64,000 nucleotides of DNA from Azoarcus indigens. GTDB taxonomy: Bacteria > Pseudomonadota > Gammaproteobacteria > Burkholderiales > Rhodocyclaceae. Below are positions 1 through 64,000 of this stretch, in pieces. Both the position numbers and the translations under genes were made by a program. Position 1 is the stretch's first letter; every line of letters begins with the position of its first letter. The stretch covers positions 124,001 through 188,000 of the forward strand of contig NZ_SNVV01000007.1 of NCBI RefSeq assembly GCF_004361735.1, written 5' to 3'. The notes beneath the pieces are model-generated. The model saw only the letters and a list, made by a program, of their open reading frames with translations, ran no database searches and was not told the DNA's origin.

Positions 1-1375
<1,375 letters not shown>

Positions 1376-1483
1376 ACACAGCAGCGCTGAACACCACGCC
1401 GGATGAAGCCCCCCCGCCCCCGTAGCGCCAACAACAAACGAGGACCACGGCGCGCAGCAGCGCCGGGCAAAGAGGAGAGACAG

Positions 1484-2884
1484 ATGCAGACCACCCGCAG
1501 CGAACATGACCTGCTCGGCGACCGCGAGATCCCGGCCGAGGTCTATTGGGGCATACACACCCTGCGCGCGCTGGAGAACTACCCCATCACCGGCAAGACC
1601 ATAGGCTCCTACCCGGAACTTGTGCGCGCGCTGGCGCTGGTGAAGCAGGCCGCCGCCCGCACCAACCATGCGCTGGGCCAGCTGGACGAGGGCCGCTTCA
1701 ACGCCATCGACTCGGCCTGCCGCGAGATCGCCGAAGGCCGGCTGCACAACCAGTTCGTGGTGGATGTGATCCAGGGCGGCGCCGGCACCTCGACCAACAT
1801 GAACGCCAACGAGGTCATCGCCAACCTGGCGCTGGAGAAGCTGGGCTGGCCCAAGGGCCACTACAACGAGCTGCACCCGCTCAACCATGTGAACATGAGC
1901 CAGAGCACCAACGACGTCTATCCGACGGCGCTGAAGCTGGCGGTGGTGTTCGCCATCCAGGGCCTGCTGGACGCGATGGAGAAGCTGCGCCTGGCCTTCT
2001 TCGCCAAGGCGGAGGAGTTCAAGGACATCCTCAAGATCGGCCGCACCCAGTTGCAGGACGCGGTGCCGATGACGCTGGGCCAGGAGTTCTCCACCTACGC
2101 GGTGATGATGAGCGAGGACATCACCCGCCTGCGCGAGGCCATCTGCCTGATCCAGGAGATCAACCTCGGCGCCACCGCCATCGGCACCGGCATCAATACC
2201 GACATCCGCTACGCCAAGATGGCCACCGAGTGCCTGTCGGAGCTGTCCGGCGTGAAGCTGGTGCCGTCGGAGAACCTCATCGAGGCCACCCAGGACACCG
2301 GCGCCTTCGTGCAGCTCTCCGGCGTGCTCAAGCGCATCGCCTGCAAGCTGTCCAAGGTGTGCAACGACCTGCGCCTGCTCTCCAGCGGCCCGCAGGCGGG
2401 TTTCAACGAGATCAACCTGCCGGAGCGCGCCGCCGGCTCCAGCATCATGCCGGGCAAGGTGAACCCCATCATCCCCGAGGTGGTGAACCAGATCGCCTTC
2501 GAAGTCATCGGCAACGACGTCACCATCACCATGGCCTCGGAAGGTGGCCAGCTGCAGCTGAACGCCTTCGAACCCATCATCGGCCACTCGCTGTTCAAGA
2601 GCATCGAGCACCTGGAGGCCGGCTGCCGCACGCTGACCGACAACTGCGTACGCGGCATCACCGCCAACCGCGAGCTGCTGGCCGAACGGGTGCGCACCTC
2701 CGCCGGCCTCGCCACCGCGCTGAACCCGCTGATCGGCTACGAGAACGCCACCTGGGCCGCGCGCGAAGCGCTGAAGACCGGCCGCAGCGTGTCCGAACTG
2801 GTGCTGGAACGCGGCCTGATGGACAAGGAAAGCCTGGAGCGCACGCTGCGGCCGGAGGTGTTGACGGCGCCGCGGGCGGAGTAA
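1484..2884 (+). CDS. aspA: Aspartate ammonia-lyase (aspartase)
   Basis: The 466-residue enzyme deaminates L-aspartate to fumarate and ammonia in the cytoplasm. It belongs to the class II fumarase/aspartase superfamily: the signature GSSIMPGKVNP is near residue 320, with the conserved stretches GGAGTSTNMNANEV and MSQSTNDVYPT before it. Length matches aspartases. The ATG at 1484 follows a good AGGAGAGA ribosome site; in-frame starts upstream would lack one. It stands between two asparaginase genes and next to an amino acid binding protein, so it probably feeds imported or amidase-derived aspartate into the TCA cycle. Fumarase C is the main alternative, but the N-terminal sequence and context favour aspartase. 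Confidence 0.92.
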   Translation: MQTTRSEHDLLGDREIPAEVYWGIHTLRALENYPITGKTIGSYPELVRALALVKQAAARTNHALGQLDEGRFNAIDSACREIAEGRLHNQFVVDVIQGGAGTSTNMNANEVIANLALEKLGWPKGHYNELHPLNHVNMSQSTNDVYPTALKLAVVFAIQGLLDAMEKLRLAFFAKAEEFKDILKIGRTQLQDAVPMTLGQEFSTYAVMMSEDITRLREAICLIQEINLGATAIGTGINTDIRYAKMATECLSELSGVKLVPSENLIEATQDTGAFVQLSGVLKRIACKLSKVCNDLRLLSSGPQAGFNEINLPERAAGSSIMPGKVNPIIPEVVNQIAFEVIGNDVTITMASEGGQLQLNAFEPIIGHSLFKSIEHLEAGCRTLTDNCVRGITANRELLAERVRTSAGLATALNPLIGYENATWAAREALKTGRSVSELVLERGLMDKESLERTLRPEVLTAPRAE

Positions 2885-3056
2885 GCGGCCCGAATCGACC
2901 GGCGGAACACCGGCCGCCAACGCGGGGGGCGGGAGGCAGGGCACGCATCGGCCCCGCAATCGGCTGTGCCCCCCAGCCGGGCGGCCAATGCCGGCCCCTG
3001 CGCCACGGCATGCAGCCAGCTCGCCAACACGGCGGCAGGCTGGGGCTAGAATCCGG

Positions 3057-3062
3057 CGTTCG
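3057..3062 (+). promoter_or_regulatory. Candidate -10 box before the amino acid binding protein gene
   Basis: TAGAAT lies 26 bases before the ATG at 3089, in a 204-base gap after aspA. No convincing -35 box is visible, so this is a tentative sigma70-type -10 element. It would allow the binding protein and second asparaginase to be expressed separately from aspA. Confidence 0.35.
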
Positions 3063-3088
3063 CCGCTCCCTTTGCCGCCGCCACCGCA

Positions 3089-3997
3089 ATGCCCGCCTAC
3101 CGCCTTCTTCGCCACGCCCTGCTGCCGCTCCTGCTTGCTTTCGGGCAAGCGCTTCCCGCCCATGCCGCCGAGGGCTCCGCCGTGCTGGAGCGGATACGCG
3201 GTGAGGGCGAGTTCAGGCTGGGCTACCGCAGCGCCTCCATCCCCTTCTCCTATGTGGCGGACGGCGAGGTCATCGGCTACTCCAACGAGTTGGCGCTGCA
3301 GGTGGTGGAGGCGGTGCGCCGCCATCTCCAGCTACCCGACCTGCCGCTGCGGCTGGTACCCATCACGCCGCACAACCGCATGGCCATGGTGAGCAGCGGC
3401 CGCGTCGACCTGGAGTGCGGCTCCACCACCCACAACCGCGAGCGCGAGGCCCAGGTCGGCTTCTCCAACACCATCTTCATCGCCGGCACCCGGCTGATGG
3501 TGCGCGCCGACTCCGGCATCCGCGACTTCTCCGACCTGGTCGGCCGGCGCATCGTCACCACCGCCGGCACCACCTCGGAAACCGTGCTGCGGCGCGCCTT
3601 CAACAGCGGCGAACTGGCTAGCGCCACCATCGTCTCCGCCCGCGACCATGCGGAGAGCTTCATGGTGCTCGCCGCCGGCCGCGCCGACGCCTTCATGATG
3701 GACGACGCCCTGCTGCACGGCGAGCTCGCCAAGCGCGGCGAGGGCGGGCGCTGGATCGTCACCGGCACGCCGCGTTCCTACGAGGCTTACGCCTGCATGC
3801 TCGACCGCAGCGACCCGACCTTCAAGAAAGTGGTGGACGAAGCCCTGGCCGGGCTGATGCGCAGCGGCGAGGCGGCGCGCATCTACGCCCGCTGGTTCAC
3901 CCAGCCGATTCCGCCGCTGGGCCACAACCTGAACCTGCCGATGTCCTCCGCCATGCAGACGCTCTACGCCACGCCCAACGACACGCCCTTCGACTAG
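3089..3997 (+). CDS. Amino acid ABC transporter substrate-binding protein (GltI-like)
   Basis: This 302-residue protein has a signal peptide ending at about AHAAEG and a type II periplasmic binding fold (SBP_bac_3). Recognisable elements are RGEGEFRLGYRSASIPFSYV, GYSNELALQVVEAV, the ligand-contact region VDLECGSTTHNREREAQVGFS and a second lobe with DAFMMDDALL. It resembles glutamate/aspartate-binding proteins. The ATPase gene sits at the window start, with two genes between them, so the transporter genes are interrupted by asparaginase and aspartase. No clear Shine-Dalgarno precedes the ATG. The gene ends nine bases before the second asparaginase, so the two are probably co-transcribed. Substrate Asp/Glu is inferred. 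Confidence 0.88.
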   Translation: MPAYRLLRHALLPLLLAFGQALPAHAAEGSAVLERIRGEGEFRLGYRSASIPFSYVADGEVIGYSNELALQVVEAVRRHLQLPDLPLRLVPITPHNRMAMVSSGRVDLECGSTTHNREREAQVGFSNTIFIAGTRLMVRADSGIRDFSDLVGRRIVTTAGTTSETVLRRAFNSGELASATIVSARDHAESFMVLAAGRADAFMMDDALLHGELAKRGEGGRWIVTGTPRSYEAYACMLDRSDPTFKKVVDEALAGLMRSGEAARIYARWFTQPIPPLGHNLNLPMSSAMQTLYATPNDTPFD

Positions 3998-4006
3998 GCC
4001 GCCTGC

Positions 4007-4978
4007 ATGAAACCCACGCTCGCCCTCATCGCCACCGGCGGCACCATCGCCGGCCTCGCCGAAGACAGCGCCGCACCGGCGAACTACATCGCCGGCGTGG
4101 TGGATGCGGCAACGCTGGTCGCCGCCGTGCCGCCGCTGCGCGAACTCGCCAGCCTGCAGGTGGAGCAGCTATGCAACCTGGACAGCAGCGACCTCACGCC
4201 GGCCCACTGGCTGGCGCTTGCCCAGCGGGTGCAGGCGCTGGCCGCCGACCCTGCCATCGCCGGCATCGTCATCACCCACGGCACCGATACGCTGGAAGAG
4301 ACGGCCGCCTTCCTCGCGCTCTGCCACCAAGGCGACACGCCGGTAGTGCTCACTGGCGCCATGCGCCCGGCCAACGCCCTGTCCGCCGACGGCCCGGCCA
4401 ACCTCCACGACGCCTGCCGGGTAGCGCTGGCCGGGGACAGCCGCGGCCGCGGGGTGATGGTGGTGTTCGCCGGCGAAATCCTGCCGGCGCTGCCGCTGAA
4501 CAAAGCCAGGCTGGGTCTGCAGCCCTACGTGGCCGGCGCCGGCGGTACGCTGGGGGTGGCCGGCAGCCCGCCGCGCTTCTTTCATCCCCCCTCACCCGCC
4601 CCAGCCGTGCTGGACGCGGCCGCCTGCCACTCGCTGCCAGAGGTCGCTGTCCTGTATGTCGCCGCCGGCATGCCGCCGCAGGCGCTGCGGGATGCGCTGC
4701 GCCACGGCGCCCGCGGCGCGGTGCTCGCCCTGCCCGGCAGCGGCACCGTGCCACAGGCGTGGGAGGAAACCATCGCCGAAGCCTGCAGCGCCGGCATCCG
4801 CATCGTGCGCGGCAGCCGGCTGACTTGCGCCTATGTCACGCCCCGCCACCAGGACGTCGAACTCGGCAGTTGGGCAGCCGGTGCGCTGGCACCCGCCCAG
4901 GCCCGCGCCGCCCTGATCGCGGCCATCGCCGCCGGGCTGGAAGGTTTGCCTTCCGCCGCCTACGCCCAGGGCGGCTGA
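4007..4978 (+). CDS. Cytoplasmic L-asparaginase
   Basis: The 323-residue protein starts directly at the catalytic strand ([17 protein letters not shown]) with no signal peptide, so it should be cytoplasmic. The second motif [13 protein letters not shown] and the TGAMRP loop are present. It is shorter than the periplasmic paralogue at 251-1375 and clearly diverged from it, so this is not a recent duplication. It follows the binding-protein gene by nine bases. Probable role: hydrolysing imported asparagine to aspartate for the aspartase. The family is certain; preference for Asn over Gln is not proven by sequence. Confidence 0.9.
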   Translation: MKPTLALIATGGTIAGLAEDSAAPANYIAGVVDAATLVAAVPPLRELASLQVEQLCNLDSSDLTPAHWLALAQRVQALAADPAIAGIVITHGTDTLEETAAFLALCHQGDTPVVLTGAMRPANALSADGPANLHDACRVALAGDSRGRGVMVVFAGEILPALPLNKARLGLQPYVAGAGGTLGVAGSPPRFFHPPSPAPAVLDAAACHSLPEVAVLYVAAGMPPQALRDALRHGARGAVLALPGSGTVPQAWEETIAEACSAGIRIVRGSRLTCAYVTPRHQDVELGSWAAGALAPAQARAALIAAIAAGLEGLPSAAYAQGG

Positions 4979-5009
4979 ACCCGGCGGCGTGGCCGCCGCC
5001 CAGGCTTCC

Positions 5010-5954
5010 TCACAGCGAATAATCGTCCTCGTGGCCGCCGGCCAGCGCGGTTTCCACCATCTTGCGGGTGAGGTGGGGGGCGAAGCCTTCGACGAAGGCG
5101 AACACATAGCCGCGCAGCCAGGCGCGGCGACGCAGGCCGATGCGGGTGGTGCTGGATTCGAACAGGTGGGCGGCGTCTATCATGCCGAGGTTGCGGTCCT
5201 CCGCCGGGTCATAGGCCATGCGGGCGAGGATGCCGATGCCCAGGTCCATGGAGACGTAGGTCTTGATCACGTCGGAGTCGATCGCGGTCAGCACCACGTT
5301 GGGCTTCAGGCCGCGGCCGAGGAAAGCCTTGTTGATCTGGCTGCGGCCGGTGAAGGCATCGTCGTAGGTGATCAGCGGGTAGCGGGCGATGGCCTCCAGC
5401 GTCAGCGGCTGCTCCCTGAGGATGGGATGGCGCGGCGAGGCGACGATGCAGCGGTTCCACTGGTAGCAGGGCAGCATGATGAGCTCGTCGTAGTCCGAGA
5501 TCGCCTCGGTGGCGATGGCGATGTCGGCGGTGCCATCCAGCACCATCTCGCACACCTGCCGCGGGCTGCCCTGGTGCAGCGACAGCCGCACCTGCGGGTA
5601 GCGGCGCATGAAATCCCGCACCACCCGCGGCAGCGCATAGCGCGCCTGGGTGTGGGTGGTGGCGATGGAGAGGCTGCCGGCGGCCTCGTTGGAGAACTCC
5701 TCGCCGACCTGCATCAGGTTGTCCATGTCCCGCAGCATGCGTTCGGCGATGCCCAGCACCGCCCGCCCCGGCTCGGTCACAGCCACCAGGCGCTTGCCGT
5801 GGCGGACGAAGATCTCCACCCCCAACTCGGCCTCCAGCAAGCGGATCTGCTTGGACACCCCGGGCTGCGAAGTGAACAGCGCCTCCGCCGCCTCCGACAC
5901 GTTCAGCCCGTGGCGGGCCACTTCGTAGATGTAGCGCAACTGCTGCAGGTTCAT
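5010..5954 (-). CDS. cysB: LysR-type regulator CysB
   Basis: This 314-residue LysR regulator has an N-terminal winged helix-turn-helix (MNLQQLRYIYEVARHGLNVSEAAEALFTSQ in two parts, with the recognition segment QPGVSKQIRLLE) and a C-terminal inducer-binding domain. The HGLNVSEAAEAL and TTHTQARYALP stretches are typical of CysB/Cbl. CysB activates sulfate-assimilation genes when N- or O-acetylserine signals sulfur limitation. It is divergent from the TauE permease and the cys genes, which are its expected targets. The start MNLQQL was chosen to match the family; a 25-residue upstream extension would carry no HTH sequence. Confidence 0.93.
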   Translation of the reverse strand: MNLQQLRYIYEVARHGLNVSEAAEALFTSQPGVSKQIRLLEAELGVEIFVRHGKRLVAVTEPGRAVLGIAERMLRDMDNLMQVGEEFSNEAAGSLSIATTHTQARYALPRVVRDFMRRYPQVRLSLHQGSPRQVCEMVLDGTADIAIATEAISDYDELIMLPCYQWNRCIVASPRHPILREQPLTLEAIARYPLITYDDAFTGRSQINKAFLGRGLKPNVVLTAIDSDVIKTYVSMDLGIGILARMAYDPAEDRNLGMIDAAHLFESSTTRIGLRRRAWLRGYVFAFVEGFAPHLTRKMVETALAGGHEDDYSL

Positions 5955-6115
5955 GGCTTTCTCCCCGCAAGACGCCAGTGGCTCCCAAGGAACGACCACC
6001 CGCCGCTTGCCACTTTCTCTTATAACCAATTCTTCTTAGAGTCTAACGCATACCCTCTTCGCCGCCCTAAACTTCCCCCTTAGGATGCGCTGCACCAAAA
6101 AGTAAGAACAGGATC
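5955..6115. promoter_or_regulatory. Divergent cysB / tauE-cysI control region
   Basis: This 161-base gap between divergent genes is markedly more AT-rich than its surroundings, especially the stretch around 6014-6050 (CTCTTATAACCAATTC, then TTAGAGTCTAAC). AT-rich, partly symmetrical segments of this kind next to cysB are where CysB usually binds. A TAAACT hexamer at 6068-6073 is a possible -10 for the rightward operon. The sequence shows the AT-rich island; the CysB site is inferred. Confidence 0.5.
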
Positions 6116-6895
6116 ATGGACTTCGCCTATACCGTCGCCGGTTTCGCGGTCGGCGCCATCGTCGGCCTCACGGGCGTCGGCGGCGGTTCGCTAATGACGC
6201 CGCTGCTCGTCCTGCTGTTCGGCATCCACCCCTCGGTGGCCGTCGGCACCGACCTGCTGTACGCGGCCATCACCAAAGCCGGCGGCACCGTGGCGCACGG
6301 GCTGAAGGGTACGGTGGACTGGACGGTGACCCGGCGCCTGGCCACCGGCAGCATTCCCGCCGCCGCGCTCACGCTGACGCTGGTGGCGGTGTTCGCCCCC
6401 GGCGGCATGGAAGGCGCGGCCGGACTGATCAAGGTGGCGCTGGGCGTGGCCCTGTTGCTGACGGCGGTGGCGCTGCTGCTGCGCCGCCACATCCAGGCCT
6501 ATGCGCTGAAGCGCTTCGGTGGCGAGCCGAACCCGAAGCGAACCGCGGTACTCACAGTGGTGACCGGCGCGGTGCTGGGTGTGCTGGTGTCCATCTCCTC
6601 GGTGGGCGCGGGCGCGCTGGGGGTAACCGCGCTGTTCTTCCTTTACCCGGCGATGCCGGCGCTGCGCATCGTCGGCTCCGACATCGCCCACGCGGTGCCG
6701 CTGACGCTGGTCGCCGGACTCGGCCACTGGATGCTGGGCAGCGTGGACTGGCTGCTGCTCGGCAGCCTCATCGTCGGTTCGCTGCCTGGCATCTGGCTGG
6801 GCAGCCATATTTCAACCAAGGTACCGGACCGCGTGCTGCGGCCGCTCCTTGCAACCATGCTGGTGCTCGTCGGCGCCAAGCTGATCGGCCACTGA
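6116..6895 (+). CDS. TauE/SafE-family sulfite/sulfonate or sulfate permease
   Basis: The 259-residue membrane protein has about seven to eight hydrophobic segments and the family motif GLTGVGGGSLMTPLLVLLFG near the N terminus, repeated in diverged form after residue 150 (VSISSVGAGALGVTALFFLYP). TauE/SafE proteins move sulfite, sulfoacetate or other organosulfur anions. It is the first gene of the cys operon, 30 bases upstream of cysI and divergent from cysB, so it probably imports a sulfur oxyanion or exports excess sulfite. Direction of transport cannot be read from sequence. Confidence 0.87.
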   Translation: MDFAYTVAGFAVGAIVGLTGVGGGSLMTPLLVLLFGIHPSVAVGTDLLYAAITKAGGTVAHGLKGTVDWTVTRRLATGSIPAAALTLTLVAVFAPGGMEGAAGLIKVALGVALLLTAVALLLRRHIQAYALKRFGGEPNPKRTAVLTVVTGAVLGVLVSISSVGAGALGVTALFFLYPAMPALRIVGSDIAHAVPLTLVAGLGHWMLGSVDWLLLGSLIVGSLPGIWLGSHISTKVPDRVLRPLLATMLVLVGAKLIGH

Positions 6896-6925
6896 CCCCC
6901 GGCGGCCCAGACAGAGAGAAGAGCG

Positions 6926-8608
6926 ATGTACCGATACGACGCATACGACCAGCGGGCTGTGGACGAGCGAGTCGCCCAGTTCCGCGATCAGACCCGCCGC
7001 TACCTCGCCGGCGAGCTGACGGAAGACGAATACCGCCCGCTGCGCCTGCAGAACGGTCTCTACGTCCAGCGCCATGCGCCCATGCTGCGCATCGCCGTGC
7101 CCTACGGCCTGTTCTCCAGCGCCCAGCTGCGCATGCTGGCGCATGTGGCGCGCACCTACGACAAGGGCTACGGCCACTTCACCACCCGCCAGAACATCCA
7201 GTTCAACTGGCCGGCGCTGGCAGACGTGCCGGAAATCCTGGCGCAGCTGGCCACCGTGCAGATGCACGCCATCCAGACCTCCGGCAACTGCATCCGCAAC
7301 ATCACCTCCGACGCCTTCGCCGGCGTGGCCGGCGACGAGCGCATCGACCCGCGCCCGTGGTGCGAGATCCTGCGCCAGTGGAGCAGCTTCCACCCCGAGT
7401 TCGCCCACCTGCCGCGCAAGTTCAAGTTCGCGGTGAATGGCGCCGAGGAAGACCGCGCGGTGATCCAGGCCCACGACATCGGCCTGGACGTGATCCGCAA
7501 CGAGGCCGGCGAGATCGGCTTCCGCGTGCTGGTCGGCGGCGGCCTGGGCCGCACCCCCATCATTGGCGAGGAAATCGCCAGCTTCGTGCCGTGGCAGCAC
7601 ATCGTCACCTACTGCGAGTCCATCCTGCGGGTGTACAACCTGCATGGCCGCCGTGACAACAAGTACAAGGCGCGCATCAAGATCCTGGTGAAGGCGCTGG
7701 GCATCGAGGAATTCCGCCGCCAGGTGGAAGCCGAATGGGCGCATGTGAAGAACGGCCCCTCCACCCTCACCGAAGCGGAAGTCGCCCGCGTGGCCGCCCA
7801 CTTCGTCGATCCGGTATATGAAACCCTGCCGGCCCACGACGCCGCCTACGCCGAGGCGCTGGCCGACAACAAGCCCTTCGCCGCCTGGGCCAAGCGTAAT
7901 GTGCGCGCCCACAAGGTGCCCGGCTACGCCAGCGTGGTGCTGTCGCTGAAGAAGACCGGCGTGCCGCCGGGCGACATCAGCGCCGAGCAGATGGAACTGG
8001 TCGCGGACCTCGCCGACGCCCACAGCTACGGCGAAGTGCGCGCCACCCACCAGCAGAACCTGGTACTGGCCGACGTGCGCCAGTCCGAGCTGTTCAAGCT
8101 GTGGCAGACGCTGCGCGACGCCGGCCTGGCGACGCCCAACATCGGCCTGCTGACCGACATCATCGCCTGTCCCGGGGGCGACTACTGCGCGCTCGCCAAC
8201 GCCAAGTCCATCCCCATCGCGCAGGCCATCCAGGAGCGCTTCGACGATCTCGACTACCTGTACGAGATCGGCGACATCGACCTCAACATCTCCGGCTGCA
8301 TGAACGCCTGCGGCCACCACCACGTCGGCCACATCGGCGTGCTCGGCGTCGATAAGAACGGCGAGGAGTGGTACCAGGTCACCGTCGGCGGCGCTCAGGG
8401 CAACGATGCCAGCCTGGGCAAGGTCATCGGCCCGTCCTTCGCCGCGCATGAGATGGCGGACGTGGTCAGCTCGCTGATCGAGACCTATGTTGAAAACCGC
8501 CACGAGGACGAGCGCTTCATCGACACCGTGCGCCGCCTCGGCATCGAACCGTTCAAGACCAATGTGTACGGCAAGCGCCAGCAGGAAAGGAAGGTGGCCC
8601 ATGGCTAA
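6926..8608 (+). CDS. cysI: Sulfite reductase hemoprotein (beta) subunit
   Basis: The 560-residue enzyme reduces sulfite to sulfide using siroheme coupled to a [4Fe-4S] cluster. The four cluster ligands are visible as CPGGDYC (C-x5-C) and CMNAC (C-x3-C) in the C-terminal half, and the first half carries GHFTTRQNIQFNWP and TSGNCIRNITSD typical of the nitrite/sulfite reductase repeat. Length fits CysI. No flavoprotein gene (cysJ) is adjacent; the next gene is DUF934. The last codons overlap the start of the DUF934 gene by eight bases, indicating translational coupling. The electron donor is therefore not defined by this locus. Confidence 0.93.
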   Translation: MYRYDAYDQRAVDERVAQFRDQTRRYLAGELTEDEYRPLRLQNGLYVQRHAPMLRIAVPYGLFSSAQLRMLAHVARTYDKGYGHFTTRQNIQFNWPALADVPEILAQLATVQMHAIQTSGNCIRNITSDAFAGVAGDERIDPRPWCEILRQWSSFHPEFAHLPRKFKFAVNGAEEDRAVIQAHDIGLDVIRNEAGEIGFRVLVGGGLGRTPIIGEEIASFVPWQHIVTYCESILRVYNLHGRRDNKYKARIKILVKALGIEEFRRQVEAEWAHVKNGPSTLTEAEVARVAAHFVDPVYETLPAHDAAYAEALADNKPFAAWAKRNVRAHKVPGYASVVLSLKKTGVPPGDISAEQMELVADLADAHSYGEVRATHQQNLVLADVRQSELFKLWQTLRDAGLATPNIGLLTDIIACPGGDYCALANAKSIPIAQAIQERFDDLDYLYEIGDIDLNISGCMNACGHHHVGHIGVLGVDKNGEEWYQVTVGGAQGNDASLGKVIGPSFAAHEMADVVSSLIETYVENRHEDERFIDTVRRLGIEPFKTNVYGKRQQERKVAHG

Positions 8609-9131
8609 AGTGATCCGCAACCGCAGCATCGTCGACGACGCCCGCCAGACCGTCCGCCTGGCCGAAGGCGAAACGCCGGAAGGCGTCGCCCTGCCCGCCG
8701 GCCCGCTGCTGGTGCCGCTGGCGGTGTGGCAGGCCCGCGCCGCCGAACTGGCCGCCCGCGGCGATGTCGGCGTCTGGCTGGCGGCCGGCGAAGGCGCCGA
8801 GGCCATCGCCGCGGAGTTGCCGCGTCTGGCGGCGGTGGGCGTTCATTTCCCCGCCTTCACCGACGGCCGCGGCTACTCCACCGCCGCTTTGCTGCGCACC
8901 CGCTACGGCTACACCGGCGAGTTGCGCGCCATTGGCGACGTGCTGCGCGACCAGTTCCAGGCCTATGTGCGCTGCGGCTTCGACACCCTGCAGCCGCCGG
9001 AAGGCCGCTACTCCGACGAACAGCTGCAGGCCGCACTGGCCAGCCTGAGTGACATCTCCACGCCTTACCAGGGCGCGGTGGATGAGCCCCGGCCGCTGTG
9101 GCTGCGGGCGCAGCGCGGGGTTGCGGCATGA
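8601..9131 (+). CDS. DUF934 protein linked to sulfite reductase
   Basis: This 176-residue protein matches the DUF934 pattern: an N-terminal RSIVDDARQTVRLAEGE, a middle PAFTDGRGYSTAALLR and FQAYVRCGFDTLQ. The family is regularly found directly after cysI in Pseudomonas and betaproteobacteria and is annotated as an uncharacterised oxidoreductase-like protein. Its start overlaps cysI by eight bases and its stop overlaps the cysH start (ATGA), so it is produced in step with both. Its role is unknown; assisting electron delivery or siroheme loading to CysI is a guess from position only. Confidence 0.85.
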   Translation: MAKVIRNRSIVDDARQTVRLAEGETPEGVALPAGPLLVPLAVWQARAAELAARGDVGVWLAAGEGAEAIAAELPRLAAVGVHFPAFTDGRGYSTAALLRTRYGYTGELRAIGDVLRDQFQAYVRCGFDTLQPPEGRYSDEQLQAALASLSDISTPYQGAVDEPRPLWLRAQRGVAA

Positions 9132-9898
9132 GCGGCGCCGTCAGCCTGCTGCGGCCGCCGCCCAGCAATCCGGCCACCCGCCCGGAACTCACCGACGCGC
9201 TGCGCGCCAGCGTGGCGGCGAAGGCCGCCGCAGCCCGTGAATTCCTTGCCGCCGCGGCAGCCGAGTTCGGCACCAATGGCGAGCTCACCTTCGCCAACAG
9301 CTTCGGCGCCGAGGACATGGTGCTGACCGACCTCATCCTCGGCGGCAAACTGCCGATCGAGATCTTCTCCCTGGACACCGGCCGGCTGCCGGCCGAGACC
9401 TACACCCTGATGGGCGAGGTCGAGCAGCGCTACGGCAGCAAGCTCAAAGTGTTCTTCCCGGAGTCCGGCGCGGTGGAAAGCTATGTGCGCGAGCACGGCA
9501 TCAACGCCTTCTACGACTCGGTGGAGCTGCGCAAAGCCTGCTGCCATGTGCGCAAGGTGGAGCCGCTGCGCCGCGCGCTGGCAGGCAAGAAGGCCTGGAT
9601 CACCGGCCTGCGCGCCGCCCAGTCCACCACCCGCAGCGGCCTGCCGCTGCGCGAGTTCGACGCCGGCAACGGGCTGGAGAAGCTGAACCCGCTGGCGGAC
9701 TGGAGCGAAACCGAGGTGTGGGCCTACATCCGCCTCAACGAAGTGCCCTACAACGCCCTGCATGACCAGTTCTACCCCAGCATCGGCTGTGCCCCCTGTA
9801 CCCGGGCCATCGCCGTCGGCGAAGATGTGCGCGCCGGCCGCTGGTGGTGGGAAGATCCCGCCTCCAAGGAGTGCGGGCTACATGTGAAGAAGGGCTGA
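9128..9898 (+). CDS. cysH: Adenylyl-sulfate (APS) reductase, CysH family
   Basis: The 256-residue protein reduces activated sulfate to sulfite. It has the PP-loop-like SFGAEDMVLTDLI and FSLDTGRLPAETY, plus two cysteine pairs: CC in RKACCHVRK and C-x2-C in GCAPCTRA. These pairs bind a [4Fe-4S] cluster and mark the APS-using type rather than the PAPS-using enterobacterial type. The redox cysteine is in the C-terminal KECGLH. No APS kinase (cysC) is in the operon, consistent with APS as the direct substrate. The start overlaps the DUF934 stop by four bases. Confidence 0.92.
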   Translation: MSGAVSLLRPPPSNPATRPELTDALRASVAAKAAAAREFLAAAAAEFGTNGELTFANSFGAEDMVLTDLILGGKLPIEIFSLDTGRLPAETYTLMGEVEQRYGSKLKVFFPESGAVESYVREHGINAFYDSVELRKACCHVRKVEPLRRALAGKKAWITGLRAAQSTTRSGLPLREFDAGNGLEKLNPLADWSETEVWAYIRLNEVPYNALHDQFYPSIGCAPCTRAIAVGEDVRAGRWWWEDPASKECGLHVKKG

Positions 9899-9937
9899 GA
9901 CCACGCCGCCGGACGAATCATCGACATCGCTGAAATC

Positions 9938-10852
9938 ATGACCACGCTGACCAAACAGACCCTGAGCCACCTCGATTGGCTGGAAGCCGAAGCCATCCAC
10001 ATCCTGCGCGAAGTGGCGGGCCAGTGCGCCAACCCGGCGCTGCTGTTCTCCGGCGGCAAGGATTCGATCTGCCTGCTGCGGCTGGCGGAGAAGGCCTTCC
10101 GCCCGGGCCGCTTCCCCTTCCCGCTGCTGCACATCGACACCGGCCACAACTACAAGGAAGTGACCGACTTCCGCGACAAGCGCGCCGCCGAACTGGGCGA
10201 GCGCCTGATCGTGCGTTCGGTCGAGGATTCGATGGCGCGCGGCACGGTGGTGCTGAAGTCGCCCACCGAGTCGCGCAACAAGCACCAGTCGGTGACGCTG
10301 CTGGAAGCCATCGAGGAGTTCGGCTTCGACGCGTGTATCGGCGGCGCCCGCCGCGACGAGGAAAAGGCGCGGGCGAAGGAGCGGATCATGAGCTTCCGCG
10401 ACGAGTTCGGTCAGTGGGACCCGAAGAACCAGCGCCCGGAGTTGTGGAACCTGTACAACGCCCGCAGCCACAAGGGCGAGAACATCCGCGCCTTCCCGAT
10501 CAGCAACTGGACCGAACTGGACGTGTGGCAATACATCCAGCGCGAGCAGCTGGAGCTGCCCTCCATCTACTTCGCCCATGTGCGGCCGGTGGTGCGCAAG
10601 AACGGCCTGCTGCAGCCGGTGACCGAGCTGACCCCGGCCAAGGCGGAAGACAAGATCGAGGACGTGCTGGTGCGCTTCCGCACCGTCGGCGACATCACCT
10701 GCACCGCGCCGGTGGAGTCGGATGCCGACACGGTGGAGAAGATCCTGGCCGAAACCGCGACCACCACGATCACCGAGCGCGGCGCCACCCGGATGGACGA
10801 CCAGACCTCCGAGGCGTCGATGGAGCAGCGGAAGAAGGAAGGGTATTTCTGA
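9938..10852 (+). CDS. cysD: Sulfate adenylyltransferase subunit 2
   Basis: The 304-residue catalytic subunit of ATP sulfurylase forms APS from ATP and sulfate. The PP-loop motif LLFSGGKDSICLLRLA, LHIDTGHNYKEVTDFRD and the C-terminal segment FRTVGDITCTAPVES are intact, and the length is normal. The partner CysN is encoded downstream but separated by an unusually long 420-base non-coding stretch. In most genomes cysD and cysN nearly touch, so the gap is the odd feature here. The protein itself shows no sign of damage. Confidence 0.95.
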   Translation: MTTLTKQTLSHLDWLEAEAIHILREVAGQCANPALLFSGGKDSICLLRLAEKAFRPGRFPFPLLHIDTGHNYKEVTDFRDKRAAELGERLIVRSVEDSMARGTVVLKSPTESRNKHQSVTLLEAIEEFGFDACIGGARRDEEKARAKERIMSFRDEFGQWDPKNQRPELWNLYNARSHKGENIRAFPISNWTELDVWQYIQREQLELPSIYFAHVRPVVRKNGLLQPVTELTPAKAEDKIEDVLVRFRTVGDITCTAPVESDADTVEKILAETATTTITERGATRMDDQTSEASMEQRKKEGYF

Positions 10853-11272
10853 TATCCGGCTTTGCCGTTGGAAACCATCATGGAGCTCCAAGGGTATTGC
10901 ACGGGGTATTTGCTCCACGAGGCTGCGGAACTCGCCCCACGGGCTCAGACAGTCCTCGCCTCGCTCCGCAAACACCCCGCCCATCCCGGCGAAGTCTGAG
11001 CGACGGCCGTAAAAGCGCAGGACGGCAGCACGAGTGGGCCGGAAGCCGCCAGCCTGGGGAGCAAGCACCGTTTGCCCTGAGCTTGTCGAAGAGCACAGGT
11101 AAGCGAGGCACTCGAAGCCTTGCTTCCAGCGACCCGGTAGCCGGAGCGCCTGGCACAGACGAGGACAGCCCGAGCCTGCGGAAGGAATGCCCCGCGCGGC
11201 GCGGCGGGCAGGAGAGCCCCAGCTGGGCCGCCCGGCAAACGCACTAAACTGAATTGAAGCATTGAAGGAACG
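10853..11272 (+). repeat. Non-coding cysD-cysN interval containing dispersed-repeat-like sequence
   Basis: This 420-base stretch has open frames but none with family resemblance, a plausible start or a ribosome site. It contains CCTGAGCTTGTCGAAG (11076-11091), a short sequence widely scattered between genes in many proteobacterial genomes, and a block around 10913-10975 (GGCTCAGACAGTCCTCG, then CTCGCTCCGCAAACACC) that also reads like intergenic repeat. A possible -10 box TAAACT is at 11245-11250, 22 bases before the cysN ATG. No transposase, terminal inverted repeats or target duplication were found. Best explanation: insertion or accumulation of intergenic repeats between two genes that are usually adjacent. 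Confidence 0.55.
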
Positions 11273-12559
11273 ATGACCATGTCCGCCCCCGAACAACTGC
11301 CCGAAATCGACAACGGCCTGCTGCGCTTCCTCACCTGCGGCAGTGTGGACGACGGCAAGAGCACCCTGATCGGCCGTCTGCTGTTCGACACCAAGACCAT
11401 CCTCGCCGACACCCTCAACGCCATCGAGAAGACCTCGGCCAAGCGCGGCATGAGCGCGGTGGATCTCTCCCTGCTCACCGACGGCCTGCAGGCCGAGCGC
11501 GAACAGGGCATCACCATCGACGTCGCCTACCGCTACTTCTCCACCGGCACCCGCAAGTACATCATCGCCGACGCGCCGGGCCACGAGCAGTACACCCGCA
11601 ACATGGTCACCGCGGCCTCCACCGCCAACCTGGCCATCATCCTGGTGGACGCGCGCAAGGGCGTGCTCACCCAGACCCGCCGCCACTCCTATCTCGCCAG
11701 CCTGGTCGGCATCCCGCACCTGCTGGTGGCGGTGAACAAGATGGACCTGGTGGACTACGACCAGGCGGTGTTCGAGCGCATCAAGGCCGACTACCTGGAC
11801 TTCGCCGGCAAGCTGGGCATCAAGGATGTGCGCTTCATCCCGCTGTCCGCCCTCAACGGCGACATGATCGTGGATCGCGGCGACAAGCTCGGCTGGTACG
11901 AAGGCCCGACGCTGCTCGAAATCCTCGAAAGCGCGCCGGCCGCCCACACCGAGCAGGCGGAGAACTTCCGCTTCCCGGTGCAGTACGTGTGCCGCCCGCA
12001 GGACTCCGCCAACCCCGCACTGCACGACTACCGCGGCTTCATGGGCCGGGTCGAGTCGGGCGAGGTCGCGGTGGGCGATGCCGTCACCGTGCTGCCGTCC
12101 GGCCTCACCAGCAAGGTCAAGGCCATCGAGCTAGGCGCGGTGCAGCTGCCGCGCGCCATCCACGAGCAGTCGGTGACGCTGCTGCTCGAAGACGAGATCG
12201 ACATCTCCCGCGGCGACATGATCGTCAAGTCCGCCGAAGTGGTGGAACCGGTGAAGCAGATCGAGGCCACCGTGTGCTGGCTGTCAGAGACTCCGCTGCA
12301 GCCTGCGCGCACCTACCTCATCCGCCACACTACCCGCGAAGCCAAGGCCAAGGTCGCCAGCATCGCCTACCGGGTGGATGTGAACACCCTGGCGCAGGAG
12401 CCGGCCACCACGCTGGCAATGAACGACATCGCCCGCATCAGCCTGAAGCTGGCCCAGCCGCTGGTGGCGGACCGCTACGCCGACAACCGCGCCACCGGCG
12501 CCTTCATCATCATCGACGAGAGCACCAACAACACCGTCGGCGCCGGCATGATCGTCTGA
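11273..12559 (+). CDS. cysN: Sulfate adenylyltransferase subunit 1 (GTPase)
   Basis: The 428-residue GTPase subunit couples GTP hydrolysis to APS synthesis by CysD. EF-Tu-like G motifs are clear: P-loop CGSVDDGKSTL, the switch region EREQGITIDVAYRYF, DAPGHEQYTRNM and NKMDLVD, followed by beta-barrel domains II and III. It is a stand-alone CysN without the C-terminal APS kinase fusion found in some bacteria. GAAGGAA precedes the ATG at a usable distance. A 10-bp hairpin follows the stop, so this probably ends the sulfur operon. Confidence 0.95.
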   Translation: MTMSAPEQLPEIDNGLLRFLTCGSVDDGKSTLIGRLLFDTKTILADTLNAIEKTSAKRGMSAVDLSLLTDGLQAEREQGITIDVAYRYFSTGTRKYIIADAPGHEQYTRNMVTAASTANLAIILVDARKGVLTQTRRHSYLASLVGIPHLLVAVNKMDLVDYDQAVFERIKADYLDFAGKLGIKDVRFIPLSALNGDMIVDRGDKLGWYEGPTLLEILESAPAAHTEQAENFRFPVQYVCRPQDSANPALHDYRGFMGRVESGEVAVGDAVTVLPSGLTSKVKAIELGAVQLPRAIHEQSVTLLLEDEIDISRGDMIVKSAEVVEPVKQIEATVCWLSETPLQPARTYLIRHTTREAKAKVASIAYRVDVNTLAQEPATTLAMNDIARISLKLAQPLVADRYADNRATGAFIIIDESTNNTVGAGMIV

Positions 12560-12584
12560 TTGCTGTCGCGCTCGGCCGAAGCAC

Positions 12585-12608
12585 GCAGGCCTCCTCCGGG
12601 AGGCCTGC
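12585..12608 (+). terminator. Hairpin after cysN
   Basis: A perfect 10-bp stem GCAGGCCTCC / GGAGGCCTGC encloses the loop TCCG, starting 26 bases after the cysN stop. Only a weak T-rich tail (TGCATTCC) follows, so termination efficiency is uncertain, but position and stability fit the end of the cys operon. Confidence 0.6.
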
Positions 12609-12651
12609 TGCATTCCGCGGCCGGCGACGACTCATGCCGGGAGCGCTCGGC

Positions 12652-12657
12652 CATAAT
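12652..12657 (+). promoter_or_regulatory. Candidate -10 box placing the hslR transcript start at its ATG
   Basis: CATAAT ends six bases before the hslR ATG at 12664. If this is the -10 element, transcription would begin at or next to the start codon, giving a leaderless or nearly leaderless mRNA. No strong -35 is visible. Confidence 0.4.
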
Positions 12658-12663
12658 GCCGCC

Positions 12664-13056
12664 ATGAACACCCACACCCCGAACAGTACCCGCCTCGACA
12701 AATGGCTGTGGGCGGCGCGCTTCTTCAAGCACCGCACCGCCGCCACCGAGGCGGTGGACGGCGGCAAGGTCAAACTCAACGGCGCCACGGTGAAGCCCGC
12801 CCGCGAGGTGAAGATCGGCGACCGGGTGGATGTCACCATCGGTGACGACACCCGCAGCGTGGAAGTGCGCGCCATCGCCGAGAAGCGCGGCTCCGCCACC
12901 GTCGCCCAGACGCTCTACGAAGAGACCGCCGACAGCGTGGCCCGCCGCGAGGCCGCCCGCGAATCCCGCCGGCTGGCGGCCACGCCGGGTGCCGACCTGC
13001 ACGGCCGGCCAACCAAGCGCGACCGCCGCCGCATCGGCCGCTTCACCGGCTTCTGA
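12664..13056 (+). CDS. hslR: RNA-binding S4-domain heat shock protein Hsp15
   Basis: The 130-residue basic protein has an N-terminal S4 RNA-binding domain (TRLDKWLWAARFFKHRTAATEAV in two parts, then VKLNGATVKPAREVKIGD) and a lysine/arginine-rich tail ending RPTKRDRRRIGRF. Hsp15 binds stalled 50S subunits carrying nascent chains and helps recycle them after heat shock. Length and architecture match the family. The start is set by the family N terminus; there is no clear Shine-Dalgarno, and a -10-like box lies six bases upstream of the ATG. Confidence 0.88.
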   Translation: MNTHTPNSTRLDKWLWAARFFKHRTAATEAVDGGKVKLNGATVKPAREVKIGDRVDVTIGDDTRSVEVRAIAEKRGSATVAQTLYEETADSVARREAARESRRLAATPGADLHGRPTKRDRRRIGRFTGF

Positions 13057-13179
13057 TCCCGTCGCGAGACCTGGCCGCGCGCCGCGCCCCGGTGCGCTGG
13101 GCCAGTTCAGCGACTACACTCCGGCCATGACGTCGGCTGCCCGGCCTCCGCCGCAGCCCATGCAGACGGGGATCTCCTC

Positions 13180-14586
13180 ATGGTGTCGGCATACGCTGTC
13201 CGCCTGACCGGCAAGCTGGCCTGCCTCCTCGGCCTGGTCCTGCTCGCCCTCGGCGCGCCTCTCGCCGCGACCACCGACACGCCGCAGAACGGCCAGGTGC
13301 TGGCGCTGCGGGTGGATGGCGTGATCGGCCCGGCGACGGCGGACTTCATCCACCGCGGCCTCTCCCGCGCCCAGGCTGGCGGCTACCGGCTGGTGGTGCT
13401 GGAGCTGGATACCCCCGGCGGGCTGGACACCTCCATGCGCGCCATCATCAAGGACATCCTCGCCTCGCCGGTGCCGGTCGCCACCTATGTGCACCCGGAG
13501 GGCGCCCGCGCTGCCAGCGCCGGCACCTACATCCTCTACGCCAGCCACATCGCTGCGATGACGCCCGCCACCAACCTCGGCGCCGCCACGCCGGTCGCCA
13601 TCGGCGGCACGCCCTCGCCGGCACCCAGCCCGCCAGCCGGAGACAAAGCCAAGGATGGCGGCGGCAAGGCGCCGGACGACGCCATGGGTGCCAAGGCGGT
13701 CAACGACGCCGCTGCCTACCTGCGCAGCCTCGCCCAGCTGCGCGGCCGCGACGCCGACTTCGCCGAGCGCGCGGTGCGCGAAGCCGCCAGCCTGAGCGCG
13801 GAGGAAGCCCTCGCCCGCGGCGTCGTCGACGTCGTCTCCCCCTCGCTGCCGGCGCTGCTGCGCCAGGTGGACGGGCGCGAGGTCGAGCTCGTCCAGGGCA
13901 AGCTGCGCCTGGCCACCGCCGACGCGGCCATAGAGCGCAGCGAACCCGACGGCCGCAACCGCTTCCTCGCCCTGCTCGCCAACCCGCAGGTGGCGCTGAT
14001 CCTGATGATGATCGGCATCTACGGCCTGTTCTTCGAATTCACCTCGCCCGGCTTCGTCGTGCCCGGCATCGCCGGCGCCATCTGCCTGCTGCTGGCGCTC
14101 TACGCCTTCCACCTGCTGCCGGTGAACTGGGCGGGCGTGGCGCTGATCGTGGTCGGCTGCGCCCTGATGGTGGCCGAGGCCTTCGCCCCCAGCTTCGGCG
14201 TACTGGGCATCGGCGGGCTCGTGGCTTTCGTCATCGGTGGGCTGTTCCTGATGGATGGCGAGCTGCCCGGCTTCGGCATTCCGCCGTCACTCATCGTCGG
14301 CCTCGGCCTCGCCAGCGCGGCCGTGCTGTTCGCCCTCGGCGGCTTCGCCGCCCGCAGCCGCAAGCGGCCGGTGATCAGCGGGCGGGAGGAGATGGCCGGC
14401 CAGCTCGCCACCGTCGCCGGCCCGGCAGCGGACGGCGGCTACTGGGTGCAGCTGCGCGGCGAAACCTGGCGCGCCCGCGCCACCCAGCCCCTCAGCGCCG
14501 GCGAACAGGTCCGCATAGACGGACTGGACGGCCTGATCCTGCAGGTTTCCCCCACTTCCCCAGTACAACGGAGTGCCTCGCCATGA
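13180..14586 (+). CDS. NfeD-family membrane-bound serine protease (ClpP-class)
   Basis: The 468-residue long-form NfeD has a signal/anchor segment (residues ~8-30), a ClpP-like protease domain with [11 protein letters not shown] and the nucleophile Ser113 in ARAASAGTY, then four to five hydrophobic helices (residues ~265-400) and a C-terminal OB-fold domain ([25 protein letters not shown]). An Ala/Pro/Gly-rich insert (residues ~143-165) interrupts the protease domain. The homologous PH1510 protease of Pyrococcus cleaves a stomatin. The stop overlaps the stomatin ATG by four bases, so the two are probably made together and work as a membrane quality-control pair. Confidence 0.9.
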
Positions 14587-15359
14587 TCGAACTGCAGTTC
14601 GGACTCGCCCCGCTGCTCATCCTGCTCGTCGCCCTGGCCTTCGCCTCGCTGCGCATCCTGCGCGAGTACGAACGCGGCGTGGTCTTCATGCTCGGCCGCT
14701 TCTGGAAGGTGAAGGGCCCCGGACTGATCTTCGTCATCCCCGGCCTGCAACAGATGGTGAAGGTTGACCTGCGGGTGGTGACCATGGACGTGCCCAGCCA
14801 GGACGTGATCTCCCGCGACAATGTCTCGGTGAAGGTGAATGCGGTGGTCTACTTCCGTGTCGTCGATCCGCAGCGCGCCATCATCCAGGTGGAGAACTAC
14901 CTGGTTGCCACCAGCCAGCTCGCCCAGACCACGCTGCGCGCGGTGCTCGGCAAGCACGAGCTGGACGAGATGCTGGCCGAGCGCGAGAAGCTCAACATGG
15001 ACGTACAGCAGATACTCGACGCTCAGACCGACTCCTGGGGTATCAAGGTGGCCAACGTCGAGATCAAGCACGTGGACCTCAACGAGAACATGGTGCGCGC
15101 CATTGCCCGCCAGGCCGAGGCCGAGCGCGAGCGGCGCGCCAAGGTGATCCATGCCGAAGGCGAAAAGCAGGCGGCGCAGGCATTGATGGAAGCCGCCGAG
15201 ATGCTGTCACGCGAGCCCGCCGCGATGCAGCTGCGCTACCTGCAGACGCTCACTCAGGTGGCCGGTGACAAGACCTCCACCCTGGTCTTCCCGGTGCCGG
15301 TGGACCTGCTCGATGCCCTGGTGGGGAAAAACCGCAAGGACAAGGGCGACACCGCCTGA
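14583..15359 (+). CDS. SPFH-domain slipin (stomatin/prohibitin family)
   Basis: The 258-residue protein has an N-terminal membrane hairpin ([19 protein letters not shown]) and an SPFH core ([60 protein letters not shown] in parts), then a helical coiled region rich in Ala/Glu/Arg ([25 protein letters not shown] in parts). Slipins oligomerise on the inner membrane and organise protein and lipid microdomains. It is coupled to the NfeD protease upstream by an ATGA overlap and lies eight bases before a diguanylate cyclase gene. Confidence 0.92.
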
Positions 15360-15367
15360 GCCGCTTC

Positions 15368-17287
15368 GTGCGCCGCCCGCCCCGACTCACCGCCCTGCTG
15401 CCGCGCCCAGCCGGCCCGGCGCTGCGCGCCGCCGCGCTGACGCTGCTGGTGGTGTTCGCCACCCTGGGCCTGCAATGGCTGGCCTGGCGTCAGTACCGCG
15501 CGGTGGAAATGCGCGAGGCGGCCGCCGCCTTCGCCCGCGTCGCCGATCAGTCCACCCTGTCGCTGAACCAGCAGCTCACCCATTACCGCAACGCCCTGCT
15601 CGCCCTGCGCGCCGCCTACATGGCAGCCGAGGGCTTCAGCGTCGAGGAGTTCGCCCGCTACATCCAGATCCTGGGCATAGACCGCGGCCTCTCCGGCCTG
15701 CGCGCGCTCGCCTTCAACCGCGCCGTCAGCGACACCGAACGCGACGCTTATCTCGCCGAGGTGCGCCAGCGCAACAAGGCCTACGACCCGATCTACGCCG
15801 AGTTCGACATCTACCCGCCTGCGCGCCGGCCCTTCTACCATGTCGCAGAAATGGTGCAGCCGCCAGCCGGCAACCAGCGCTCCCTGGGCTACGACTTGCT
15901 GTCCGACGAGGTCCGGCAACGCGCCATCGAGGAGGCCGGCGAACATGGCTTCGCCGCCACGCCGCCGCTGCGCCTGCGGCAGGATCCGGACGCGCTGGCG
16001 GTGCTGCTGCTCACCCCGGTGCCCACCCCCAGCCCGGAAGGCAAGCTGCGCCCATCCAACACACTGGGCGCCTCCTTCGTCGTCACCGATCTGGTGGAGA
16101 CCGCGCTGTCGCCGGCACTGCGCCGGCAGTTCAATCTACGCCTCACCGACCTCGGCGCCGCCGGCAGCACCTCCCTGCAGGCACAGCCGCTGTTCGACGA
16201 CGGCTTTCCGGCGACGCCGGACCTGCGCGCGGTGCGCAGCGAACTGGTATTCGGCGGCCGCCGCTGGCTGCTGGAGTTCCACCCGGTACAGCCACTGCTA
16301 CCGCCGATCGCGCGCCACGAGCTCGCCGCCCTCTTCATCGCCGGGGCGCTGCTGGCCGGCACCGTTGCCCACCTCACCCAGCAGCGCCTGCAGCGCAACA
16401 GCCGCGACCACGCGCTGGCGCGCCTGGCATCGGACTGCGTGATGCGGGTGGACGCCCATGGTCATGTGATAGACGCCGACCATACCGCGCTGCGCATCAC
16501 CGGCCGCAGCGCCGAGCGTTGGCGGAATCTGCCCTTGTGGGCCAGCTGCGCGCCCGGCGCCCATGCAGAAACCATACGCTCACTGGTGATGAGCGTGGCC
16601 GCCGAGCGCAACAGCGGCAGCGCGGAATGCCGGATACTGGGCGACGACGGCAAGGAACACTGGATCTCCCTGCGCCTGGGCAACCACCTGGAACATCCCC
16701 ACCTGCGCTGCCTGCTCGCCCAGCTTTCCAGCATCGCCAAGCGCAAGGCCGCCGAGGCGGAGATCGAACGCCTCGCCTTCTTCGACCCGCTCACCGGCCT
16801 GCCCAACCGCCGCCTGCTGGAAGAGCGCGCCGAACTGACACTGAGCGCAGCCCGCCGCCAGCCCGGCCACGCCGCGCTGTTGGTGATAGACCTTGACGGC
16901 TTCAAGACGGTGAACGACGAAGGCGGCCATGCCGCCGGTGACAAGGTATTGGAGATCGTCGCCGAACGCCTGCAGGCCGCCATCCGCGCCAGCGACACCG
17001 CCGCCCGGCTGGGCGGGGATGAATTCGTGGTGCTGCTGGGCGCGCCGGCCAACGAAGCCGACGTGCGCGCCACCGCGCTGCGCCTGGCGCGCGCCATCGC
17101 CCTGCCGGCGGTGGTGCAGGAGCGCGGCTGGACAGTGACCGCCAGCATAGGCATGGCGCTCTATCCGCTGCATGGCACAGACTTCGCCAGCCTGCTGGGC
17201 GCCGCCGATGCGGCGATGTACCGCAGCAAGCACGGCGCCAAGGGCCTGCATGTGATGGCCGCCGACCCGGACGAGCTGACGGCCTGA
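15368..17287 (+). CDS. CHASE-sensor diguanylate cyclase (GGDEF)
   Basis: The 639-residue protein begins at a GTG eight bases after the slipin stop. Order of domains: TM helix (~18-35), periplasmic CHASE domain (~65-260, with LGIDRGLSGLRALAFN and YPPARRPFYHVAEM), second TM helix (~318-338), a PAS-like linker (~350-460) and a GGDEF domain (~470-630). The active-site motif is canonical (RLGGDEFVVLL), and the inhibitory I-site RxxD is present five residues before it (RASD), so it should be an active, product-inhibited c-di-GMP synthase. Its closeness to nfeD-slipin suggests co-transcription; the ligand of the CHASE domain is unknown. Confidence 0.9.
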   Translation: MRRPPRLTALLPRPAGPALRAAALTLLVVFATLGLQWLAWRQYRAVEMREAAAAFARVADQSTLSLNQQLTHYRNALLALRAAYMAAEGFSVEEFARYIQILGIDRGLSGLRALAFNRAVSDTERDAYLAEVRQRNKAYDPIYAEFDIYPPARRPFYHVAEMVQPPAGNQRSLGYDLLSDEVRQRAIEEAGEHGFAATPPLRLRQDPDALAVLLLTPVPTPSPEGKLRPSNTLGASFVVTDLVETALSPALRRQFNLRLTDLGAAGSTSLQAQPLFDDGFPATPDLRAVRSELVFGGRRWLLEFHPVQPLLPPIARHELAALFIAGALLAGTVAHLTQQRLQRNSRDHALARLASDCVMRVDAHGHVIDADHTALRITGRSAERWRNLPLWASCAPGAHAETIRSLVMSVAAERNSGSAECRILGDDGKEHWISLRLGNHLEHPHLRCLLAQLSSIAKRKAAEAEIERLAFFDPLTGLPNRRLLEERAELTLSAARRQPGHAALLVIDLDGFKTVNDEGGHAAGDKVLEIVAERLQAAIRASDTAARLGGDEFVVLLGAPANEADVRATALRLARAIALPAVVQERGWTVTASIGMALYPLHGTDFASLLGAADAAMYRSKHGAKGLHVMAADPDELTA

Positions 17288-17302
17288 ACAGCGGCCGCCG
17301 CT

Positions 17303-18178
17303 TCAGTCGAGCGCCAGCGCCAGCGGAATCGGCAGCATCGCCAGGCTGAGCAAGTTGCCGACCAGCACCAGCGAGGCCACCTTCTCCGGTTCCTGGCGGT
17401 AGCGCTCGGCAAAGATGTAATTGAGCACCGCCGGCGGCAGCGCGCCGAACACCATCAGCAGCGCCCGCTCCTGCGGCGGCAGATCGATCAGCAACAGCAC
17501 CGCCCAGACCAGCGCCATGCCGGCGAGCGGTCGCAAGATGCCAGTGAGCACGCCCAGGCCGATGGCGCCGAGGCGCGAATCGGTCAACCGCACACCGAGT
17601 GCGAACAGCATCAGCGGAATCGCGATGTCGCCCAGCATCTTCACCGCCACCATCAACGGCGGCCACAACTCGATGCCGGAGAGCCCGAGCGCCACGCCGG
17701 CAATCGTCGCCGCCACCGAAGGCACCCGCCACAGGTTGCGCAAACGGATGTTGTGGTCCAGCAGCCAGGCACCGAAGGAGAAATGCAGCAGATTGGAGAC
17801 GGCGAAGGTGACCACCGCCGGCGCCAGCGCCGCGTCGCCAAAGGCCAGTACCGCCAGCGGAATGCCTAGGTTGCCGGAGTTGTTGAACATCAGCGGCGGC
17901 ACCAGCGTGCGGGTGGATTGCCCGGCGGCGCGGGCGAAAGCCCAGGCGAGCAGACCGGAGCCGATCACCACCAGCAGCGTCGCCGCCGCCAGCGGCAGGT
18001 AATCGCCGATGCGGGTCTCCCTGCTCGCCAGCGCGGCGAATACCAGCGCCGGTACGAACACGTCCATGTTCAGCCGGTTGGCGTGGCTGAGGTCCGGCTT
18101 CAAGCGGCGGCCGACCAGGTAGCCGAGCGCGGCAATGGCGAACAGCGGGAAGAGGATGGAGACGATGCGGATCAGCAT
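17303..18178 (-). CDS. AEC-family transporter (auxin efflux carrier type)
   Basis: The 291-residue protein has about ten hydrophobic helices and family motifs in both halves: LNMDVFVPALVFAAL, MFNNSGNLGIPLAVLAFG and the C-terminal FGALPPAVLNYIFAERY. AEC carriers move small organic anions such as malonate, malate or amino acids. The start MLIRIVSILFPLFA was chosen because it begins the first membrane helix; the longer frame crosses the hslU terminator region. It lies downstream of hslVU on the same strand, but a hairpin separates them. Substrate unknown. Confidence 0.83.
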   Translation of the reverse strand: MLIRIVSILFPLFAIAALGYLVGRRLKPDLSHANRLNMDVFVPALVFAALASRETRIGDYLPLAAATLLVVIGSGLLAWAFARAAGQSTRTLVPPLMFNNSGNLGIPLAVLAFGDAALAPAVVTFAVSNLLHFSFGAWLLDHNIRLRNLWRVPSVAATIAGVALGLSGIELWPPLMVAVKMLGDIAIPLMLFALGVRLTDSRLGAIGLGVLTGILRPLAGMALVWAVLLLIDLPPQERALLMVFGALPPAVLNYIFAERYRQEPEKVASLVLVGNLLSLAMLPIPLALALD

Positions 18179-18253
18179 GTTGTTCTTCGTCGTTGCCGCC
18201 GCCCCGACGATGGGCAGCGGTGGAAAGACGGCCCGGGAGGATGGGCCGCGGAT

Positions 18254-18281
18254 GAAGAAAGGGACCGGTCTCGCCGGTCCC
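18254..18281 (-). terminator. Rho-independent terminator of hslVU
   Basis: Reading the minus strand after hslU, a perfect 8-bp stem GGGACCGG / CCGGTCCC with a five-base loop is followed by TTTCTTC. This is a reasonable intrinsic terminator 39 bases after the hslU stop, and it separates hslVU from the AEC transporter gene. Confidence 0.7.
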
Positions 18282-18319
18282 CGCTTCAACGCTGCACGGC
18301 CGTGGCCGGCCGCGACGGC

Positions 18320-19654
18320 TCAGAGGATGAAGTGCGCCAGATCTTCCCGCTGCGCCAGCATGTCCAGCCGGCCATCGACGTAGGCGGCATCCACCTCCAG
18401 CCGCTCCAGGCCAACACGGCCAGCGTCGAAGGAGACCTCTTCCAGCAGCTTCTCCATGACGGTGTACAGCCGGCGGGCCCCGATGTTCTCCGTCTTCTCG
18501 TTGACCTGGAAGGCGATCTGCGCCAGGCGGCGTATGCCCTCGGGCTTGAACTCCAGCGTCACCCCATCGGTGGCGAGCAGCGCCTGGTACTGGCGGGTGA
18601 GGCAAGCGTCGGTGCTGGTGAGGATGCGCTCGAAATCCTCCACCGACAGGGAGTCCAGCTCCACCCGGATGGGGAAGCGGCCCTGCAGTTCGGGGATCAG
18701 GTCGCTGGGCTTGGAGAGGTGGAAGGCGCCGCTTGCGATGAACAGGATGTGGTCGGTCTTGATCATCCCGTACTTGGTGGACACCGTGGTGCCCTCGACC
18801 AGCGGCAGCAGGTCGCGCTGTACGCCCTGGCGGGAGACGTCGGCGCCGTGGGCGTCGGAGCGGGCAGCGATCTTGTCCACCTCATCGAGGAAGACGATGC
18901 CGTTCTGCTCCACCGCGCGCAGCGCCTCGGCCTTGACCTCCTCGTCGTTGATCAGGCGGGCGGCCTCCTCGTCGGCCAGCACCTTCAGCGCTTCCTTGAT
19001 CTGCAGCTTGCGCAGCTTCTTCTTGCCACCGCCAATGTTCTGGAACATGCCCTGGATCTGCTGGGTGAGCTCTTCCATGCCGGGTGGCGCGAAGATCTCG
19101 GCCTGCATGCCGGCGACGGCGACTTCGATCTCGATCTCCTTGTCGTCCAGCTCACCCTCGCGCAGGCGCTTGCGGAATTTCTGCCGGGTGGCGTTATCCG
19201 TGGCGGCCTCCGGCTCGGCATTGAAGCCGACCGGCCGTGCCGGCGGCAACAGGGCGTCCAGCACGCGATCCTCGGCGGCGTCCAGCGCACGGTCGCGCAC
19301 CACCCGCATGGCGCGCTCGCGGCCGTCCTTGATGGCGATCTCGGCGAGGTCACGGATGATGGTGTCCACATCGCGGCCTACGTAGCCGACCTCGGTGAAC
19401 TTGGTTGCCTCCACCTTGATGAAGGGAGCGTTCGCGAGCCGAGCGAGGCGGCGGGCGATCTCGGTCTTGCCAACGCCGGTCGGCCCTATCATCAGGATGT
19501 TCTTGGGCGTGATCTCGCTACGCAGCGGCTCGTCCACCTGGGCGCGGCGCCAGCGGTTGCGCAGGGCGATCGCCACCGCCTTCTTGGCCTTGGCCTGGCC
19601 GACGATGTGCTTGTCGAGCTCGGAGACGATCTCCGGCGGGGTCATCTGGGTCAT
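18320..19654 (-). CDS. hslU: ATP-dependent protease ATPase subunit HslU
   Basis: The 444-residue AAA+ unfoldase of the HslVU (ClpYQ) protease starts [20 protein letters not shown]. Walker A is [15 protein letters not shown], Walker B is [11 protein letters not shown], and the pore loop region follows [10 protein letters not shown]. The I-domain occupies roughly residues 110-240, and the C-terminal tail ends DLAHFIL, which inserts into HslV. Length is normal. It lies 23 bases after hslV on the same strand and is followed by a terminator, forming the usual hslVU operon for heat-shock proteolysis. Confidence 0.97.
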
Positions 19655-19677
19655 GGCTGCTCGCTCTGTCCGGTGGG

Positions 19678-20214
19678 CTATTCCAGCACCTCTATGGTGT
19701 GGCTCTGGTTGGTGTAGATGCAGAGGTCGCCGGCGATGGCGAGGGACTTCGCCACCACCTCGCGCGGCGACAGCTCGGTATTCTCGATCAGCGCCCGCGC
19801 GGCGGACTGGGCGTAGGCGCCGCCGCTGCCGATGGCGACGATGCCTTGTTCCGGCTCCAGCACGTCGCCGTTGCCGGTGATGATCAGGGAGTTCTCGCGG
19901 TCGGCCACCGCCAGCATCGCCTCCAGCCGGCGCAGCATGCGGTCGGTGCGCCAGTCCTTGGCCAGCTCCACCGCGCTGCGCACCAGATTGCCTTGGTGCT
20001 TGTCCAGCTTGGCCTCGAAGCGTTCGAACAAAGTGAAGGCGTCAGCGGTGCCGCCGGCGAAACCAGCGAGGATGCTGCCTTGATAGAGGGTGCGCACCTT
20101 GCGTGCGCTGGCCTTGATGACGATGTTGCCCAGGGTGACCTGACCATCGCCGCCGAGGGCGACGCGATTGCCTCGGCGCACCGACAGGATGGTGGTGCCG
20201 TGATACTGTTCCAT
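19678..20214 (-). CDS. hslV: ATP-dependent protease peptidase subunit HslV
   Basis: The 178-residue proteasome-beta-like peptidase begins [15 protein letters not shown]; removal of the short propeptide exposes the catalytic threonine of TTILSVRR. The conserved [33 protein letters not shown] and [15 protein letters not shown] are present. The ATG at 20214 was chosen over an upstream extension without family similarity. It works as a double hexamer with HslU encoded directly downstream. Confidence 0.96.
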
Positions 20215-20257
20215 GCGTTTTTCCTTGCCTGTGGGGCGCCCGGGCGCGCCAACTGCA

Positions 20258-21442
20258 CTAGATGCGCAGCGTGACCTGGGCCACCTGATCGACGCCCATG
20301 ACCCGCAGCAGCGCGGCAACCATGGCGTTCACATTCTGTAGCTCGACGAGTTTACCCTGAGCCTGCAGGGTGGCGAGGATGTTGAACAAGGTGCCGGCGC
20401 TGACGAAATCCAGGCGGCGCAGGCGACTGCAATCCACGCTGACATTGCGCCTGTCACCGGCGAAAGCTGCCAGACGCTTGATGGCGTCGTTGGACGCGCC
20501 GACCAGTTCCCCTTCCAGGCGGAAACCTTCGTCTCCTTCAGTCGGGGTAACGGGAGCCACCAGGCCAGCAGTGGAAACCACCGCCCGCATCTGCTCACGG
20601 CCTTCCCAGGACGGCGGAGACTCTTCGAAGGTGATGGCGTAATCCACCGCGATCTGCTCGAAGCGCTCCTGCTCGCCGGTATGCTGCAGCAACTCCAGCA
20701 GCAGCAGCCACATGTCGCGGCTCTCCGCCTTGCCCGGCGCGATCTGCCCTGCCAGCATGTTGGCCATGGAGGCCCCGTTGAGCAGCGCCACCTTGACCCG
20801 GTCGGCCGCCAGGCTGGCCAGTGTCTGGCGCAACAAGGTACAGCCGGTTTCATCCACCGCCCGCAGCTTGCCCAGATCTATGCGCACCCCACCGCTCTTG
20901 CGGCCGATGACGCCGATCTGCTGGAACTGGTTGGCCGCCTGGCCGGACAGGTTGCCGGCGAGATTGACCAGCGGCACCCGTTCGCCCTGGCGTACCGCCG
21001 GTTGCGAGGACAGATCCAGCCATGGCGGCGGCGAACGCTCGAAACGGGTTGCGTAGTCCAGCACCCGCGACTCGAACTTCTCGCGCTGGCCGGTCAGCCG
21101 ATAGAGATCCAGCAACATCATCCACAGGCCTTCGCCGGCGGTGTTGTGCCGTTCATCCAGCACAGATCCCAGCACCTTCTCCGCCTCGCCGTTGTTGCCG
21201 TTGGCGTAGAGAACCGCAGCCTCCTCGTAGATCGCACCTATCCCGCTGCCCACCTCCTGCACTTCCACCAACTCGGCACACTGCGCCAGTGCCCGGTTCG
21301 CATCGCCGCCGGAGAAGTCCAGGGTAGACAGCTCGGTGCGCGGCGGCTGCGTCTGCCTGCCGCCTTTCTCCGGGCGAGCACCGGCCGGTTGCCTCTGGGG
21401 AGGAGCGGCGGGGGTCTTCTTACCGAAAAAGGGGAGTGCCAC
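20258..21442 (-). CDS. Duplicated STAS-domain protein
   Basis: This 394-residue (GTG start) cytosolic protein contains two units of the same design: a helical segment followed by a STAS-like fold. The helical segments align well ([20 protein letters not shown] at ~106-125 and [20 protein letters not shown] at ~243-262, both followed by a DYAxxFExSPPxW ending). The STAS parts are around 186-231 ([19 protein letters not shown]) and 345-394 ([20 protein letters not shown]). GTG at 21442 gives the N terminus VALPFFGKK; in-frame ATGs at 21478 and 21502 are alternatives. It lies upstream of hslV on the same strand. STAS proteins bind partners or nucleotides as switches; its partner is unknown. Confidence 0.75.
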
Positions 21443-21624
21443 GTGGAAACCTGCCTGCTGACTGGGGTGTATGAACATACGACCGTGGGCCAAGGATAGC
21501 ATTCCCTCCCCGGCCTTGCGCCGCCCCGTCTTCAACCCTCACGGCAAAATCCGCGGTCCCGGCATTTACGTTTTGCAATACACGCCAGAGTGAAATCGTC
21601 CGGATGCGCAGACGCGAGCTCGGA

Positions 21625-21630
21625 TAGAAT
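21625..21630 (+). promoter_or_regulatory. Candidate -10 box six bases before the ybgC ATG
   Basis: TAGAAT at 21625-21630 is followed by GTTGCG and then the ybgC ATG. As a -10 element it would place the transcription start at the initiator codon, so the tol operon mRNA may be leaderless. No Shine-Dalgarno is visible before ybgC, consistent with that reading. Confidence 0.5.
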
Positions 21631-21636
21631 GTTGCG

Positions 21637-22083
21637 ATGCACACCTCGCCAGCTCCCGCCCTGCCCGCGTCCGCGCGGGAGTTCGTGCTGCCCGTCCGGG
21701 TGTATTACGAAGATACCGACGCCGCAGGCGTGGTCTATTACGCCAACTATCTCCGTTTCTGCGAACGTGCCCGCACCGAATGGCTGCGGGCGCTGGGCTT
21801 CGAACAGCAGCAGCTGCGCACAGAGACCAACCTGGTTTTCGTCGTGCGCTCCGTCCAGGCCGAATACTTGTCACCCGGATTGCTGGACGATGCGTTAGAG
21901 ATCGTGTCCACGCTCGGCAACGTCGGCCGGGCAAGTATCACTTTCGTGCAAAAGGTGATGCGCGCCCAGGAACTATTGTTCGAAGCGCGCGTCCTCATCG
22001 CCTGCGTGGACTGGAACAAGAAGAAAGCGGCCGCCATCCCCGCCGCGATACGCAACCGACTCGAACAACTCTCGCCAGCATGA
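21637..22083 (+). CDS. ybgC: Tol-Pal system acyl-CoA thioesterase YbgC
   Basis: The 148-residue hotdog-fold thioesterase has the 4-hydroxybenzoyl-CoA thioesterase-type active-site motif YYEDTDAAGVVYYANYLRFCERARTEW (shown in two overlapping parts: EDTDAAGVVYYANYL and RFCERARTEW), where the Asp in DTDAAG is catalytic. YbgC is the usual first gene of tol-pal operons and is linked to phospholipid metabolism. Its stop overlaps the tolQ ATG (ATGA). A -10-like box sits right before its start. Confidence 0.93.
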   Translation: MHTSPAPALPASAREFVLPVRVYYEDTDAAGVVYYANYLRFCERARTEWLRALGFEQQQLRTETNLVFVVRSVQAEYLSPGLLDDALEIVSTLGNVGRASITFVQKVMRAQELLFEARVLIACVDWNKKKAAAIPAAIRNRLEQLSPA

Positions 22084-22754
22084 CCGTCTCACAAGACCTC
22101 TCCATCCTCAGCCTGATCACCCAGGCCAGTGTCCTCGTCCAACTCGTGATGGCCTTGCTGGCCACGCTGTCGCTGGTCTCCTGGTACTGGATCTTCCGCA
22201 AGTGGTTCCAGATCCGCGCCGCGCGCAGCAAGACCAATGAGTTCGAACGCGATTTCTGGAGCGGCGGCGACCTCAATGCGCTGTTCCAGTCGGCTTCCGC
22301 CGCCCGCCATCACTCCGGCGGCCTGGAACGCATCTTCGAATCCGGCTATCGTGAATTCACCAAGCTGCGGGCCAAGAGCCACGACCAAAGCGCCACCATA
22401 GACGGCGCCCGCCGCGCCATGCGGGCGACCTACCAGCGCGAGGTGGACGACCTGGAGGCCCACCTGGCCTTCCTCGCCTCGGTCGGTTCGGTGTCGCCCT
22501 ACATCGGCCTGCTCGGCACCGTGTGGGGCATCATGAACGCCTTCCGCGGCCTGTCCAACGTCGGCGCCGCCACCCTGGCGCACGTCGCGCCGGGCATCGC
22601 AGAGGCCCTGGTCGCCACCGCCATCGGCCTGTTCGCAGCCATTCCCGCGGTCGTCGCCTACAATCGTTTCGCCCATGACATCGACCGCATCGGCATCCGT
22701 TTCGAGAGCTTCATGGAAGAGTTCTCCAACATCCTGCAGCGCCATCTGCGCTGA
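22080..22754 (+). CDS. tolQ: Tol-Pal proton channel subunit TolQ
   Basis: The 224-residue inner-membrane protein of the MotA/TolQ/ExbB family has three TM segments: ~18-40 (VLVQLVMALLATLSLVSWYW) and a C-terminal pair within GSVSPYIGLLGTVWGIMNAF and VATAIGLFAAIPAVVAYNRF. With TolR it forms a proton-motive-force-driven motor that energises TolA during outer-membrane constriction. The start is coupled to ybgC. Confidence 0.95.
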   Translation: MTVSQDLSILSLITQASVLVQLVMALLATLSLVSWYWIFRKWFQIRAARSKTNEFERDFWSGGDLNALFQSASAARHHSGGLERIFESGYREFTKLRAKSHDQSATIDGARRAMRATYQREVDDLEAHLAFLASVGSVSPYIGLLGTVWGIMNAFRGLSNVGAATLAHVAPGIAEALVATAIGLFAAIPAVVAYNRFAHDIDRIGIRFESFMEEFSNILQRHLR

Positions 22755-22774
22755 AAGTGGTTGGGGTCGGAAAG

Positions 22775-23188
22775 ATGCGCCAACGCCGCCTAATGAACCA
22801 GATCAACGTCGTGCCCTACATCGACGTGATGCTGGTGCTGCTGGTGATCTTCATGGTCACCGCGCCGATGATCCAGCCAGGCAACATCGACGTGCCCTCG
22901 GCCGGCGCACTCAGCACGCCGCCAGCCGAGGCCATGGTGATCGAGGTGAAGGCCGACGGCTCCATGGCCCTGCGCCAGACGAGCAATGCCTCACCGCGCC
23001 CTGTCACCCATCTCGAGTTCCAACGCGCCCTGCGCGACGCCCTCGCAGCCAATCCGGAGCAGCCCTTCCTCGTTGCGGCCAGCAAGGAGTTGCAGTATCA
23101 GAAAGTCATCGACGTCCTCGAAGCAGCACGCGAAATCGGCGTCAGGAAGATTAGCCTGCAGACCGAGGCAGGCAGCCGCGGCCGATGA
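22775..23188 (+). CDS. tolR: Tol-Pal proton channel subunit TolR
   Basis: The 137-residue ExbD/TolR-family protein has one N-terminal TM helix containing the proton-carrying Asp ([17 protein letters not shown]) and a periplasmic domain ([29 protein letters not shown]). ATG 22775 was chosen because it follows GGTCGGA and matches family N termini; GTG 22757 would add six residues. The stop overlaps the tolA ATG by four bases. Confidence 0.94.
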
Positions 23189-24039
23189 ACGAGCGCGACA
23201 TTCCCCGGGATCACCCCGGGAAGTGGGCTTCCATAGGATTGACGGTCGCGGTCCACGTTGGACTGGCGCTGTTCCTGTTCTTCGGCGTGCGCTGGCAAAG
23301 CGAGCCGCCGGCGTCGCTTGAGGTCGAACTGGCCGCCGCGCCGCCGCGTTCGGCGCCTACGCCCACGCCGCAACCTCAACCTGAGCCCCGGCCAGAGCCA
23401 CCTCCGCCTCCTCCCCCCGAACCCAAGCCCCAGCCACGCCCGGAGCCGCCCAAGCCGGCTCCCCAGCCGGAGCCCAAGCCCGCGCCCAAACCGGACATCG
23501 CCACCAAGGCGCCGGAAAAGAAGCCGGAGCCCAAGCCCGAGCCCAAGCCAGAACCGAAGAAACCGGAACCGCCCAAACCCGAGCCGAAGCCGGAGCCCAA
23601 GCCGGAGCCGAAGAAACCCGAGCCCAAGCCCACGCAGCCGCCCAAGGACGACCACATGGCGAAGCTGCTGGATCAGACGCTGGCCCAGACCAATGAGCGC
23701 GCCCAGCTCGAAAAGCTGATGCGCGACGAAGCTGCGCGTGCCAGCGCCGCACGCAACCGTGCGGCCGGCGATGCCTACCAGAATGCGATCCGCACCAAGG
23801 TCCGCGGCAATCTGCTCCGCCCCCCCGGCCTGAGCGGCAACCCCGAAGCGGTATTCGAGGTCGATCAGTTGCCCAGCGGCGAGGTGCTCAACGTCACACT
23901 GAAACGAAGTTCCGGCATTCCTGCGCTGGACGAAGCCATCGAACGCGCCATCCGTCGCTCCAGCCCGCTGCCTTTGCCGGAATCGAGGGAACTTTTCCAG
24001 CGCACGCTTGAACTGAAATTCAGGCCGTTGGAGGAATGA
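23185..24039 (+). CDS. tolA: TolA with Pro/Glu/Lys-rich spacer
   Basis: The 284-residue protein has an N-terminal TM anchor (~residues 14-34, IGLTVAVHVGLALFLFFGV), a central spacer (~60-155) made of PEPKPEPK-type repeats, a short helical part rich in Ala/Arg, and a TolA domain III (~205-284, NLLRPPGLSGNPEAVFEVDQ, LKRSSGIPALDEAIERAIRR). TolA links the TolQR motor to Pal and TolB across the periplasm. The spacer resembles TonB more than the long helical Ala/Lys domain of enterobacterial TolA, so the protein is shorter and of a different mechanical type. It overlaps tolR at its start. Confidence 0.92.
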   Translation: MNERDIPRDHPGKWASIGLTVAVHVGLALFLFFGVRWQSEPPASLEVELAAAPPRSAPTPTPQPQPEPRPEPPPPPPPEPKPQPRPEPPKPAPQPEPKPAPKPDIATKAPEKKPEPKPEPKPEPKKPEPPKPEPKPEPKPEPKKPEPKPTQPPKDDHMAKLLDQTLAQTNERAQLEKLMRDEAARASAARNRAAGDAYQNAIRTKVRGNLLRPPGLSGNPEAVFEVDQLPSGEVLNVTLKRSSGIPALDEAIERAIRRSSPLPLPESRELFQRTLELKFRPLEE

Positions 24040-24053
24040 CGGGAACGCTTCGC

Positions 24054-24059
24054 TATAAT
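24054..24059 (+). promoter_or_regulatory. Perfect TATAAT box upstream of tolB
   Basis: A consensus -10 hexamer lies 18 bases before the tolB ATG at 24078, just after the tolA stop. TTGGAG at 24029-24034 is a possible -35, with a rather long 19-base spacing. It may be an internal promoter giving separate expression of tolB-pal-cpoB, as is known for tol-pal operons elsewhere. Confidence 0.5.
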
Positions 24060-24077
24060 TCGCATCCTGAATACGCC

Positions 24078-25361
24078 ATGACCAAGACGCTCCACGCCCT
24101 TCGCCTCATCCTGGCCGCCGCGCTCGCCGCCCTGTCGGTGGCAGCCCAGGCGCAGCTCTCCATTGAAATCACCGGTGCCGGCGCCGCCCGCTTCCCGGTC
24201 GTGGTACCCATCTTCGAGAACGAAAGCGCACTCCCGCGCGGCGTTTCCGACATCGTCAAGGCCGACCTCGAGCGCAGCGGCCTGTTCAACCTGGTGGATA
24301 TCGGCCCGCTGTCGCTGCCCGAATCCCGCGTACCGGACCTCGCCGACCTGCGGTCCCGCGGCGCCGACGCCGCCCTCGCCGCCAGCGTGATCCCGCAGCC
24401 GGATGGCCGCTACGAGATCCGCTTCCGCCTCTTCGACACCCAGAAGCAGCAGGAAATCGGCGGCCAGGTGCTGCGCATGGCGCCCGCGCAGAACCGCCTC
24501 ACCGCCCACCGCATCGCCGACTTCATCTACGAGAAGCTGACCGGCCTGCCGGGCTACTTCTCTACCCGCATCGCCTACGTGGTGAAGAGCGGCGCCCGCT
24601 ACGAACTGCAGATCGCCGACGCCGACGGCGCGAACCCGCAGGCGGCGCTGGTGTCCCGCGAGCCCATCATCTCGCCGGCATGGTCGCCTGACGGCCAGCG
24701 TCTGGCCTACGTCTCCTTCGAACAGAAGAAGCCCATCATCTACGTCCACACGCTCGCCACTGGCCAGCGCCAGGTCGTGGCCAACTTCAAGGGCTCCAAC
24801 TCGGCGCCCACCTGGTCGCCCGACGGCCAGCAACTGGCGGTAGTGCTAACCAAGGACGGTCTGTCGCAGCTCTATACGCTGTCGGCCGATGGCTCGGGCG
24901 TGCGCCGCCTGGCCACCTCCTCCGGCATCGACACCGAACCGGCCTGGGCGCCGGACGGCCAGTGGATCTACTTCACCTCCGATCGCGGCGGCAGCCCGCA
25001 GATCTATCGCATTCCGACCAGCGGCGGCAGCGCCCAGCGGGTTACCTTCGAAGGCACGTACAACGTCACGCCGCGCCCGTCCGCAGACGGCCGCCTGCTC
25101 GCCTTCATCACCCGCAACAACGGTCGCTTCCAGGTGGCGGTCCAGGACCTGACCACCCGCCAGACCACGATCCTCACCGATTCGACGCGAGACGAATCGC
25201 CCAGCTTCGCCCCCAACGGCCGCATGATCCTCTACGCCTCCGAAAGCGGCGGCAGGGGCATACTTGCGGCCGTTTCGTCCGATGGCCGGGTGAAACAGCG
25301 TCTTTCGGTGCAGGCCGCCGACGTGCGGGAACCCGCCTGGGGCCCCGCGCAGAAGCAATAA
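24078..25361 (+). CDS. tolB: Periplasmic beta-propeller protein TolB
   Basis: The 427-residue protein has a signal peptide (MTKTLHALRLILAAALAALS, cleaved near AQAQ), an N-terminal alpha/beta domain and a six-blade propeller whose repeats show WSPDGQRLAYVS, WSPDGQQLAVVL, WAPDGQWIYFTSDR and FAPNGRMILYAS. TolB cycles between Pal and TolA. An ATG at 24036 overlaps the tolA stop and would add 14 residues before the signal peptide, so 24078 is preferred. The length matches TolB of other proteobacteria. Confidence 0.95.
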   Translation: MTKTLHALRLILAAALAALSVAAQAQLSIEITGAGAARFPVVVPIFENESALPRGVSDIVKADLERSGLFNLVDIGPLSLPESRVPDLADLRSRGADAALAASVIPQPDGRYEIRFRLFDTQKQQEIGGQVLRMAPAQNRLTAHRIADFIYEKLTGLPGYFSTRIAYVVKSGARYELQIADADGANPQAALVSREPIISPAWSPDGQRLAYVSFEQKKPIIYVHTLATGQRQVVANFKGSNSAPTWSPDGQQLAVVLTKDGLSQLYTLSADGSGVRRLATSSGIDTEPAWAPDGQWIYFTSDRGGSPQIYRIPTSGGSAQRVTFEGTYNVTPRPSADGRLLAFITRNNGRFQVAVQDLTTRQTTILTDSTRDESPSFAPNGRMILYASESGGRGILAAVSSDGRVKQRLSVQAADVREPAWGPAQKQ

Positions 25362-25403
25362 CGCTGCTGTCTGTCCAACATAAGACGAACTGGAGAAACA
25401 TCC

Positions 25404-25928
25404 ATGAAGCAACTCGTTCTGCCCGCTCTACTCGCCGCTCTGCTCGCCGCGTGCTCCAGCACCGGTGGGCCCGAGCAAACTGGGGCCAAGGTCGAAGACC
25501 GCGCCGGCTCCGGCTCCGGTGTCGCCACCGTGACCGCGCCGCCCTTGTCCGGCTCCGGCATCGCCGCCCTGACCGACCCGAACAACATCCTGTCCAAGCG
25601 CAGCGTGTTCTTCGACTTCGACAGCTTCGTCATCAAGGCCGAAGCCAAGCCGCTGGTTGAAGCCCACGCCCGCTTCCTGGTTCAGAACCCGCAAATGCGC
25701 ATCCTGATCCAGGGCAACACCGACGAACGCGGCAGCCGCGAGTACAACCTGGCCCTGGGCCAGAAGCGTGCCGACGCCGTCAAGCAAGCGCTGCAACTGC
25801 TGGGTGCTAAGGAAGGCCAGATCGAGTCCGTGAGCCTGGGTGAAGAGAAGCCGCGCTGCACCGAAAGCACCGAAGCTTGCTTCGCTCAGAACCGCCGCAG
25901 CGACATCCTGTACTCGGGCGAGTTCTAA
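25404..25928 (+). CDS. pal: Peptidoglycan-associated lipoprotein Pal
   Basis: The 174-residue lipoprotein has a type II signal peptide with lipobox LAAC (Cys ~17) and an OmpA-like peptidoglycan-binding domain: SVFFDFDSFVIKAEAKPLVE, then IQGNTDERGSREYNLALGQKRADAV in parts, and the final RRSDILY. The conserved Asp and Arg that hold diaminopimelate are present in NTDERGSREYN. It anchors the outer membrane to the wall as part of Tol-Pal. The start codon follows TGGAGAAACATCC. Confidence 0.96.
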   Translation: MKQLVLPALLAALLAACSSTGGPEQTGAKVEDRAGSGSGVATVTAPPLSGSGIAALTDPNNILSKRSVFFDFDSFVIKAEAKPLVEAHARFLVQNPQMRILIQGNTDERGSREYNLALGQKRADAVKQALQLLGAKEGQIESVSLGEEKPRCTESTEACFAQNRRSDILYSGEF

Positions 25929-25929
25929 G

Positions 25930-26652
25930 ATGAAGCGCCTCGTGCCGCTGGTGGCGCTACTCGCACTGTCGTCGGCCGGGCCCGCCCATGCGGGTCTGTT
26001 CGACGACGCCGAGGCGCGTCGTCAGATCGTCGAAATGCGACAGGACCTGGAAAGCCAGATCGCCACGGCCCGCAATGGCCAACTCGAACTCGCCAACCAG
26101 AACCAACAACTTCGCGACGAGGTGGCCCGCTTGCGCGGGCAGCTCGAAGTGGTGCTGAATGAAGTCGAATCACTCAAGCAGCGCCAACGCGATTTTTATG
26201 TCGACCTCGACAACCGGCTGAGGCAGCTGGAAACGGCCGCGGCCACCCAGCAGGCGCAAGCCCAGGCTCCGGTGGATCCCGCGGCCGAATCCGCCGAATA
26301 CGAAGCAGGTCTGAACCTGCTGAAGGAGGGCAAGGCGCGTGAAGCCCTGGCCGCCTTCGATGCCTTCATCGGCAAGCACCCCTCCAGCGGCTTCCTGCCC
26401 GGCGCCCACTTCTGGGCCGGCAACGCAGCCCTACAGGTCAAGGAGGTTTCCGCCGCCTCCAACCACTTCAACACCGTTCTCGGCAAGTGGCCCAACGACG
26501 CCATGGCACCTGACGCCATGCTCGGCCTGGCGAACAGCCAGCAGGCCATGGGCGACGCCCGGAACAGCCAGCGTACCCTGCAGTCGCTGGTGGAACGCTA
26601 TCCGAGCAGCAACGCCGCGCAAACGGCCAAGCAACGCCTCGGCAAGCGCTGA
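25930..26652 (+). CDS. cpoB: Cell division coordinator CpoB (YbgF)
   Basis: The 240-residue periplasmic protein has a signal peptide ending AHAGLF, an N-terminal coiled coil (~residues 25-95) that trimerises, a short Gln/Ala linker and C-terminal TPR repeats (~120-238, AEYEAGLNLLKEGKAREAL, LGLANSQQAMGDARNSQRTL). CpoB couples Tol-Pal to PBP1B during septal peptidoglycan synthesis. It starts one base after the pal stop codon. Confidence 0.93.
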   Translation: MKRLVPLVALLALSSAGPAHAGLFDDAEARRQIVEMRQDLESQIATARNGQLELANQNQQLRDEVARLRGQLEVVLNEVESLKQRQRDFYVDLDNRLRQLETAAATQQAQAQAPVDPAAESAEYEAGLNLLKEGKAREALAAFDAFIGKHPSSGFLPGAHFWAGNAALQVKEVSAASNHFNTVLGKWPNDAMAPDAMLGLANSQQAMGDARNSQRTLQSLVERYPSSNAAQTAKQRLGKR

Positions 26653-26654
26653 CC

Positions 26655-27323
26655 ATGGCGGTATCGACGGCGGCCCCGGCCGCCGCCAAGCTTCGCATCA
26701 CGGAAATCTTCGCTTCGGTCCAGGGCGAATCGACCCGCGTCGGCCTCCCCACCGTTTTCGTCCGCCTCACCGGCTGTCCGCTGCGCTGCGTGTGGTGCGA
26801 CACCGCCTACGCCTTCCAGGGCGGCGAGGGCCGCGACGTGGCCTCGGTACTGGAGGAGGTCGCCAGCCACGGGCTGCGGCATGTCTGCGTCACCGGCGGC
26901 GAACCGCTGTCGCAGAAGTCCTGTCCGGCCCTGCTCACCGCGCTCTGCGACGCCGGCCACTCGGTATCGCTGGAGACCAGCGGCGCGCTGGACATCTCGG
27001 CGGTGGACCCGCGCGTATCCCGCATCATGGACCTGAAAGCACCTGGCTCCGGCGAGGAGGCCAGGAACCGCTACGAGAACATCCCCTTTCTGAACGCTGC
27101 GGATGAAGTGAAGATCGTTCTCGCCGACGCCACGGACTACGAATGGGCAAAAGCGTGTATCGCTGAACATGCGCTGACCCGCCGCTGTGCCGTGCTGCTG
27201 TCGCCCGTCGCGGGCAATCTCGAGCCGGCGGACCTGGCGGAATGGATAGTGCGCGATCGCCTGCCGGTGCGCTTCCAACTGCAGTTGCACAAGATCCTGT
27301 GGAACGATGCCCGCGGCCGATGA
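26655..27323 (+). CDS. queE: 7-carboxy-7-deazaguanine synthase
   Basis: The 222-residue radical SAM enzyme converts carboxytetrahydropterin to CDG in queuosine/preQ0 synthesis. The cluster motif C-x3-C-x2-C is visible as GCPLRCVWCDTAY, preceded by SVQGESTRVGLPTVFVRLTG and followed by the GGEP motif (VCVTGGEPLSQ). It begins two bases after cpoB, so it belongs to the tol-pal transcript, an arrangement common in betaproteobacteria. QueC follows. Confidence 0.94.
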   Translation: MAVSTAAPAAAKLRITEIFASVQGESTRVGLPTVFVRLTGCPLRCVWCDTAYAFQGGEGRDVASVLEEVASHGLRHVCVTGGEPLSQKSCPALLTALCDAGHSVSLETSGALDISAVDPRVSRIMDLKAPGSGEEARNRYENIPFLNAADEVKIVLADATDYEWAKACIAEHALTRRCAVLLSPVAGNLEPADLAEWIVRDRLPVRFQLQLHKILWNDARGR

Positions 27324-27359
27324 GGCCCCTGCGTCACGATACGACACGGAACTGTCCCC

Positions 27360-28052
27360 ATGACCGATAAGCAGCGCGCCGTCGTCCTTCTTTCCGGCGG
27401 CCTGGATTCCGCTACCTGCCTCGCCATCGCCCGCGACATGGGGCTGGAGACCTACGCCCTGTCCGTTTCCTACGGTCAGCGCCACGCTGCGGAGCTGACC
27501 GCCTCCAAGCGGGTGGCCGACGCTCTGGGCGCCAGGGAGCATCGCCTCGCCCGCGTCGGCCTCGGCCAGTTCGGCGGCTCCGCGCTCACCGACCCATCCA
27601 TCGCCGTGCCCGAAGATGTCGAAGCCGAGGGCATTCCGGTCACCTACGTGCCTGCGCGCAACACCGTCATGCTCTCGATCGCGCTGGCCTGGGCAGAAGT
27701 GCTGGATGCACGCCACATCTTCGTCGGCGTCAATGCGGTGGACTACTCCGGCTATCCCGACTGCCGCCCCGCCTTCATCAAGGCCTTCGAGACCATGGCC
27801 AACCTGGCGACCAAGGCCGGCGTCGAAGGCAACGGCGTCACCATCCACGCCCCGCTGATCGACCTCTCCAAGGCCGACATCATCCGCCGCGGCACCGCGC
27901 TGGGCGTCGATTACAGCCTCACCGTCTCCTGCTACCAGGCGGACGACAGCGGCCGTGCCTGCGGCCGCTGCGACGCCTGCCGCCTGCGCCGCGCCGGCTT
28001 CGAAGCCGCCGGCATCAGCGACCCCACGCCCTACCAGCCACGCAACCTCTGA
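27360..28052 (+). CDS. queC: 7-cyano-7-deazaguanine synthase
   Basis: The 230-residue enzyme makes preQ0 from CDG with ATP and ammonia. The PP-loop motif is [17 protein letters not shown], and the zinc-binding cysteines cluster near the C terminus ([19 protein letters not shown]), with [17 protein letters not shown] between. It follows queE by 36 bases. Other queuosine genes (queD, queF, tgt) are not in the window. Confidence 0.95.
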
Positions 28053-28180
28053 CGCACCAGGGAAGGCAGTGGCGCCCCTGGCTGACGGCCCTCGATAGCG
28101 GAAACACCTCGCGCAAAGATCGCCGCCACCGCCGCGATGCCCGCTAGAATCCCGGGCTGTCCAAAATTCTCCGCCGCCTC

Positions 28181-29287
28181 ATGGAAGACGCTCTGGTCTC
28201 CCCCGCCACCATCGCCTGGCTCGCCTTCGCCATCGGCGGCCTGTTCGGCTTCATCGGCAACAAGACCCACTTCTGCACGCTGGGCGCAGTCTCCGACATC
28301 GTCAACATCGGCGATTGGGGCCGCATGCGCATGTGGCTGCTGGCCATCGCCACCGCCATCCTCGGCACCGCGGCACTGCAGCTGGCCGGTCTGTTCGATC
28401 CGGCCAAGACCATCTACACCGGCAGCCGGCTGATCTGGCTGTCGCACCTCGCCGGCGGCCTGCTGTTCGGCGCCGGCATGGTGCTGGGCTCCGGCTGCGG
28501 CAGCAAGACGCTGATCCGGCTGGGCGGTGGCAACCTGAAATCGCTGGTGGTATTCACCTTCCTGGCCATCGGCGCCTCGATGACGCTGCGCGGCCTCACC
28601 GGCGTCTGGCGGGTGCGCTTCCTCGACTCGGTGAATGTCGAGCTCGGCCACAGCCAGGCCATTCCCGCCTTCCTGTCCGCGGCCGGCATGGCACCTGACA
28701 CCGCGGTTTGGCTCGCTGCAGGCGTGGCTGCAATCGCATTGCTGGTTTTCACCCTTGGCCGGCGGGACGCCTGGCGCGGCGACATCCTGCTCGGTGGCCT
28801 CGGCGTAGGCGCGCTCATCGTCGCCTGCTGGTACGTCACCGGTCACATCGGCTACGTCGCCGAGCATCCAGAGACGCTGGAAGAAGCCTTCATCGGCACC
28901 AACAGCGGCCGCGCCGAGTCGCTGACCTTCGTCGCGCCGCTGGCCTACACGCTAGAGTTGCTGCAATTGTGGAGCGACACCAGCCGCATCGTCACCTTCG
29001 GCATCGCCAGCGTGCTGGGCGTGATTTGCGGTTCGGCGCTGTGCGCCCTGCTCAACGGCAGCTTCCGTATCGAGAGCTTCCGCGACCCGGCCGACCTGGG
29101 CCGCCACATCGTCGGCGGCCTGTTGATGGGCATAGGCGGCGTCACCGCGGTGGGCTGCACCATAGGCCAGGGCCTGTCCGGCGTCTCCACTCTGGCGCTG
29201 GGCTCCATCCTTACCACCGCAGCCATCATCGCCGGCGCCGTCGTCACCATGAAGGTGCAGTACTGGCTGATGATGCGCGAGGCCTGA
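28181..29287 (+). CDS. YeeE/YedE (TsuA-type) thiosulfate permease-like protein
   Basis: The 368-residue protein has about nine to ten hydrophobic helices in two pseudo-symmetrical halves. The conserved cysteines that mark the YeeE/TsuA family are present: KTHFCTLGAVSD, GSGCGSKTLIRLGGG and VGCTIGQGLSG. Structural work on a TsuA homologue supports thiosulfate uptake along such cysteines. A -10-like TAGAAT lies at 28145-28150. It is not next to the cys operon, so a sulfur role is inferred from family only; members that carry selenium or other sulfur species are alternatives. Confidence 0.85.
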   Translation: MEDALVSPATIAWLAFAIGGLFGFIGNKTHFCTLGAVSDIVNIGDWGRMRMWLLAIATAILGTAALQLAGLFDPAKTIYTGSRLIWLSHLAGGLLFGAGMVLGSGCGSKTLIRLGGGNLKSLVVFTFLAIGASMTLRGLTGVWRVRFLDSVNVELGHSQAIPAFLSAAGMAPDTAVWLAAGVAAIALLVFTLGRRDAWRGDILLGGLGVGALIVACWYVTGHIGYVAEHPETLEEAFIGTNSGRAESLTFVAPLAYTLELLQLWSDTSRIVTFGIASVLGVICGSALCALLNGSFRIESFRDPADLGRHIVGGLLMGIGGVTAVGCTIGQGLSGVSTLALGSILTTAAIIAGAVVTMKVQYWLMMREA

Positions 29288-29303
29288 GCCTCCCCTCGAC
29301 AGG

Positions 29304-29332
29304 TTGACCTACAAGTCCGTACCACCTATACT
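29304..29332 (+). promoter_or_regulatory. Sigma70 promoter of tRNA-Lys
   Basis: TTGACC (29304-29309) and TATACT (29327-29332) are separated by exactly 17 bases, each one base from consensus in its key positions. The expected start lies about eight bases before the mature tRNA 5' end. This is the clearest promoter in the window. Confidence 0.85.
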
Positions 29333-29347
29333 GCCGGGCTCGTTTTT

Positions 29348-29423
29348 GGGTCGGTAGCTCAGTCGGTAGAGCAGCGGACTTTTAATCCGTTGGTCGCGAG
29401 TTCGAGCCTCGCCCGACCCACCA
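29348..29423 (+). tRNA. tRNA-Lys (anticodon UUU)
   Basis: A 76-base cloverleaf: acceptor GGGTCGG pairs with CCGACCC, the D arm contains AGCTCAGTCGGTAGAGC, the anticodon loop is CTTTTAA with anticodon TTT at 29381-29383, the T arm is GCGAGTTCGAGCCTCGC, and the 3' CCA is encoded (29421-29423). It has its own promoter and terminator. No integrase or duplicated tRNA 3' end was seen next to it. Confidence 0.97.
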
Positions 29424-29438
29424 AAACACACCAGAAAT

Positions 29439-29472
29439 CAGCGCCTTGGCTTCCTGCCCTGGCGCTGTTTTT
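29439..29472 (+). terminator. Rho-independent terminator of tRNA-Lys
   Basis: CAGCGCC (29439-29445) pairs with GGCGCTG (29461-29467) around a 15-base loop and is followed by TTTTT. It starts 15 bases after the tRNA and completes a monocistronic tRNA unit. Confidence 0.8.
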
Positions 29473-29653
29473 CTTCCTGGATTCCGTTTCGCAGGTGTTC
29501 CCCGTCCGGTTTGGCTGACCCAAGGCAGACCTGACGCGCTCTTGGAGCCGAAGAACATCCCCGCTCCATCACGGCTGCGTGCGACGTGACTTCCATCACA
29601 CTGGCCCGGCCGCGGGGATTGATCCTCATCCCATTCGAGTAAATTCTTCTGAC

Positions 29654-30214
29654 ATGAAGCAGAATCTACTCGCCCTCGCCCTGACTCTCGCCATCGCCTG
29701 CGGGCTCGGCCTGTACGTCTGGCACGACCACAAGAACGTTCAGGCCACGTTCACCGGGCAACATCCTGTCCCCGGCCCCGCAAGACCACCCGGCCTCAAC
29801 GCTGGAGAAAACGGCCGCCCTCCACCCGAGCCGGGGCCGCAGTTGCCGAGGCGCCACGCCAACGGCCTGTATCGCTGCGAACAGCGGGGAGCCGTCACCT
29901 ATCAGGGCACGCCCTGCCCGGAGGACTCCACGCAGGCAGAGGTACGGAACGGCTCGCTGAGCGTGGCAGCGAAAACGGCTCCTGTTCAGCCCACTTCGCA
30001 GCCTGCCCCTTCAGGCGGCGAGAGGGTCGGGCTCATAGCTCGAGCCGAAGAGCCTTGGTTTGGAGAAGCAAACGCCCCCGAGTGCTACTCGCTGCGTCGA
30101 CAAATAGAACGCATCGACGCCGCCGCCCGCCGTTACTCCACCGAGCGCCTGAAGGAGGAGCGGCGAAAAGCAGTGCGAAGGAAATATGACCTCGGGTGTT
30201 CCGAGTTCGACTGA
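29654..30214 (+). CDS. Hypothetical exported protein with DUF4124-like core
   Basis: The 186-residue protein starts with a hydrophobic segment (MKQNLLALALTLAIACGLGL) that acts as signal or anchor, then a Pro/Gly-rich linker. A short cysteine-containing core follows (~residues 75-95, GLYRCEQRGAVTYQGTPCPED) resembling the DUF4124 pattern, and the C-terminal half is charged and helical with two more cysteines (APECYSL and DLGCSEFD). Four cysteines suggest disulfides in the periplasm. Codon use is less GC-biased at third positions than in neighbours. Function unknown. Confidence 0.6.
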   Translation: MKQNLLALALTLAIACGLGLYVWHDHKNVQATFTGQHPVPGPARPPGLNAGENGRPPPEPGPQLPRRHANGLYRCEQRGAVTYQGTPCPEDSTQAEVRNGSLSVAAKTAPVQPTSQPAPSGGERVGLIARAEEPWFGEANAPECYSLRRQIERIDAAARRYSTERLKEERRKAVRRKYDLGCSEFD

Positions 30215-30437
30215 GTCCACCTCTTCGCCCCTGCCTTTCCCGCTCACCCAATCGTTCGAACTGCGGCGCACGAGGCAGGTGCATGCCTTCGAAAGAATCA
30301 GATTCCGGCCAAAACGATGCGCAGGATTTGATCTCATCGGGGGTCCAGCGTCCGGAGGGGCGGCTACCATGCTCGTAATGGGGCGTGCAGAGAATGCGCA
30401 TCCAGTGTTTGCGAGCGAAGCCCCCGAGGCGAGAGCC

Positions 30438-30698
30438 ATGCATCACAGCCTCCATCCACGAGGAGAAGCACCATTGGGAATCGAACTGGGAGTGTCGCCG
30501 GCCTTGCTGTTCAGCAGCCTGTCCCTCTTTCTGCTTCCCGTCACCATCGCCTGCGGTGGCTCCCTGCTGGCGGCCCTCGGTGCAGCGCAATTGCTGGGAA
30601 TGCAGCGCAAGCCTCATGAGGAGCGACGCATGATGATCGCGTTGTTCGCCGCCATCGGCATGCTCAGCTACGCGGTGGGCTGGATACTCCTGCATTGA
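30438..30698 (+). CDS. Small hypothetical membrane protein
   Basis: An 86-residue reading with two hydrophobic segments (ALLFSSLSLFLLPVTIACGG and MIALFAAIGMLSYAVGWILL) separated by a basic loop (QRKPHEERR), so probably a two-helix inner-membrane protein. The start is uncertain: ATG 30438 follows GAGGCGAGAG, while ATG 30369 follows a stronger GGAGGGG and would add 23 residues of low-GC3 sequence. No family recognised. Confidence 0.45.
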   Translation: MHHSLHPRGEAPLGIELGVSPALLFSSLSLFLLPVTIACGGSLLAALGAAQLLGMQRKPHEERRMMIALFAAIGMLSYAVGWILLH

Positions 30699-30714
30699 GC
30701 GCCGCTTCCCTGCC

Positions 30715-30942
30715 TCAGCGGATCCGCTTCGCCCTGCGCTTCTTCACCACCGCGGCGATGTAGCTGTATAGCCCGTAACCGCTGCGCGCCAGCCTCGCCA
30801 TCTCGGTGACGCTGCCAGCCCCCACGCTGCCCTTGGTGAAAAGGTAGGCGGAACCGTCGTCATACTCGACAACAATCTGTCCGTCGCCGATCTCGTATCC
30901 GGTGATACTCGAACGGCCGCTGAGGTTCTGATATCGCTCCAT
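30715..30942 (-). CDS. Small conserved-type protein, KTSC-like
   Basis: This 75-residue protein has a beta-rich N-terminal half (GYEIGDGQIVVEYDDGSAYLF) reminiscent of the short KTSC domain, in which a strand pair reads as a residue-by-residue fit to a surface, then GLYSYIAAVVKKRRAKRIR with a basic C terminus. It is convergent with the membrane protein gene before it. Its composition and clean ends argue for a real gene, but the function is unknown and the KTSC match is by eye. Confidence 0.6.
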   Translation of the reverse strand: MERYQNLSGRSSITGYEIGDGQIVVEYDDGSAYLFTKGSVGAGSVTEMARLARSGYGLYSYIAAVVKKRRAKRIR

Positions 30943-31191
30943 CTGGTGTCCCCCGGATATTCAGCAATATGTCAGCGCAAAGCGCGGCGGGGAGTATATA
31001 CCGTTCAGATTGCAGAAAATGACGTTAACGTTGCCCGTAACGGGGCGAGCTGGGCCTCGCCCTCCACCTCTCCCAAAGCACAGGGCACCGCCAGCACCGA
31101 GACCTCAGCACCCGGCCTGCTAGGATTCAGGCAAGCGGCCATCGACCGCCTCGCACGATCACGCACTTTCCCCGGAAGAAGGAGACCCTGA

Positions 31192-32061
31192 ATGACGACA
31201 ACAAAGGAATTCGACAGCCTGCTCCCCTCCAACTGCTCCGACCGCCGCAGCTTCATCACCACCGTGGCCGCCGCCGGCTTCGCCCTCGCGGTGCAGCCGG
31301 TGCAGGCGCAGACAGTGATCAGCACCAGCAGCGACAAGCTGGAGGCCGGCGGCGGCAGCATCCCGGTCGAAGGGGGCGCCTTGCCCATCTACTACGCCCG
31401 TCCCGCCCAAGCCGCCGGCAGACTGCCCACGGTCCTGGTGGTGCAGGAAATCTTCGGTGTGCACGAGTACATTCGCGACGTCTGCCGCCGCCTTGCCAAG
31501 CTGGGCTATCTGGCGATCGCACCCGAGCTCTACTTCCGCCAGGGCGACCCCGCAAGACTGGAAAACGTCGGCGCCATCCTGGAGACCATCGTCTCCAAGG
31601 TGCCGGATGCCCAAGTGCTGGCTGACCTGGACGCCACCGCCGCCTGGGCGCTGGGCAAGGGCGGCGACGCCGGCCGGCTGGCGATCACCGGCTTCTGCTG
31701 GGGCGGCCGCATCACCTGGCTCTATTCCGCCCACAACCCCAAGATCAAGGCCGGCGTCGCCTGGTACGGCAAACTGGATGGCGCCCCTTCCGCGCTCACG
31801 CCCAGGCACCCGCTGGACATCGCCGGCAGTCTGCACGCTCCGGTGTTGGGCCTCTATGGCGGCCAGGACCAGGGCATCCCGATGCATGACGTGGAGGCGA
31901 TGCAGGCGGAACTGAAGAAAGCCGGCAGCAAGAGTGAGATCGTCGTCTATCCGGATGCGCCCCACGCCTTCCATGCCGACTACCGTCCGAGCTATCGCAA
32001 GGAGGCGGCCGAGGACGGCTGGAAGCGCCTGCAGACGTGGTTCCGAGAGCACGGCGTTTAG
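31192..32061 (+). CDS. Tat-exported dienelactone hydrolase family protein
   Basis: The 289-residue alpha/beta hydrolase starts with a twin-arginine signal ([18 protein letters not shown], cleavage near VQAQT). The DLH catalytic residues are visible: nucleophile Cys in GFCWGGR, Asp in YGGQDQGIP and His in [21 protein letters not shown] is the conserved oxyanion region. Classic dienelactone hydrolases are cytoplasmic and act in chlorocatechol breakdown; the exported members have unknown substrates. It stands alone, with hairpins after its stop codon. Confidence 0.88.
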
Positions 32062-32075
32062 CGCCATGGCATTAT

Positions 32076-32105
32076 GCCGGCCGTCCCTCTGGCGGGATGG
32101 CCGGC
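32076..32105 (+). terminator. Hairpin after the dienelactone hydrolase gene
   Basis: A 12-bp stem (GCCGGCCGTCCC with GGGATGGCCGGC, one G-T pair) starts 15 bases after the stop, and a second stem (CCGTGCC/GGCACGG) follows directly. There is no immediate T run. It separates this gene from the chemosensory cluster. Confidence 0.5.
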
Positions 32106-32137
32106 ACGGTCCGTGCCGGATGGCACGGCGGTCGATC

Positions 32138-32165
32138 TAAAGTTCTTTTTAGTCCGCGTCGTAAA
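32138..32165 (+). promoter_or_regulatory. Sigma28 (FliA)-like promoter of the chemosensory cluster
   Basis: TAAAGTTC (32138-32145) matches the flagellar sigma28 -35 box at seven of eight positions, and GTCGTAAA (32158-32165) matches the -10 box GCCGATAA at five of eight, with a 12-base spacer instead of the usual 11. It lies 78 bases before cheY. If real, it ties this cluster to flagellar gene control. Confidence 0.5.
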
Positions 32166-32243
32166 GTGTTAAGAAGGTGCCCGCAGCCTTAGTACCACAA
32201 GGAAACGGCTGCTCACCCGAAAATACAACCGCGCGTACAGGCC

Positions 32244-32609
32244 ATGAAAACGATCTTCCTCGTCGACGACTCCGCCACTATCCTGCTGTCCATCTCCAAC
32301 ATCCTCAGCAAGGCCGGCTATGGGGTGGAAAAGGCGCCCAACGCCCTCGACGCCCTCAAGAAATTCCAGGCGGGAGTGAAGGTCGATCTGCTGATCACCG
32401 ACCTCAACATGCCGGGCATGAACGGCATCGAGTTCATCAAGGAGGTGCGCAAGCTCACCCCCTACCGCTTCATGCCCATCCTGTTCCTGACCACCGAATC
32501 GCAGCAGGCCAAGAAGGCCGAAGCCAAGGCCGCCGGCGCTTCCGGCTGGATCGTAAAGCCCGCTTCGGCGGATGAACTCCTCAACACGATCAAGCTGGTC
32601 ATGCGCTGA
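32244..32609 (+). CDS. CheY-type response regulator
   Basis: The 121-residue single receiver domain has the full phosphorylation site: acidic pair Asp8-Asp9 (FLVDDSATI), phospho-acceptor Asp53 ([13 protein letters not shown]), the switch Thr83-84 (LFLTTES) and Lys105 (GWIVKPAS). It is the first gene of a ten-gene chemosensory cluster and ends one base before the next ATG. It should be phosphorylated by the CheA encoded at 34218-36398. Whether it acts on flagellar motors or another output cannot be read here. Confidence 0.9.
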
Positions 32610-32610
32610 G

Positions 32611-33879
32611 ATGCCACTTCACACCCTACTGCGCCGCTCCATCATCGTCTTCGCCACCGTCGCCGCGGTGGCGGGGCTGACGGTGTTCCTCCTCAACGAA
32701 TGGTTCCATGCCCACTTCCTGCCGTCGGTAGGGCTGGCCCAGCCTTTCGGTGACGCGATCGGCACGGTGCTCATTGTCAGCGTGGCCTATCTCGGCCAGC
32801 GCCTGGTGTCCCTAGCCTTCTTCCGCGACCACATGTACGGCTTCGCGACCTCACAGGAACAGTTGCAGCACACCTCCAGCAACGTTTCCTCGGTATCGGA
32901 CGAAGTGGTGAAGGAGTTGCGCGCAGTCCCCACTTTCAATGACGTGTTGCGCGGCCAGCTGGACAGCGTGATCCAGCAGACAGAGCTCGCGGCCTACCAG
33001 ATCACCGAGCGGCTGCAGGCAATCGACGGCGTGGTCGGCCACCTCAATCATTTCGTCGCCACCAGCTCCTCCGAGTCCAACCAGATGGCGCACGACTCGG
33101 AAGAACGCATCGCCAACAACCAGAAGCTGATCGGCGAGATGCGGCAGTACATCGAGAACCGCATCGCCGAAGCAGCCGAGGACCAGGCCCGCATCGCCAA
33201 AGTAGTCGGCGAAGCACGCGAGCTGGAAGCCCTCACCCGGCTGATCAAGGACATTGCGGCGCAGACCAATCTGCTCGCCCTCAACGCGGCCATCGAGGCG
33301 GCGCGCGCCGGCGAGGCCGGCCGCGGCTTCTCAGTGGTGGCCGACGAAGTGCGCAAGCTCTCGGCCGAGACGGAGAAGGCGGTCATCGCCATCAACCGCG
33401 GTATCGAGGGCGTGGCCAACACCATAGAGACGCAGCTGCGGGAAAAACTCTCCGCCAACAACCTGGACCGCGAGCAGGCCGCCCTCAGCCAGTTCGCGGA
33501 CCAGCTCACCGACCTCGGCCACAGCTACGAGGAAATCCTGCTGCACCAGGGCAAGGTCATCGAAACCGTGGGCGCCAGCAGCCAGGAACTGGCGCAGATG
33601 TTCATGGATGCGCTCGCCAGCGTGCAGTTCCAGGACGTGACCCGGCAGCAGATCGAACAGACCTCCGAGGCCCTGCAGCGGCTGGACCAGCACCTGGACC
33701 AGCTGGCCGAACGCCTGGTGCAGGCCGAGAACCCCGACTTCCGCTACATCCCGCTGTCCGTACACCTGGAGGAGATCTACGCCCGCTACGTGATGGACCA
33801 GCAGCGCAACACCCACAACGAATCCCTCCACCAGTCGGACTCCTCGACCGGCGGCGGTTCCAAGGTCGAACTTTTCTGA
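32611..33879 (+). CDS. MCP-like chemoreceptor without periplasmic sensor, carrying a CheZ-like motif
   Basis: The 422-residue protein has two TM helices close together (~10-28 and ~47-70) with only a short loop between them, so no extracytoplasmic ligand domain. The MCP signalling hairpin is at ~215-250 ([20 protein letters not shown], then [13 protein letters not shown]). After it comes a helical segment with [13 protein letters not shown] (Asp342, Gln346), the D-x3-Q spacing of the CheZ phosphatase active site, and a flexible tail ending GGGSKVELF, like a CheZ CheY-binding tail. No cheZ is in the cluster. It lies between cheY and the STAS gene. A phosphatase role is inference. Confidence 0.82.
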
Positions 33880-33889
33880 GTTCTCCGCC

Positions 33890-34204
33890 ATGAGCAAAGC
33901 CACGACTGGCTGCCAGCGCCTGGCGATCGTCGACGACATGACGATCTACAACGCCGCCGCCCAGAAACAAACCCTCATCGAAGCTCTCTGCGGCTGCGAC
34001 GAACTCGAGCTGGACCTCTCCACCGTCGGCGAGATCGACACTGCCGGCTTCCAGCTGCTCATCCTGGTCAAGCGCGAAGCGCGACGGCTGGGCAAGCAAG
34101 CCCGCATCGTCGCCCACAGCCCGGTAGTACGGGAGACGGTGGACTTCTTCAACATGGCCGCCGATTTCGGCGACCCCATGCTGATTCCCGCACAAGAAGG
34201 CTGA
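33890..34204 (+). CDS. STAS-domain protein of the chemosensory cluster
   Basis: The 104-residue protein is a single STAS domain: LELDLSTVGEIDTAGFQLLILVKREA contains the usual strand-turn-helix (given here as LDLSTVGEIDTAGFQLLIL), with Thr in place of the phosphorylatable Ser of SpoIIAA-type proteins at DTAG. STAS proteins are found in some chemosensory operons between receptor and CheA genes. It sits 10 bases after the MCP and 13 before cheA. A role as adaptor or anti-anti-sigma-like switch is inferred. Confidence 0.82.
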   Translation: MSKATTGCQRLAIVDDMTIYNAAAQKQTLIEALCGCDELELDLSTVGEIDTAGFQLLILVKREARRLGKQARIVAHSPVVRETVDFFNMAADFGDPMLIPAQEG

Positions 34205-34217
34205 GGCGCTCGCGATC

Positions 34218-36398
34218 ATGGATGAAATCACCACAGTCTTCGTCACCGAGAGCCGCGAACAGCTCGCGGCCATGGAAGCGGCCCTGCTGGAGCTGGAAAA
34301 CTCGCCCGGCGACTCGGACACGCTGAACGCCATCTTCCGCTCGGCGCACACCATCAAGGGTGGCGCCGGGGTGGTGGAGTGCGACTTCATCGTCGCCTTC
34401 ACCCACGTGGTCGAGAACGCGCTGGACAAGCTGCGCAACGGCGAGATCGCCGTCGATGGCGACCTCGTCGCCGTGCTGCTCGCCTGCTCCGACCACATCA
34501 ACGCCCTGCTGGACGTGCTCGAATCCGGCATGCCGGCGCCCGCCGCCGATCTCCAGGCCGACGGCAACGCCCTGCTGGACCGCCTGCAGCGCGGCTGGCT
34601 GAGCGGCGAAGGCAAGCAATCCGACGACAGCACTCCGCCCGCCACCAGCGACGGCACGGTGGAGAGCAGCGGCGGCGGCGTGGTGGAAACCGACTGCTGG
34701 CACATCTCCCTGCGCTTCGGCCAGGACGTGCTGCGCCAGGGCATGGACCCGCTGTCCTTCCTGCGCTATCTCACCTCGCTCGGCACCATCGTCCGGCTGG
34801 AAACCCTGGCGGATGCCATGCCGGCGGCGGACGACATGGACCCGGAGGCCTGCTACCTCGGCTTCGAGATCCACTTCGCGTCCAGCGCCGACAAGGCCGC
34901 CATCGAGCGGGTGTTCGACTTCGTCCGCGATGAGTGCACTCTCCACATCCTGCCGCCGCGCAGCCGCCTGGCCGACTACGTCGCCCTGATCAAGGCGCTG
35001 CCGGAAGACCCGATGCGCCTGGGCGAAATCCTGGTGCGGGTGGGCGCGCTAACCCAGGCCGAGCTGGACGTCGGCCTGGCCGCGCAGCAGGCAACGGAAG
35101 CCGCTGCCACCGAGGAAACCGCGGCGCCGCCGCTGGGCGAGATCCTGGTGGAGCAGCAGGTCGTCCAGCCCGAACTGGTCGAAGCCGCGGTGGTGAAGCA
35201 GAAGCAGGTCGGCGAGAAGAAAGCCGCCGAGGCGCGGCTGATCCGCATCCAGGCCGATAAGCTGGACGCGCTGATCGACCTCGTCGGCGAACTGGTGATC
35301 GCCGGCGCCGGCGTGAACCTGCTGGCCGCCCGCTCCGGCCTGGCCGAACTCACCGAGGCCACCTCAGTGATGAGCCGGCTGGTGGAGAGCATCCGCGATT
35401 CCGCCTTGCAGCTGCGCATGGTGCAGATCGGCGAAACCTTCAACCGCTTCAACCGGGTGGTGCGCGACGTCTCCAAGGAACTGGGCAAAGACATCGAACT
35501 GGTGGTGAGCGGTGCCGAGACCGAGCTGGACAAGAGCGTAGTCGAGAAGATCGGCGACCCGCTGATGCACCTGGTGCGCAATGCCATAGACCACGGCATC
35601 GAGCCGGCCGAGGCGCGCGCCGCCGCCGGCAAGCCGGAGCGCGGCCGGTTGTCGCTGAACGCCTGCCACGACTCCGGCAGCATCGTCATCGAGGTTGCCG
35701 ACGACGGCGGCGGCCTCAACCGCGAGAAGATCGCCCGCAAGGCAATGGAGCGCGGCCTGGTGCCGGCCGGCCACACGCTGAGCGACCAGGAGGTCTACAA
35801 CCTCATCTTCGAACCCGGCTTCTCCACCGCAGACAAGGTCTCGAACCTGTCGGGCCGCGGCGTTGGCATGGACGTGGTCAAGCGCAACATCCAGAGCCTG
35901 CGCGGCCGGGTAGAAGTGGATTCCCAGCCGGGCGAAGGCACCCGCTTCACCATCCGCCTGCCGCTCACCCTGGCCATCATCGACGGCTTCCTGGTCGGCG
36001 CCGGCAGCGCCGGCTACGTGGTGCCGCTGGACATGGTGGTGGAGTGCCTGGAACTGCCGCCGCAGGCCGGCGACAGCCACTATCTCAACCTGCGCGGCGA
36101 GGTGCTGCCCTTTATCCGCTTGCGCGACCTGTTCGAGATCCGCGGCGAGCAGCCGGTGCGGGAGAACGTGGTGGTGGTCAAGGCCGCCGGCCAGAAGGCG
36201 GGCATCGTCGTCGATGAACTGCTGGGCGAATTCCAGACGGTGATCAAGCCGTTGGGCCACCTGTTCCGCAATCTGCGCGGCATCGGCGGCTCCACCATCC
36301 TCGGCAGCGGGGAGGTGGCTCTCATCCTGGACGTACAGGCCCTGATCCATCTCGCCGCCCACCGCGACGAACCCAACGCAATCCTCAACCGCAGCTAA
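34218..36398 (+). CDS. cheA: Chemotaxis histidine kinase CheA with MshEN-like insert
   Basis: The 726-residue kinase has an HPt P1 domain with His44 (FRSAHTIKGGAGV), a second alpha/beta domain (~157-247), then an insert (~267-330) with two copies of a short motif (MRLGEILVRVGALTQAEL and PLGEILVEQQVVQPELVEA), then dimerisation P3, the ATPase P4 (HLVRNAIDHGIE, EVADDGGGLN, GRGVGMDVVK) and the CheW-like P5 (~600-720). The two-copy motif resembles MshEN/GspE-N repeats, some of which bind c-di-GMP. All catalytic boxes are intact. It phosphorylates the CheY and CheB of this cluster. Confidence 0.93.
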   Translation: MDEITTVFVTESREQLAAMEAALLELENSPGDSDTLNAIFRSAHTIKGGAGVVECDFIVAFTHVVENALDKLRNGEIAVDGDLVAVLLACSDHINALLDVLESGMPAPAADLQADGNALLDRLQRGWLSGEGKQSDDSTPPATSDGTVESSGGGVVETDCWHISLRFGQDVLRQGMDPLSFLRYLTSLGTIVRLETLADAMPAADDMDPEACYLGFEIHFASSADKAAIERVFDFVRDECTLHILPPRSRLADYVALIKALPEDPMRLGEILVRVGALTQAELDVGLAAQQATEAAATEETAAPPLGEILVEQQVVQPELVEAAVVKQKQVGEKKAAEARLIRIQADKLDALIDLVGELVIAGAGVNLLAARSGLAELTEATSVMSRLVESIRDSALQLRMVQIGETFNRFNRVVRDVSKELGKDIELVVSGAETELDKSVVEKIGDPLMHLVRNAIDHGIEPAEARAAAGKPERGRLSLNACHDSGSIVIEVADDGGGLNREKIARKAMERGLVPAGHTLSDQEVYNLIFEPGFSTADKVSNLSGRGVGMDVVKRNIQSLRGRVEVDSQPGEGTRFTIRLPLTLAIIDGFLVGAGSAGYVVPLDMVVECLELPPQAGDSHYLNLRGEVLPFIRLRDLFEIRGEQPVRENVVVVKAAGQKAGIVVDELLGEFQTVIKPLGHLFRNLRGIGGSTILGSGEVALILDVQALIHLAAHRDEPNAILNRS

Positions 36399-36469
36399 GC
36401 CGCAGCCCTAGCAGATAGCCAAACCGTTTTCCCCGTTCCCATCAATTCCGTCTCTGCACGAGGCCCCAA

Positions 36470-38173
36470 ATGTTCGGCAACCTGCGTATCGGCGTAAAAC
36501 TCGCCCTCGCCTTCGGCATGGTCATCCTGATGCTGCTCATCATCACCGCGGTGAGCGTCATCCGGCTGGCTGGCCTGGGTGAAGAAATCGACTCCACTGT
36601 CAACAAGCGCTTCCCGATGACGGTCTGGTCCAACACCGTCATCGACCAACTCAACGTTGCCGGCACCGCAATGCGTGACCTCGTGCTGGCGCATACCCCG
36701 CAGGAACGCCAGGAGGCGCTTGACCGCCAGAGCCAGACCAGCGCCAACGTCACCGCTGCGCTGGAAAAGCTCAACGCCAACGCCGTCACCGCCGAAGACA
36801 AGGCGCTGCTGCAGAAGGTCGAGGCCGTCCGCGCCGCCTACCGTTCGCCGCGCCAACGCGCGATGGATGCAATCCAGGCCGGCCGCCTGGAAGAGGCCAG
36901 CGCCATCGTCACCGGCGAGTTGCGCCTGGCCCAGACTGCCTATATTCAAGCCCTGAACGACCTGATCAAGTATGAAACGCAGCAGATGGACGAAGCCGGC
37001 GCCCGCGCGGCGGACAGCGCCCAGTCCGCCCGCACCGTGCTGATGGTGCTCGGCGTCATCGCCATCCTGCTGGCGGTACTGTTCGCCGTGTTCATCACCC
37101 GTTCCATCGTCCAGCCAGTACGCGAGGCGGTGGGCGTGGCCAATGCGCTGGCCGAGGGCAACCTGGCGGTGCGCATCGACGCCAGCCGGCGCGACGAGAC
37201 CGGCCAGCTACTGGCGGCGATGCAGAACATGGTGGCCCAGCTGTCCCGCATCATCGGCGAGATCCGCAGCGCGGCGGACAACCTCTCCGCCGCTTCGGAA
37301 GAAGTCTCCTCCACCGCCCAGTCGCTGTCCCAGGGCGCCTCCGAACAGGCCGCCAGCGTCGAGGAAATCTCCTCCACGCTGGAGCAGGCCACCGCCTCGG
37401 TGGTGCAGAACACCGAGAACGCCAAGATCACCGACGACATCGCCTCCAAGGCCGCCGGCGAAGCCAGCGAGGGTGGCAACGCGGTGAAGGAGACGGTGAC
37501 CGCGATGCAGGCCATCGCCGAGAAGATCGGCATCGTCGATGACATCGCCTACCAGACCAATCTGCTGGCGCTCAACGCCGCCATCGAAGCCGCCCGCGCC
37601 GGCGAGCACGGCAAGGGCTTCGCGGTAGTTGCCGCCGAGGTGCGCAAGCTGGCCGAGCGCAGCCAGGTGGCCGCGCGCGAGATCGGCGAACTGGCTGGCT
37701 CCAGCGTCAAGCTGGCCGACAAGGCCGGCCGCCTGCTGGACCAGATGCTGCCCAGCATCCGCAAGACTTCCGACCTGGTGCAGGAAATTTCCTCCGCCTC
37801 CGAGGAGCAGAGCGCCGGTGTCGCCCAGATCAACCAGGCGGTGGGCCAGCTCAATCAGGTGACGCAGCACTCCGCCTCCTCCTCCGAAGAGCTGGCGGCC
37901 ACCTCGGAAGAGATGGGCGCCCAGGCGCAGCAGTTGCAGAACCTGATGCAGTTCTTCCGCGTCGAGGACAATGCCACGCCGCTGAAGACCGCCGCCCGCC
38001 AGGCCATCACCGCCGCCCGCCGTCCGGCGCCAGTCGCCGAACCGGCTCCCATGCCGACGCCCGCGCCGGCTGCCCCGGCCCGCGGCCGTACGCCTGCGCC
38101 GCGCGCCCCCGGCAAGCCGCTGCCCAAAAACACCGCCCTCTCGTTCGACGAGCAGGATTTCGAGCGCTTCTGA
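36470..38173 (+). CDS. Methyl-accepting chemotaxis protein with 4HB sensor
   Basis: The 567-residue receptor has TM1 (~10-32), a periplasmic four-helix-bundle (4HB_MCP-like) domain (~35-185), TM2 (~190-213), a HAMP domain (~214-265) and a cytoplasmic signalling domain with the hairpin [20 protein letters not shown]. An Ala/Pro-rich linker (~505-550) and the tail [11 protein letters not shown] close it, without an NWETF-type pentapeptide. Its cytoplasmic half is nearly identical in DNA sequence to the receptor at 38773-40602. Start ATG follows TCTGCACGAGGCC, a weak ribosome site. Confidence 0.93.
37202..37960 (+). repeat. First copy of a 759-base direct repeat in MCP genes
   Basis: This segment, covering the end of HAMP and the whole signalling domain, matches 39805-40563 at a constant offset of 2603 bases with no insertions or deletions, and contains many long runs of identical DNA. 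Only scattered substitutions differ. It points to tandem duplication kept similar by gene conversion. Confidence 0.85.
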
Positions 38174-38185
38174 GGAGCCCACGAC

Positions 38186-38746
38186 ATGGGACAGATCGTC
38201 GCCCGCGATAACAAGCCGCTTGCCGCTGCCGCCGCCGAAGCGCCCCAGCAGTACCTCACCTTCACCCTGAACGCGGAGATCTTTGCCATCGGCATCCTCC
38301 ACATCAAGGAGATCATCGAGTACGGCAGTCTCACCGAGATCCCGATGATGCCGGCCTTCATCCGTGGCGTGATCAACCTGCGCGGCGCAGTGGTGCCCGT
38401 GATCGACCTGTCGGCCCGCTTCGGCGGCCGCCAGACCGAGATCGCCCGCCGCACCTGCATCGTCATCGTCGAACTGGTGCAGACGGTAGAGGATGGCGAG
38501 CTGCGCCAGGACATCGGCATCATGGTGGACAGCGTCAATGAAGTGCTGGAGATTCCGGCCACCGACGTCGAGCCGCCGCCGGCCTTCGGCTCGCGCATCC
38601 GCACCGATTTCATCCGCGCGATGGGCAAGGTGGAGGGCCGTTTCGTCATCATCCTCGATCTCGACCGCGTGCTGTCCGTCGAGGAAATGGCCCAGCTTGG
38701 CGCCACCGCCGATGCCAGCGCTCCCGCCACCGACAATGCCGGCTGA
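38186..38746 (+). CDS. cheW: Chemotaxis coupling protein CheW
   Basis: The 186-residue protein is a single CheW/SH3-like domain: [42 protein letters not shown] and the end [16 protein letters not shown]. CheW bridges CheA and receptors. A slightly extended N terminus (~20 residues) is typical of this type. It lies between two MCP genes, inside the region bracketed by the 759-base repeats. Confidence 0.95.
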
Positions 38747-38772
38747 AGCCGGCGCACCGGACAACCCATCCA

Positions 38773-40602
38773 ATGCATCGCCTCGGCATCCTGGCCCGCT
38801 TCGCCCTGTTCGGCTTCCTGCCGCTCACCATCGCGCTCGTGATAGGCGCGGTCATACTCGCCATCAGCGAAACCAACCGCATCGGCGATGACGTCGCGCT
38901 GCAGTCCGAGCGCAGCGCCACCGCCATCATCAGCCTGCTGCAGGTCACCGACACGCTGACCGGCGAGCAGGTGAGAACCTCAATGAAGCTGTTCCGCGAC
39001 CGCAGCGCCATGAGCGGCCCCGCCGCGCTGGCCGGCCGCGCCAGCGTCGCCGGACGCGACGTGCCGGCGCTGTTCTTCGGCAGCCAGGCGCAGACCGACG
39101 CCACCGCGCTGGTGGATCAGGTGACCGCCATGGCCGGCGGCACCGCCACCCTGTTCGTGCGCGATGGCAAGGACTTCGTCCGCATCGCCACCAATGTGCT
39201 GCGCGAGGGCAAGCGCGCCATCGGCACCGTGCTGGACTCGCAGGGCGCCGCCTGGAAAGCGCTCAACGCCGGCCAGGCCTACTACGGCCAGGTTGGCATC
39301 CTCGGCTCTCCCTACCTCACCGGCTACGAGCCCATTCGCAACGGCGCCGGCGAGATCATCGGTGCCTGGTATGTCGGCTTCAAGGCGGACCTGCCCATCC
39401 TCAAGGACCAGGTGGGCAAGGCGGAGCGCTTCGGCTCCGGCTTCGTCGCCCTGCTGGACGACAAGGGCCAGCCCTTCCTGTGGACCGCCGGCCAGGACGC
39501 CAAGGGCATCGCCGACCGCCTGGCCAACACCGCGGGCTGGACGGTGCAGCGCCAGCCCTTCCCCGCCTGGGGCTTCTCGGTGGCGGTAGGCTCCAACGAT
39601 GCCGAAGTGCGCATGGCCGGCTGGACTCGCGCGCTGCCGGTGCTGATCGGCGGCCTGCTGTTCGCCGCCGCCCTGCTCGCCCTGCTCACCCTGGTGTTGC
39701 GCCGGGTGGTGCTGCGGCCGGTGCAGGAAGCGATGAACGCCGCCAACGCCCTGGCCGAAGGCGACCTCACGGTGCGAATCGAAGTGCGCAGCGGCGACGA
39801 AGTCGGCCAGCTACTGGCGGCGATGCAGAACATGGTGGCCCAGCTCTCCCGCATCATCAGCGAGATCCGCAGCGCGGCGGACAACCTCTCCTCTGCCTCG
39901 GAAGAAGTTTCCTCCACCGCCCAGTCGCTGTCCCAGGGCGCCTCCGAACAGGCCGCCAGCGTCGAGGAAATCTCCTCCACGCTGGAGGAAACCACCTCTT
40001 CGGTGGTGCAGAACACCGAGAACGCCAAGATCACCGACGACATCGCCTCCAAGGCCGCCGGCGAAGCCAGCGAGGGCGGCTCCGCAGTGAAGGAGACGGT
40101 GACCGCGATGCAGGCCATCGCCGAAAAGATCGGCATCGTCGATGACATCGCCTACCAGACCAACCTGCTGGCGCTCAACGCCGCCATCGAAGCTGCCCGC
40201 GCCGGCGAGCACGGCAAGGGCTTCGCGGTAGTTGCCGCCGAGGTGCGCAAGCTGGCCGAGCGCAGCCAGGTGGCCGCCCGCGAGATCCGCGAGCTGGCTG
40301 GCTCCAGCGTCAAGCTGGCCGACAAGGCCGGCCGCCTGCTGGAACAGATGCTGCCCAGCATCCGCAAGACTTCCGAACTGGTGCAAGAGATCTCCTCCTC
40401 CTCCGAGGAGCAGAGCACCGGCGTCAGCCAGATCAACCAGGCCATCGGCCAGCTCAACCGGGTTACCCAGCACTCCGCCTCCGCCTCGGAGGAACTGGCC
40501 GCCACCTCGGAAGAGATGGGCGCCCAGGCCCAGCAACTGCAGGAACTCATGCTGTTCTTCCGCACCGACGACAAGCGCCCAAGCGGCGCGCAGCGGGCAT
40601 GA
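38773..40602 (+). CDS. Methyl-accepting chemotaxis protein with Cache-type sensor
   Basis: The 609-residue receptor has TM1 (~10-32), a periplasmic Cache_3-Cache_2-like domain (~35-285; key stretches [39 protein letters not shown] and [11 protein letters not shown]), TM2 (~290-315), HAMP and a signalling domain almost identical to the previous MCP. The Cache type often senses small organic acids or amines, but the ligand is not predictable here. It ends without a methyltransferase-binding pentapeptide. Confidence 0.93.
39805..40563 (+). repeat. Second copy of the 759-base direct repeat in MCP genes
   Basis: Partner of 37202-37960. Differences are mostly synonymous or conservative (for example [16 protein letters not shown] versus [16 protein letters not shown]). 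Recombination between the copies would delete cheW and fuse the 4HB sensor of the first receptor to this signalling domain. Confidence 0.85.
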
Positions 40603-40653
40603 GGCCGGCGCCCGATCAAGCGGCGGCACCAGGCCGCCGGGAGACCCGCTGAC

Positions 40654-41481
40654 ATGGCCGCCCCCCCTCCCGCTCCGCCGCCCGGCAGCATCAGCGACCA
40701 GGACTTCGCCCGCTTCCAGCGCCTGCTCTACCAGCTGGCGGGCATCTACCTGGCGCCGTCGAAGAAGGTGCTGCTGGTCGGCCGCCTCACCCGACGGCTG
40801 AAAGCACGCGGCCTGAGCGAGTTCGGCGACTACTTCCGCCTGGTCTCCAGCGGGGAGGATCCGCAGGAACGCCAGACCATGGTGGATCTCCTGACCACCA
40901 ATGAAACCTACTTCTTCCGCGAACCCAAGCACTTCGACTTCCTGGTGAACGAGATCCTGCCGGCGCGCCTGCCCGGCAATACCTTCTCGGTATGGAGCGG
41001 CGCCTGCTCCAGCGGGGAGGAACCCTATTCGCTCGCCATGATCCTCGCCGACAAGCTGGGCGACAACGGCTGGAAGATCATCGGCTCCGACATTTCCACC
41101 CAGGTGCTGGAACGCGCCCGCCGCGGCCACTACCAGATGGAACGCATAGACGGCATCCCGCAAGCCTACCTGCGGCGCTTCTGCCTCAAGGGCGTGCGCG
41201 AACAGGAAGGCAGCTTCCTGGTAAACCGCGAGCTGCGCGCCAAGGTGCAGTTCATGCAGGTGAACCTGATAGAGCCGATTCCCAACATCGGCCCCTTCGA
41301 CGTCATCTTCCTGCGCAACGTCATGATCTACTTCGATCAGGAAACCAAGCGCAAGGTGGTGGCCAACATGCTGCCGCGGCTCAAGCCGGGCGGCTATTTC
41401 ATCGTCGGCCACTCGGAAACGCTCAACGGCGTCACCGAGCAGCTGCACGCACTGCGCCCCACCATCTACGTCAAGAAGTGA
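40654..41481 (+). CDS. cheR: Chemotaxis protein methyltransferase CheR
   Basis: The 275-residue enzyme methylates receptor glutamates with SAM. It has the N-terminal helical domain (FQRLLYQLAGIYLAPSKKVLL), TNETYFFREPKHFDFL, the SAM-binding VWSGACSSGEEPYSLAM, and DVIFLRNVMIYFDQETKRKV. It follows the second MCP and precedes cheD and cheB, completing the adaptation module. Confidence 0.96.
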   Translation: MAAPPPAPPPGSISDQDFARFQRLLYQLAGIYLAPSKKVLLVGRLTRRLKARGLSEFGDYFRLVSSGEDPQERQTMVDLLTTNETYFFREPKHFDFLVNEILPARLPGNTFSVWSGACSSGEEPYSLAMILADKLGDNGWKIIGSDISTQVLERARRGHYQMERIDGIPQAYLRRFCLKGVREQEGSFLVNRELRAKVQFMQVNLIEPIPNIGPFDVIFLRNVMIYFDQETKRKVVANMLPRLKPGGYFIVGHSETLNGVTEQLHALRPTIYVKK

Positions 41482-41485
41482 AGCC

Positions 41486-41986
41486 ATGGGGGCCGCCGAA
41501 TGCTATCTGGGCATGGGCGAATTCCAGTTCGCCAACAGGCCGCTGCGCCTACGGACCCTGCTCGGCTCCTGCGTGGCCATCGTACTCTGGCATCCTGAGC
41601 GCAGCATGGGCGGCATGTGCCACTATATGCTGCCGTCACGGCAGCAGGCGCCCGGCATGCCCCCGGATGGCCGCTACGGCGATGAGGCCATGATGCTGTT
41701 CGACCAGGCCATCGCCCGCTACCGCAGCCAGGCTACCGACTATCGCGCCCAGGTATTCGGCGGCGGCAACATGTTTCCCAGACAACAAACGGAGGGCTCG
41801 ACGCTGGACATCGGCCGGCGCAACATCGACACCGCGCGCCGGCTGCTGGCCGAACGCGGCATTCCCATCGTTGCCGAACACCTCGGCGGCTACGGGCACC
41901 GCAAGCTGGTGTTCGATGTGCATAGTGGCAAGGTCTGGCTGCTGTTCCAGGAAGAGAACAGGCCCTACCCCAGGAGACCTCAATAA
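41486..41986 (+). CDS. cheD: Chemoreceptor glutamine deamidase CheD
   Basis: The 166-residue protein deamidates receptor glutamines. The catalytic Cys is in [15 protein letters not shown] and the His in [19 protein letters not shown] and the C-terminal [11 protein letters not shown] are family features. The start is four bases after cheR, and its last base overlaps the cheB ATG, so translation is coupled. Confidence 0.95.
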
Positions 41987-43110
41987 TGAATCCAATACGC
42001 GTGATGATCGTGGATGACTCGGCGGTGGTCCGCCAGGTCGTCAAGCAGGCGCTGGCCCAGGACCCTGGCATCGAAGTACTGGGTGCCGCCTCCGACCCGC
42101 TGTTCGCCATCGAGCACATGAAACGCCAGTGGCCGGACGTGATCGTGCTCGACATCGAAATGCCGCGCATGGACGGCCTCACCTTCCTGAAGAAGATCAT
42201 GAGCGAGCATCCCACCCCGGTGGTGATCTGCTCCTCGCTAGCCGAGAAGGGTGCCGAGGCAACGATGAACGCGCTCGCCGCCGGGGCGGTCACCGTCATC
42301 ACCAAGCCCAAGATGGGCCTGAAGCAGTTCCTGGAAGACAGCTCCAACGACATCGTGCACGCGGTCAAGGCCGCCGCCCGCGCCAATGTGCGCAAGCTGC
42401 AGAGCCGACCGGCCGCCGCGACCAGCCCCGGCAGCGCCACCGCGGCCGCCGGCTTCACCCCCCGGCCCAAGCTGTCGGCGGATGCCGTCATCGCCTCGCC
42501 CGGCTCCGGGCTGGGCAGCGGCGCCAACATGGTGCGCACCACCGAGCGCATTGTTGCCATCGGCACCTCCACGGGCGGCACCCAGGCGCTGGAGGCGGTA
42601 CTGACGCGGCTGCCTGCGGTATGCCCGGGCATCGTCATCGTCCAGCACATGCCGGAGCGCTTCACTGCGATGTTCGCCGAGCGCCTCAACGGCCTGTGCA
42701 AGATCGAGGTGCGGGAAGCCCGCCACGGCGACCGCGTGGTCCCCGGCCGGGCCCTGATTGCCCCCGGTGGCAAGCACATGATGCTGTCGCGCAGCGGCGC
42801 CCAATACACGGTGGAAGTCGTAGACGGACCGCTGGTGAACCGTCACCGGCCGTCGGTGGACGTGCTGTTCCGCTCCTGCGCCAAGTTCGCCGGCCGCAAC
42901 GCCCTGGGCGTGATCATGACCGGCATGGGCGACGACGGCGCCCGCGGGCTGAAGGAGATGCGCGACGCCGGTTCGCAGACGGTGGCGGAGGACGAATCCA
43001 CCTGCGTGGTGTTCGGCATGCCGAAGGAGGCGATCCGCATGGGCGGCGCTGAAGCCATACTGCCGCTGGACCGCATTCCCAACGCCATCATGCAGTCGGC
43101 GCGGGACTGA
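41986..43110 (+). CDS. cheB: Chemotaxis response regulator methylesterase CheB
   Basis: The 374-residue protein has a receiver domain ([12 protein letters not shown]; phospho-Asp in [14 protein letters not shown]) and a C-terminal methylesterase with catalytic Ser ([12 protein letters not shown]), His ([17 protein letters not shown]) and Asp ([12 protein letters not shown]). It removes methyl groups from receptors after phosphorylation by CheA. It is the last gene of the cluster. Confidence 0.96.
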
Positions 43111-43195
43111 AAGACGCAACGCTCCGCCCGCGGACGGGCCAGCCGGAGCACAACGGGCAACGGAGGCCGCGGCGCCCGGCAGGGTCTGACGGCGA

Positions 43196-43462
43196 TCAGC
43201 CGGCCGAACGGCGCGCCGGCAGCGTCACCGCCCCGCCGGTGAGCGGCAGGCCACGCCCCTGACCCCGCCCGCCGCCCTCCCGGGCCATGGCTTCCCCGGC
43301 ATACAGCGCCAGCAGCACGGCGCCGCCGGCCAGTAAAGGAGCCGCCATCGCCTTCGGCAGTTCCGCCGCCCTCACCATGCCCATCCCTGCCAGCAGGCCG
43401 AAGGCCACGCCGCAGATGGCCGCGAGCAGCGCGCTGGCCCATCTCCACCACCGTCCTCGCAT
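43196..43462 (-). CDS. Small hypothetical membrane protein
   Basis: An 88-residue reading with two hydrophobic segments (ASALLAAICGVAFGLLAGMG and AAPLLAGGAVLLALYAGEAM) and a Gly/Arg-rich end. It is convergent with cheB and follows the Gx permease gene on the same strand. No family recognised; a chance open frame in GC-rich DNA remains possible. Confidence 0.4.
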   Translation of the reverse strand: MRGRWWRWASALLAAICGVAFGLLAGMGMVRAAELPKAMAAPLLAGGAVLLALYAGEAMAREGGGRGQGRGLPLTGGAVTLPARRSAG

Positions 43463-43537
43463 CTTCCTCTCCAGGCTCCCGCAGGTCGTCCGATGCGGGT
43501 TGGAGACGCAGGTCGGGCCAGTGTTCCCGCCTGCGGC

Positions 43538-44086
43538 TCAGGGCTGCTGCGCGGCCGGCGCAGCCTTGTCGCCGCCTAGTTCCTTCAGCAGGCGGGCGGC
43601 GATAAGGCCGTTGGCGGTGCCGAAGACCACCGCTGCGGCGGCGAATACCGGCGTCAGGTAGAACACCCCGTCGTGCGGCACCAGCCACAGCCGCGCCACC
43701 AGCAGCTGGGCGCCGATGTGGGCGAAGGCGGCGACGATGCTCTGGCTCACCGGCCCGAACCAGCGCCGCGGCAGGTGCATTGCCAGCCCCAGCGCCAGCA
43801 GGCTGGCGACCGAGCCGGACAGGCTGAGGAAGAAGCCGGGCGCCAGGAACTGGCCCAGCAGCAGGCTGCCGGCCAGCACCCGCAACAGCGCCACCCACAC
43901 CGCCTCGCGCCAGCCCCAGCGCGCCAGCACCACCAGGGTGATGATGTTGGCCAGGCCGGGCTTGACGCCGGGCAGCGGCAGCGGAATGGCCGCCTCCGCC
44001 ACCGTCAGCGCGATGGCCGCCGCTGCATGGCGGGCGACGCGCCTGTCGTCGGCGGTGGGGACGAGTTCAATAGTTGAGGGAGTCAT
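43538..44086 (-). CDS. Gx transporter family (HepT component I-like) membrane protein
   Basis: The 182-residue protein has five to six hydrophobic helices and the family pattern EAAIPLPLPGVKPGLANIITLVVLARWGWREAVWVALLRV (key parts PGVKPGLANIITLV and ALLRVLAGSLLLG). Such proteins are annotated as Gx transporter or heptaprenyl diphosphate synthase component I and often sit beside NusG domain II proteins, as here; the start lies 20 bases inside the end of that gene. Substrate unknown; an ECF-like permease role is the usual guess. Confidence 0.82.
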   Translation of the reverse strand: MTPSTIELVPTADDRRVARHAAAAIALTVAEAAIPLPLPGVKPGLANIITLVVLARWGWREAVWVALLRVLAGSLLLGQFLAPGFFLSLSGSVASLLALGLAMHLPRRWFGPVSQSIVAAFAHIGAQLLVARLWLVPHDGVFYLTPVFAAAAVVFGTANGLIAARLLKELGGDKAAPAAQQP

Positions 44087-44456
44087 AGTCCGCGCCGCGC
44101 CCGGTGAGGGCAAGGCTGACCTCGTTGGGCGCACAGATGGCCACCGCGCCGGCGCGGCTCAACCAGCCCTGGCGCACGCAGTACTGGCGCGGGCCGGGGT
44201 CGGAGGCGACGCGGGCGCGGCCGGGTTCGATCTCGATGCGGGTCATGCCCAGCGGCCCGGGCACATCCAGCGTGCGGGCGCGCGACAGATCCACCTGGGC
44301 GAACACCTTGCCGCCGGCACGTATCACCGCGCCGTCCGGCGCGCCGCCGCGCCACAGGTGGAGCGCGGAATACACGCACAGCGCCAGACCCAGCAGGGCG
44401 ATGCCGTAGTCGCCGGGACGCAGCAGGCCGCGCCAGGCGGCCAGGGCCGGGCTCAC
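44067..44456 (-). CDS. NusG domain II-containing membrane-anchored protein
   Basis: The 129-residue protein starts at a GTG that overlaps the rapZ stop (GTGA). One TM helix (~16-34) is followed by an exported NusG_II-type beta domain with the conserved [20 protein letters not shown]. These proteins accompany Gx permeases and often FMN-transferase or Rnf-type genes. Function is not established. Confidence 0.82.
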
Positions 44457-45331
44457 GCCGGCGGCGGCGCGGCGTCGCGGTCCATCGCCCGCCGCGCCGA
44501 GGAACGGTGGCGCACGATCACCCGGGCGTTGTCGCGGAAGCGCCGCGCCAGCCATTCAGCGATGTACACCGAGCGGTGCTGGCCGCCGGTGCAGCCGATG
44601 GCGACGGTGAGATAGCTGCGGTTGTCGCGCACATAGGCCGGCAGCCAGTTGGCGACGAAGAGGCGGATGTCCTCCGCCATGCGGCCGACCTCCGGGATCT
44701 TCTCCAGGAACTCGATCACCGCCGGATCGCGGCCGGTGAGCGGGCGCAACCGGGGGTCGTAGTGCGGGTTGGGCAGGCAGCGCACGTCGAACACCAGGTC
44801 GGCATCCATCGGAATGCCGTACTTGAAGCCGAAGGACTGGAACATCAGCGTCAGCCCCTCGCTGGCCTCGACGTTGATGAAGTCCTTGATCCAGGCGCGC
44901 AGGGTGTTGGCGTGCAGGTCGCTGGTGTCGATACGGTGGCCCAACTCGGCGATGGGCTCCAGCGCGTCGCGCTCGCGCTGGATGGCCTCTTCCAGCGACA
45001 CGCCTTCGGCCGCCAGCGGATGGCGGCGGCGGGTTTCGGAAAAGCGGGCGATGAGGGCGTCGTCGCGCGCCTCCAGGAAGATGAAGCGCAGGTCGTCCAC
45101 GATGCTGCGCAGGGCTTCCACCTGCTGCGGCAGCGCGGCGATGCTGGCGCCGGAACGCACGTCCACCGCCACCGCCACCCGCTTGTAGCCGGTGCTGCGC
45201 AGGTGGGCGACGAGTTGCGGCAGCAGGGCGGCTGGCAGGTTGTCCACGACGAAGTAGCTGGCGTCTTCCAGCACGTTCACCGCGATGCTCTTGCCGGAGC
45301 CGGAGAGGCCGCTGATGAGTACGATCTGCAT
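44453..45331 (-). CDS. rapZ: RNase adapter / nucleotide-binding protein RapZ
   Basis: The 292-residue protein has an N-terminal P-loop ([15 protein letters not shown]), [19 protein letters not shown]-type Walker B region ([20 protein letters not shown]) and a C-terminal domain with [18 protein letters not shown], the UDP-GlcNAc/GlcN6P-sensing part. In enterobacteria it hands GlmZ sRNA to RNase E. Here hprK and ptsN are not adjacent; instead NusG-II and Gx genes follow with overlaps. A TATAGT box (plus-strand 45363-45368) lies 32 bases upstream. Confidence 0.95.
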
Positions 45332-45362
45332 GGGGAAATCAGGAGAGGGCGGGGGCGCCCCA

Positions 45363-45368
45363 ACTATA
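45363..45368 (-). promoter_or_regulatory. Candidate -10 box of rapZ
   Basis: On the minus strand TATAGT lies 31 bases before the rapZ ATG, within an otherwise very GC-rich gap. No good -35 was found, so this is tentative. Confidence 0.4.
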
Positions 45369-45422
45369 ACGCAGCCGCCCGGCGCGCAGTCAGCCGCGGC
45401 CGCCCTCCTGGCGCGTCTGCGC

Positions 45423-46340
45423 TCAGACCGCCAGCAGCGCGCCGCCCTCGCGGCGGGCGAGACCGGCGCGCTCCAGTTCGCCCACCAGCCAGTCGGCCAG
45501 CGCTTCGGCGCCCAGGCCGAGAAAGCGCCGGTCGGCCTCGCGGTAGAGCGGTGTCTCCGCCAGCAGGCGCGGCAACTCGTCCAGCTTCAGGCGGCGGCGC
45601 GCAAGCAGGTCGAAGGCAACGCAGGCGCGGATGGCATTGCGCGCCATGCGTGCGCCGTCGGCCTCGAAGGCGCGCAGGCGGGCATAGGCGCGGGCCATGG
45701 CATCGTCGAAGTCGGCAAAGGGCGCGCCGTGGCCGGGGATGACCACGTCCACCGCCAGCCGGCCTATCGCCTCCAGCGTGCGGCGGGTCGCGCCCAGGCC
45801 GTCATCGGTGCCCAGCACTTCGGCGAAGAGGATGCCGAAGCCGTCGCGCCATAAGGCATCGCCAGAGATGAGCAGGCGTTGCTCCGGGTTGTAGAACACC
45901 AGCGCGTCCATGTCGTGGCCGGGCGCGGCCAGCGCCTGCCAGGCGAGTTCGCCGGCGACGAAGCCGTCGCCTGCCGTCAGCACGTCGTCGTGGCGGAAGC
46001 GCTCGCCGGCTTGGCCGGCGGTGCTCAGCAGCAGGGCCGCCTCGTCCCAGTTCTCCACCGCCGCCGCCATGCCGGCGGGCACGCTGATGGCGCAGCCGAA
46101 GGCGCGCTGCAGCGCGGCATTGCCGCCGATGTGGTCGGAGTGGGAGTGGGTATTGATGAGGCGGGCGAGCTGCCGCCCGCCCAAGGCATCGGCGACCAGC
46201 GCCACCGTCTGCGGCGCATGGCTGAGGTAGCCGGAGTCGATCAGCGTGGCTTCGTCGCCATCGACCAGCAGCACGTTGTTGGCGGACAGCCAGCCACGTT
46301 CGAAAACCCGCAACGTGGACGGCAGGCGGGGGGCGCTCAC
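45423..46340 (-). CDS. MBL-fold metallo-hydrolase
   Basis: The 305-residue metallo-beta-lactamase-fold protein shows [14 protein letters not shown] (metal ligands), [22 protein letters not shown] and [10 protein letters not shown], so all zinc-binding residues are kept. The GTG start at 46340 overlaps the stop of the first DUF1289 gene (GTGA). The C-terminal ~80 residues form a helical extension ([20 protein letters not shown]) seen in some hydrolases of this group. Substrate unknown; thioester or lactone hydrolysis is plausible. Confidence 0.87.
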
Positions 46341-46504
46341 CCTTGCCCGGCCGGCAACGGCAAGACGGCCGCCGCGGTGGCTTCCGGCTCGGCAGGCACG
46401 TCCTCCGGCTCGCCGTAAATCTCGTCGGTGCTGCGGCCGCAACCGTTGCAGATGCCGCTTTCCCAATCGATGTCGCACAGGCCCAGGCAGGCTTCGTCGC
46501 TCAT
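46337..46504 (-). CDS. Small cysteine-motif protein (DUF1289-like), copy B
   Basis: A 55-residue protein with ACLGLCDIDWESGICNGCGR: the same C-x3-C...C-x2-C layout as the DUF1289 protein encoded directly upstream, with an added acidic Pro/Glu/Ala tail. Its ATG overlaps the stop of copy A (ATGA) and its stop overlaps the MBL hydrolase GTG, so all three are translationally coupled. Four cysteines in this spacing suggest metal binding. Function unknown. Confidence 0.7.
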   Translation of the reverse strand: MSDEACLGLCDIDWESGICNGCGRSTDEIYGEPEDVPAEPEATAAAVLPLPAGQG

Positions 46505-46680
46505 TGCAACGTCTCCGTGGCCTGGCGCCGCACCGCCAGCGCGAGCAGGACACGGCGCTTGTCGGCGTCGCTGGCGCGGCTCCAGTTGGCGATCTCGTCC
46601 AGCGTGCGCAGGCAGCCCTCGCACCAGCCGGTGGCGGGATTCATGCGGCAGACGCCGATACAAGGGGAAGCGACATTCAT
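46501..46680 (-). CDS. DUF1289 family protein, copy A
   Basis: A 59-residue protein matching DUF1289 closely: ASPCIGVCRMNPATGWCEGC followed by LRTLDEIANWSRASDADKRRVL. Four cysteines in C-x3-C and C-x2-C pairs probably bind a metal. The ATG at 46680 begins the family sequence. It is the first gene of a coupled trio with copy B and the MBL hydrolase. Function not established for the family. Confidence 0.85.
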   Translation of the reverse strand: MNVASPCIGVCRMNPATGWCEGCLRTLDEIANWSRASDADKRRVLLALAVRRQATETLQ

Positions 46681-46812
46681 GATGGCTCTCTGGGGCTGGG
46701 CGGGCCGGGCTGCGTCCGCGCCGCCGGCAGCGGCGGGAGCCGCCGCGCCGTGGCGACCGGGTCGGCCCGGCCTCATGCTGCTTGGTCTGTCTGGCGGCCG
46801 GCTTCGTTCCGC

Positions 46813-47406
46813 TTACAGCTGGCGCTCGTCGCGGATGCGCTGGGCGACCGCCGGCGGATGATACTGCCCCATCGCGCGCAGCAAGGAGCAGGGATTGTCC
46901 TCGGTGAGCAGCAGTCCACGGTTTTCCGGCTTCATGAAGCCCTCCTCCACGCCACGCTCCAGCATCTGCACCAGCGGCGCATAGTAGCCGGTGGCGTCCA
47001 GCAGGCCGACCGGCTTGGCGTGGAAGCCGAGTTGCGCCCAGGTGAGGATCTCGAACAGCTCCTCGAAGGTGCCCAGCCCGCCGGGCAGGGCGATGAAGCC
47101 ATCCGCCAGTTCGGCCATGCGCGCCTTGCGTGCATGCATGGACTCGACGATCTCCAGCCGCGTCAGGCCTTCGTGGCCGACCTCCCAGTCCAGCATCACC
47201 CGCGGGATCACGCCCACCGCGGTGCCGCCGGCGGCCAGCACCGCATCCGCGACCACGCCCATCAGGCCCACCCGGCCGCCGCCATACACCAGTTCGATGC
47301 CCCGCTCGGCCAGCAGGCCGCCCAGCTGTTCCGCCAGCGCACGGTATGCCGGCCGGTTGCCCGGGCGGGAGCCGCAAAACACGCATATCCGTTGCAAACC
47401 GCTCAT
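46813..47406 (-). CDS. LOG family protein (nucleoside 5'-monophosphate phosphoribohydrolase)
   Basis: The 197-residue Rossmann-like protein has CVFCGSRPGNRPAY, VYGGGRVGLMGVVADAVL and the LOG signature ALPGGLGTFEELFEILTW. Family members release the base from cytokinin riboside or other nucleoside monophosphates (TIGR00730). Length is typical. It lies 13 bases downstream of the isomerase gene on the same strand. Confidence 0.92.
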   Translation of the reverse strand: MSGLQRICVFCGSRPGNRPAYRALAEQLGGLLAERGIELVYGGGRVGLMGVVADAVLAAGGTAVGVIPRVMLDWEVGHEGLTRLEIVESMHARKARMAELADGFIALPGGLGTFEELFEILTWAQLGFHAKPVGLLDATGYYAPLVQMLERGVEEGFMKPENRGLLLTEDNPCSLLRAMGQYHPPAVAQRIRDERQL

Positions 47407-47419
47407 CCAGCACTCCAGG

Positions 47420-48010
47420 TCAAAATCCGCCGCTCTCCAGCCAGCGCGCGATCTGCGGCAGGCGGTCCGCCCCCCAGAAGGGCTCGCCGTCGATGATGAC
47501 ATAAGGCGAACCGAAGACGCCGGCCTGCAGCGCGGCCTTGCAGGCCTCGCGCAGCAGGCTGCGCGGCATGTCGCCCGCCAAGGCCGCGCGCAGCATGTCG
47601 GCATCGGCGCCGGCTTCGGCTGCGATCGCGCACACCGTTGTCTCCTCGGCGATGTTGCGCCCGTCGACGAAATAGCCGCGGAACACGCCGTGGGCATAGC
47701 GCCGCGCTAGTGCCTCGTCCTTCGCCTCCAGCAGGTAGTAGGCGCGCGCCGCCTGCTGGGTAGCGACCGGAAAGGGCTGGGGGGGCCGGAAGGGCAAGCC
47801 CAGGAAACGGGCGCTGCGGGCCACGTCGTGGTGAAAGTACTCGCCCTTCAGCGGCAGTTCGGTGACCGGCCGGGACTGTAGCTGGCGATAGACCACGCCG
47901 AGCAGATAGGGCCGCCAGCGCACCAGCCGGCCATGCGCAGCGGCGAGCGCATCCAGTTGCTCACTGGCAAGGTAGGCGTAAGGCGAGGAGAAATCGAACC
48001 AGAAGTCCAT
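47420..48010 (-). CDS. DsbA-fold isomerase (2-hydroxychromene-2-carboxylate isomerase-like)
   Basis: The 196-residue protein has a thioredoxin/kappa-GST fold with FDFSSPYAYLASEQLDAL instead of a CxxC active site, and the C-terminal cis-Pro region AGVFGSPYVIIDGEPFWGADRL. It fits glutathione-dependent HCCA isomerases (NahD type), which act in aromatic breakdown, though many homologues serve other unknown glutathione-linked reactions. No other aromatic-pathway genes are adjacent. Confidence 0.87.
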   Translation of the reverse strand: MDFWFDFSSPYAYLASEQLDALAAAHGRLVRWRPYLLGVVYRQLQSRPVTELPLKGEYFHHDVARSARFLGLPFRPPQPFPVATQQAARAYYLLEAKDEALARRYAHGVFRGYFVDGRNIAEETTVCAIAAEAGADADMLRAALAGDMPRSLLREACKAALQAGVFGSPYVIIDGEPFWGADRLPQIARWLESGGF

Positions 48011-48151
48011 GCCAGTGCTCCTGCGGGCTCCGCGAAAAAACGGCCCTGCGCGGGCGGTGCGGAGGAGACAGTCTCCACCCCCCGCGCAGGAAGCCCAGAA
48101 AGCTTGCCGCCACCCCGGGCGCGGGAGCAAGCGGCCTGTAAGCTGGACCGC

Positions 48152-49372
48152 TCAGGCAGTGTCGGCCTCATCCACCAGCGAGATCGCCATCGCCGTCGCC
48201 TCGCCACCACCTATGCACAGGCTGGCGACGCCGCGGCGCATGCGGTGGCGGCGCAACGCGCCTATCAGGCTGACCAGGATGCGCGCCCCCGACGCGCCTA
48301 TCGGATGACCCAGGGCGCAGGCGCCGCCGTGCACATTCACCCGCTCGTGCGGCAGCGCCAAATCCTTCATCGCCGCCATGGCGACCACTGCAAAAGCCTC
48401 GTTGATCTCCCACAGATCCACCTCGCCGGCCAGCCAGCCGGCTTTCTCCAGCACCTTCTCGATGGCTCCCACCGGCGCGGTGGTGAACCAGGCCGCAGCC
48501 TGGGCGTGGGTGGCGTGGGCCACCACCCGCGCCAGCGGCCTGCAGCCCAGCCGGCGGGCGGTGGATTCGCGCATCAGCACCAGGGCGGCGGCGCCGTCGG
48601 AAATGGAACTGGCGTTGGCGGCGGTCACCGTGCCGTCCTTGCGGAAGGCGGGCTTCAGCAGCGAAATACGATCCAGCCTAGCCTTCGGCGGTTGTTCGTC
48701 GGCAGCAATCTCGCGCTCTCCCTGGCGGTCGCTCAGCGTTACCGGTGTGATCTCCCAGTCGAAAGCACCATCGCGCATCGCCGCCTGGGCGCGGGTGGTG
48801 GAGGCCATGGCGTAGGCGTCCTGCGCTTCGCGGTCAAAGGCATAGTGGGCGGCGCAGTCTTCGGCGAAGCTGCCCATCAGCCGGCCACGGTTCTCCGCCG
48901 AGTAGGCGTCTTCCAGTCCGTCGAGGAACATGTGATCCAGCACCTGGCCGTGCCCCAGCCGCAGGCCGCTGCGGGCTTTGGGCAGCAGGTAGGGGGCGTT
49001 GCTCATGGACTCCATGCCGCCGGCCACCACCACTCCCGCGCTGCCGGCGAGGAGCAGGTCGTGCGCCAGCATCGCCGCCTTCATGCCGGAGCCGCAGACC
49101 TTATTCACCGTGGTACAGGCTACGCTCTGCGGTAGTCCGGCTGCCAGTGCGGCCTGCCGGGCCGGCGCCTGCCCCAGCCCCGCCGGCAGCACGCAACCCA
49201 TGAGCAATTCCTCCACCTGCATCGGCGCCAGGCCGGCGCGCTCCACCGCTGCGCGGATGGCGACCGCGCCCAGTTCCGGAGCCGACAGACCGGACAACTC
49301 CCCCTGGAATGCGCCCAGCGGCGTGCGGGCGGCAGCAACGATGACGACGGCGTCCTGGCTGGCAGTGCTCAT
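48152..49372 (-). CDS. Acetyl-CoA acetyltransferase (thiolase)
   Basis: The 406-residue thiolase has the acylation Cys in VNKVCGSGMKAAML, NVHGGACALGHPIGASGAR and the C-terminal active Cys in ASLCIGGGEATAMA. The ATG at 49372 follows AAGGAGAGCG. It lies downstream of a LiuR-like regulator, with a palindromic operator in its 200-base leader. It may serve isoleucine/fatty acid breakdown or supply acetoacetyl-CoA for PHB; phaC is 1.9 kb away on the other strand, but no phaB is seen. Confidence 0.93.
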   Translation of the reverse strand: MSTASQDAVVIVAAARTPLGAFQGELSGLSAPELGAVAIRAAVERAGLAPMQVEELLMGCVLPAGLGQAPARQAALAAGLPQSVACTTVNKVCGSGMKAAMLAHDLLLAGSAGVVVAGGMESMSNAPYLLPKARSGLRLGHGQVLDHMFLDGLEDAYSAENRGRLMGSFAEDCAAHYAFDREAQDAYAMASTTRAQAAMRDGAFDWEITPVTLSDRQGEREIAADEQPPKARLDRISLLKPAFRKDGTVTAANASSISDGAAALVLMRESTARRLGCRPLARVVAHATHAQAAAWFTTAPVGAIEKVLEKAGWLAGEVDLWEINEAFAVVAMAAMKDLALPHERVNVHGGACALGHPIGASGARILVSLIGALRRHRMRRGVASLCIGGGEATAMAISLVDEADTA

Positions 49373-49533
49373 GCTGCGCTCTCCTTGTCCGGGATCGACA
49401 CCCACGTCCGCTCCCGGCGGACCTCCAGCAAGCGCCGGTCCCGCCACGGCACCCCGGGGACACTTCCCTTCCTGCCCTGGCTCTCCAGCCAAGGCAGGCG
49501 GTTCGTCCTGGACACACTCTGCGACGCGCGTGT

Positions 49534-49564
49534 TCTTTACGTTTACGTCAACGTAATAAATCAA
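49534..49564 (-). promoter_or_regulatory. LiuR/MerR-type operator-promoter of the thiolase gene
   Basis: A 20-bp near-perfect palindrome TTACGTTTACGTCAACGTAA (plus strand 49537-49556, nine of ten pairs match) lies in the thiolase leader. Read on the minus strand it sits between TTGATT (-35, plus coordinates 49559-49564) and TAAAGA (-10, 49534-49539) with a 19-base spacer, the long spacing typical of MerR-family promoters. The upstream gene encodes a MerR regulator. Confidence 0.7.
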
Positions 49565-49573
49565 GCAAAAAAA

Positions 49574-50017
49574 TCAAGCCGTTCCGACGTCCTCTATCCG
49601 CTCCGCCAGCGCCGCACGCGCCGCCGCCGCTCCCTCGGCGTTGTCGCCGAGCAGCGCGCGGCATTGCTGTTCGATCATGCCGATCTCCAGCATCACCGCT
49701 TCGATGTCCCGGCGCTGCTGCTCCAGGGCGGCGCGGCGCTCGGCAAGAAAAGCCAGCAGACGCTCGAGTTGGGGAGCAGAGTTCTTCACACCGTCATACA
49801 TGCCGAGTAATTCCTTGATCTCGGCAAGCGACAATCCCAGGCGCTTGCCCCTCAAGGTCAGCATCAGGCGGGTGCGGTCGGCACGGTCGTATACCCGGCT
49901 GCGGCCAGCGCGCGCGGGAGAAAGCAGCCCCTGATCCTCGTAGAAGCGGATCGCCCGCGGAGTAATGTCGAACTCACGCGCCAGGTCGGTAATGGTGTAG
50001 GTTTGTCGGCTACGCAT
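49574..50017 (-). CDS. MerR-family regulator, LiuR-like
   Basis: The 147-residue regulator has an N-terminal winged helix (YTITDLAREFDITPRAIRFY, then EDQGLLSPARAGRSRVYDRADR) and a coiled-coil (LLAFLAERRAALEQQRRDIE). The wording RLMLTLRGKRLGLSLAEIKELL is close to LiuR, which controls branched-chain amino acid and acyl-CoA breakdown. No cysteine metal site like that of MerR is present. It is upstream of and co-directional with the thiolase, with the operator between them, and divergent from an MBL hydrolase gene across an AT-rich gap. Confidence 0.87.
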   Translation of the reverse strand: MRSRQTYTITDLAREFDITPRAIRFYEDQGLLSPARAGRSRVYDRADRTRLMLTLRGKRLGLSLAEIKELLGMYDGVKNSAPQLERLLAFLAERRAALEQQRRDIEAVMLEIGMIEQQCRALLGDNAEGAAAARAALAERIEDVGTA

Positions 50018-50168
50018 GGCATAAAGCCGGCCGGGCAAGCAATAATCCAACAAGCATTTGTTTTGATTGGAAAAATAACAATAATCTGGAAAAAGTTAAG
50101 CAGATTTCGCAGCTTTCGGCAATGTCCCCGCCATGCCGATGCGCTGCCAGCTACGGAGAGACACCCAA
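50018..50168. promoter_or_regulatory. AT-rich divergent region between the LiuR-like and MBL hydrolase genes
   Basis: This 151-base gap contains an unusually AT-rich stretch around 50040-50100 (TTTGTTTTGATTGG, AAAATAACAATAATC). It should hold promoters for both genes. No copy of the ACGT-containing LiuR palindrome was found here. Confidence 0.45.
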
Positions 50169-51197
50169 ATGAACGCCCCCGCGCCCCTGCTCTATCCCTT
50201 CAATGATGCGCCCACTCCGGGCCACACCACCGCTGTCGCCCCCGGCGTGGGCTGGCTGCGCATGCCGCTGCCCTTCGCCCTCAACCATATCAACCTGTGG
50301 CTGCTGGATGACGGCCCGGCGGTGGTGGCGGTGGATTCCGGCTTCGGGCTGGAGGACATCCAGCACTGCTGGGAGCAGGTGCTGGAGGCGGACGGCCGGC
50401 CGCTGCGCGATCTCATCATCACCCACTGCCACCCGGACCACCTCGGCCTCGCAACCTGGCTGACCGCGCGCAATGGCGCCACCCTGCACATGACGCTGGG
50501 CGAGTACCTCGGCGGCCACGCCCTGTGGCACGGCCTGCCGGGCTACGCCATCGACGAGACGGTGGCCTACTTCCGCCGCAACGGCCTGGACGAAGCCCGC
50601 CTGGCCGCCCTCACTGCCCGCGGCAACGGCTACCGCGCCGGCATCCCGCAGATGCCCTCCTCTTTCCACCGCCTGTTCGACGGTGATCTGCTAACCATCG
50701 GCCAGAACGAGTGGCAGGTGCTGGTCGGCTACGGCCACTCCCCGGAGCACGCCAGCCTCTATTGCGAGGAGCTGGGCATACTCATTTCGGGGGACATGCT
50801 GCTGCCGCGCATTTCGACCAATATCAGCGCCTACGCGGCCACGCCTTATGACGATCCGCTGGGCTGTTTCCTCGACTCGCTGCAACGGCTGCGCAACCTG
50901 CCCGACGATACGCTCGTGCTACCATCCCACGGCATGCCTTTCAGGGGTATCCAGGCACGCGTGGCGCAACTCGTGGAGCATCATCGCGAGCGCTGTGCCG
51001 TGCTGGTCGACGCGTGCTCCACACCGCACACCGCAGGCGAACTGCTCGGCACCCTGTTCCCCCGCGAACTGGATACTCACCAGACATTGTTTGCCATGGG
51101 AGAGGCGATTGCGCACCTCAACCACCTCGCGAAGCAGGGAGAGCTCCGCCGGGTGGAAGGGGAAGATGGGCTCAACCGCTACGTCAAAAACAGTTGA
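50169..51197 (+). CDS. MBL-fold metallo-hydrolase
   Basis: The 342-residue protein begins MNAPAPLLYPFNDAP after GGAGAGA. Metal-binding motifs are THCHPDHLGLA, GYGHSPEHASL, ILISGDMLLPR and VLPSHGMPFRG. A C-terminal helical domain (~270-340) follows. It resembles a group of MBL hydrolases encoded near acyl-CoA metabolism genes; here it lies between liuR-thiolase and phaC, ending 40 bases before phaC. A thioesterase-like role is suggested by context, not proven. Confidence 0.87.
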   Translation: MNAPAPLLYPFNDAPTPGHTTAVAPGVGWLRMPLPFALNHINLWLLDDGPAVVAVDSGFGLEDIQHCWEQVLEADGRPLRDLIITHCHPDHLGLATWLTARNGATLHMTLGEYLGGHALWHGLPGYAIDETVAYFRRNGLDEARLAALTARGNGYRAGIPQMPSSFHRLFDGDLLTIGQNEWQVLVGYGHSPEHASLYCEELGILISGDMLLPRISTNISAYAATPYDDPLGCFLDSLQRLRNLPDDTLVLPSHGMPFRGIQARVAQLVEHHRERCAVLVDACSTPHTAGELLGTLFPRELDTHQTLFAMGEAIAHLNHLAKQGELRRVEGEDGLNRYVKNS

Positions 51198-51237
51198 GCG
51201 GCCCGCCCGGGCCGCCGGAACCAGGAGTGGAACAACG

Positions 51238-53058
51238 ATGGCCGCACCCACCGACACCGCGCCCGCCGAGCTGCCGGACCCCAAAGAAGTCGCCAAGACC
51301 TATGCGGAGGTCGCCCAGCGCGCCTCCCACCTGATCAGCGAACACGTTCAGCGTCAGTTGAAGAAGGGCGTCGCCGCGCCGGCCGACGAACTCGGCATCG
51401 CCCAGGCCTTCATGGACATGATGGCCAAGCTGCTGGCCAATCCCTACCGCCTCGCCCAGGCACAGATGAACCTGGTGTGGGACTACTTCTCGCTGTGGCA
51501 ACACTCCATGCTGCGCTTCATGGGCATGCATGCCGCGCCGGTGGCCATGCCGGAAAAGTCGGACAAGCGCTTCAAGGACGAGGAGTGGCAGGAGCATTTC
51601 CTGTTCGACTACATCAAGCAGTCCTATCTCATCGCCGCCCGTCACATCCATGACACCGTGTGCTGCGTGGACGGCCTGGACGAGCAGACGCAGAAGAAGG
51701 TCAACTTCTACACCCGCCAGTACATCGACGCCCTGTCGCCGTCCAACTTCGCCATCACCAACCCGGAAGTGTTCCGCGAGACGGTGCGCAGCAACGGCCA
51801 GAACCTGATCAAGGGCCTGAACAACCTGCTGCGCGACGTGGAAGACGGCGGCGGCCAGCTGCGGGTCAAGATGACCGACACCGCCGCCTTCGAGCTGGGC
51901 CGCAACGTGGCCACCACGCCGGGCAAGGTCGTGTTCCAGACCGACATGATGCAGCTGATCCAGTACACGCCCAGCACCGACAAGGTGGCCAAGCGCCCGC
52001 TGCTGATCGTGCCGCCATGGATCAACAAGTACTACATCCTCGACCTGCGCGAGAAGAACTCCTACATCAAGTGGTGCGTGGACCAGGGCCACACCGTGTT
52101 CGTGATCTCCTGGGTGAACCCGGATGAGCACCAGGCGGAGAAGACCTTCGAGTCCTACGTCAAGGAAGGCCTGGTGGCCGCGGTGGACGCCATCGAGAAG
52201 CAGACCGGCGAGAAGGAGATCAACGCCGTCGGCTACTGCCTGGGCGGCACCCTGCTCGCCACCACGCTGGCCTACCTCGCAGGCAAGAAGGAAAAGCGCA
52301 TCGCCTCGGCCACCTTCTTCACCACCATGACCGACTTCACCGAGCCGGGCGAGCTGGGCGTGTTCATCGACGAAGGCCAGGTTTCCAGCCTGGAGAAGAA
52401 GATGTTCGAGCGCGGCTATCTGGAAGGCTCGGAAATGGCCGGCACCTTCAACATGCTGCGCGCCAACGACCTCATCTGGTCCTTCGTGGTGAACAACTAC
52501 CTGCTGGGCAAGGATCCCTTCCCCTTCGACCTGCTGTACTGGAACTCCGACTCCACCCGCATGCCGGCGAAGATGCACAGCTTCTACCTGCGCGCGATGT
52601 ACATGGAGAACAAGCTGGTGCAGCCGGGCGGCATCGAGATCGACGGCGTGCCCATCGACCTCGGCAAGATCAAGGTGCCCTGCTACTTCATCTCCACCAT
52701 CGAAGACCACATCGCGCCGTGGAAGAGCACCTACGCCGGCGCGCGCAACTTCGGCGGACCGGTGCGCTTCGTACTCGGCGGCTCCGGCCACATCGCCGGC
52801 ATCGTCAATCCGCCGGTGGCGAACAAGTACGGCTACTGGCTGAACCCGGCCGCCAAGCTGCCGGCCACCGCGGACGAATGGTTCGCCGGCGCCCAGCAGC
52901 AGGCCGGCTCCTGGTGGACCGACTGGCACGCCTGGACCACCGCCCAGGACGACGAGCAGGTCGCCCCGCGCGATCCGGCCAAAGGCAAGCTGAAGGTGCT
53001 GGAAGAGGCGCCCGGCAGCTTCGTCAAGATCCGCGCCGACGCCCGCCACGCCGCCTGA
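51238..53058 (+). CDS. phaC: Class I polyhydroxyalkanoate synthase
   Basis: The 606-residue enzyme polymerises 3-hydroxyacyl-CoA into PHA granules. The lipase-box-like motif with catalytic Cys is GYCLGGTLLATTL, with Asp in TIEDHIAPW and His in GGSGHIAGIVNPP. The conserved WINKYYILDLREKNSYIKW (two overlapping parts) is typical of class I. AGGAGTGG precedes the ATG. phaA/phaB are not adjacent (a thiolase lies at 48152-49372). A strong intrinsic terminator follows. Confidence 0.95.
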   Translation: MAAPTDTAPAELPDPKEVAKTYAEVAQRASHLISEHVQRQLKKGVAAPADELGIAQAFMDMMAKLLANPYRLAQAQMNLVWDYFSLWQHSMLRFMGMHAAPVAMPEKSDKRFKDEEWQEHFLFDYIKQSYLIAARHIHDTVCCVDGLDEQTQKKVNFYTRQYIDALSPSNFAITNPEVFRETVRSNGQNLIKGLNNLLRDVEDGGGQLRVKMTDTAAFELGRNVATTPGKVVFQTDMMQLIQYTPSTDKVAKRPLLIVPPWINKYYILDLREKNSYIKWCVDQGHTVFVISWVNPDEHQAEKTFESYVKEGLVAAVDAIEKQTGEKEINAVGYCLGGTLLATTLAYLAGKKEKRIASATFFTTMTDFTEPGELGVFIDEGQVSSLEKKMFERGYLEGSEMAGTFNMLRANDLIWSFVVNNYLLGKDPFPFDLLYWNSDSTRMPAKMHSFYLRAMYMENKLVQPGGIEIDGVPIDLGKIKVPCYFISTIEDHIAPWKSTYAGARNFGGPVRFVLGGSGHIAGIVNPPVANKYGYWLNPAAKLPATADEWFAGAQQQAGSWWTDWHAWTTAQDDEQVAPRDPAKGKLKVLEEAPGSFVKIRADARHAA

Positions 53059-53079
53059 TCCGGCCGCGGCGGCAACAAG

Positions 53080-53106
53080 GGGAAGGGGCAACCCTTCCCT
53101 TTTTTT
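53080..53106 (+). terminator. Rho-independent terminator of phaC
   Basis: GGGAAGGG (53080-53087) and CCCTTCCC (53092-53099) pair around a GCAA tetraloop, a stable GNRA loop, and seven T follow. It begins 22 bases after the phaC stop. Confidence 0.92.
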
Positions 53107-53163
53107 CGTTTCATGCTTCCTCCCGCGTTCCCCCTCACTCCTTCACCCGCAGGCCGACTCCGC

Positions 53164-53613
53164 ATGCTCCACCGCCTCGTACTCGACACCAACACGGTGA
53201 TGGCCTTGTGGCACTTCCGCGACCCCAAGCTTGCGCCGCTGGCCGAGGCCATCGCCGCCGGCCAGGTGAACCTGTTCTCCCGTACGGATGCGCTGGAAGA
53301 GCTGCGCCGGGTGCTGGCCTACCGCCAGTTCGAGATTGCCGCCGAGCGCCAGGCCGAGTTGCTGGACGGTTACCGCGCCCGCCTCGACCAGGCGGACGTC
53401 GCACCCACCGAGCTTGAGCTCCCCGCCTGCCGTGACCGCGACGACCAGAAGTTCCTCGAAATCGCCGCCGCCAGCGCCACCCACCTGCTGACCCGCGACA
53501 AGGCGCTGCTGAAGCTGGCGCGCCACCGCCTGCTGCGGGAGCGCTTCCTCATCCTCACGCCTGAGCGCTACTGCCTGCTGCTGGTGGAAGCCGCCGTTCA
53601 GCCGCCGGTCTGA
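53164..53613 (+). CDS. PIN-domain protein (putative toxin family TIGR00305-like)
   Basis: The 149-residue protein keeps the acidic metal-binding residues of PIN nucleases: Asp in LVLDTNTVM, Glu in DALEELRRVL, the Asp cluster CRDRDDQKFLE and Asp in LLTRDKALL. No antitoxin-like gene is next to it; upstream is only the phaC terminator. Its last 16 bases overlap the end of the convergent BtuF-like gene. It is probably a solitary PIN ribonuclease rather than part of a classical toxin-antitoxin pair. Confidence 0.85.
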   Translation: MLHRLVLDTNTVMALWHFRDPKLAPLAEAIAAGQVNLFSRTDALEELRRVLAYRQFEIAAERQAELLDGYRARLDQADVAPTELELPACRDRDDQKFLEIAAASATHLLTRDKALLKLARHRLLRERFLILTPERYCLLLVEAAVQPPV

Positions 53614-54422
53614 ACTCCCGGCCGCGCCACCGCGCGCCGCAAGCGCGCCAGGTAGTGCAGCCCGGCCGCCGCCCGGCTGCCGTACCAGGAGCAATACTCG
53701 CCATCCACCGCCATGGCCGGCCGGCCGCACAGCGCGGTCACCTCGGCCAGATGCGCCTCGCCGAAGCGGTAAGGCTCGGACGACAGCAGCACCCGTTGCA
53801 CCTCGCCCAGCCAAGGCGCCCGCCAGTCGATCTCCGGATAGCGCGGCTCGGTAGCCGCCGGCAGCGTCTGCCAGCCCACCGCCGCCAGCATCGCTGCGAT
53901 GTAGGTCGCCGGCGACACCGCCATCCAGGGCTGGCGCCAGATCAGGTAGAGCACCTTCTCCGGCGGCAGTCCAGCCGCGGTGGCGGCAGCTTCGGCGATG
54001 GCGGCCTGCAGCGCCCGCGTCAGCGCCGCGGCTTCCTCCATGCGGCCGAAGATGCCGCCGAACAGCCGGTACAGGCCGAAGTTGTCCGCCGGCATGCAGG
54101 GATGAGTGACGATCACCGTCGGCACGAAGGCAGCCAACGCCTCCACCGTATCGCGCCGGTTCTCATCGATGTTCACCACCAGGTGGGTGGGGGCCAGCGT
54201 CCGCACCGCCTCCACCTTCACATCCTTGGTACCGCCGACCTTGGGAATGCGGCGCAGCGTGTCGCGCGGATGGATGCAGAAGCCGGTACGGCCCACCAGC
54301 CGGTCGGCGAGACCGAGTTCGCACAGCAACTCGGTCAGCGAGGGCACCAGGGAGACGATGCGCGGCTCGCCGGTGGCCAGCGTGTGAATCTGGCCCAAGG
54401 CATCCAGCAATGCTTCGCTCAT
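53598..54422 (-). CDS. Cobalamin-binding (BtuF/TroA-like helical-backbone) protein without signal peptide
   Basis: The 274-residue protein has a helical-backbone metal receptor fold: RIVSLVPSLTELLCELGLAD, VGRTGFCIHP, GGTKDVKVEAVRTLAPTHLVV and an aromatic-rich second lobe (YLIWRQPWMAVSPATYIAAM). BtuF-type proteins bind vitamin B12 in the periplasm, but this one starts without a signal peptide (MSEALLDALGQIHTL), so it may be cytoplasmic or its true start may lie elsewhere. No B12 transporter genes or riboswitch are nearby. Confidence 0.8.
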   Translation of the reverse strand: MSEALLDALGQIHTLATGEPRIVSLVPSLTELLCELGLADRLVGRTGFCIHPRDTLRRIPKVGGTKDVKVEAVRTLAPTHLVVNIDENRRDTVEALAAFVPTVIVTHPCMPADNFGLYRLFGGIFGRMEEAAALTRALQAAIAEAAATAAGLPPEKVLYLIWRQPWMAVSPATYIAAMLAAVGWQTLPAATEPRYPEIDWRAPWLGEVQRVLLSSEPYRFGEAHLAEVTALCGRPAMAVDGEYCSWYGSRAAAGLHYLARLRRAVARPGVQTGG

Positions 54423-54503
54423 GGCGCGGCCTCGCGGTTCGGGTATGGATGGAAGGGAAGCCGCATTCTGGCGGGCGAAAAACGCCTCGGCCACCGGCCC
54501 GCT

Positions 54504-54525
54504 TGATCCTGCGCCCCGAGGATCA
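54504..54525 (-). terminator. Weak hairpin after ggt
   Basis: TGATCCT and AGGATCA form a 7-bp stem with an eight-base loop, 13 bases downstream of the ggt stop on the minus strand. No T run follows, so it is only a possible terminator. Confidence 0.35.
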
Positions 54526-54537
54526 GGCAGAAATGCG

Positions 54538-56286
54538 TCAATCCCCCAGCGCGACACCTTCGCGCCGGGGGTCCGCGCCGCCGCTCAGGCCGCTCTCGTC
54601 GATCAGGATGCCGTGCAGGCCGCTGGGCTGATCGCCCACGTTCACCGTGTGTCCCAAGGAACGCAGCCCGTCCGCCAGCGGCACCAACGCGCTGCCGTGC
54701 TCCAACTCGGTCTGGCGGTTACGGCTGCCCATGTTCGGCAGCGCGATGGCCTGCTGCACGTCCAGCCCCCAGTCGAGCACGCCGACCAGCGTCTTGGCGA
54801 CGTAGTTGATGATGGCCGACCCGCCGGGCGAGCCAATCAGCAGATAAGGCTGTTCGCCGCGGAACACCACCATCGGCGCCATCGCACTGCGCGGCCGTTT
54901 GCCCGGCTGCACCCGGTTGGCGATGGGACGTCCCTCGGCATCCCTTGGCAACAGCGAGAAATCGGTGAGCTGGTTGTTGAGCAGGAAGCCGCGCACGAAG
55001 ATCTTGCTGCCGAAGGCGGCCTCTATGGTGGTGGTCATGCTCAGCGCATTGCCCTCGCCGTCTACCGCGACGAGATGGCTGGTGGAGGGCTGCGCGGCGG
55101 TGGCGTCCTCGCCCGGCGCCATCTGCGCGCCCGCCGGCAAGCCGGGCAAGGCGCGGCCCATGCTGCGGCGGGGAGAGATCAGCGCCGCGCGGGTAGCAAG
55201 GTAGTCGGCGGCCAGCAGCCCGGCCACCGGCACCGCGACAAAGTCCGGATCGGCGACGTAGCGCTCGCGGTCGGCATAGGCCAGGCGGCCAGCTTCGGCG
55301 AAGTAATGCACCGCCTGCACCGAATCCGGAGCCAGCCGCGCCATCGGCTGCGGCTCCAGCATGCCCAGCATCTGCAGCACCGCAAGCGGCCCGGAAGTGG
55401 GCGGCGGCGGGCCACACAGGCGATAGCCGCGATAGTTGCCACACAAGGGCGGGCGCTGCAGCGCGCGGTAGCCCGCAAGATCGGCCGCGGCCAGATCGCC
55501 GGGGCGCGGATGCGCGCGCACCGCGGCGACGATGTCATCGGCGATGTCGCCGCGATAGAAGGCATCCGCGCCCCCTGCCGCCACCCGGCGCAGCACCTCG
55601 GCAAGAGCCGGGTTGCGCAGGCGGTGGCCGACCGGCCAGGGACGCCCCTCGCCATCCAGGAAGTAAGCGGCCGCCGACGGCTGCTCCGCCAGCGCTGGCG
55701 TGGCGGCGATCAAGGCATGCAGGCGCGGCGACACCGCAAAACCCTCCTCGGCAAGCGCGACGGCCGGCGCGAACAGCGCCGCCCAAGGCAGACGGCCATG
55801 CTGGCGATGGGCCATCTCCAGCGCCCGCAGCAGGCCGGGCGTGCCGACCGACAGGCCGCTGTTCATCGCGGCGCGGAAGGGCAAGGCGCGGCCTTCCGGC
55901 ACAAAGCGGTCCTCGCGCGCGGCAGCCGGCGCCGTCTCGCGGCCGTCTATCACGCTCAGGCGCCTGTCCGCCGCCTGCCAGTGCAGCAGGAAACCACCGC
56001 CGCCGATGCCCGAGGACTGCGGCTCCACCAGGTTCAGCACCAGCTGCATGGCGATGCCGGCATCCACCGCGCTGCCGCCCTGCCGCAGTACGGCCAGCCC
56101 CGCCTGCGCCGCCAGCGGATGCGCGGCAGCAACCATATGGCGCTGGGCCCGCACCAACACCTTGGTGACAGCGGCGGTGGCCGGCTCGGGATGACGCGAC
56201 TCGTCCGAGGCGGGGGCTGCCAGGGGCGACAGCGCCAGCACCAGAGCCAGGAGCGGGCGGTGGATCGTGTGGGAGAAAGGCGTCAC
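54538..56286 (-). CDS. ggt: Gamma-glutamyltransferase
   Basis: The 582-residue (GTG start) exported enzyme cleaves gamma-glutamyl bonds of glutathione. A signal peptide ends near APASDES; MVAAAHPLAAQAGLAVLRQG begins the mature enzyme. Autocleavage should occur before the nucleophile Thr in QPSTSHLVAVDGEGNAL, giving two subunits; the later NNQLTDFS and GKRPRSAMAPMVV match the substrate site, and GSPGGSAIINYV is present. An in-frame ATG at 56424 would place ~46 extra residues before the signal, so the GTG is preferred. Confidence 0.9.
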   Translation of the reverse strand: MTPFSHTIHRPLLALVLALSPLAAPASDESRHPEPATAAVTKVLVRAQRHMVAAAHPLAAQAGLAVLRQGGSAVDAGIAMQLVLNLVEPQSSGIGGGGFLLHWQAADRRLSVIDGRETAPAAAREDRFVPEGRALPFRAAMNSGLSVGTPGLLRALEMAHRQHGRLPWAALFAPAVALAEEGFAVSPRLHALIAATPALAEQPSAAAYFLDGEGRPWPVGHRLRNPALAEVLRRVAAGGADAFYRGDIADDIVAAVRAHPRPGDLAAADLAGYRALQRPPLCGNYRGYRLCGPPPPTSGPLAVLQMLGMLEPQPMARLAPDSVQAVHYFAEAGRLAYADRERYVADPDFVAVPVAGLLAADYLATRAALISPRRSMGRALPGLPAGAQMAPGEDATAAQPSTSHLVAVDGEGNALSMTTTIEAAFGSKIFVRGFLLNNQLTDFSLLPRDAEGRPIANRVQPGKRPRSAMAPMVVFRGEQPYLLIGSPGGSAIINYVAKTLVGVLDWGLDVQQAIALPNMGSRNRQTELEHGSALVPLADGLRSLGHTVNVGDQPSGLHGILIDESGLSGGADPRREGVALGD

Positions 56287-56486
56287 GAAGCGCGTCTTCC
56301 GCGGCGGGGAACAGCGCGCATGATGGCGCGGAATTTTCTCCGCGGCCACGGAAAGAGGGGTGGATCGCGATTGCTGCGGGGCAGGCGCACCAGAGCAGGC
56401 CTGGCTCTCAGGGGCGCAGGCCATTCAAGCGCCGCCCCTCCAACGAGGAGAGAGAACAGATCTCCCCTCGCTGAACAGCCCTGTAC

Positions 56487-56903
56487 CTAGACCAGCGAGC
56501 GCCCCATCACGATCTCCACCGCTTCCCGCTCGGTGATGCGCACCGTGGCGTTCACGATCACATGGGTCACCAGCCAGTCCTGCAGGCGGAACAGGCCGTC
56601 GTCCTTCACCTCGACGAACTGGCAGCCGGCCAGGCCGCCCTCCGGCGAGGCGGAGTGGCTGACCACGGCGGCGGTACCGCGGATCTCGTCCGGCACGCCC
56701 TCGCGCACCAGCGTGAAGTGGAAAGGCTGGCCGGCCGGCGGCGGCGTGGTCGCCGGCATGGAGAAGCCTTCCAGGGAAAGATCGTTGAGCGCGATGCGTT
56801 CGCCGTCCAGCATCACCCAGAAGCAGGGCTCGCCCCGACGCAGGGCGAGGAAACGCTGACGGCCGCGCCGTTCCTGTGCATCGTTGGTCACCGCAGTCGT
56901 CAT
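56487..56903 (-). CDS. PilZ-domain protein
   Basis: The 138-residue protein carries both c-di-GMP-binding elements of PilZ domains: an N-terminal Arg motif (ERRGRQRFLALRRGE) and a D/NxSxxG-type motif (ALNDLSLEGFSM), then a beta-barrel. The C-terminal ~35 residues form an extra helix-like tail. It may be an effector for c-di-GMP made by cyclases such as the one at 15368-17287. Its output is unknown. Confidence 0.82.
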   Translation of the reverse strand: MTTAVTNDAQERRGRQRFLALRRGEPCFWVMLDGERIALNDLSLEGFSMPATTPPPAGQPFHFTLVREGVPDEIRGTAAVVSHSASPEGGLAGCQFVEVKDDGLFRLQDWLVTHVIVNATVRITEREAVEIVMGRSLV

Positions 56904-56987
56904 GCTGGTCGATCTCCGTCGCTCGGAATGCTATGCATATTAGCCAAAAGGTCATAACCCGGCTGCGGGCATGGATCACGCCGGCGC

Positions 56988-57785
56988 TTACAGTGGCAGG
57001 CCCCGCGGCTTGCGGCCGGCGCGGGCGAAGGCAGCGTCGAAGCAGGCGTTGGGCAGCAGGCGCAGCAGCTTGGCGACCACGCCCATCTGCCAGGGCACCA
57101 CGCTGTAGCTGCGGCCGGCGGCAATTACCCTGGCGATGCGGCGCGCCGCTTCGTCGGCCGGCAGCAGGAAGGGCATGGGGTAGGAGTTCACCGCCGTCAT
57201 CGGCGTTTCGACATAGCCGGGCGCCACGGTACACACCCGCAGGCCGCTGCCATGCAGTTCCACCCGCAGGCTTTCCAGGTAGGCGATGGCCGCCGCCTTG
57301 GAGGCGCTGTAGGCGCCGGCGCCGGGCAGGCCCCGGATGCCGGCGACCGAGGCGATGCCCACCAGCCGGCCGTTGCCGCGGCTGCGCATGGCGGGCAGAA
57401 AGGGCTGGAAGGTGGCGACCATGCCGAGCACGTTGGTCCGCAGCACCTTGTCGAAGGCGTCCAGGTCTTCAGCGTATTCGGTCAGCGTGCCGACGGAGAC
57501 GCCGGCGTTGGCGATGACGATGTCCGGCGTGCCGGCCTGGGCGGTGAAGGCGGCGGCGGCCCCGCGCATCGCCGCCGCATCACCGACGTCGGCGACATGC
57601 ACCGTGTGGCTGACACCGGCTGCCGCCGGCAGCGCGGCCCGCAATGCCTCCAGCGCGTCGGCACGGCGGGCGACCAGGCCCACGGTGGCGCCGGCGGCGG
57701 CGTAGTGCTGCGCCAGCGCGGCGCCCAGGCCGCTGGAGGCGCCGGTGAGGAAGACGCGCGCCCCGGCCGGGGAAAGCGTGGACAC
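56988..57785 (-). CDS. Short-chain dehydrogenase/reductase
   Basis: The 265-residue SDR has the cofactor motif LTGASSGLGAALA, NAGVSVGTL, the catalytic Ser/Tyr/Lys (GIASVAGI, YSASKAA) and PGYVETPM. A C-terminal extension (~210-265, SYSVVPWQMGVVAKLLRLLP) with a hydrophobic helix suggests membrane association, seen in lipid-modifying SDRs. It lies 15 bases downstream of dsbA on the same strand. Substrate unknown. Confidence 0.9.
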   Translation of the reverse strand: MSTLSPAGARVFLTGASSGLGAALAQHYAAAGATVGLVARRADALEALRAALPAAAGVSHTVHVADVGDAAAMRGAAAAFTAQAGTPDIVIANAGVSVGTLTEYAEDLDAFDKVLRTNVLGMVATFQPFLPAMRSRGNGRLVGIASVAGIRGLPGAGAYSASKAAAIAYLESLRVELHGSGLRVCTVAPGYVETPMTAVNSYPMPFLLPADEAARRIARVIAAGRSYSVVPWQMGVVAKLLRLLPNACFDAAFARAGRKPRGLPL

Positions 57786-57800
57786 GGGGCGCGAGCGGGA

Positions 57801-58436
57801 TCAGCCGCGGCTGCGGACGATGAGCTGATCCACCGTCTTCAGCAGGTTGTCGTAGCCGCCGGCGGTGCTGGCGGAGGCCAGGTAGCGGCCATTCACCGCC
57901 ATCAGCGGTACGCCGTTCACCCGGTAGCTGGCGGCGATCTGGGCAAGGCGGGACAGGCGCGACTGCACGCCGAAGGACTTCCAGGCTTCGTTGAACTTGA
58001 CCTTGTCGATGCCGCGCTTGGCCACCCACTCCAGCAGCACCGCCTCGTCGTGCAGCGGCACGCGGTCTTCATGCAGGGCGGCGAACACCGCGGCGTGCTG
58101 GCGGTTCACCTCGCCCAGCGCTTCCAGGGTGACGTAGAGCTTGGCGTAGGCCGTCCAGTCCGGGCGGTTGAAGGTGATGGGCACGCGGACGAAGTTCACA
58201 TCCGCCGGCAGGGCCTTTACCCAGCGCTCCAGCAGCGGCTCGAAATCGTGGCAATGCGGGCAGCCGTAGGAGAAGAACTCGATGACTTCCACCTTGCCCT
58301 GGACTTCCGTCGGCACCGGCGTGGGCAGGGTGCGGAAGGAAGCGCCTCCGGCGCTGTCCGCCGCCAGAACGGTTGCGGCGGGGCTGGCGAGAACGGCGAG
58401 GGCGGCAAGCTGTTGCAGGGCGGTGCGGCGATTCAT
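57801..58436 (-). CDS. dsbA: Thiol:disulfide interchange protein DsbA
   Basis: The 211-residue periplasmic oxidase has a signal peptide (LQQLAALAVLASPAATVLAA), the redox motif FFSYGCPHCHDFEPLLERW with CPHC, and the cis-Pro loop NGVPLMAVNGRY. It introduces disulfide bonds into exported proteins and is reoxidised by DsbB (not in the window). ATG 58436 follows GGGAG; an ATG at 58454 would add six residues. Confidence 0.94.
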   Translation of the reverse strand: MNRRTALQQLAALAVLASPAATVLAADSAGGASFRTLPTPVPTEVQGKVEVIEFFSYGCPHCHDFEPLLERWVKALPADVNFVRVPITFNRPDWTAYAKLYVTLEALGEVNRQHAAVFAALHEDRVPLHDEAVLLEWVAKRGIDKVKFNEAWKSFGVQSRLSRLAQIAASYRVNGVPLMAVNGRYLASASTAGGYDNLLKTVDQLIVRSRG

Positions 58437-58479
58437 GGGGGACTCCCGGGTCAATGACGAGACTCAGACGTGGGACGGG

Positions 58480-58505
58480 CGCCGGCGTTCCGTGGAACGC
58501 CGGCG
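58480..58505. terminator. Strong hairpin between the SPOR gene and dsbA
   Basis: A perfect 12-bp stem CGCCGGCGTTCC / GGAACGCCGGCG with only GT between the arms lies between the SPOR-protein stop (58531) and dsbA start (58436). On the plus strand ATTTT follows; on the minus strand, the direction of the genes, no T run follows. It may attenuate read-through into dsbA rather than end it. Confidence 0.5.
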
Positions 58506-58530
58506 ATTTTCGGCTGGCTCCGGCTGGGGC

Positions 58531-59136
58531 TCAGGGGCCGGTACGGCTGACGGTGGCGTTGAAGCCGGCCTCGGCCAGGCGGGAACGCACCGGGTTCATC
58601 TCTTCCGGCTTGCTGAAGGGGCCGACGCGCACCCGGTGGATGGTGCGGCCATCCGGCAGCTGGCCACGCTGGGCGCTGGCCTCGATGCCGGCCAGCGCCA
58701 GCCGGGCCTTGAGGTTATCCGCCTCGGACGGGTTCTCGAAGGCGCCGATCTGCAGGTAGATGCGCTCCTGCGGCTTCTCCGGCGTGGGCGTGGCCAGCGG
58801 CGGCACCTGCACCGCGGCCGGCTGCACCGGTGCCTGCTGGCTGGGCACGTTGTCGCCCTGCGGCAGGATCTTGTAGAACTCGAAGTCCTGCTTCACCACC
58901 GGCCGGTCGCCCGGCTTGCCCGGCAGCGCGGCCGGAGCCTGTTCGCCGCCCGGCAGGCGCTGGGGCGAAGAGGGCGGCACCGCCTGGAAGGGATTCGCCC
59001 GGGTGAAATACCAGGCCGCGCCAGCGGCGATCAGCGCGCCGATGACCAGGCCGATGAAGATGCCGATCAGGGTGCTGCCGCCGCTGCGCGCGGGCGCACG
59101 GGCGGGTTTGCGGGCGGGCTTGCGATCTCGACTCAC
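58531..59136 (-). CDS. SPOR-domain (FtsN-like) protein
   Basis: The 201-residue protein has a basic Lys/Arg/Pro cytoplasmic start, one TM helix (~22-45, STLIGIFIGLVIGALIAAGA), a Pro/Gln-rich periplasmic linker and a C-terminal SPOR domain (~125-200, YLQIGAFENPSEADNLKARL, RVRVGPFSKPEEMNPVRSRL). SPOR domains bind denuded glycan at the septum, so it probably acts in cell division. It lies 15 bases after argS, an arrangement common in betaproteobacteria. Confidence 0.9.
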   Translation of the reverse strand: MSRDRKPARKPARAPARSGGSTLIGIFIGLVIGALIAAGAAWYFTRANPFQAVPPSSPQRLPGGEQAPAALPGKPGDRPVVKQDFEFYKILPQGDNVPSQQAPVQPAAVQVPPLATPTPEKPQERIYLQIGAFENPSEADNLKARLALAGIEASAQRGQLPDGRTIHRVRVGPFSKPEEMNPVRSRLAEAGFNATVSRTGP

Positions 59137-59151
59137 GAACGGCTCCGGGGA

Positions 59152-60918
59152 TTACATCGAGGCGGGGGCGGACACCCCCAGCAGGGCCAGGCCGCTGGCG
59201 AGCACCTGGCGGATGGCGGCGGCCAGCGCCAGGCGGGCCAGCTTCAGCCCCTCGTCTTCCACCAGCATGCGCTCGGCGTTGTACCAGCTGTGGAAATCCC
59301 CGGCGAGGTCCTTCAGGTAGAAGGCGATCTGGTGCGGCGCGTAGTCGGCGGCGGCGTTCTGGACCACTTCCGGGAAGGTGGACAGGCGGGCGCACAGCGC
59401 CAGTTCGCGCTCGTTCTCCAGCCGCTCCAGCGCCGCGCCGGCCAGCTCGGCCGCCTCGCCGCCCCACTTGGTGTCCAGCACCGAGCAGACGCGGGCATGG
59501 GCGTACTGGATGTAGTACACCGGGTTCTCGTTGCTCTGGCTCTTGGCGAGGTCGAGGTCGAAGTCCAGGTGCTGGTCGGACTTGCGCAGCACGTAGAAAA
59601 AGCGGCAAGCGTCGTTGCCGACTTCGCTGCGCAGTTCGCGCAGGGTGACGAACTCGCCGGAGCGGGTGGACATCGAGGTCTTCTGGCCGTCGCGGTAGAG
59701 CACCGCGAACTGCACCAACGCCACTTCCAGCTTCTCCGGCGGCAGACCGAGCGCGGCGATGGCGCCCTTCACCCGCGGGATGTAGCCGTGGTGGTCGGCG
59801 CCCCAGATGTCGATCATGCGGTCGAAGCCGCGCTCGTACTTGTTCAGGTGGTAGGCGATGTCGGAGGCGAAATAGGTGTAGAGGCCGTTCTCGCGCTGCA
59901 CGACACGGTCCTTCTCGTCGCCGAAGGCGGTGGAGCGGAACCACTTGGCGCCGTCCTGCAGGTAGATGTGGCCGCGCTGCTCCAGCTCGGTCACCGCGCG
60001 CTCCACCAGGCCGGTGTCGAACAGGCTCTTCTCGGAGAACCACTTGTCGAAGCGGACGCCGAACTCCTGCAGATCCTCGCGGCCGTCGCCCAGCTGTTCG
60101 TTGAGGGCGAAGCCGTGTACCCAGGCGTAGTCCTGGCCAAGCAGCTGCTTGGCGTTGGCGATCAGCGCGTCCAGGTGCAGCTCGCGCTGCTGCTTGGCTT
60201 CGTCGTCCTTGCGGTCGGCGGTCGGCAGGCCGGGCGTGCCGGCCAGCAGCTGGGTCACGGTGACGCGGGCGAAGCGGTCGCCATGGGCGCTGGCCATCTC
60301 GCGCCCCATGTCCTTCACATAGTCGCCCTGGTAGGCGTTGGGCGGAAAGTCGATGTGGATGCCGAACTCGGCGAGGTAGCGCAGCCAGGTGGACAGCGCC
60401 AGGATGTCCATCTGCCGGCCGGCGTCATTGACGTAGTATTCGCGGCTCACGGTGTAGCCGGCGAAGTCCAGCACGTCCGACAGCGAGGCACCGTAGGCAG
60501 CGCCACGGCCGTGGCCGACGTGCAGCGGGCCGGTGGGGTTGGCGGAAACGAACTCCACCTGCACCTTGCAGGCCTTGTCCGCGCCGCGGCCGAAATCGGC
60601 GCCGCGCTTCAGCACCTCGGCAACCACGCTGGTCTTGCTGCCGGCGGCCAGGGTGAAGTTGATGAAGCCGGCACCGGCCACCTCGGTCTTCACTACCAGC
60701 GGCGAGGGCGGCAGCTCAGCCAGCAGCAGGGCGGCAAGGTCGCGCGGGCTGCGCTTGAGCGGCTTGGCCAGTTGCAGGGCCAGGTTGGTGGCAAAATCGC
60801 CATGGCTCGCCTGCTTGGGGCGTTCCAGCACGATGGGGGTGGCGGCCAGCTCCGGCGCCACGCTCTTCAGTGCGGTTTGCAGGAGTTCGGTCAGCAGGAC
60901 TTTGGGATCGGCGCTCAT
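59152..60918 (-). CDS. argS: Arginyl-tRNA synthetase
   Basis: The 588-residue class I synthetase has the N-terminal tRNA-recognition domain, the HIGH-type motif FVSANPTGPLHVGHGRGAAYG (NPTGPLHVGHGRG), and a divergent KMSKS region (GQKTSMSTRSGEF), normal for the MSTR-type ArgS group. The C-terminal anticodon-binding DALR domain ends LLGVSAPASM. The ATG at 60918 was chosen over upstream frames. A TATAAT box lies 29-34 bases upstream on the minus strand. Confidence 0.97.
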   Translation of the reverse strand: MSADPKVLLTELLQTALKSVAPELAATPIVLERPKQASHGDFATNLALQLAKPLKRSPRDLAALLLAELPPSPLVVKTEVAGAGFINFTLAAGSKTSVVAEVLKRGADFGRGADKACKVQVEFVSANPTGPLHVGHGRGAAYGASLSDVLDFAGYTVSREYYVNDAGRQMDILALSTWLRYLAEFGIHIDFPPNAYQGDYVKDMGREMASAHGDRFARVTVTQLLAGTPGLPTADRKDDEAKQQRELHLDALIANAKQLLGQDYAWVHGFALNEQLGDGREDLQEFGVRFDKWFSEKSLFDTGLVERAVTELEQRGHIYLQDGAKWFRSTAFGDEKDRVVQRENGLYTYFASDIAYHLNKYERGFDRMIDIWGADHHGYIPRVKGAIAALGLPPEKLEVALVQFAVLYRDGQKTSMSTRSGEFVTLRELRSEVGNDACRFFYVLRKSDQHLDFDLDLAKSQSNENPVYYIQYAHARVCSVLDTKWGGEAAELAGAALERLENERELALCARLSTFPEVVQNAAADYAPHQIAFYLKDLAGDFHSWYNAERMLVEDEGLKLARLALAAAIRQVLASGLALLGVSAPASM

Positions 60919-60946
60919 GGCACTCGCGGAGACAACTAAACGCGCG

Positions 60947-60952
60947 ATTATA
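60947..60952 (-). promoter_or_regulatory. Candidate -10 box of argS
   Basis: On the minus strand a consensus TATAAT lies 29 bases before the argS ATG. The region expected to hold the -35 box is GC-rich and shows no match. Confidence 0.5.
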
Positions 60953-61143
60953 ACGGATCGACCGCCACCGCCCGGCCGCCGCTTGTGAGCGTTGGTTGCT
61001 ACCAAAGGCAAAGCGCAGGGAATACGCCCGGGGTGCCCCCCGGCTTCCGACCAGCGCCCCCGCATCCGGCTTCAGCATGGCGAACGGGCGGCGTTGCCGG
61101 CCGACGCATACCTTCGCCGCCAAATTCCTCCTCTTCCATACTT

Positions 61144-61170
61144 TTGCAACAAAGTTGCGTCAAATGCAAC
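61144..61170 (+). promoter_or_regulatory. Candidate metal-regulator operator upstream of the zinc-type locus
   Basis: GCAACAAAGTTGC (61146-61158) is a perfect inverted repeat with an AAA centre, and a further ATGCAAC follows at 61164-61170. It stands in the AT-rich part of the gap, 34 bases before the start of a His-rich protein gene and upstream of a TonB receptor with a His/Asp-rich loop. A Fur/Zur-family site is suspected from context; the regulator is not identified. Confidence 0.45.
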
Positions 61171-61191
61171 TGGCCGCCTAGAATGGGCGTC

Positions 61192-61608
61192 ATGCTTGCG
61201 CCGCGTCCGCTCCTCCGCCGCCTGAACCCCGCTGCCCGGCCTGCCGCCGCGGCGCGCGCGGGCGGCTGGACGCAGGCCCTGCTGCTGCGCCTGACGCTGG
61301 CCCTGCTGCTGGTGACGGTGCAGGTCGGCGCCGGCATGCACGTCATCGGCCATACGGCCGACGTGCCCCACGCCGCGGCCAGCGCCGACGCCCATGCCGA
61401 CGGCAACAGCGACGGCCACACCGCCTCCCACACCTGCAGCGAATGCATTGCCCTCAGCGGCATCGATCTGCCGCTGGCCGATTCTCCCCGCCTGCCGGCC
61501 CCGCGGGCCGGCGACTGCCTGGCCGGCGCCTTCGCCGCTCCAGCGGCGGCGGGCGGCGCACTGCCGGCGCCGCGCTGCCGCGCGCCGCCCGCCGCCCTGC
61601 CGGGCTGA
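61192..61608 (+). CDS. Small His/Cys-rich exported protein linked to the TonB receptor
   Basis: The 138-residue protein has a basic N terminus, a hydrophobic segment (~28-46, ALLLRLTLALLLVTVQVGAG) and then a histidine-rich stretch (HVIGHTADVPHAAASADAHA) ending in HTCSECIAL with two cysteines. It resembles DUF2946-type small periplasmic proteins next to metal-uptake receptors. An ATG at 61183 would add three residues. A role in binding or sensing a metal ion is inferred from the His/Cys content and the receptor downstream. Confidence 0.6.
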   Translation: MLAPRPLLRRLNPAARPAAAARAGGWTQALLLRLTLALLLVTVQVGAGMHVIGHTADVPHAAASADAHADGNSDGHTASHTCSECIALSGIDLPLADSPRLPAPRAGDCLAGAFAAPAAAGGALPAPRCRAPPAALPG

Positions 61609-61826
61609 TTCCCGGCCCCGGTCCGCCCCACTCCCGCTACGCCCATACCGCCGACGCGCACCCGCGCCCCTCGGCGGCACACCGCTGCGCCATGCCTGGA
61701 AAAACCACGCTGGCCGCCGCGCGCAGACGCACCTTGCGACCCCCCCGGCGCACGCCCTTCTGGCGGGCTCGCCGGCCGCCGGTCTGCGTCGGCACGCAGC
61801 GCGAACAGAATCAACAAGGAATACAG

Positions 61827-63914
61827 ATGTCCGCTCAGCCTCGTCCCCTCGCCCTCGCACTCCTGCTGGCCTTCTCCAGCCCGGCGGCTTTCCATGCCGC
61901 CACCGCCCATGCCGCCGACCCCGGCCCCGCCCCCGCCGAGGGCGAAGCCAGCATCACGCTGGCGCCGGTCACCGTCTCCGCCAGCGCGCTGTCGCTGGGC
62001 AGCGACGACATGAGCACGCCGGTGAGCGTGCTGGAGGGCGATGAGCTCCTGCGCCGCCGCGAAGCCTCGCTGGGCGAGACGCTGGAGCGCGAGCCCGGCA
62101 TCGCCGCCAGCCACTTCGGCGCCGGCGCCAGCCGTCCGGTGATCCGCGGCATGGATGGCCCGCGCGTCAAGATCCTGTCCGACGGCAGCGAGATCATGGA
62201 CGCCTCCACCGTCAGCCCGGACCACGCGGTCGCGCTGGAACCCCTGCTCAGCCGCCAGATCGAGGTGCTGCGCGGTCCCTCCGCGCTGGCCTACGGCGGC
62301 GGCGCCATCGGCGGCGTGGTCAACGTGCTGGACGACAAGATTCCCACCGCGGTGCCGCAGAACGGCATCGAGGGCAGCGTGGAGCTGCGCGGCAACACCG
62401 CCGCCAAGGAAGGCGCCGGCGCCTTCGCCATCACTGGCGGCAGCGGCAACTTCGCCATCCACGCCGAAGGCTTGAAGCGGGATGCGCGCGACTACGCCGT
62501 CGGCCACGGCTGGTCCGGTGGCGGCCGGGTGGACGGCAGCTACAACGAGACCGAGACCGGCAGCGTCGGCCTGTCCTGGATAGGCGACCGCGGCTACCTC
62601 GGCCTGGCCTACACCAGCCAGCGCAACGAATACGGCCTGCCTGGCCACTCCCACGAGCTGGAAGGCTGCCACACCCACGGCGACGAGCTGCACTGCGGCG
62701 ACCACGACGATGATGACGACGACGACCATGATCATGAGCACGAGGAAGGCGGCGTTCCCTACGTGAAGCTGCGCAGCCAGCGCTGGGAGATGCGCGGCGA
62801 GCTGTTGGAGCCGCTGCCCGGCTTCGCCCGCCTGCGCGTGCGCGCTGGCCATACCGACTACCAGCACGACGAGATCGAGGACGGCGCCGTCGCCACCCGC
62901 TTCAAGAACAAGGCCCAGGACGGCCGCTTCGAGCTGGAGCACGAGCCGCTGGCCGGCTGGCGCGGCGTGATCGGCGTGCAGGCCTCGCGCCGCGACTTCA
63001 GCGCCCAGGGCGAGGAGTCCTACGTCGCGCCGACGCTGACGCGCAAGAACGCGCTCTTCCTCATCGAGGAGCGCCGCTTCGGCGACGTCCGCGTGGAAGC
63101 CGGCCTGCGCCAGGAGTGGCAGGACATCAATGTCGACTCCACCCAGCGCGACCGCAGCCACACCGGCAGCTCCGTCTCCCTGGGCGCGGTGTGGAGCTTC
63201 GCTCCGCAGTATTCCCTCGGCCTCAGCCTGTCGCGCGCCCAGCGCCTGCCCACCGCCGAAGAGCTGTACGCCGACGGCCTGCACATGGCCACCCGCACCT
63301 ACGAGCGCGGCAACCCGGACCTGAAGGCGGAAACCTCGCACAACGTCGACATCACCCTGCGCAAGCAGGGCGGCGACACCACCTTCTCGGTCAGCGCCTA
63401 TCACAACCGGGTGTCGGACTACATCTACGCCAACACCCTGGACGAGGTGGAAGGCCTGCAGCTCATCGAGTACGCCCAGCGCGACGCGGTGTTCACCGGC
63501 ATCGAAGGCCAGGTGCACCAGCAACTGGACCGCACCTACGGCCTGACCCTGTTCGGCGACTACGTGCGCGCCCGCCTCGCCTCCGGCGATGGCGACCGCG
63601 ACCTGCCGCGCATCCCGGCCCACCGCGTCGGCCTGCGCCTGGATGGCAACTGGAACGCGCTGCGCGGGGAGGCCGAGGTCTATCGCGTCGGCGAGCAGAA
63701 CAAGGTCGCCGAGTACGAGAGCAGCACGCCCGGCTACACCATGGTCAACCTGGGCGTGAGCTACCAGACCCGCTACGAGCGCTTCCCGGTGCAGCTCTAC
63801 CTGAAGGCCAACAACCTCACCGACCAGAAGGCCTACAGCCATACCTCCTTCATCAAGGACGCCGCGCCGCTGGCCGGCCGCAACCTCACCGCGGGCGTGC
63901 GCCTGTCCTTCTGA
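61827..63914 (+). CDS. TonB-dependent outer-membrane receptor, ZnuD-like
   Basis: The 695-residue receptor has a signal peptide (cleaved near AHAADP), a plug domain (~45-170, VSVLEGDELLRRREASLGET, ASRPVIRGMDGPRVKILSDG, LRGPSALAYGGGAIGGVVNV) and a 22-strand-type barrel ending LTAGVRLSF with terminal Phe. An extracellular loop at ~273-308 is extremely rich in His, Asp and Cys (HTHGDELHCGDHDDDDDDDH), as in zinc receptors of the ZnuD group. AAGGAATAC precedes the ATG. Zinc is the likely cargo; nickel, cobalt or copper are alternatives. Confidence 0.88.
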   Translation: MSAQPRPLALALLLAFSSPAAFHAATAHAADPGPAPAEGEASITLAPVTVSASALSLGSDDMSTPVSVLEGDELLRRREASLGETLEREPGIAASHFGAGASRPVIRGMDGPRVKILSDGSEIMDASTVSPDHAVALEPLLSRQIEVLRGPSALAYGGGAIGGVVNVLDDKIPTAVPQNGIEGSVELRGNTAAKEGAGAFAITGGSGNFAIHAEGLKRDARDYAVGHGWSGGGRVDGSYNETETGSVGLSWIGDRGYLGLAYTSQRNEYGLPGHSHELEGCHTHGDELHCGDHDDDDDDDHDHEHEEGGVPYVKLRSQRWEMRGELLEPLPGFARLRVRAGHTDYQHDEIEDGAVATRFKNKAQDGRFELEHEPLAGWRGVIGVQASRRDFSAQGEESYVAPTLTRKNALFLIEERRFGDVRVEAGLRQEWQDINVDSTQRDRSHTGSSVSLGAVWSFAPQYSLGLSLSRAQRLPTAEELYADGLHMATRTYERGNPDLKAETSHNVDITLRKQGGDTTFSVSAYHNRVSDYIYANTLDEVEGLQLIEYAQRDAVFTGIEGQVHQQLDRTYGLTLFGDYVRARLASGDGDRDLPRIPAHRVGLRLDGNWNALRGEAEVYRVGEQNKVAEYESSTPGYTMVNLGVSYQTRYERFPVQLYLKANNLTDQKAYSHTSFIKDAAPLAGRNLTAGVRLSF

Positions 63915-63921
63915 AGACGGT

Positions 63922-63954
63922 GCCGCCGGCCGGGTGCAAGGCCCGGCCGGCGGC
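63922..63954 (+). terminator. Hairpin after the TonB receptor gene
   Basis: A perfect 13-bp stem GCCGCCGGCCGGG / CCCGGCCGGCGGC with a seven-base loop starts eight bases after the stop. No T run follows directly. It marks the end of the receptor transcript. Confidence 0.65.
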
Positions 63955-64000
63955 CTCCGCACCCGACTTTCCCCGGCGCACCCTTTCCAGCTAAAGTCCG

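Follow-up and report, generated by a model that had tools for sequence, protein, structure and literature searches.

A predicted c-di-GMP-binding MshEN_N module between the P2-like unit and P3 in a STAS-linked lineage of CheA kinases

Could a CheA kinase itself serve as a receptor for c-di-GMP? This second messenger reaches chemotaxis via adaptor proteins, receptors or the motor. The question is raised by one gene in a 64,000-nucleotide stretch of Azoarcus indigens DNA (hereafter the window), where an open reading frame at 34218..36398 (+ strand) encodes a CheA histidine kinase of 726 amino acids, as identified from the reading frame, Pfam and an AlphaFold2 model. A sequence-only reading of this protein had noticed repeated wording at 35016-35207, attributed it to a two-copy MshEN-like insert between the P2-like and P3 domains, and suggested that kinase activity might respond to c-di-GMP.

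The domain layout of the window CheA is that of a multidomain kinase in which the Hpt (P1, residues 4-96), dimerisation (P3, 340-398), HATPase (P4, 448-584) and CheW-like (P5, 590-711) domains all score above their Pfam cut-offs. At about residues 160-247, the AlphaFold2 model has a beta-alpha-beta-beta-alpha-beta unit (161-245) that we call P2-like, and for which there is no Pfam P2 match. It is followed by an MshEN_N-like module at about residues 264-340. The limits of the repeated wording are correct (base 35016 opens the codon of Arg267 and base 35207 closes that of residue 330), and its placement between the P2-like unit and P3 is borne out by Pfam and by the full-length model.

The module contains two MshEN-type motifs, both recognized from NCBIfam model NF053729, PDB profile matches and conservation. 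Motif I (residues 267-290, RLGEILVRVGALTQAELDVGLAAQ; 35016..35087, + strand) fits the consensus RLGxxLVxxGxLxxxxLxxxLxxQ except for Ala11, in place of the Leu, Val or Ile expected there. Motif II (residues 305-328, PLGEILVEQQVVQPELVEAAVVKQ; 35130..35201, + strand) retains Gly3 and Gln24, with Arg1 replaced by Pro, Gly10 by Gln, and Leu17 and Leu21 each by Val. In the alignment, a 14-residue linker (residues 291-304; 35088..35129, + strand) separates the two motifs; MshE has a five-residue linker according to passages of PMC5013675, the source of the consensus. The strict MshEN_N consensus (twice RLG..LV..G.L....L...L..Q, with a five-residue linker) does not describe the window CheA. The observation of two MshEN-type motifs in this CheA is confirmed. 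The wording LGEIL-V---V-QAEL/QPEL captured two real motifs but paired QAEL with QPEL one residue out of register; in the MshEN register, TQAEL and QPELV both occupy positions 13-17.

The two motifs do not reveal each other by similarity. Compared in register, they share 7 of 24 residues and have a BLOSUM62 score of 24. Shifting to the best ungapped pair nearby (268/306) raises the score to 27, which takes fourth place when every 24-residue pair in the protein is ranked (top score 35), and in shuffled versions of the window CheA the best score averages 29.8 with a maximum of 37 (60 shuffles, 150 start rows sampled each). Taken alone, the internal repeat of the window CheA has no excess over chance in these 60 shuffles. 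The two-copy repeat counts as real because of NF053729, the PDB profile matches and the structure, and not because of its internal score.

NF053729 ('c-di-GMP-binding, MshE-related'; 53 positions) has a curated cut-off of 38 bits, and it scores 43.4 bits (E 2e-11) both against a 98-residue segment of the CheA and against residues 250-345. Against the full-length window CheA it scores 35.9 bits, below the cut-off. Among eight module-bearing CheAs scanned whole, seven fall below 38 bits and locus L020 alone passes, at 45.5; the full-length scores include 31 bits for L030, 30.3 for L025, 32.5 for L171, 31.2 for L172, 31 for L174 and 28 for L175. A whole-genome search in which neighbouring matches were summed gives 46.5, 44.2 (the window's) and 39.3 bits for the three MshEN-CheA frames. 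All 78 CheA inserts scanned, including that of the window, match NF053729 at E<=0.01, which is an E threshold and not the curated cut-off. A profile made from these 78 inserts and searched against PDB sequences finds PilF (6e-16), PilB (7e-7 and 1e-6), MshE 5htl (2e-5) and PilF GSPII-B entries, and the first apparently unrelated entry stands below these at E 0.72. The strongest stretch is PilF 302-360, in GSPII-C, and the best stretch of the match to MshE itself spans motif I only. With the window CheA alone as query, phmmer gives a PilF match at 260-334 (E 0.007).

Pfam's own MshEN model, PF05157, has no match in the window CheA at E<=10 and none among the 78 inserts at E<=1. As a check of this yardstick, we fetched 30 PF05157 loci and sought a relaxed form of the motif by regular expression. 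The relaxed motif was found in ten of the 30; the expression found none in the other 20 or in the own-genome loci L001-L006. In eight of the ten (L117, L119, L121, L125, L126, L135, L142 and L143) the end of the last motif precedes the PF05157 match by one residue, and in L122 and L127 only the first motif is found, 29 residues further upstream, consistent with the same layout. PF05157 seems to describe the C-subdomain, and since it starts just after the tandem motif in these loci, a missing Pfam match says little about the motif, which this model is unsuited to ruling out. In the full-length model of the window CheA, the alpha/beta C-subdomain is absent after motif II and P3 comes directly. 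Separately, the insert (residues 268-330, 35019-35207) weakly resembles Pfam DUF4388, which matches 61 of the 78 inserts at E<=1 (best 2.6e-4) and scores 11 bits against the window segment (cut-off 25). DUF4388 may hold a related helix hairpin.

Residues 250-345 were modelled with AlphaFold2 using 78 alignment rows. The domain model (pLDDT 87) has four helices following a leading one, and the full-length model has helices at residues 268-275, 280-296, 306-312 and 318-340. The last of these, helix alpha-4, ends about five residues before the start of the P3 helix (346-373) in the full-length model, and its end together with the short stretch before the P3 helix is encoded by 35202..35252 (+ strand). 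The top VIA-align match is c-di-GMP-bound MshE (5htl_B; Z 8.9), with 58 residues superposed at 1.3 A and 28% identity. MshEN, GSPII-B or PilB N-domains fill the first ten VIA rows (Z 8.9-6.5), and the next row has Z 4.9; helical bundles can reach such values by chance, so what counts most for us is that the sequence profiles agree with the fold and that Z drops sharply after these rows. In Foldseek the best E is only 0.2, with probabilities of 0.94-1.00 for eleven MshEN-type rows and of at most 0.09 for others. The MshEN/GspE-N assignment made from sequence is supported by both profile matches and predicted fold. On computational evidence, this CheA carries a genuine four-helix MshEN_N module (GSPII N-subdomain), inserted after the P2-like unit and ahead of P3.

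How the module is conserved bears on what it does. We aligned 109 CheAs (the window copy, L007, included), which comprise 29 of 30 retained loci from a query with the insert and 80 pattern-found loci. Six short patterns, of which KQKQVGEK represents the insert end, had given 551 loci, and the 80 best of these were retained. Seven rows without both motifs (L028, L029, L031-L034 and L036) were excluded from the counts, and the 102 CheAs with both motifs are 22 (L007 included) plus the 80. Alignment A1 holds 78 of the 102 (thinning at 75% identity left 79, and L027 was dropped for a long extra insert); the full-length alignment A2 has 44 rows hand-picked from the 79. Because the rows are related, their counts should not be read as independent. 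Of the 102 CheAs, 99 have Gly3 and Gln24 in both motifs, and 60 keep every contact position (2, 3, 17, 21 and 24 of both motifs, aliphatics allowed); most of the shortfall comes from Ala at position 21 of motif II, present in 35. Motif I has Arg at position 1 in 87/102, and at position 1 of motif II there is Pro in 54/102, Gln in 15/102 and Arg in 8/102; Gly10 of motif II is kept in 21/102. Linker length ranges from 1 to 28 residues, with 11-17 residues in 77 of the 102 and exactly five in three. The ten contact positions have a mean entropy of 0.49 bit, compared with 1.72 for 29 other positions in the motifs (Mann-Whitney test, one-sided, p 0.0005, a guide only as the rows are related); for comparison, the mean is 1.06 for P3 and 1.26 for the P2-like unit. 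The invariant insert residues in the 44-row alignment are G269, L272, G307 and Q328, three of which are contact positions.

Judging from these residues, it is likely that the CheA insert binds c-di-GMP. Binding is credible because the insert keeps Gly3 and Gln24, and because Pro1 of motif II has a precedent in GSPII-C. On its own and lacking the C-subdomain, the N-subdomain of MshE binds c-di-GMP with a KD of 0.35 uM (PMC5013675). Excerpts of that paper, PMC11731258 and PMC12002112 describe binding by MshE with two Arg1 residues and tighter binding by PilF GSPII-B, which has Lys and Leu at position 1. As described in passages of PMC11731258, GSPII-C binds c-di-GMP with Pro at position 1 of motif II as its only deviation; since it has three motifs, this is not a clean precedent. 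Against binding stand the missing Arg1 and Gly10 of motif II and the linker of 14 rather than five residues in the window CheA. According to parts of PMC12002112, a non-Gln24, Ser1 and Ala3 of motif II harm binding in GSPII-A, and motif II Ser1 accompanied complete loss of binding in an engineered PilF GSPII-A construct.

We propose that one c-di-GMP would be bound by the module, with a strong first half-site formed by Arg267, Leu268, Gly269, Leu283, Leu287 and Gln290, and a weaker second half-site formed by Leu306, Gly307, Val321, Val325 and Gln328. Because helix alpha-4 runs almost directly into P3, the ligand would alter the connection of P1/P2 to P3. The altered connection could raise or lower autophosphorylation or phosphotransfer, and we make no prediction of the sign of the effect. 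c-di-GMP would then feed into the array alongside the receptors, as a second input. Control of the kinase by c-di-GMP is plausible from the position of the module, and the whole explanation, an MshEN_N module in CheA with predicted c-di-GMP binding and predicted kinase control, appears moderately probable.

The alternative that survives best is that the module, though truly homologous to MshEN_N, no longer binds a ligand and serves only to hold P2 and P3 apart as a rigid helical spacer, in the manner of Xanthomonas XpsE or PilF GSPII-A; we consider it unlikely. Non-binding members of the family are known (PMC5013675; parts of PMC12002112), and in most of the 102 CheAs residues 1 and 10 of motif II are not those of the consensus. 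Moreover, L028 and L029 have lost most of the module though they are nested among module-bearing CheAs in a quick tree (with long-branch warnings, and with L056 left out for its truncated frame), so the module is dispensable there. A spacer, however, has no need to keep Gly3 and Gln24 in both motifs (99/102) while the linker varies between 1 and 28 residues. The changes in XpsE and GSPII-A, as excerpts of PMC5013675 and PMC12002112 describe them, include the position-24 Gln and the position-3 Gly, both of which the CheA insert retains.

The genomic setting of cheA concerns both the source of the ligand and possible partners. The run of che genes spans 32244-43110 and lies on the + strand. Upstream of cheA, domain searches identify a CheY-like response regulator (32244..32609), a protein with an MCP signalling domain (32572..33879) and, directly before cheA, a STAS-domain protein (33890..34204; Pfam STAS_2 and STAS). 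Downstream, reading frames and domain searches give an MCP (36470-38173), CheW (38186-38746), an MCP with Cache (38773-40602), CheR (40654-41481), CheD (41486-41986) and CheB (41986-43110). The receptors at 36470-38173 (4HB) and 38773-40602 (Cache) have a near-identical signalling region and different sensor domains, as if duplicated.

Module-bearing CheAs form a proteobacterial lineage in a conserved CheY/MCP-STAS-CheA-MCP-CheW cluster. Of the 78 loci with enough upstream DNA, 70 have a STAS frame that starts no more than 700 bases ahead of cheA; a separate tally under a stricter position rule gave 57 of 70 loci. Gene lists show STAS before cheA in six of the eight loci that failed the 700-base rule and none in L041 and L077. 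The STAS protein may be an output partner. The A. indigens genome has four CheAs by PF02895, plus one frame of 2164 residues below the cut-off; three of the four have the module together with STAS, CheY and MCP-domain genes upstream, and the fourth, beside CheZ, has neither module nor STAS. At E<=0.001 and with the own genome included, a search with the insert gives matches in 31 of 61 close relatives and in 43 of 274 genomes from the class, and the weaker matches in these counts cover part of the query only or are CheAs without the module. The same gene order, with CheY and the MCP-domain gene swapped, recurs on plasmid records from Aeromonas sp. BC14 and Pseudomonas sp. HR96, where the cheA gene is labelled simply chemotaxis protein CheA. 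MshEN-bearing che clusters occur on the plasmid records of L174 (NZ_CP102455.1), L175 (NZ_CP139142.1) and L073 (Aromatoleum buckelii pU120), and the first two plasmids are typed as non-mobilizable. In L056 and L105, the CheA is apparently split over two frames in draft contigs, perhaps by a frameshift.

The sequence-only reading had also tied the insert to GGDEF and PilZ genes in the window, and this link is not supported. The window's diguanylate cyclase candidate is a CHASE-PAS-GGDEF protein (15368-17287; GGDEF match 16775-17236) encoded 17 kb upstream of cheA. The PilZ gene, 20 kb downstream, encodes a small protein (56487-56903, - strand) with a marginal match (56592-56792; 22.4 and 22.3 bits, just under the 22.5 cut-off). 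Both genes lie outside the che run. The genome (5.46 Mb) has 62 GGDEF, 34 EAL and 4 PilZ matches, and about 0.7 GGDEF matches are expected per 64 kb. We therefore rejected the GGDEF/PilZ neighbourhood as support. Given the same genome-wide matches, c-di-GMP is very likely made by the host.

A conserved neighbour also invites the reading that the module is a docking site for a protein (a PilZ protein, the STAS protein or a polar landmark) and not a nucleotide receptor. Among the structures that the model matches are PilB N-domains from the PilB-PilZ complexes 7lko, 7lkn and 7lkm (VIA Z 6.5-6.8), so the fold can bind proteins, and the STAS gene accompanies cheA in 70/78 loci. We nevertheless regard this reading as quite improbable: the most conserved positions are mainly those that touch the nucleotide in MshE, the six closest VIA structures are c-di-GMP-bound (Z 8.3-8.9), and only four PilZ matches are found in the genome, the one in the window being marginal. 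That the repeated wording is a chance or low-complexity likeness in an Ala-, Leu- and Glu-rich linker has a negligible probability. In its favour, the two copies alone score no better than shuffles and the segment has no Pfam match above cut-off, but the NF053729, PDB and structural matches and the conservation over divergent CheAs refute it, and a PF05157 match is not expected where that model begins after the motif (8/10 loci).

Returning to c-di-GMP binding by CheA itself, a broader proposal would cover the STAS-linked lineage of Beta- and Gammaproteobacteria, in which CheA would be a c-di-GMP receptor that gates the kinase core through the P2-P3 connection, with no PilZ adaptor. In A. indigens, three of the four stand-alone CheAs would be wired to c-di-GMP and the CheZ-linked, flagellar-type CheA would not. 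We offer this tentatively and would put it somewhat short of an even chance. If true, the global c-di-GMP level would set the kinase output of the whole array, and there would be a handle on STAS-linked systems, to which the ancestral F7 system is similar in gene set. Comparisons are built in: the genome has two MshEN-CheA paralogues and one CheA without the module, and L028 and L029 are natural deletions.

The MshEN-CheA architecture as such is not new, because Wang et al. 2016 already state in one sentence that MshEN is associated with CheA, with the CheAs in Supplementary Table 4 (PMC5013675). The excerpted text of that paper holds no binding or kinase data for CheA. Among the matches listed in open-licence PubMed Central, a collection apart from subscription journals and preprints, there were no c-di-GMP binding or kinase data on any such CheA. 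New here are the placement between P2 and P3, the lineage-wide conservation of contact residues, the long linker, the weak second half-site, the tie to the STAS cluster and the reason for the Pfam miss.

Among known chemosensory systems, F7 stage 1 is likened to the window cluster by gene set and order alone. As described in parts of PMC7184735, it has cheY, cheA, cheW-like, receptor, cheR, cheD and cheB genes, together with anti-sigma-factor antagonist genes and an McpA-like receptor; the window differs in having its STAS gene between cheY and cheA. The terms 'c-di-GMP' and 'GSPII' have no occurrence in the main text of PMC7184735, a passage of which calls the ancestral F7 system 'of still-unknown biological function'. 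NfrB, a c-di-GMP-activated glycosyltransferase, resembles the CheA insert in that its NCBIfam model matches 61 of the 78 inserts at E<=0.01, and differs in being a glycosyltransferase and not a kinase. The GSPII-C domain of Thermus thermophilus PilF (6f8l_G, 302-360) is the best PDB sequence match, and both have Pro1 in motif II. In the PDB alignment, its motif I ends at 327 and its motif II starts at P335, leaving a seven-residue linker; unlike the CheA module, it has a third motif and sits in an ATPase, as passages of PMC11731258 describe. The MshEN_N of Vibrio cholerae MshE (5htl) has the same two 24-residue motifs, four helices and contact positions 2, 3, 17, 21 and 24. The CheA module differs from it in the 14-residue linker (five in MshE), in Pro1 and Gln10 of motif II in place of Arg1 and Gly10, in lacking an MshEN_C subdomain, and in its host, which is a kinase whereas MshE is a pilus ATPase.
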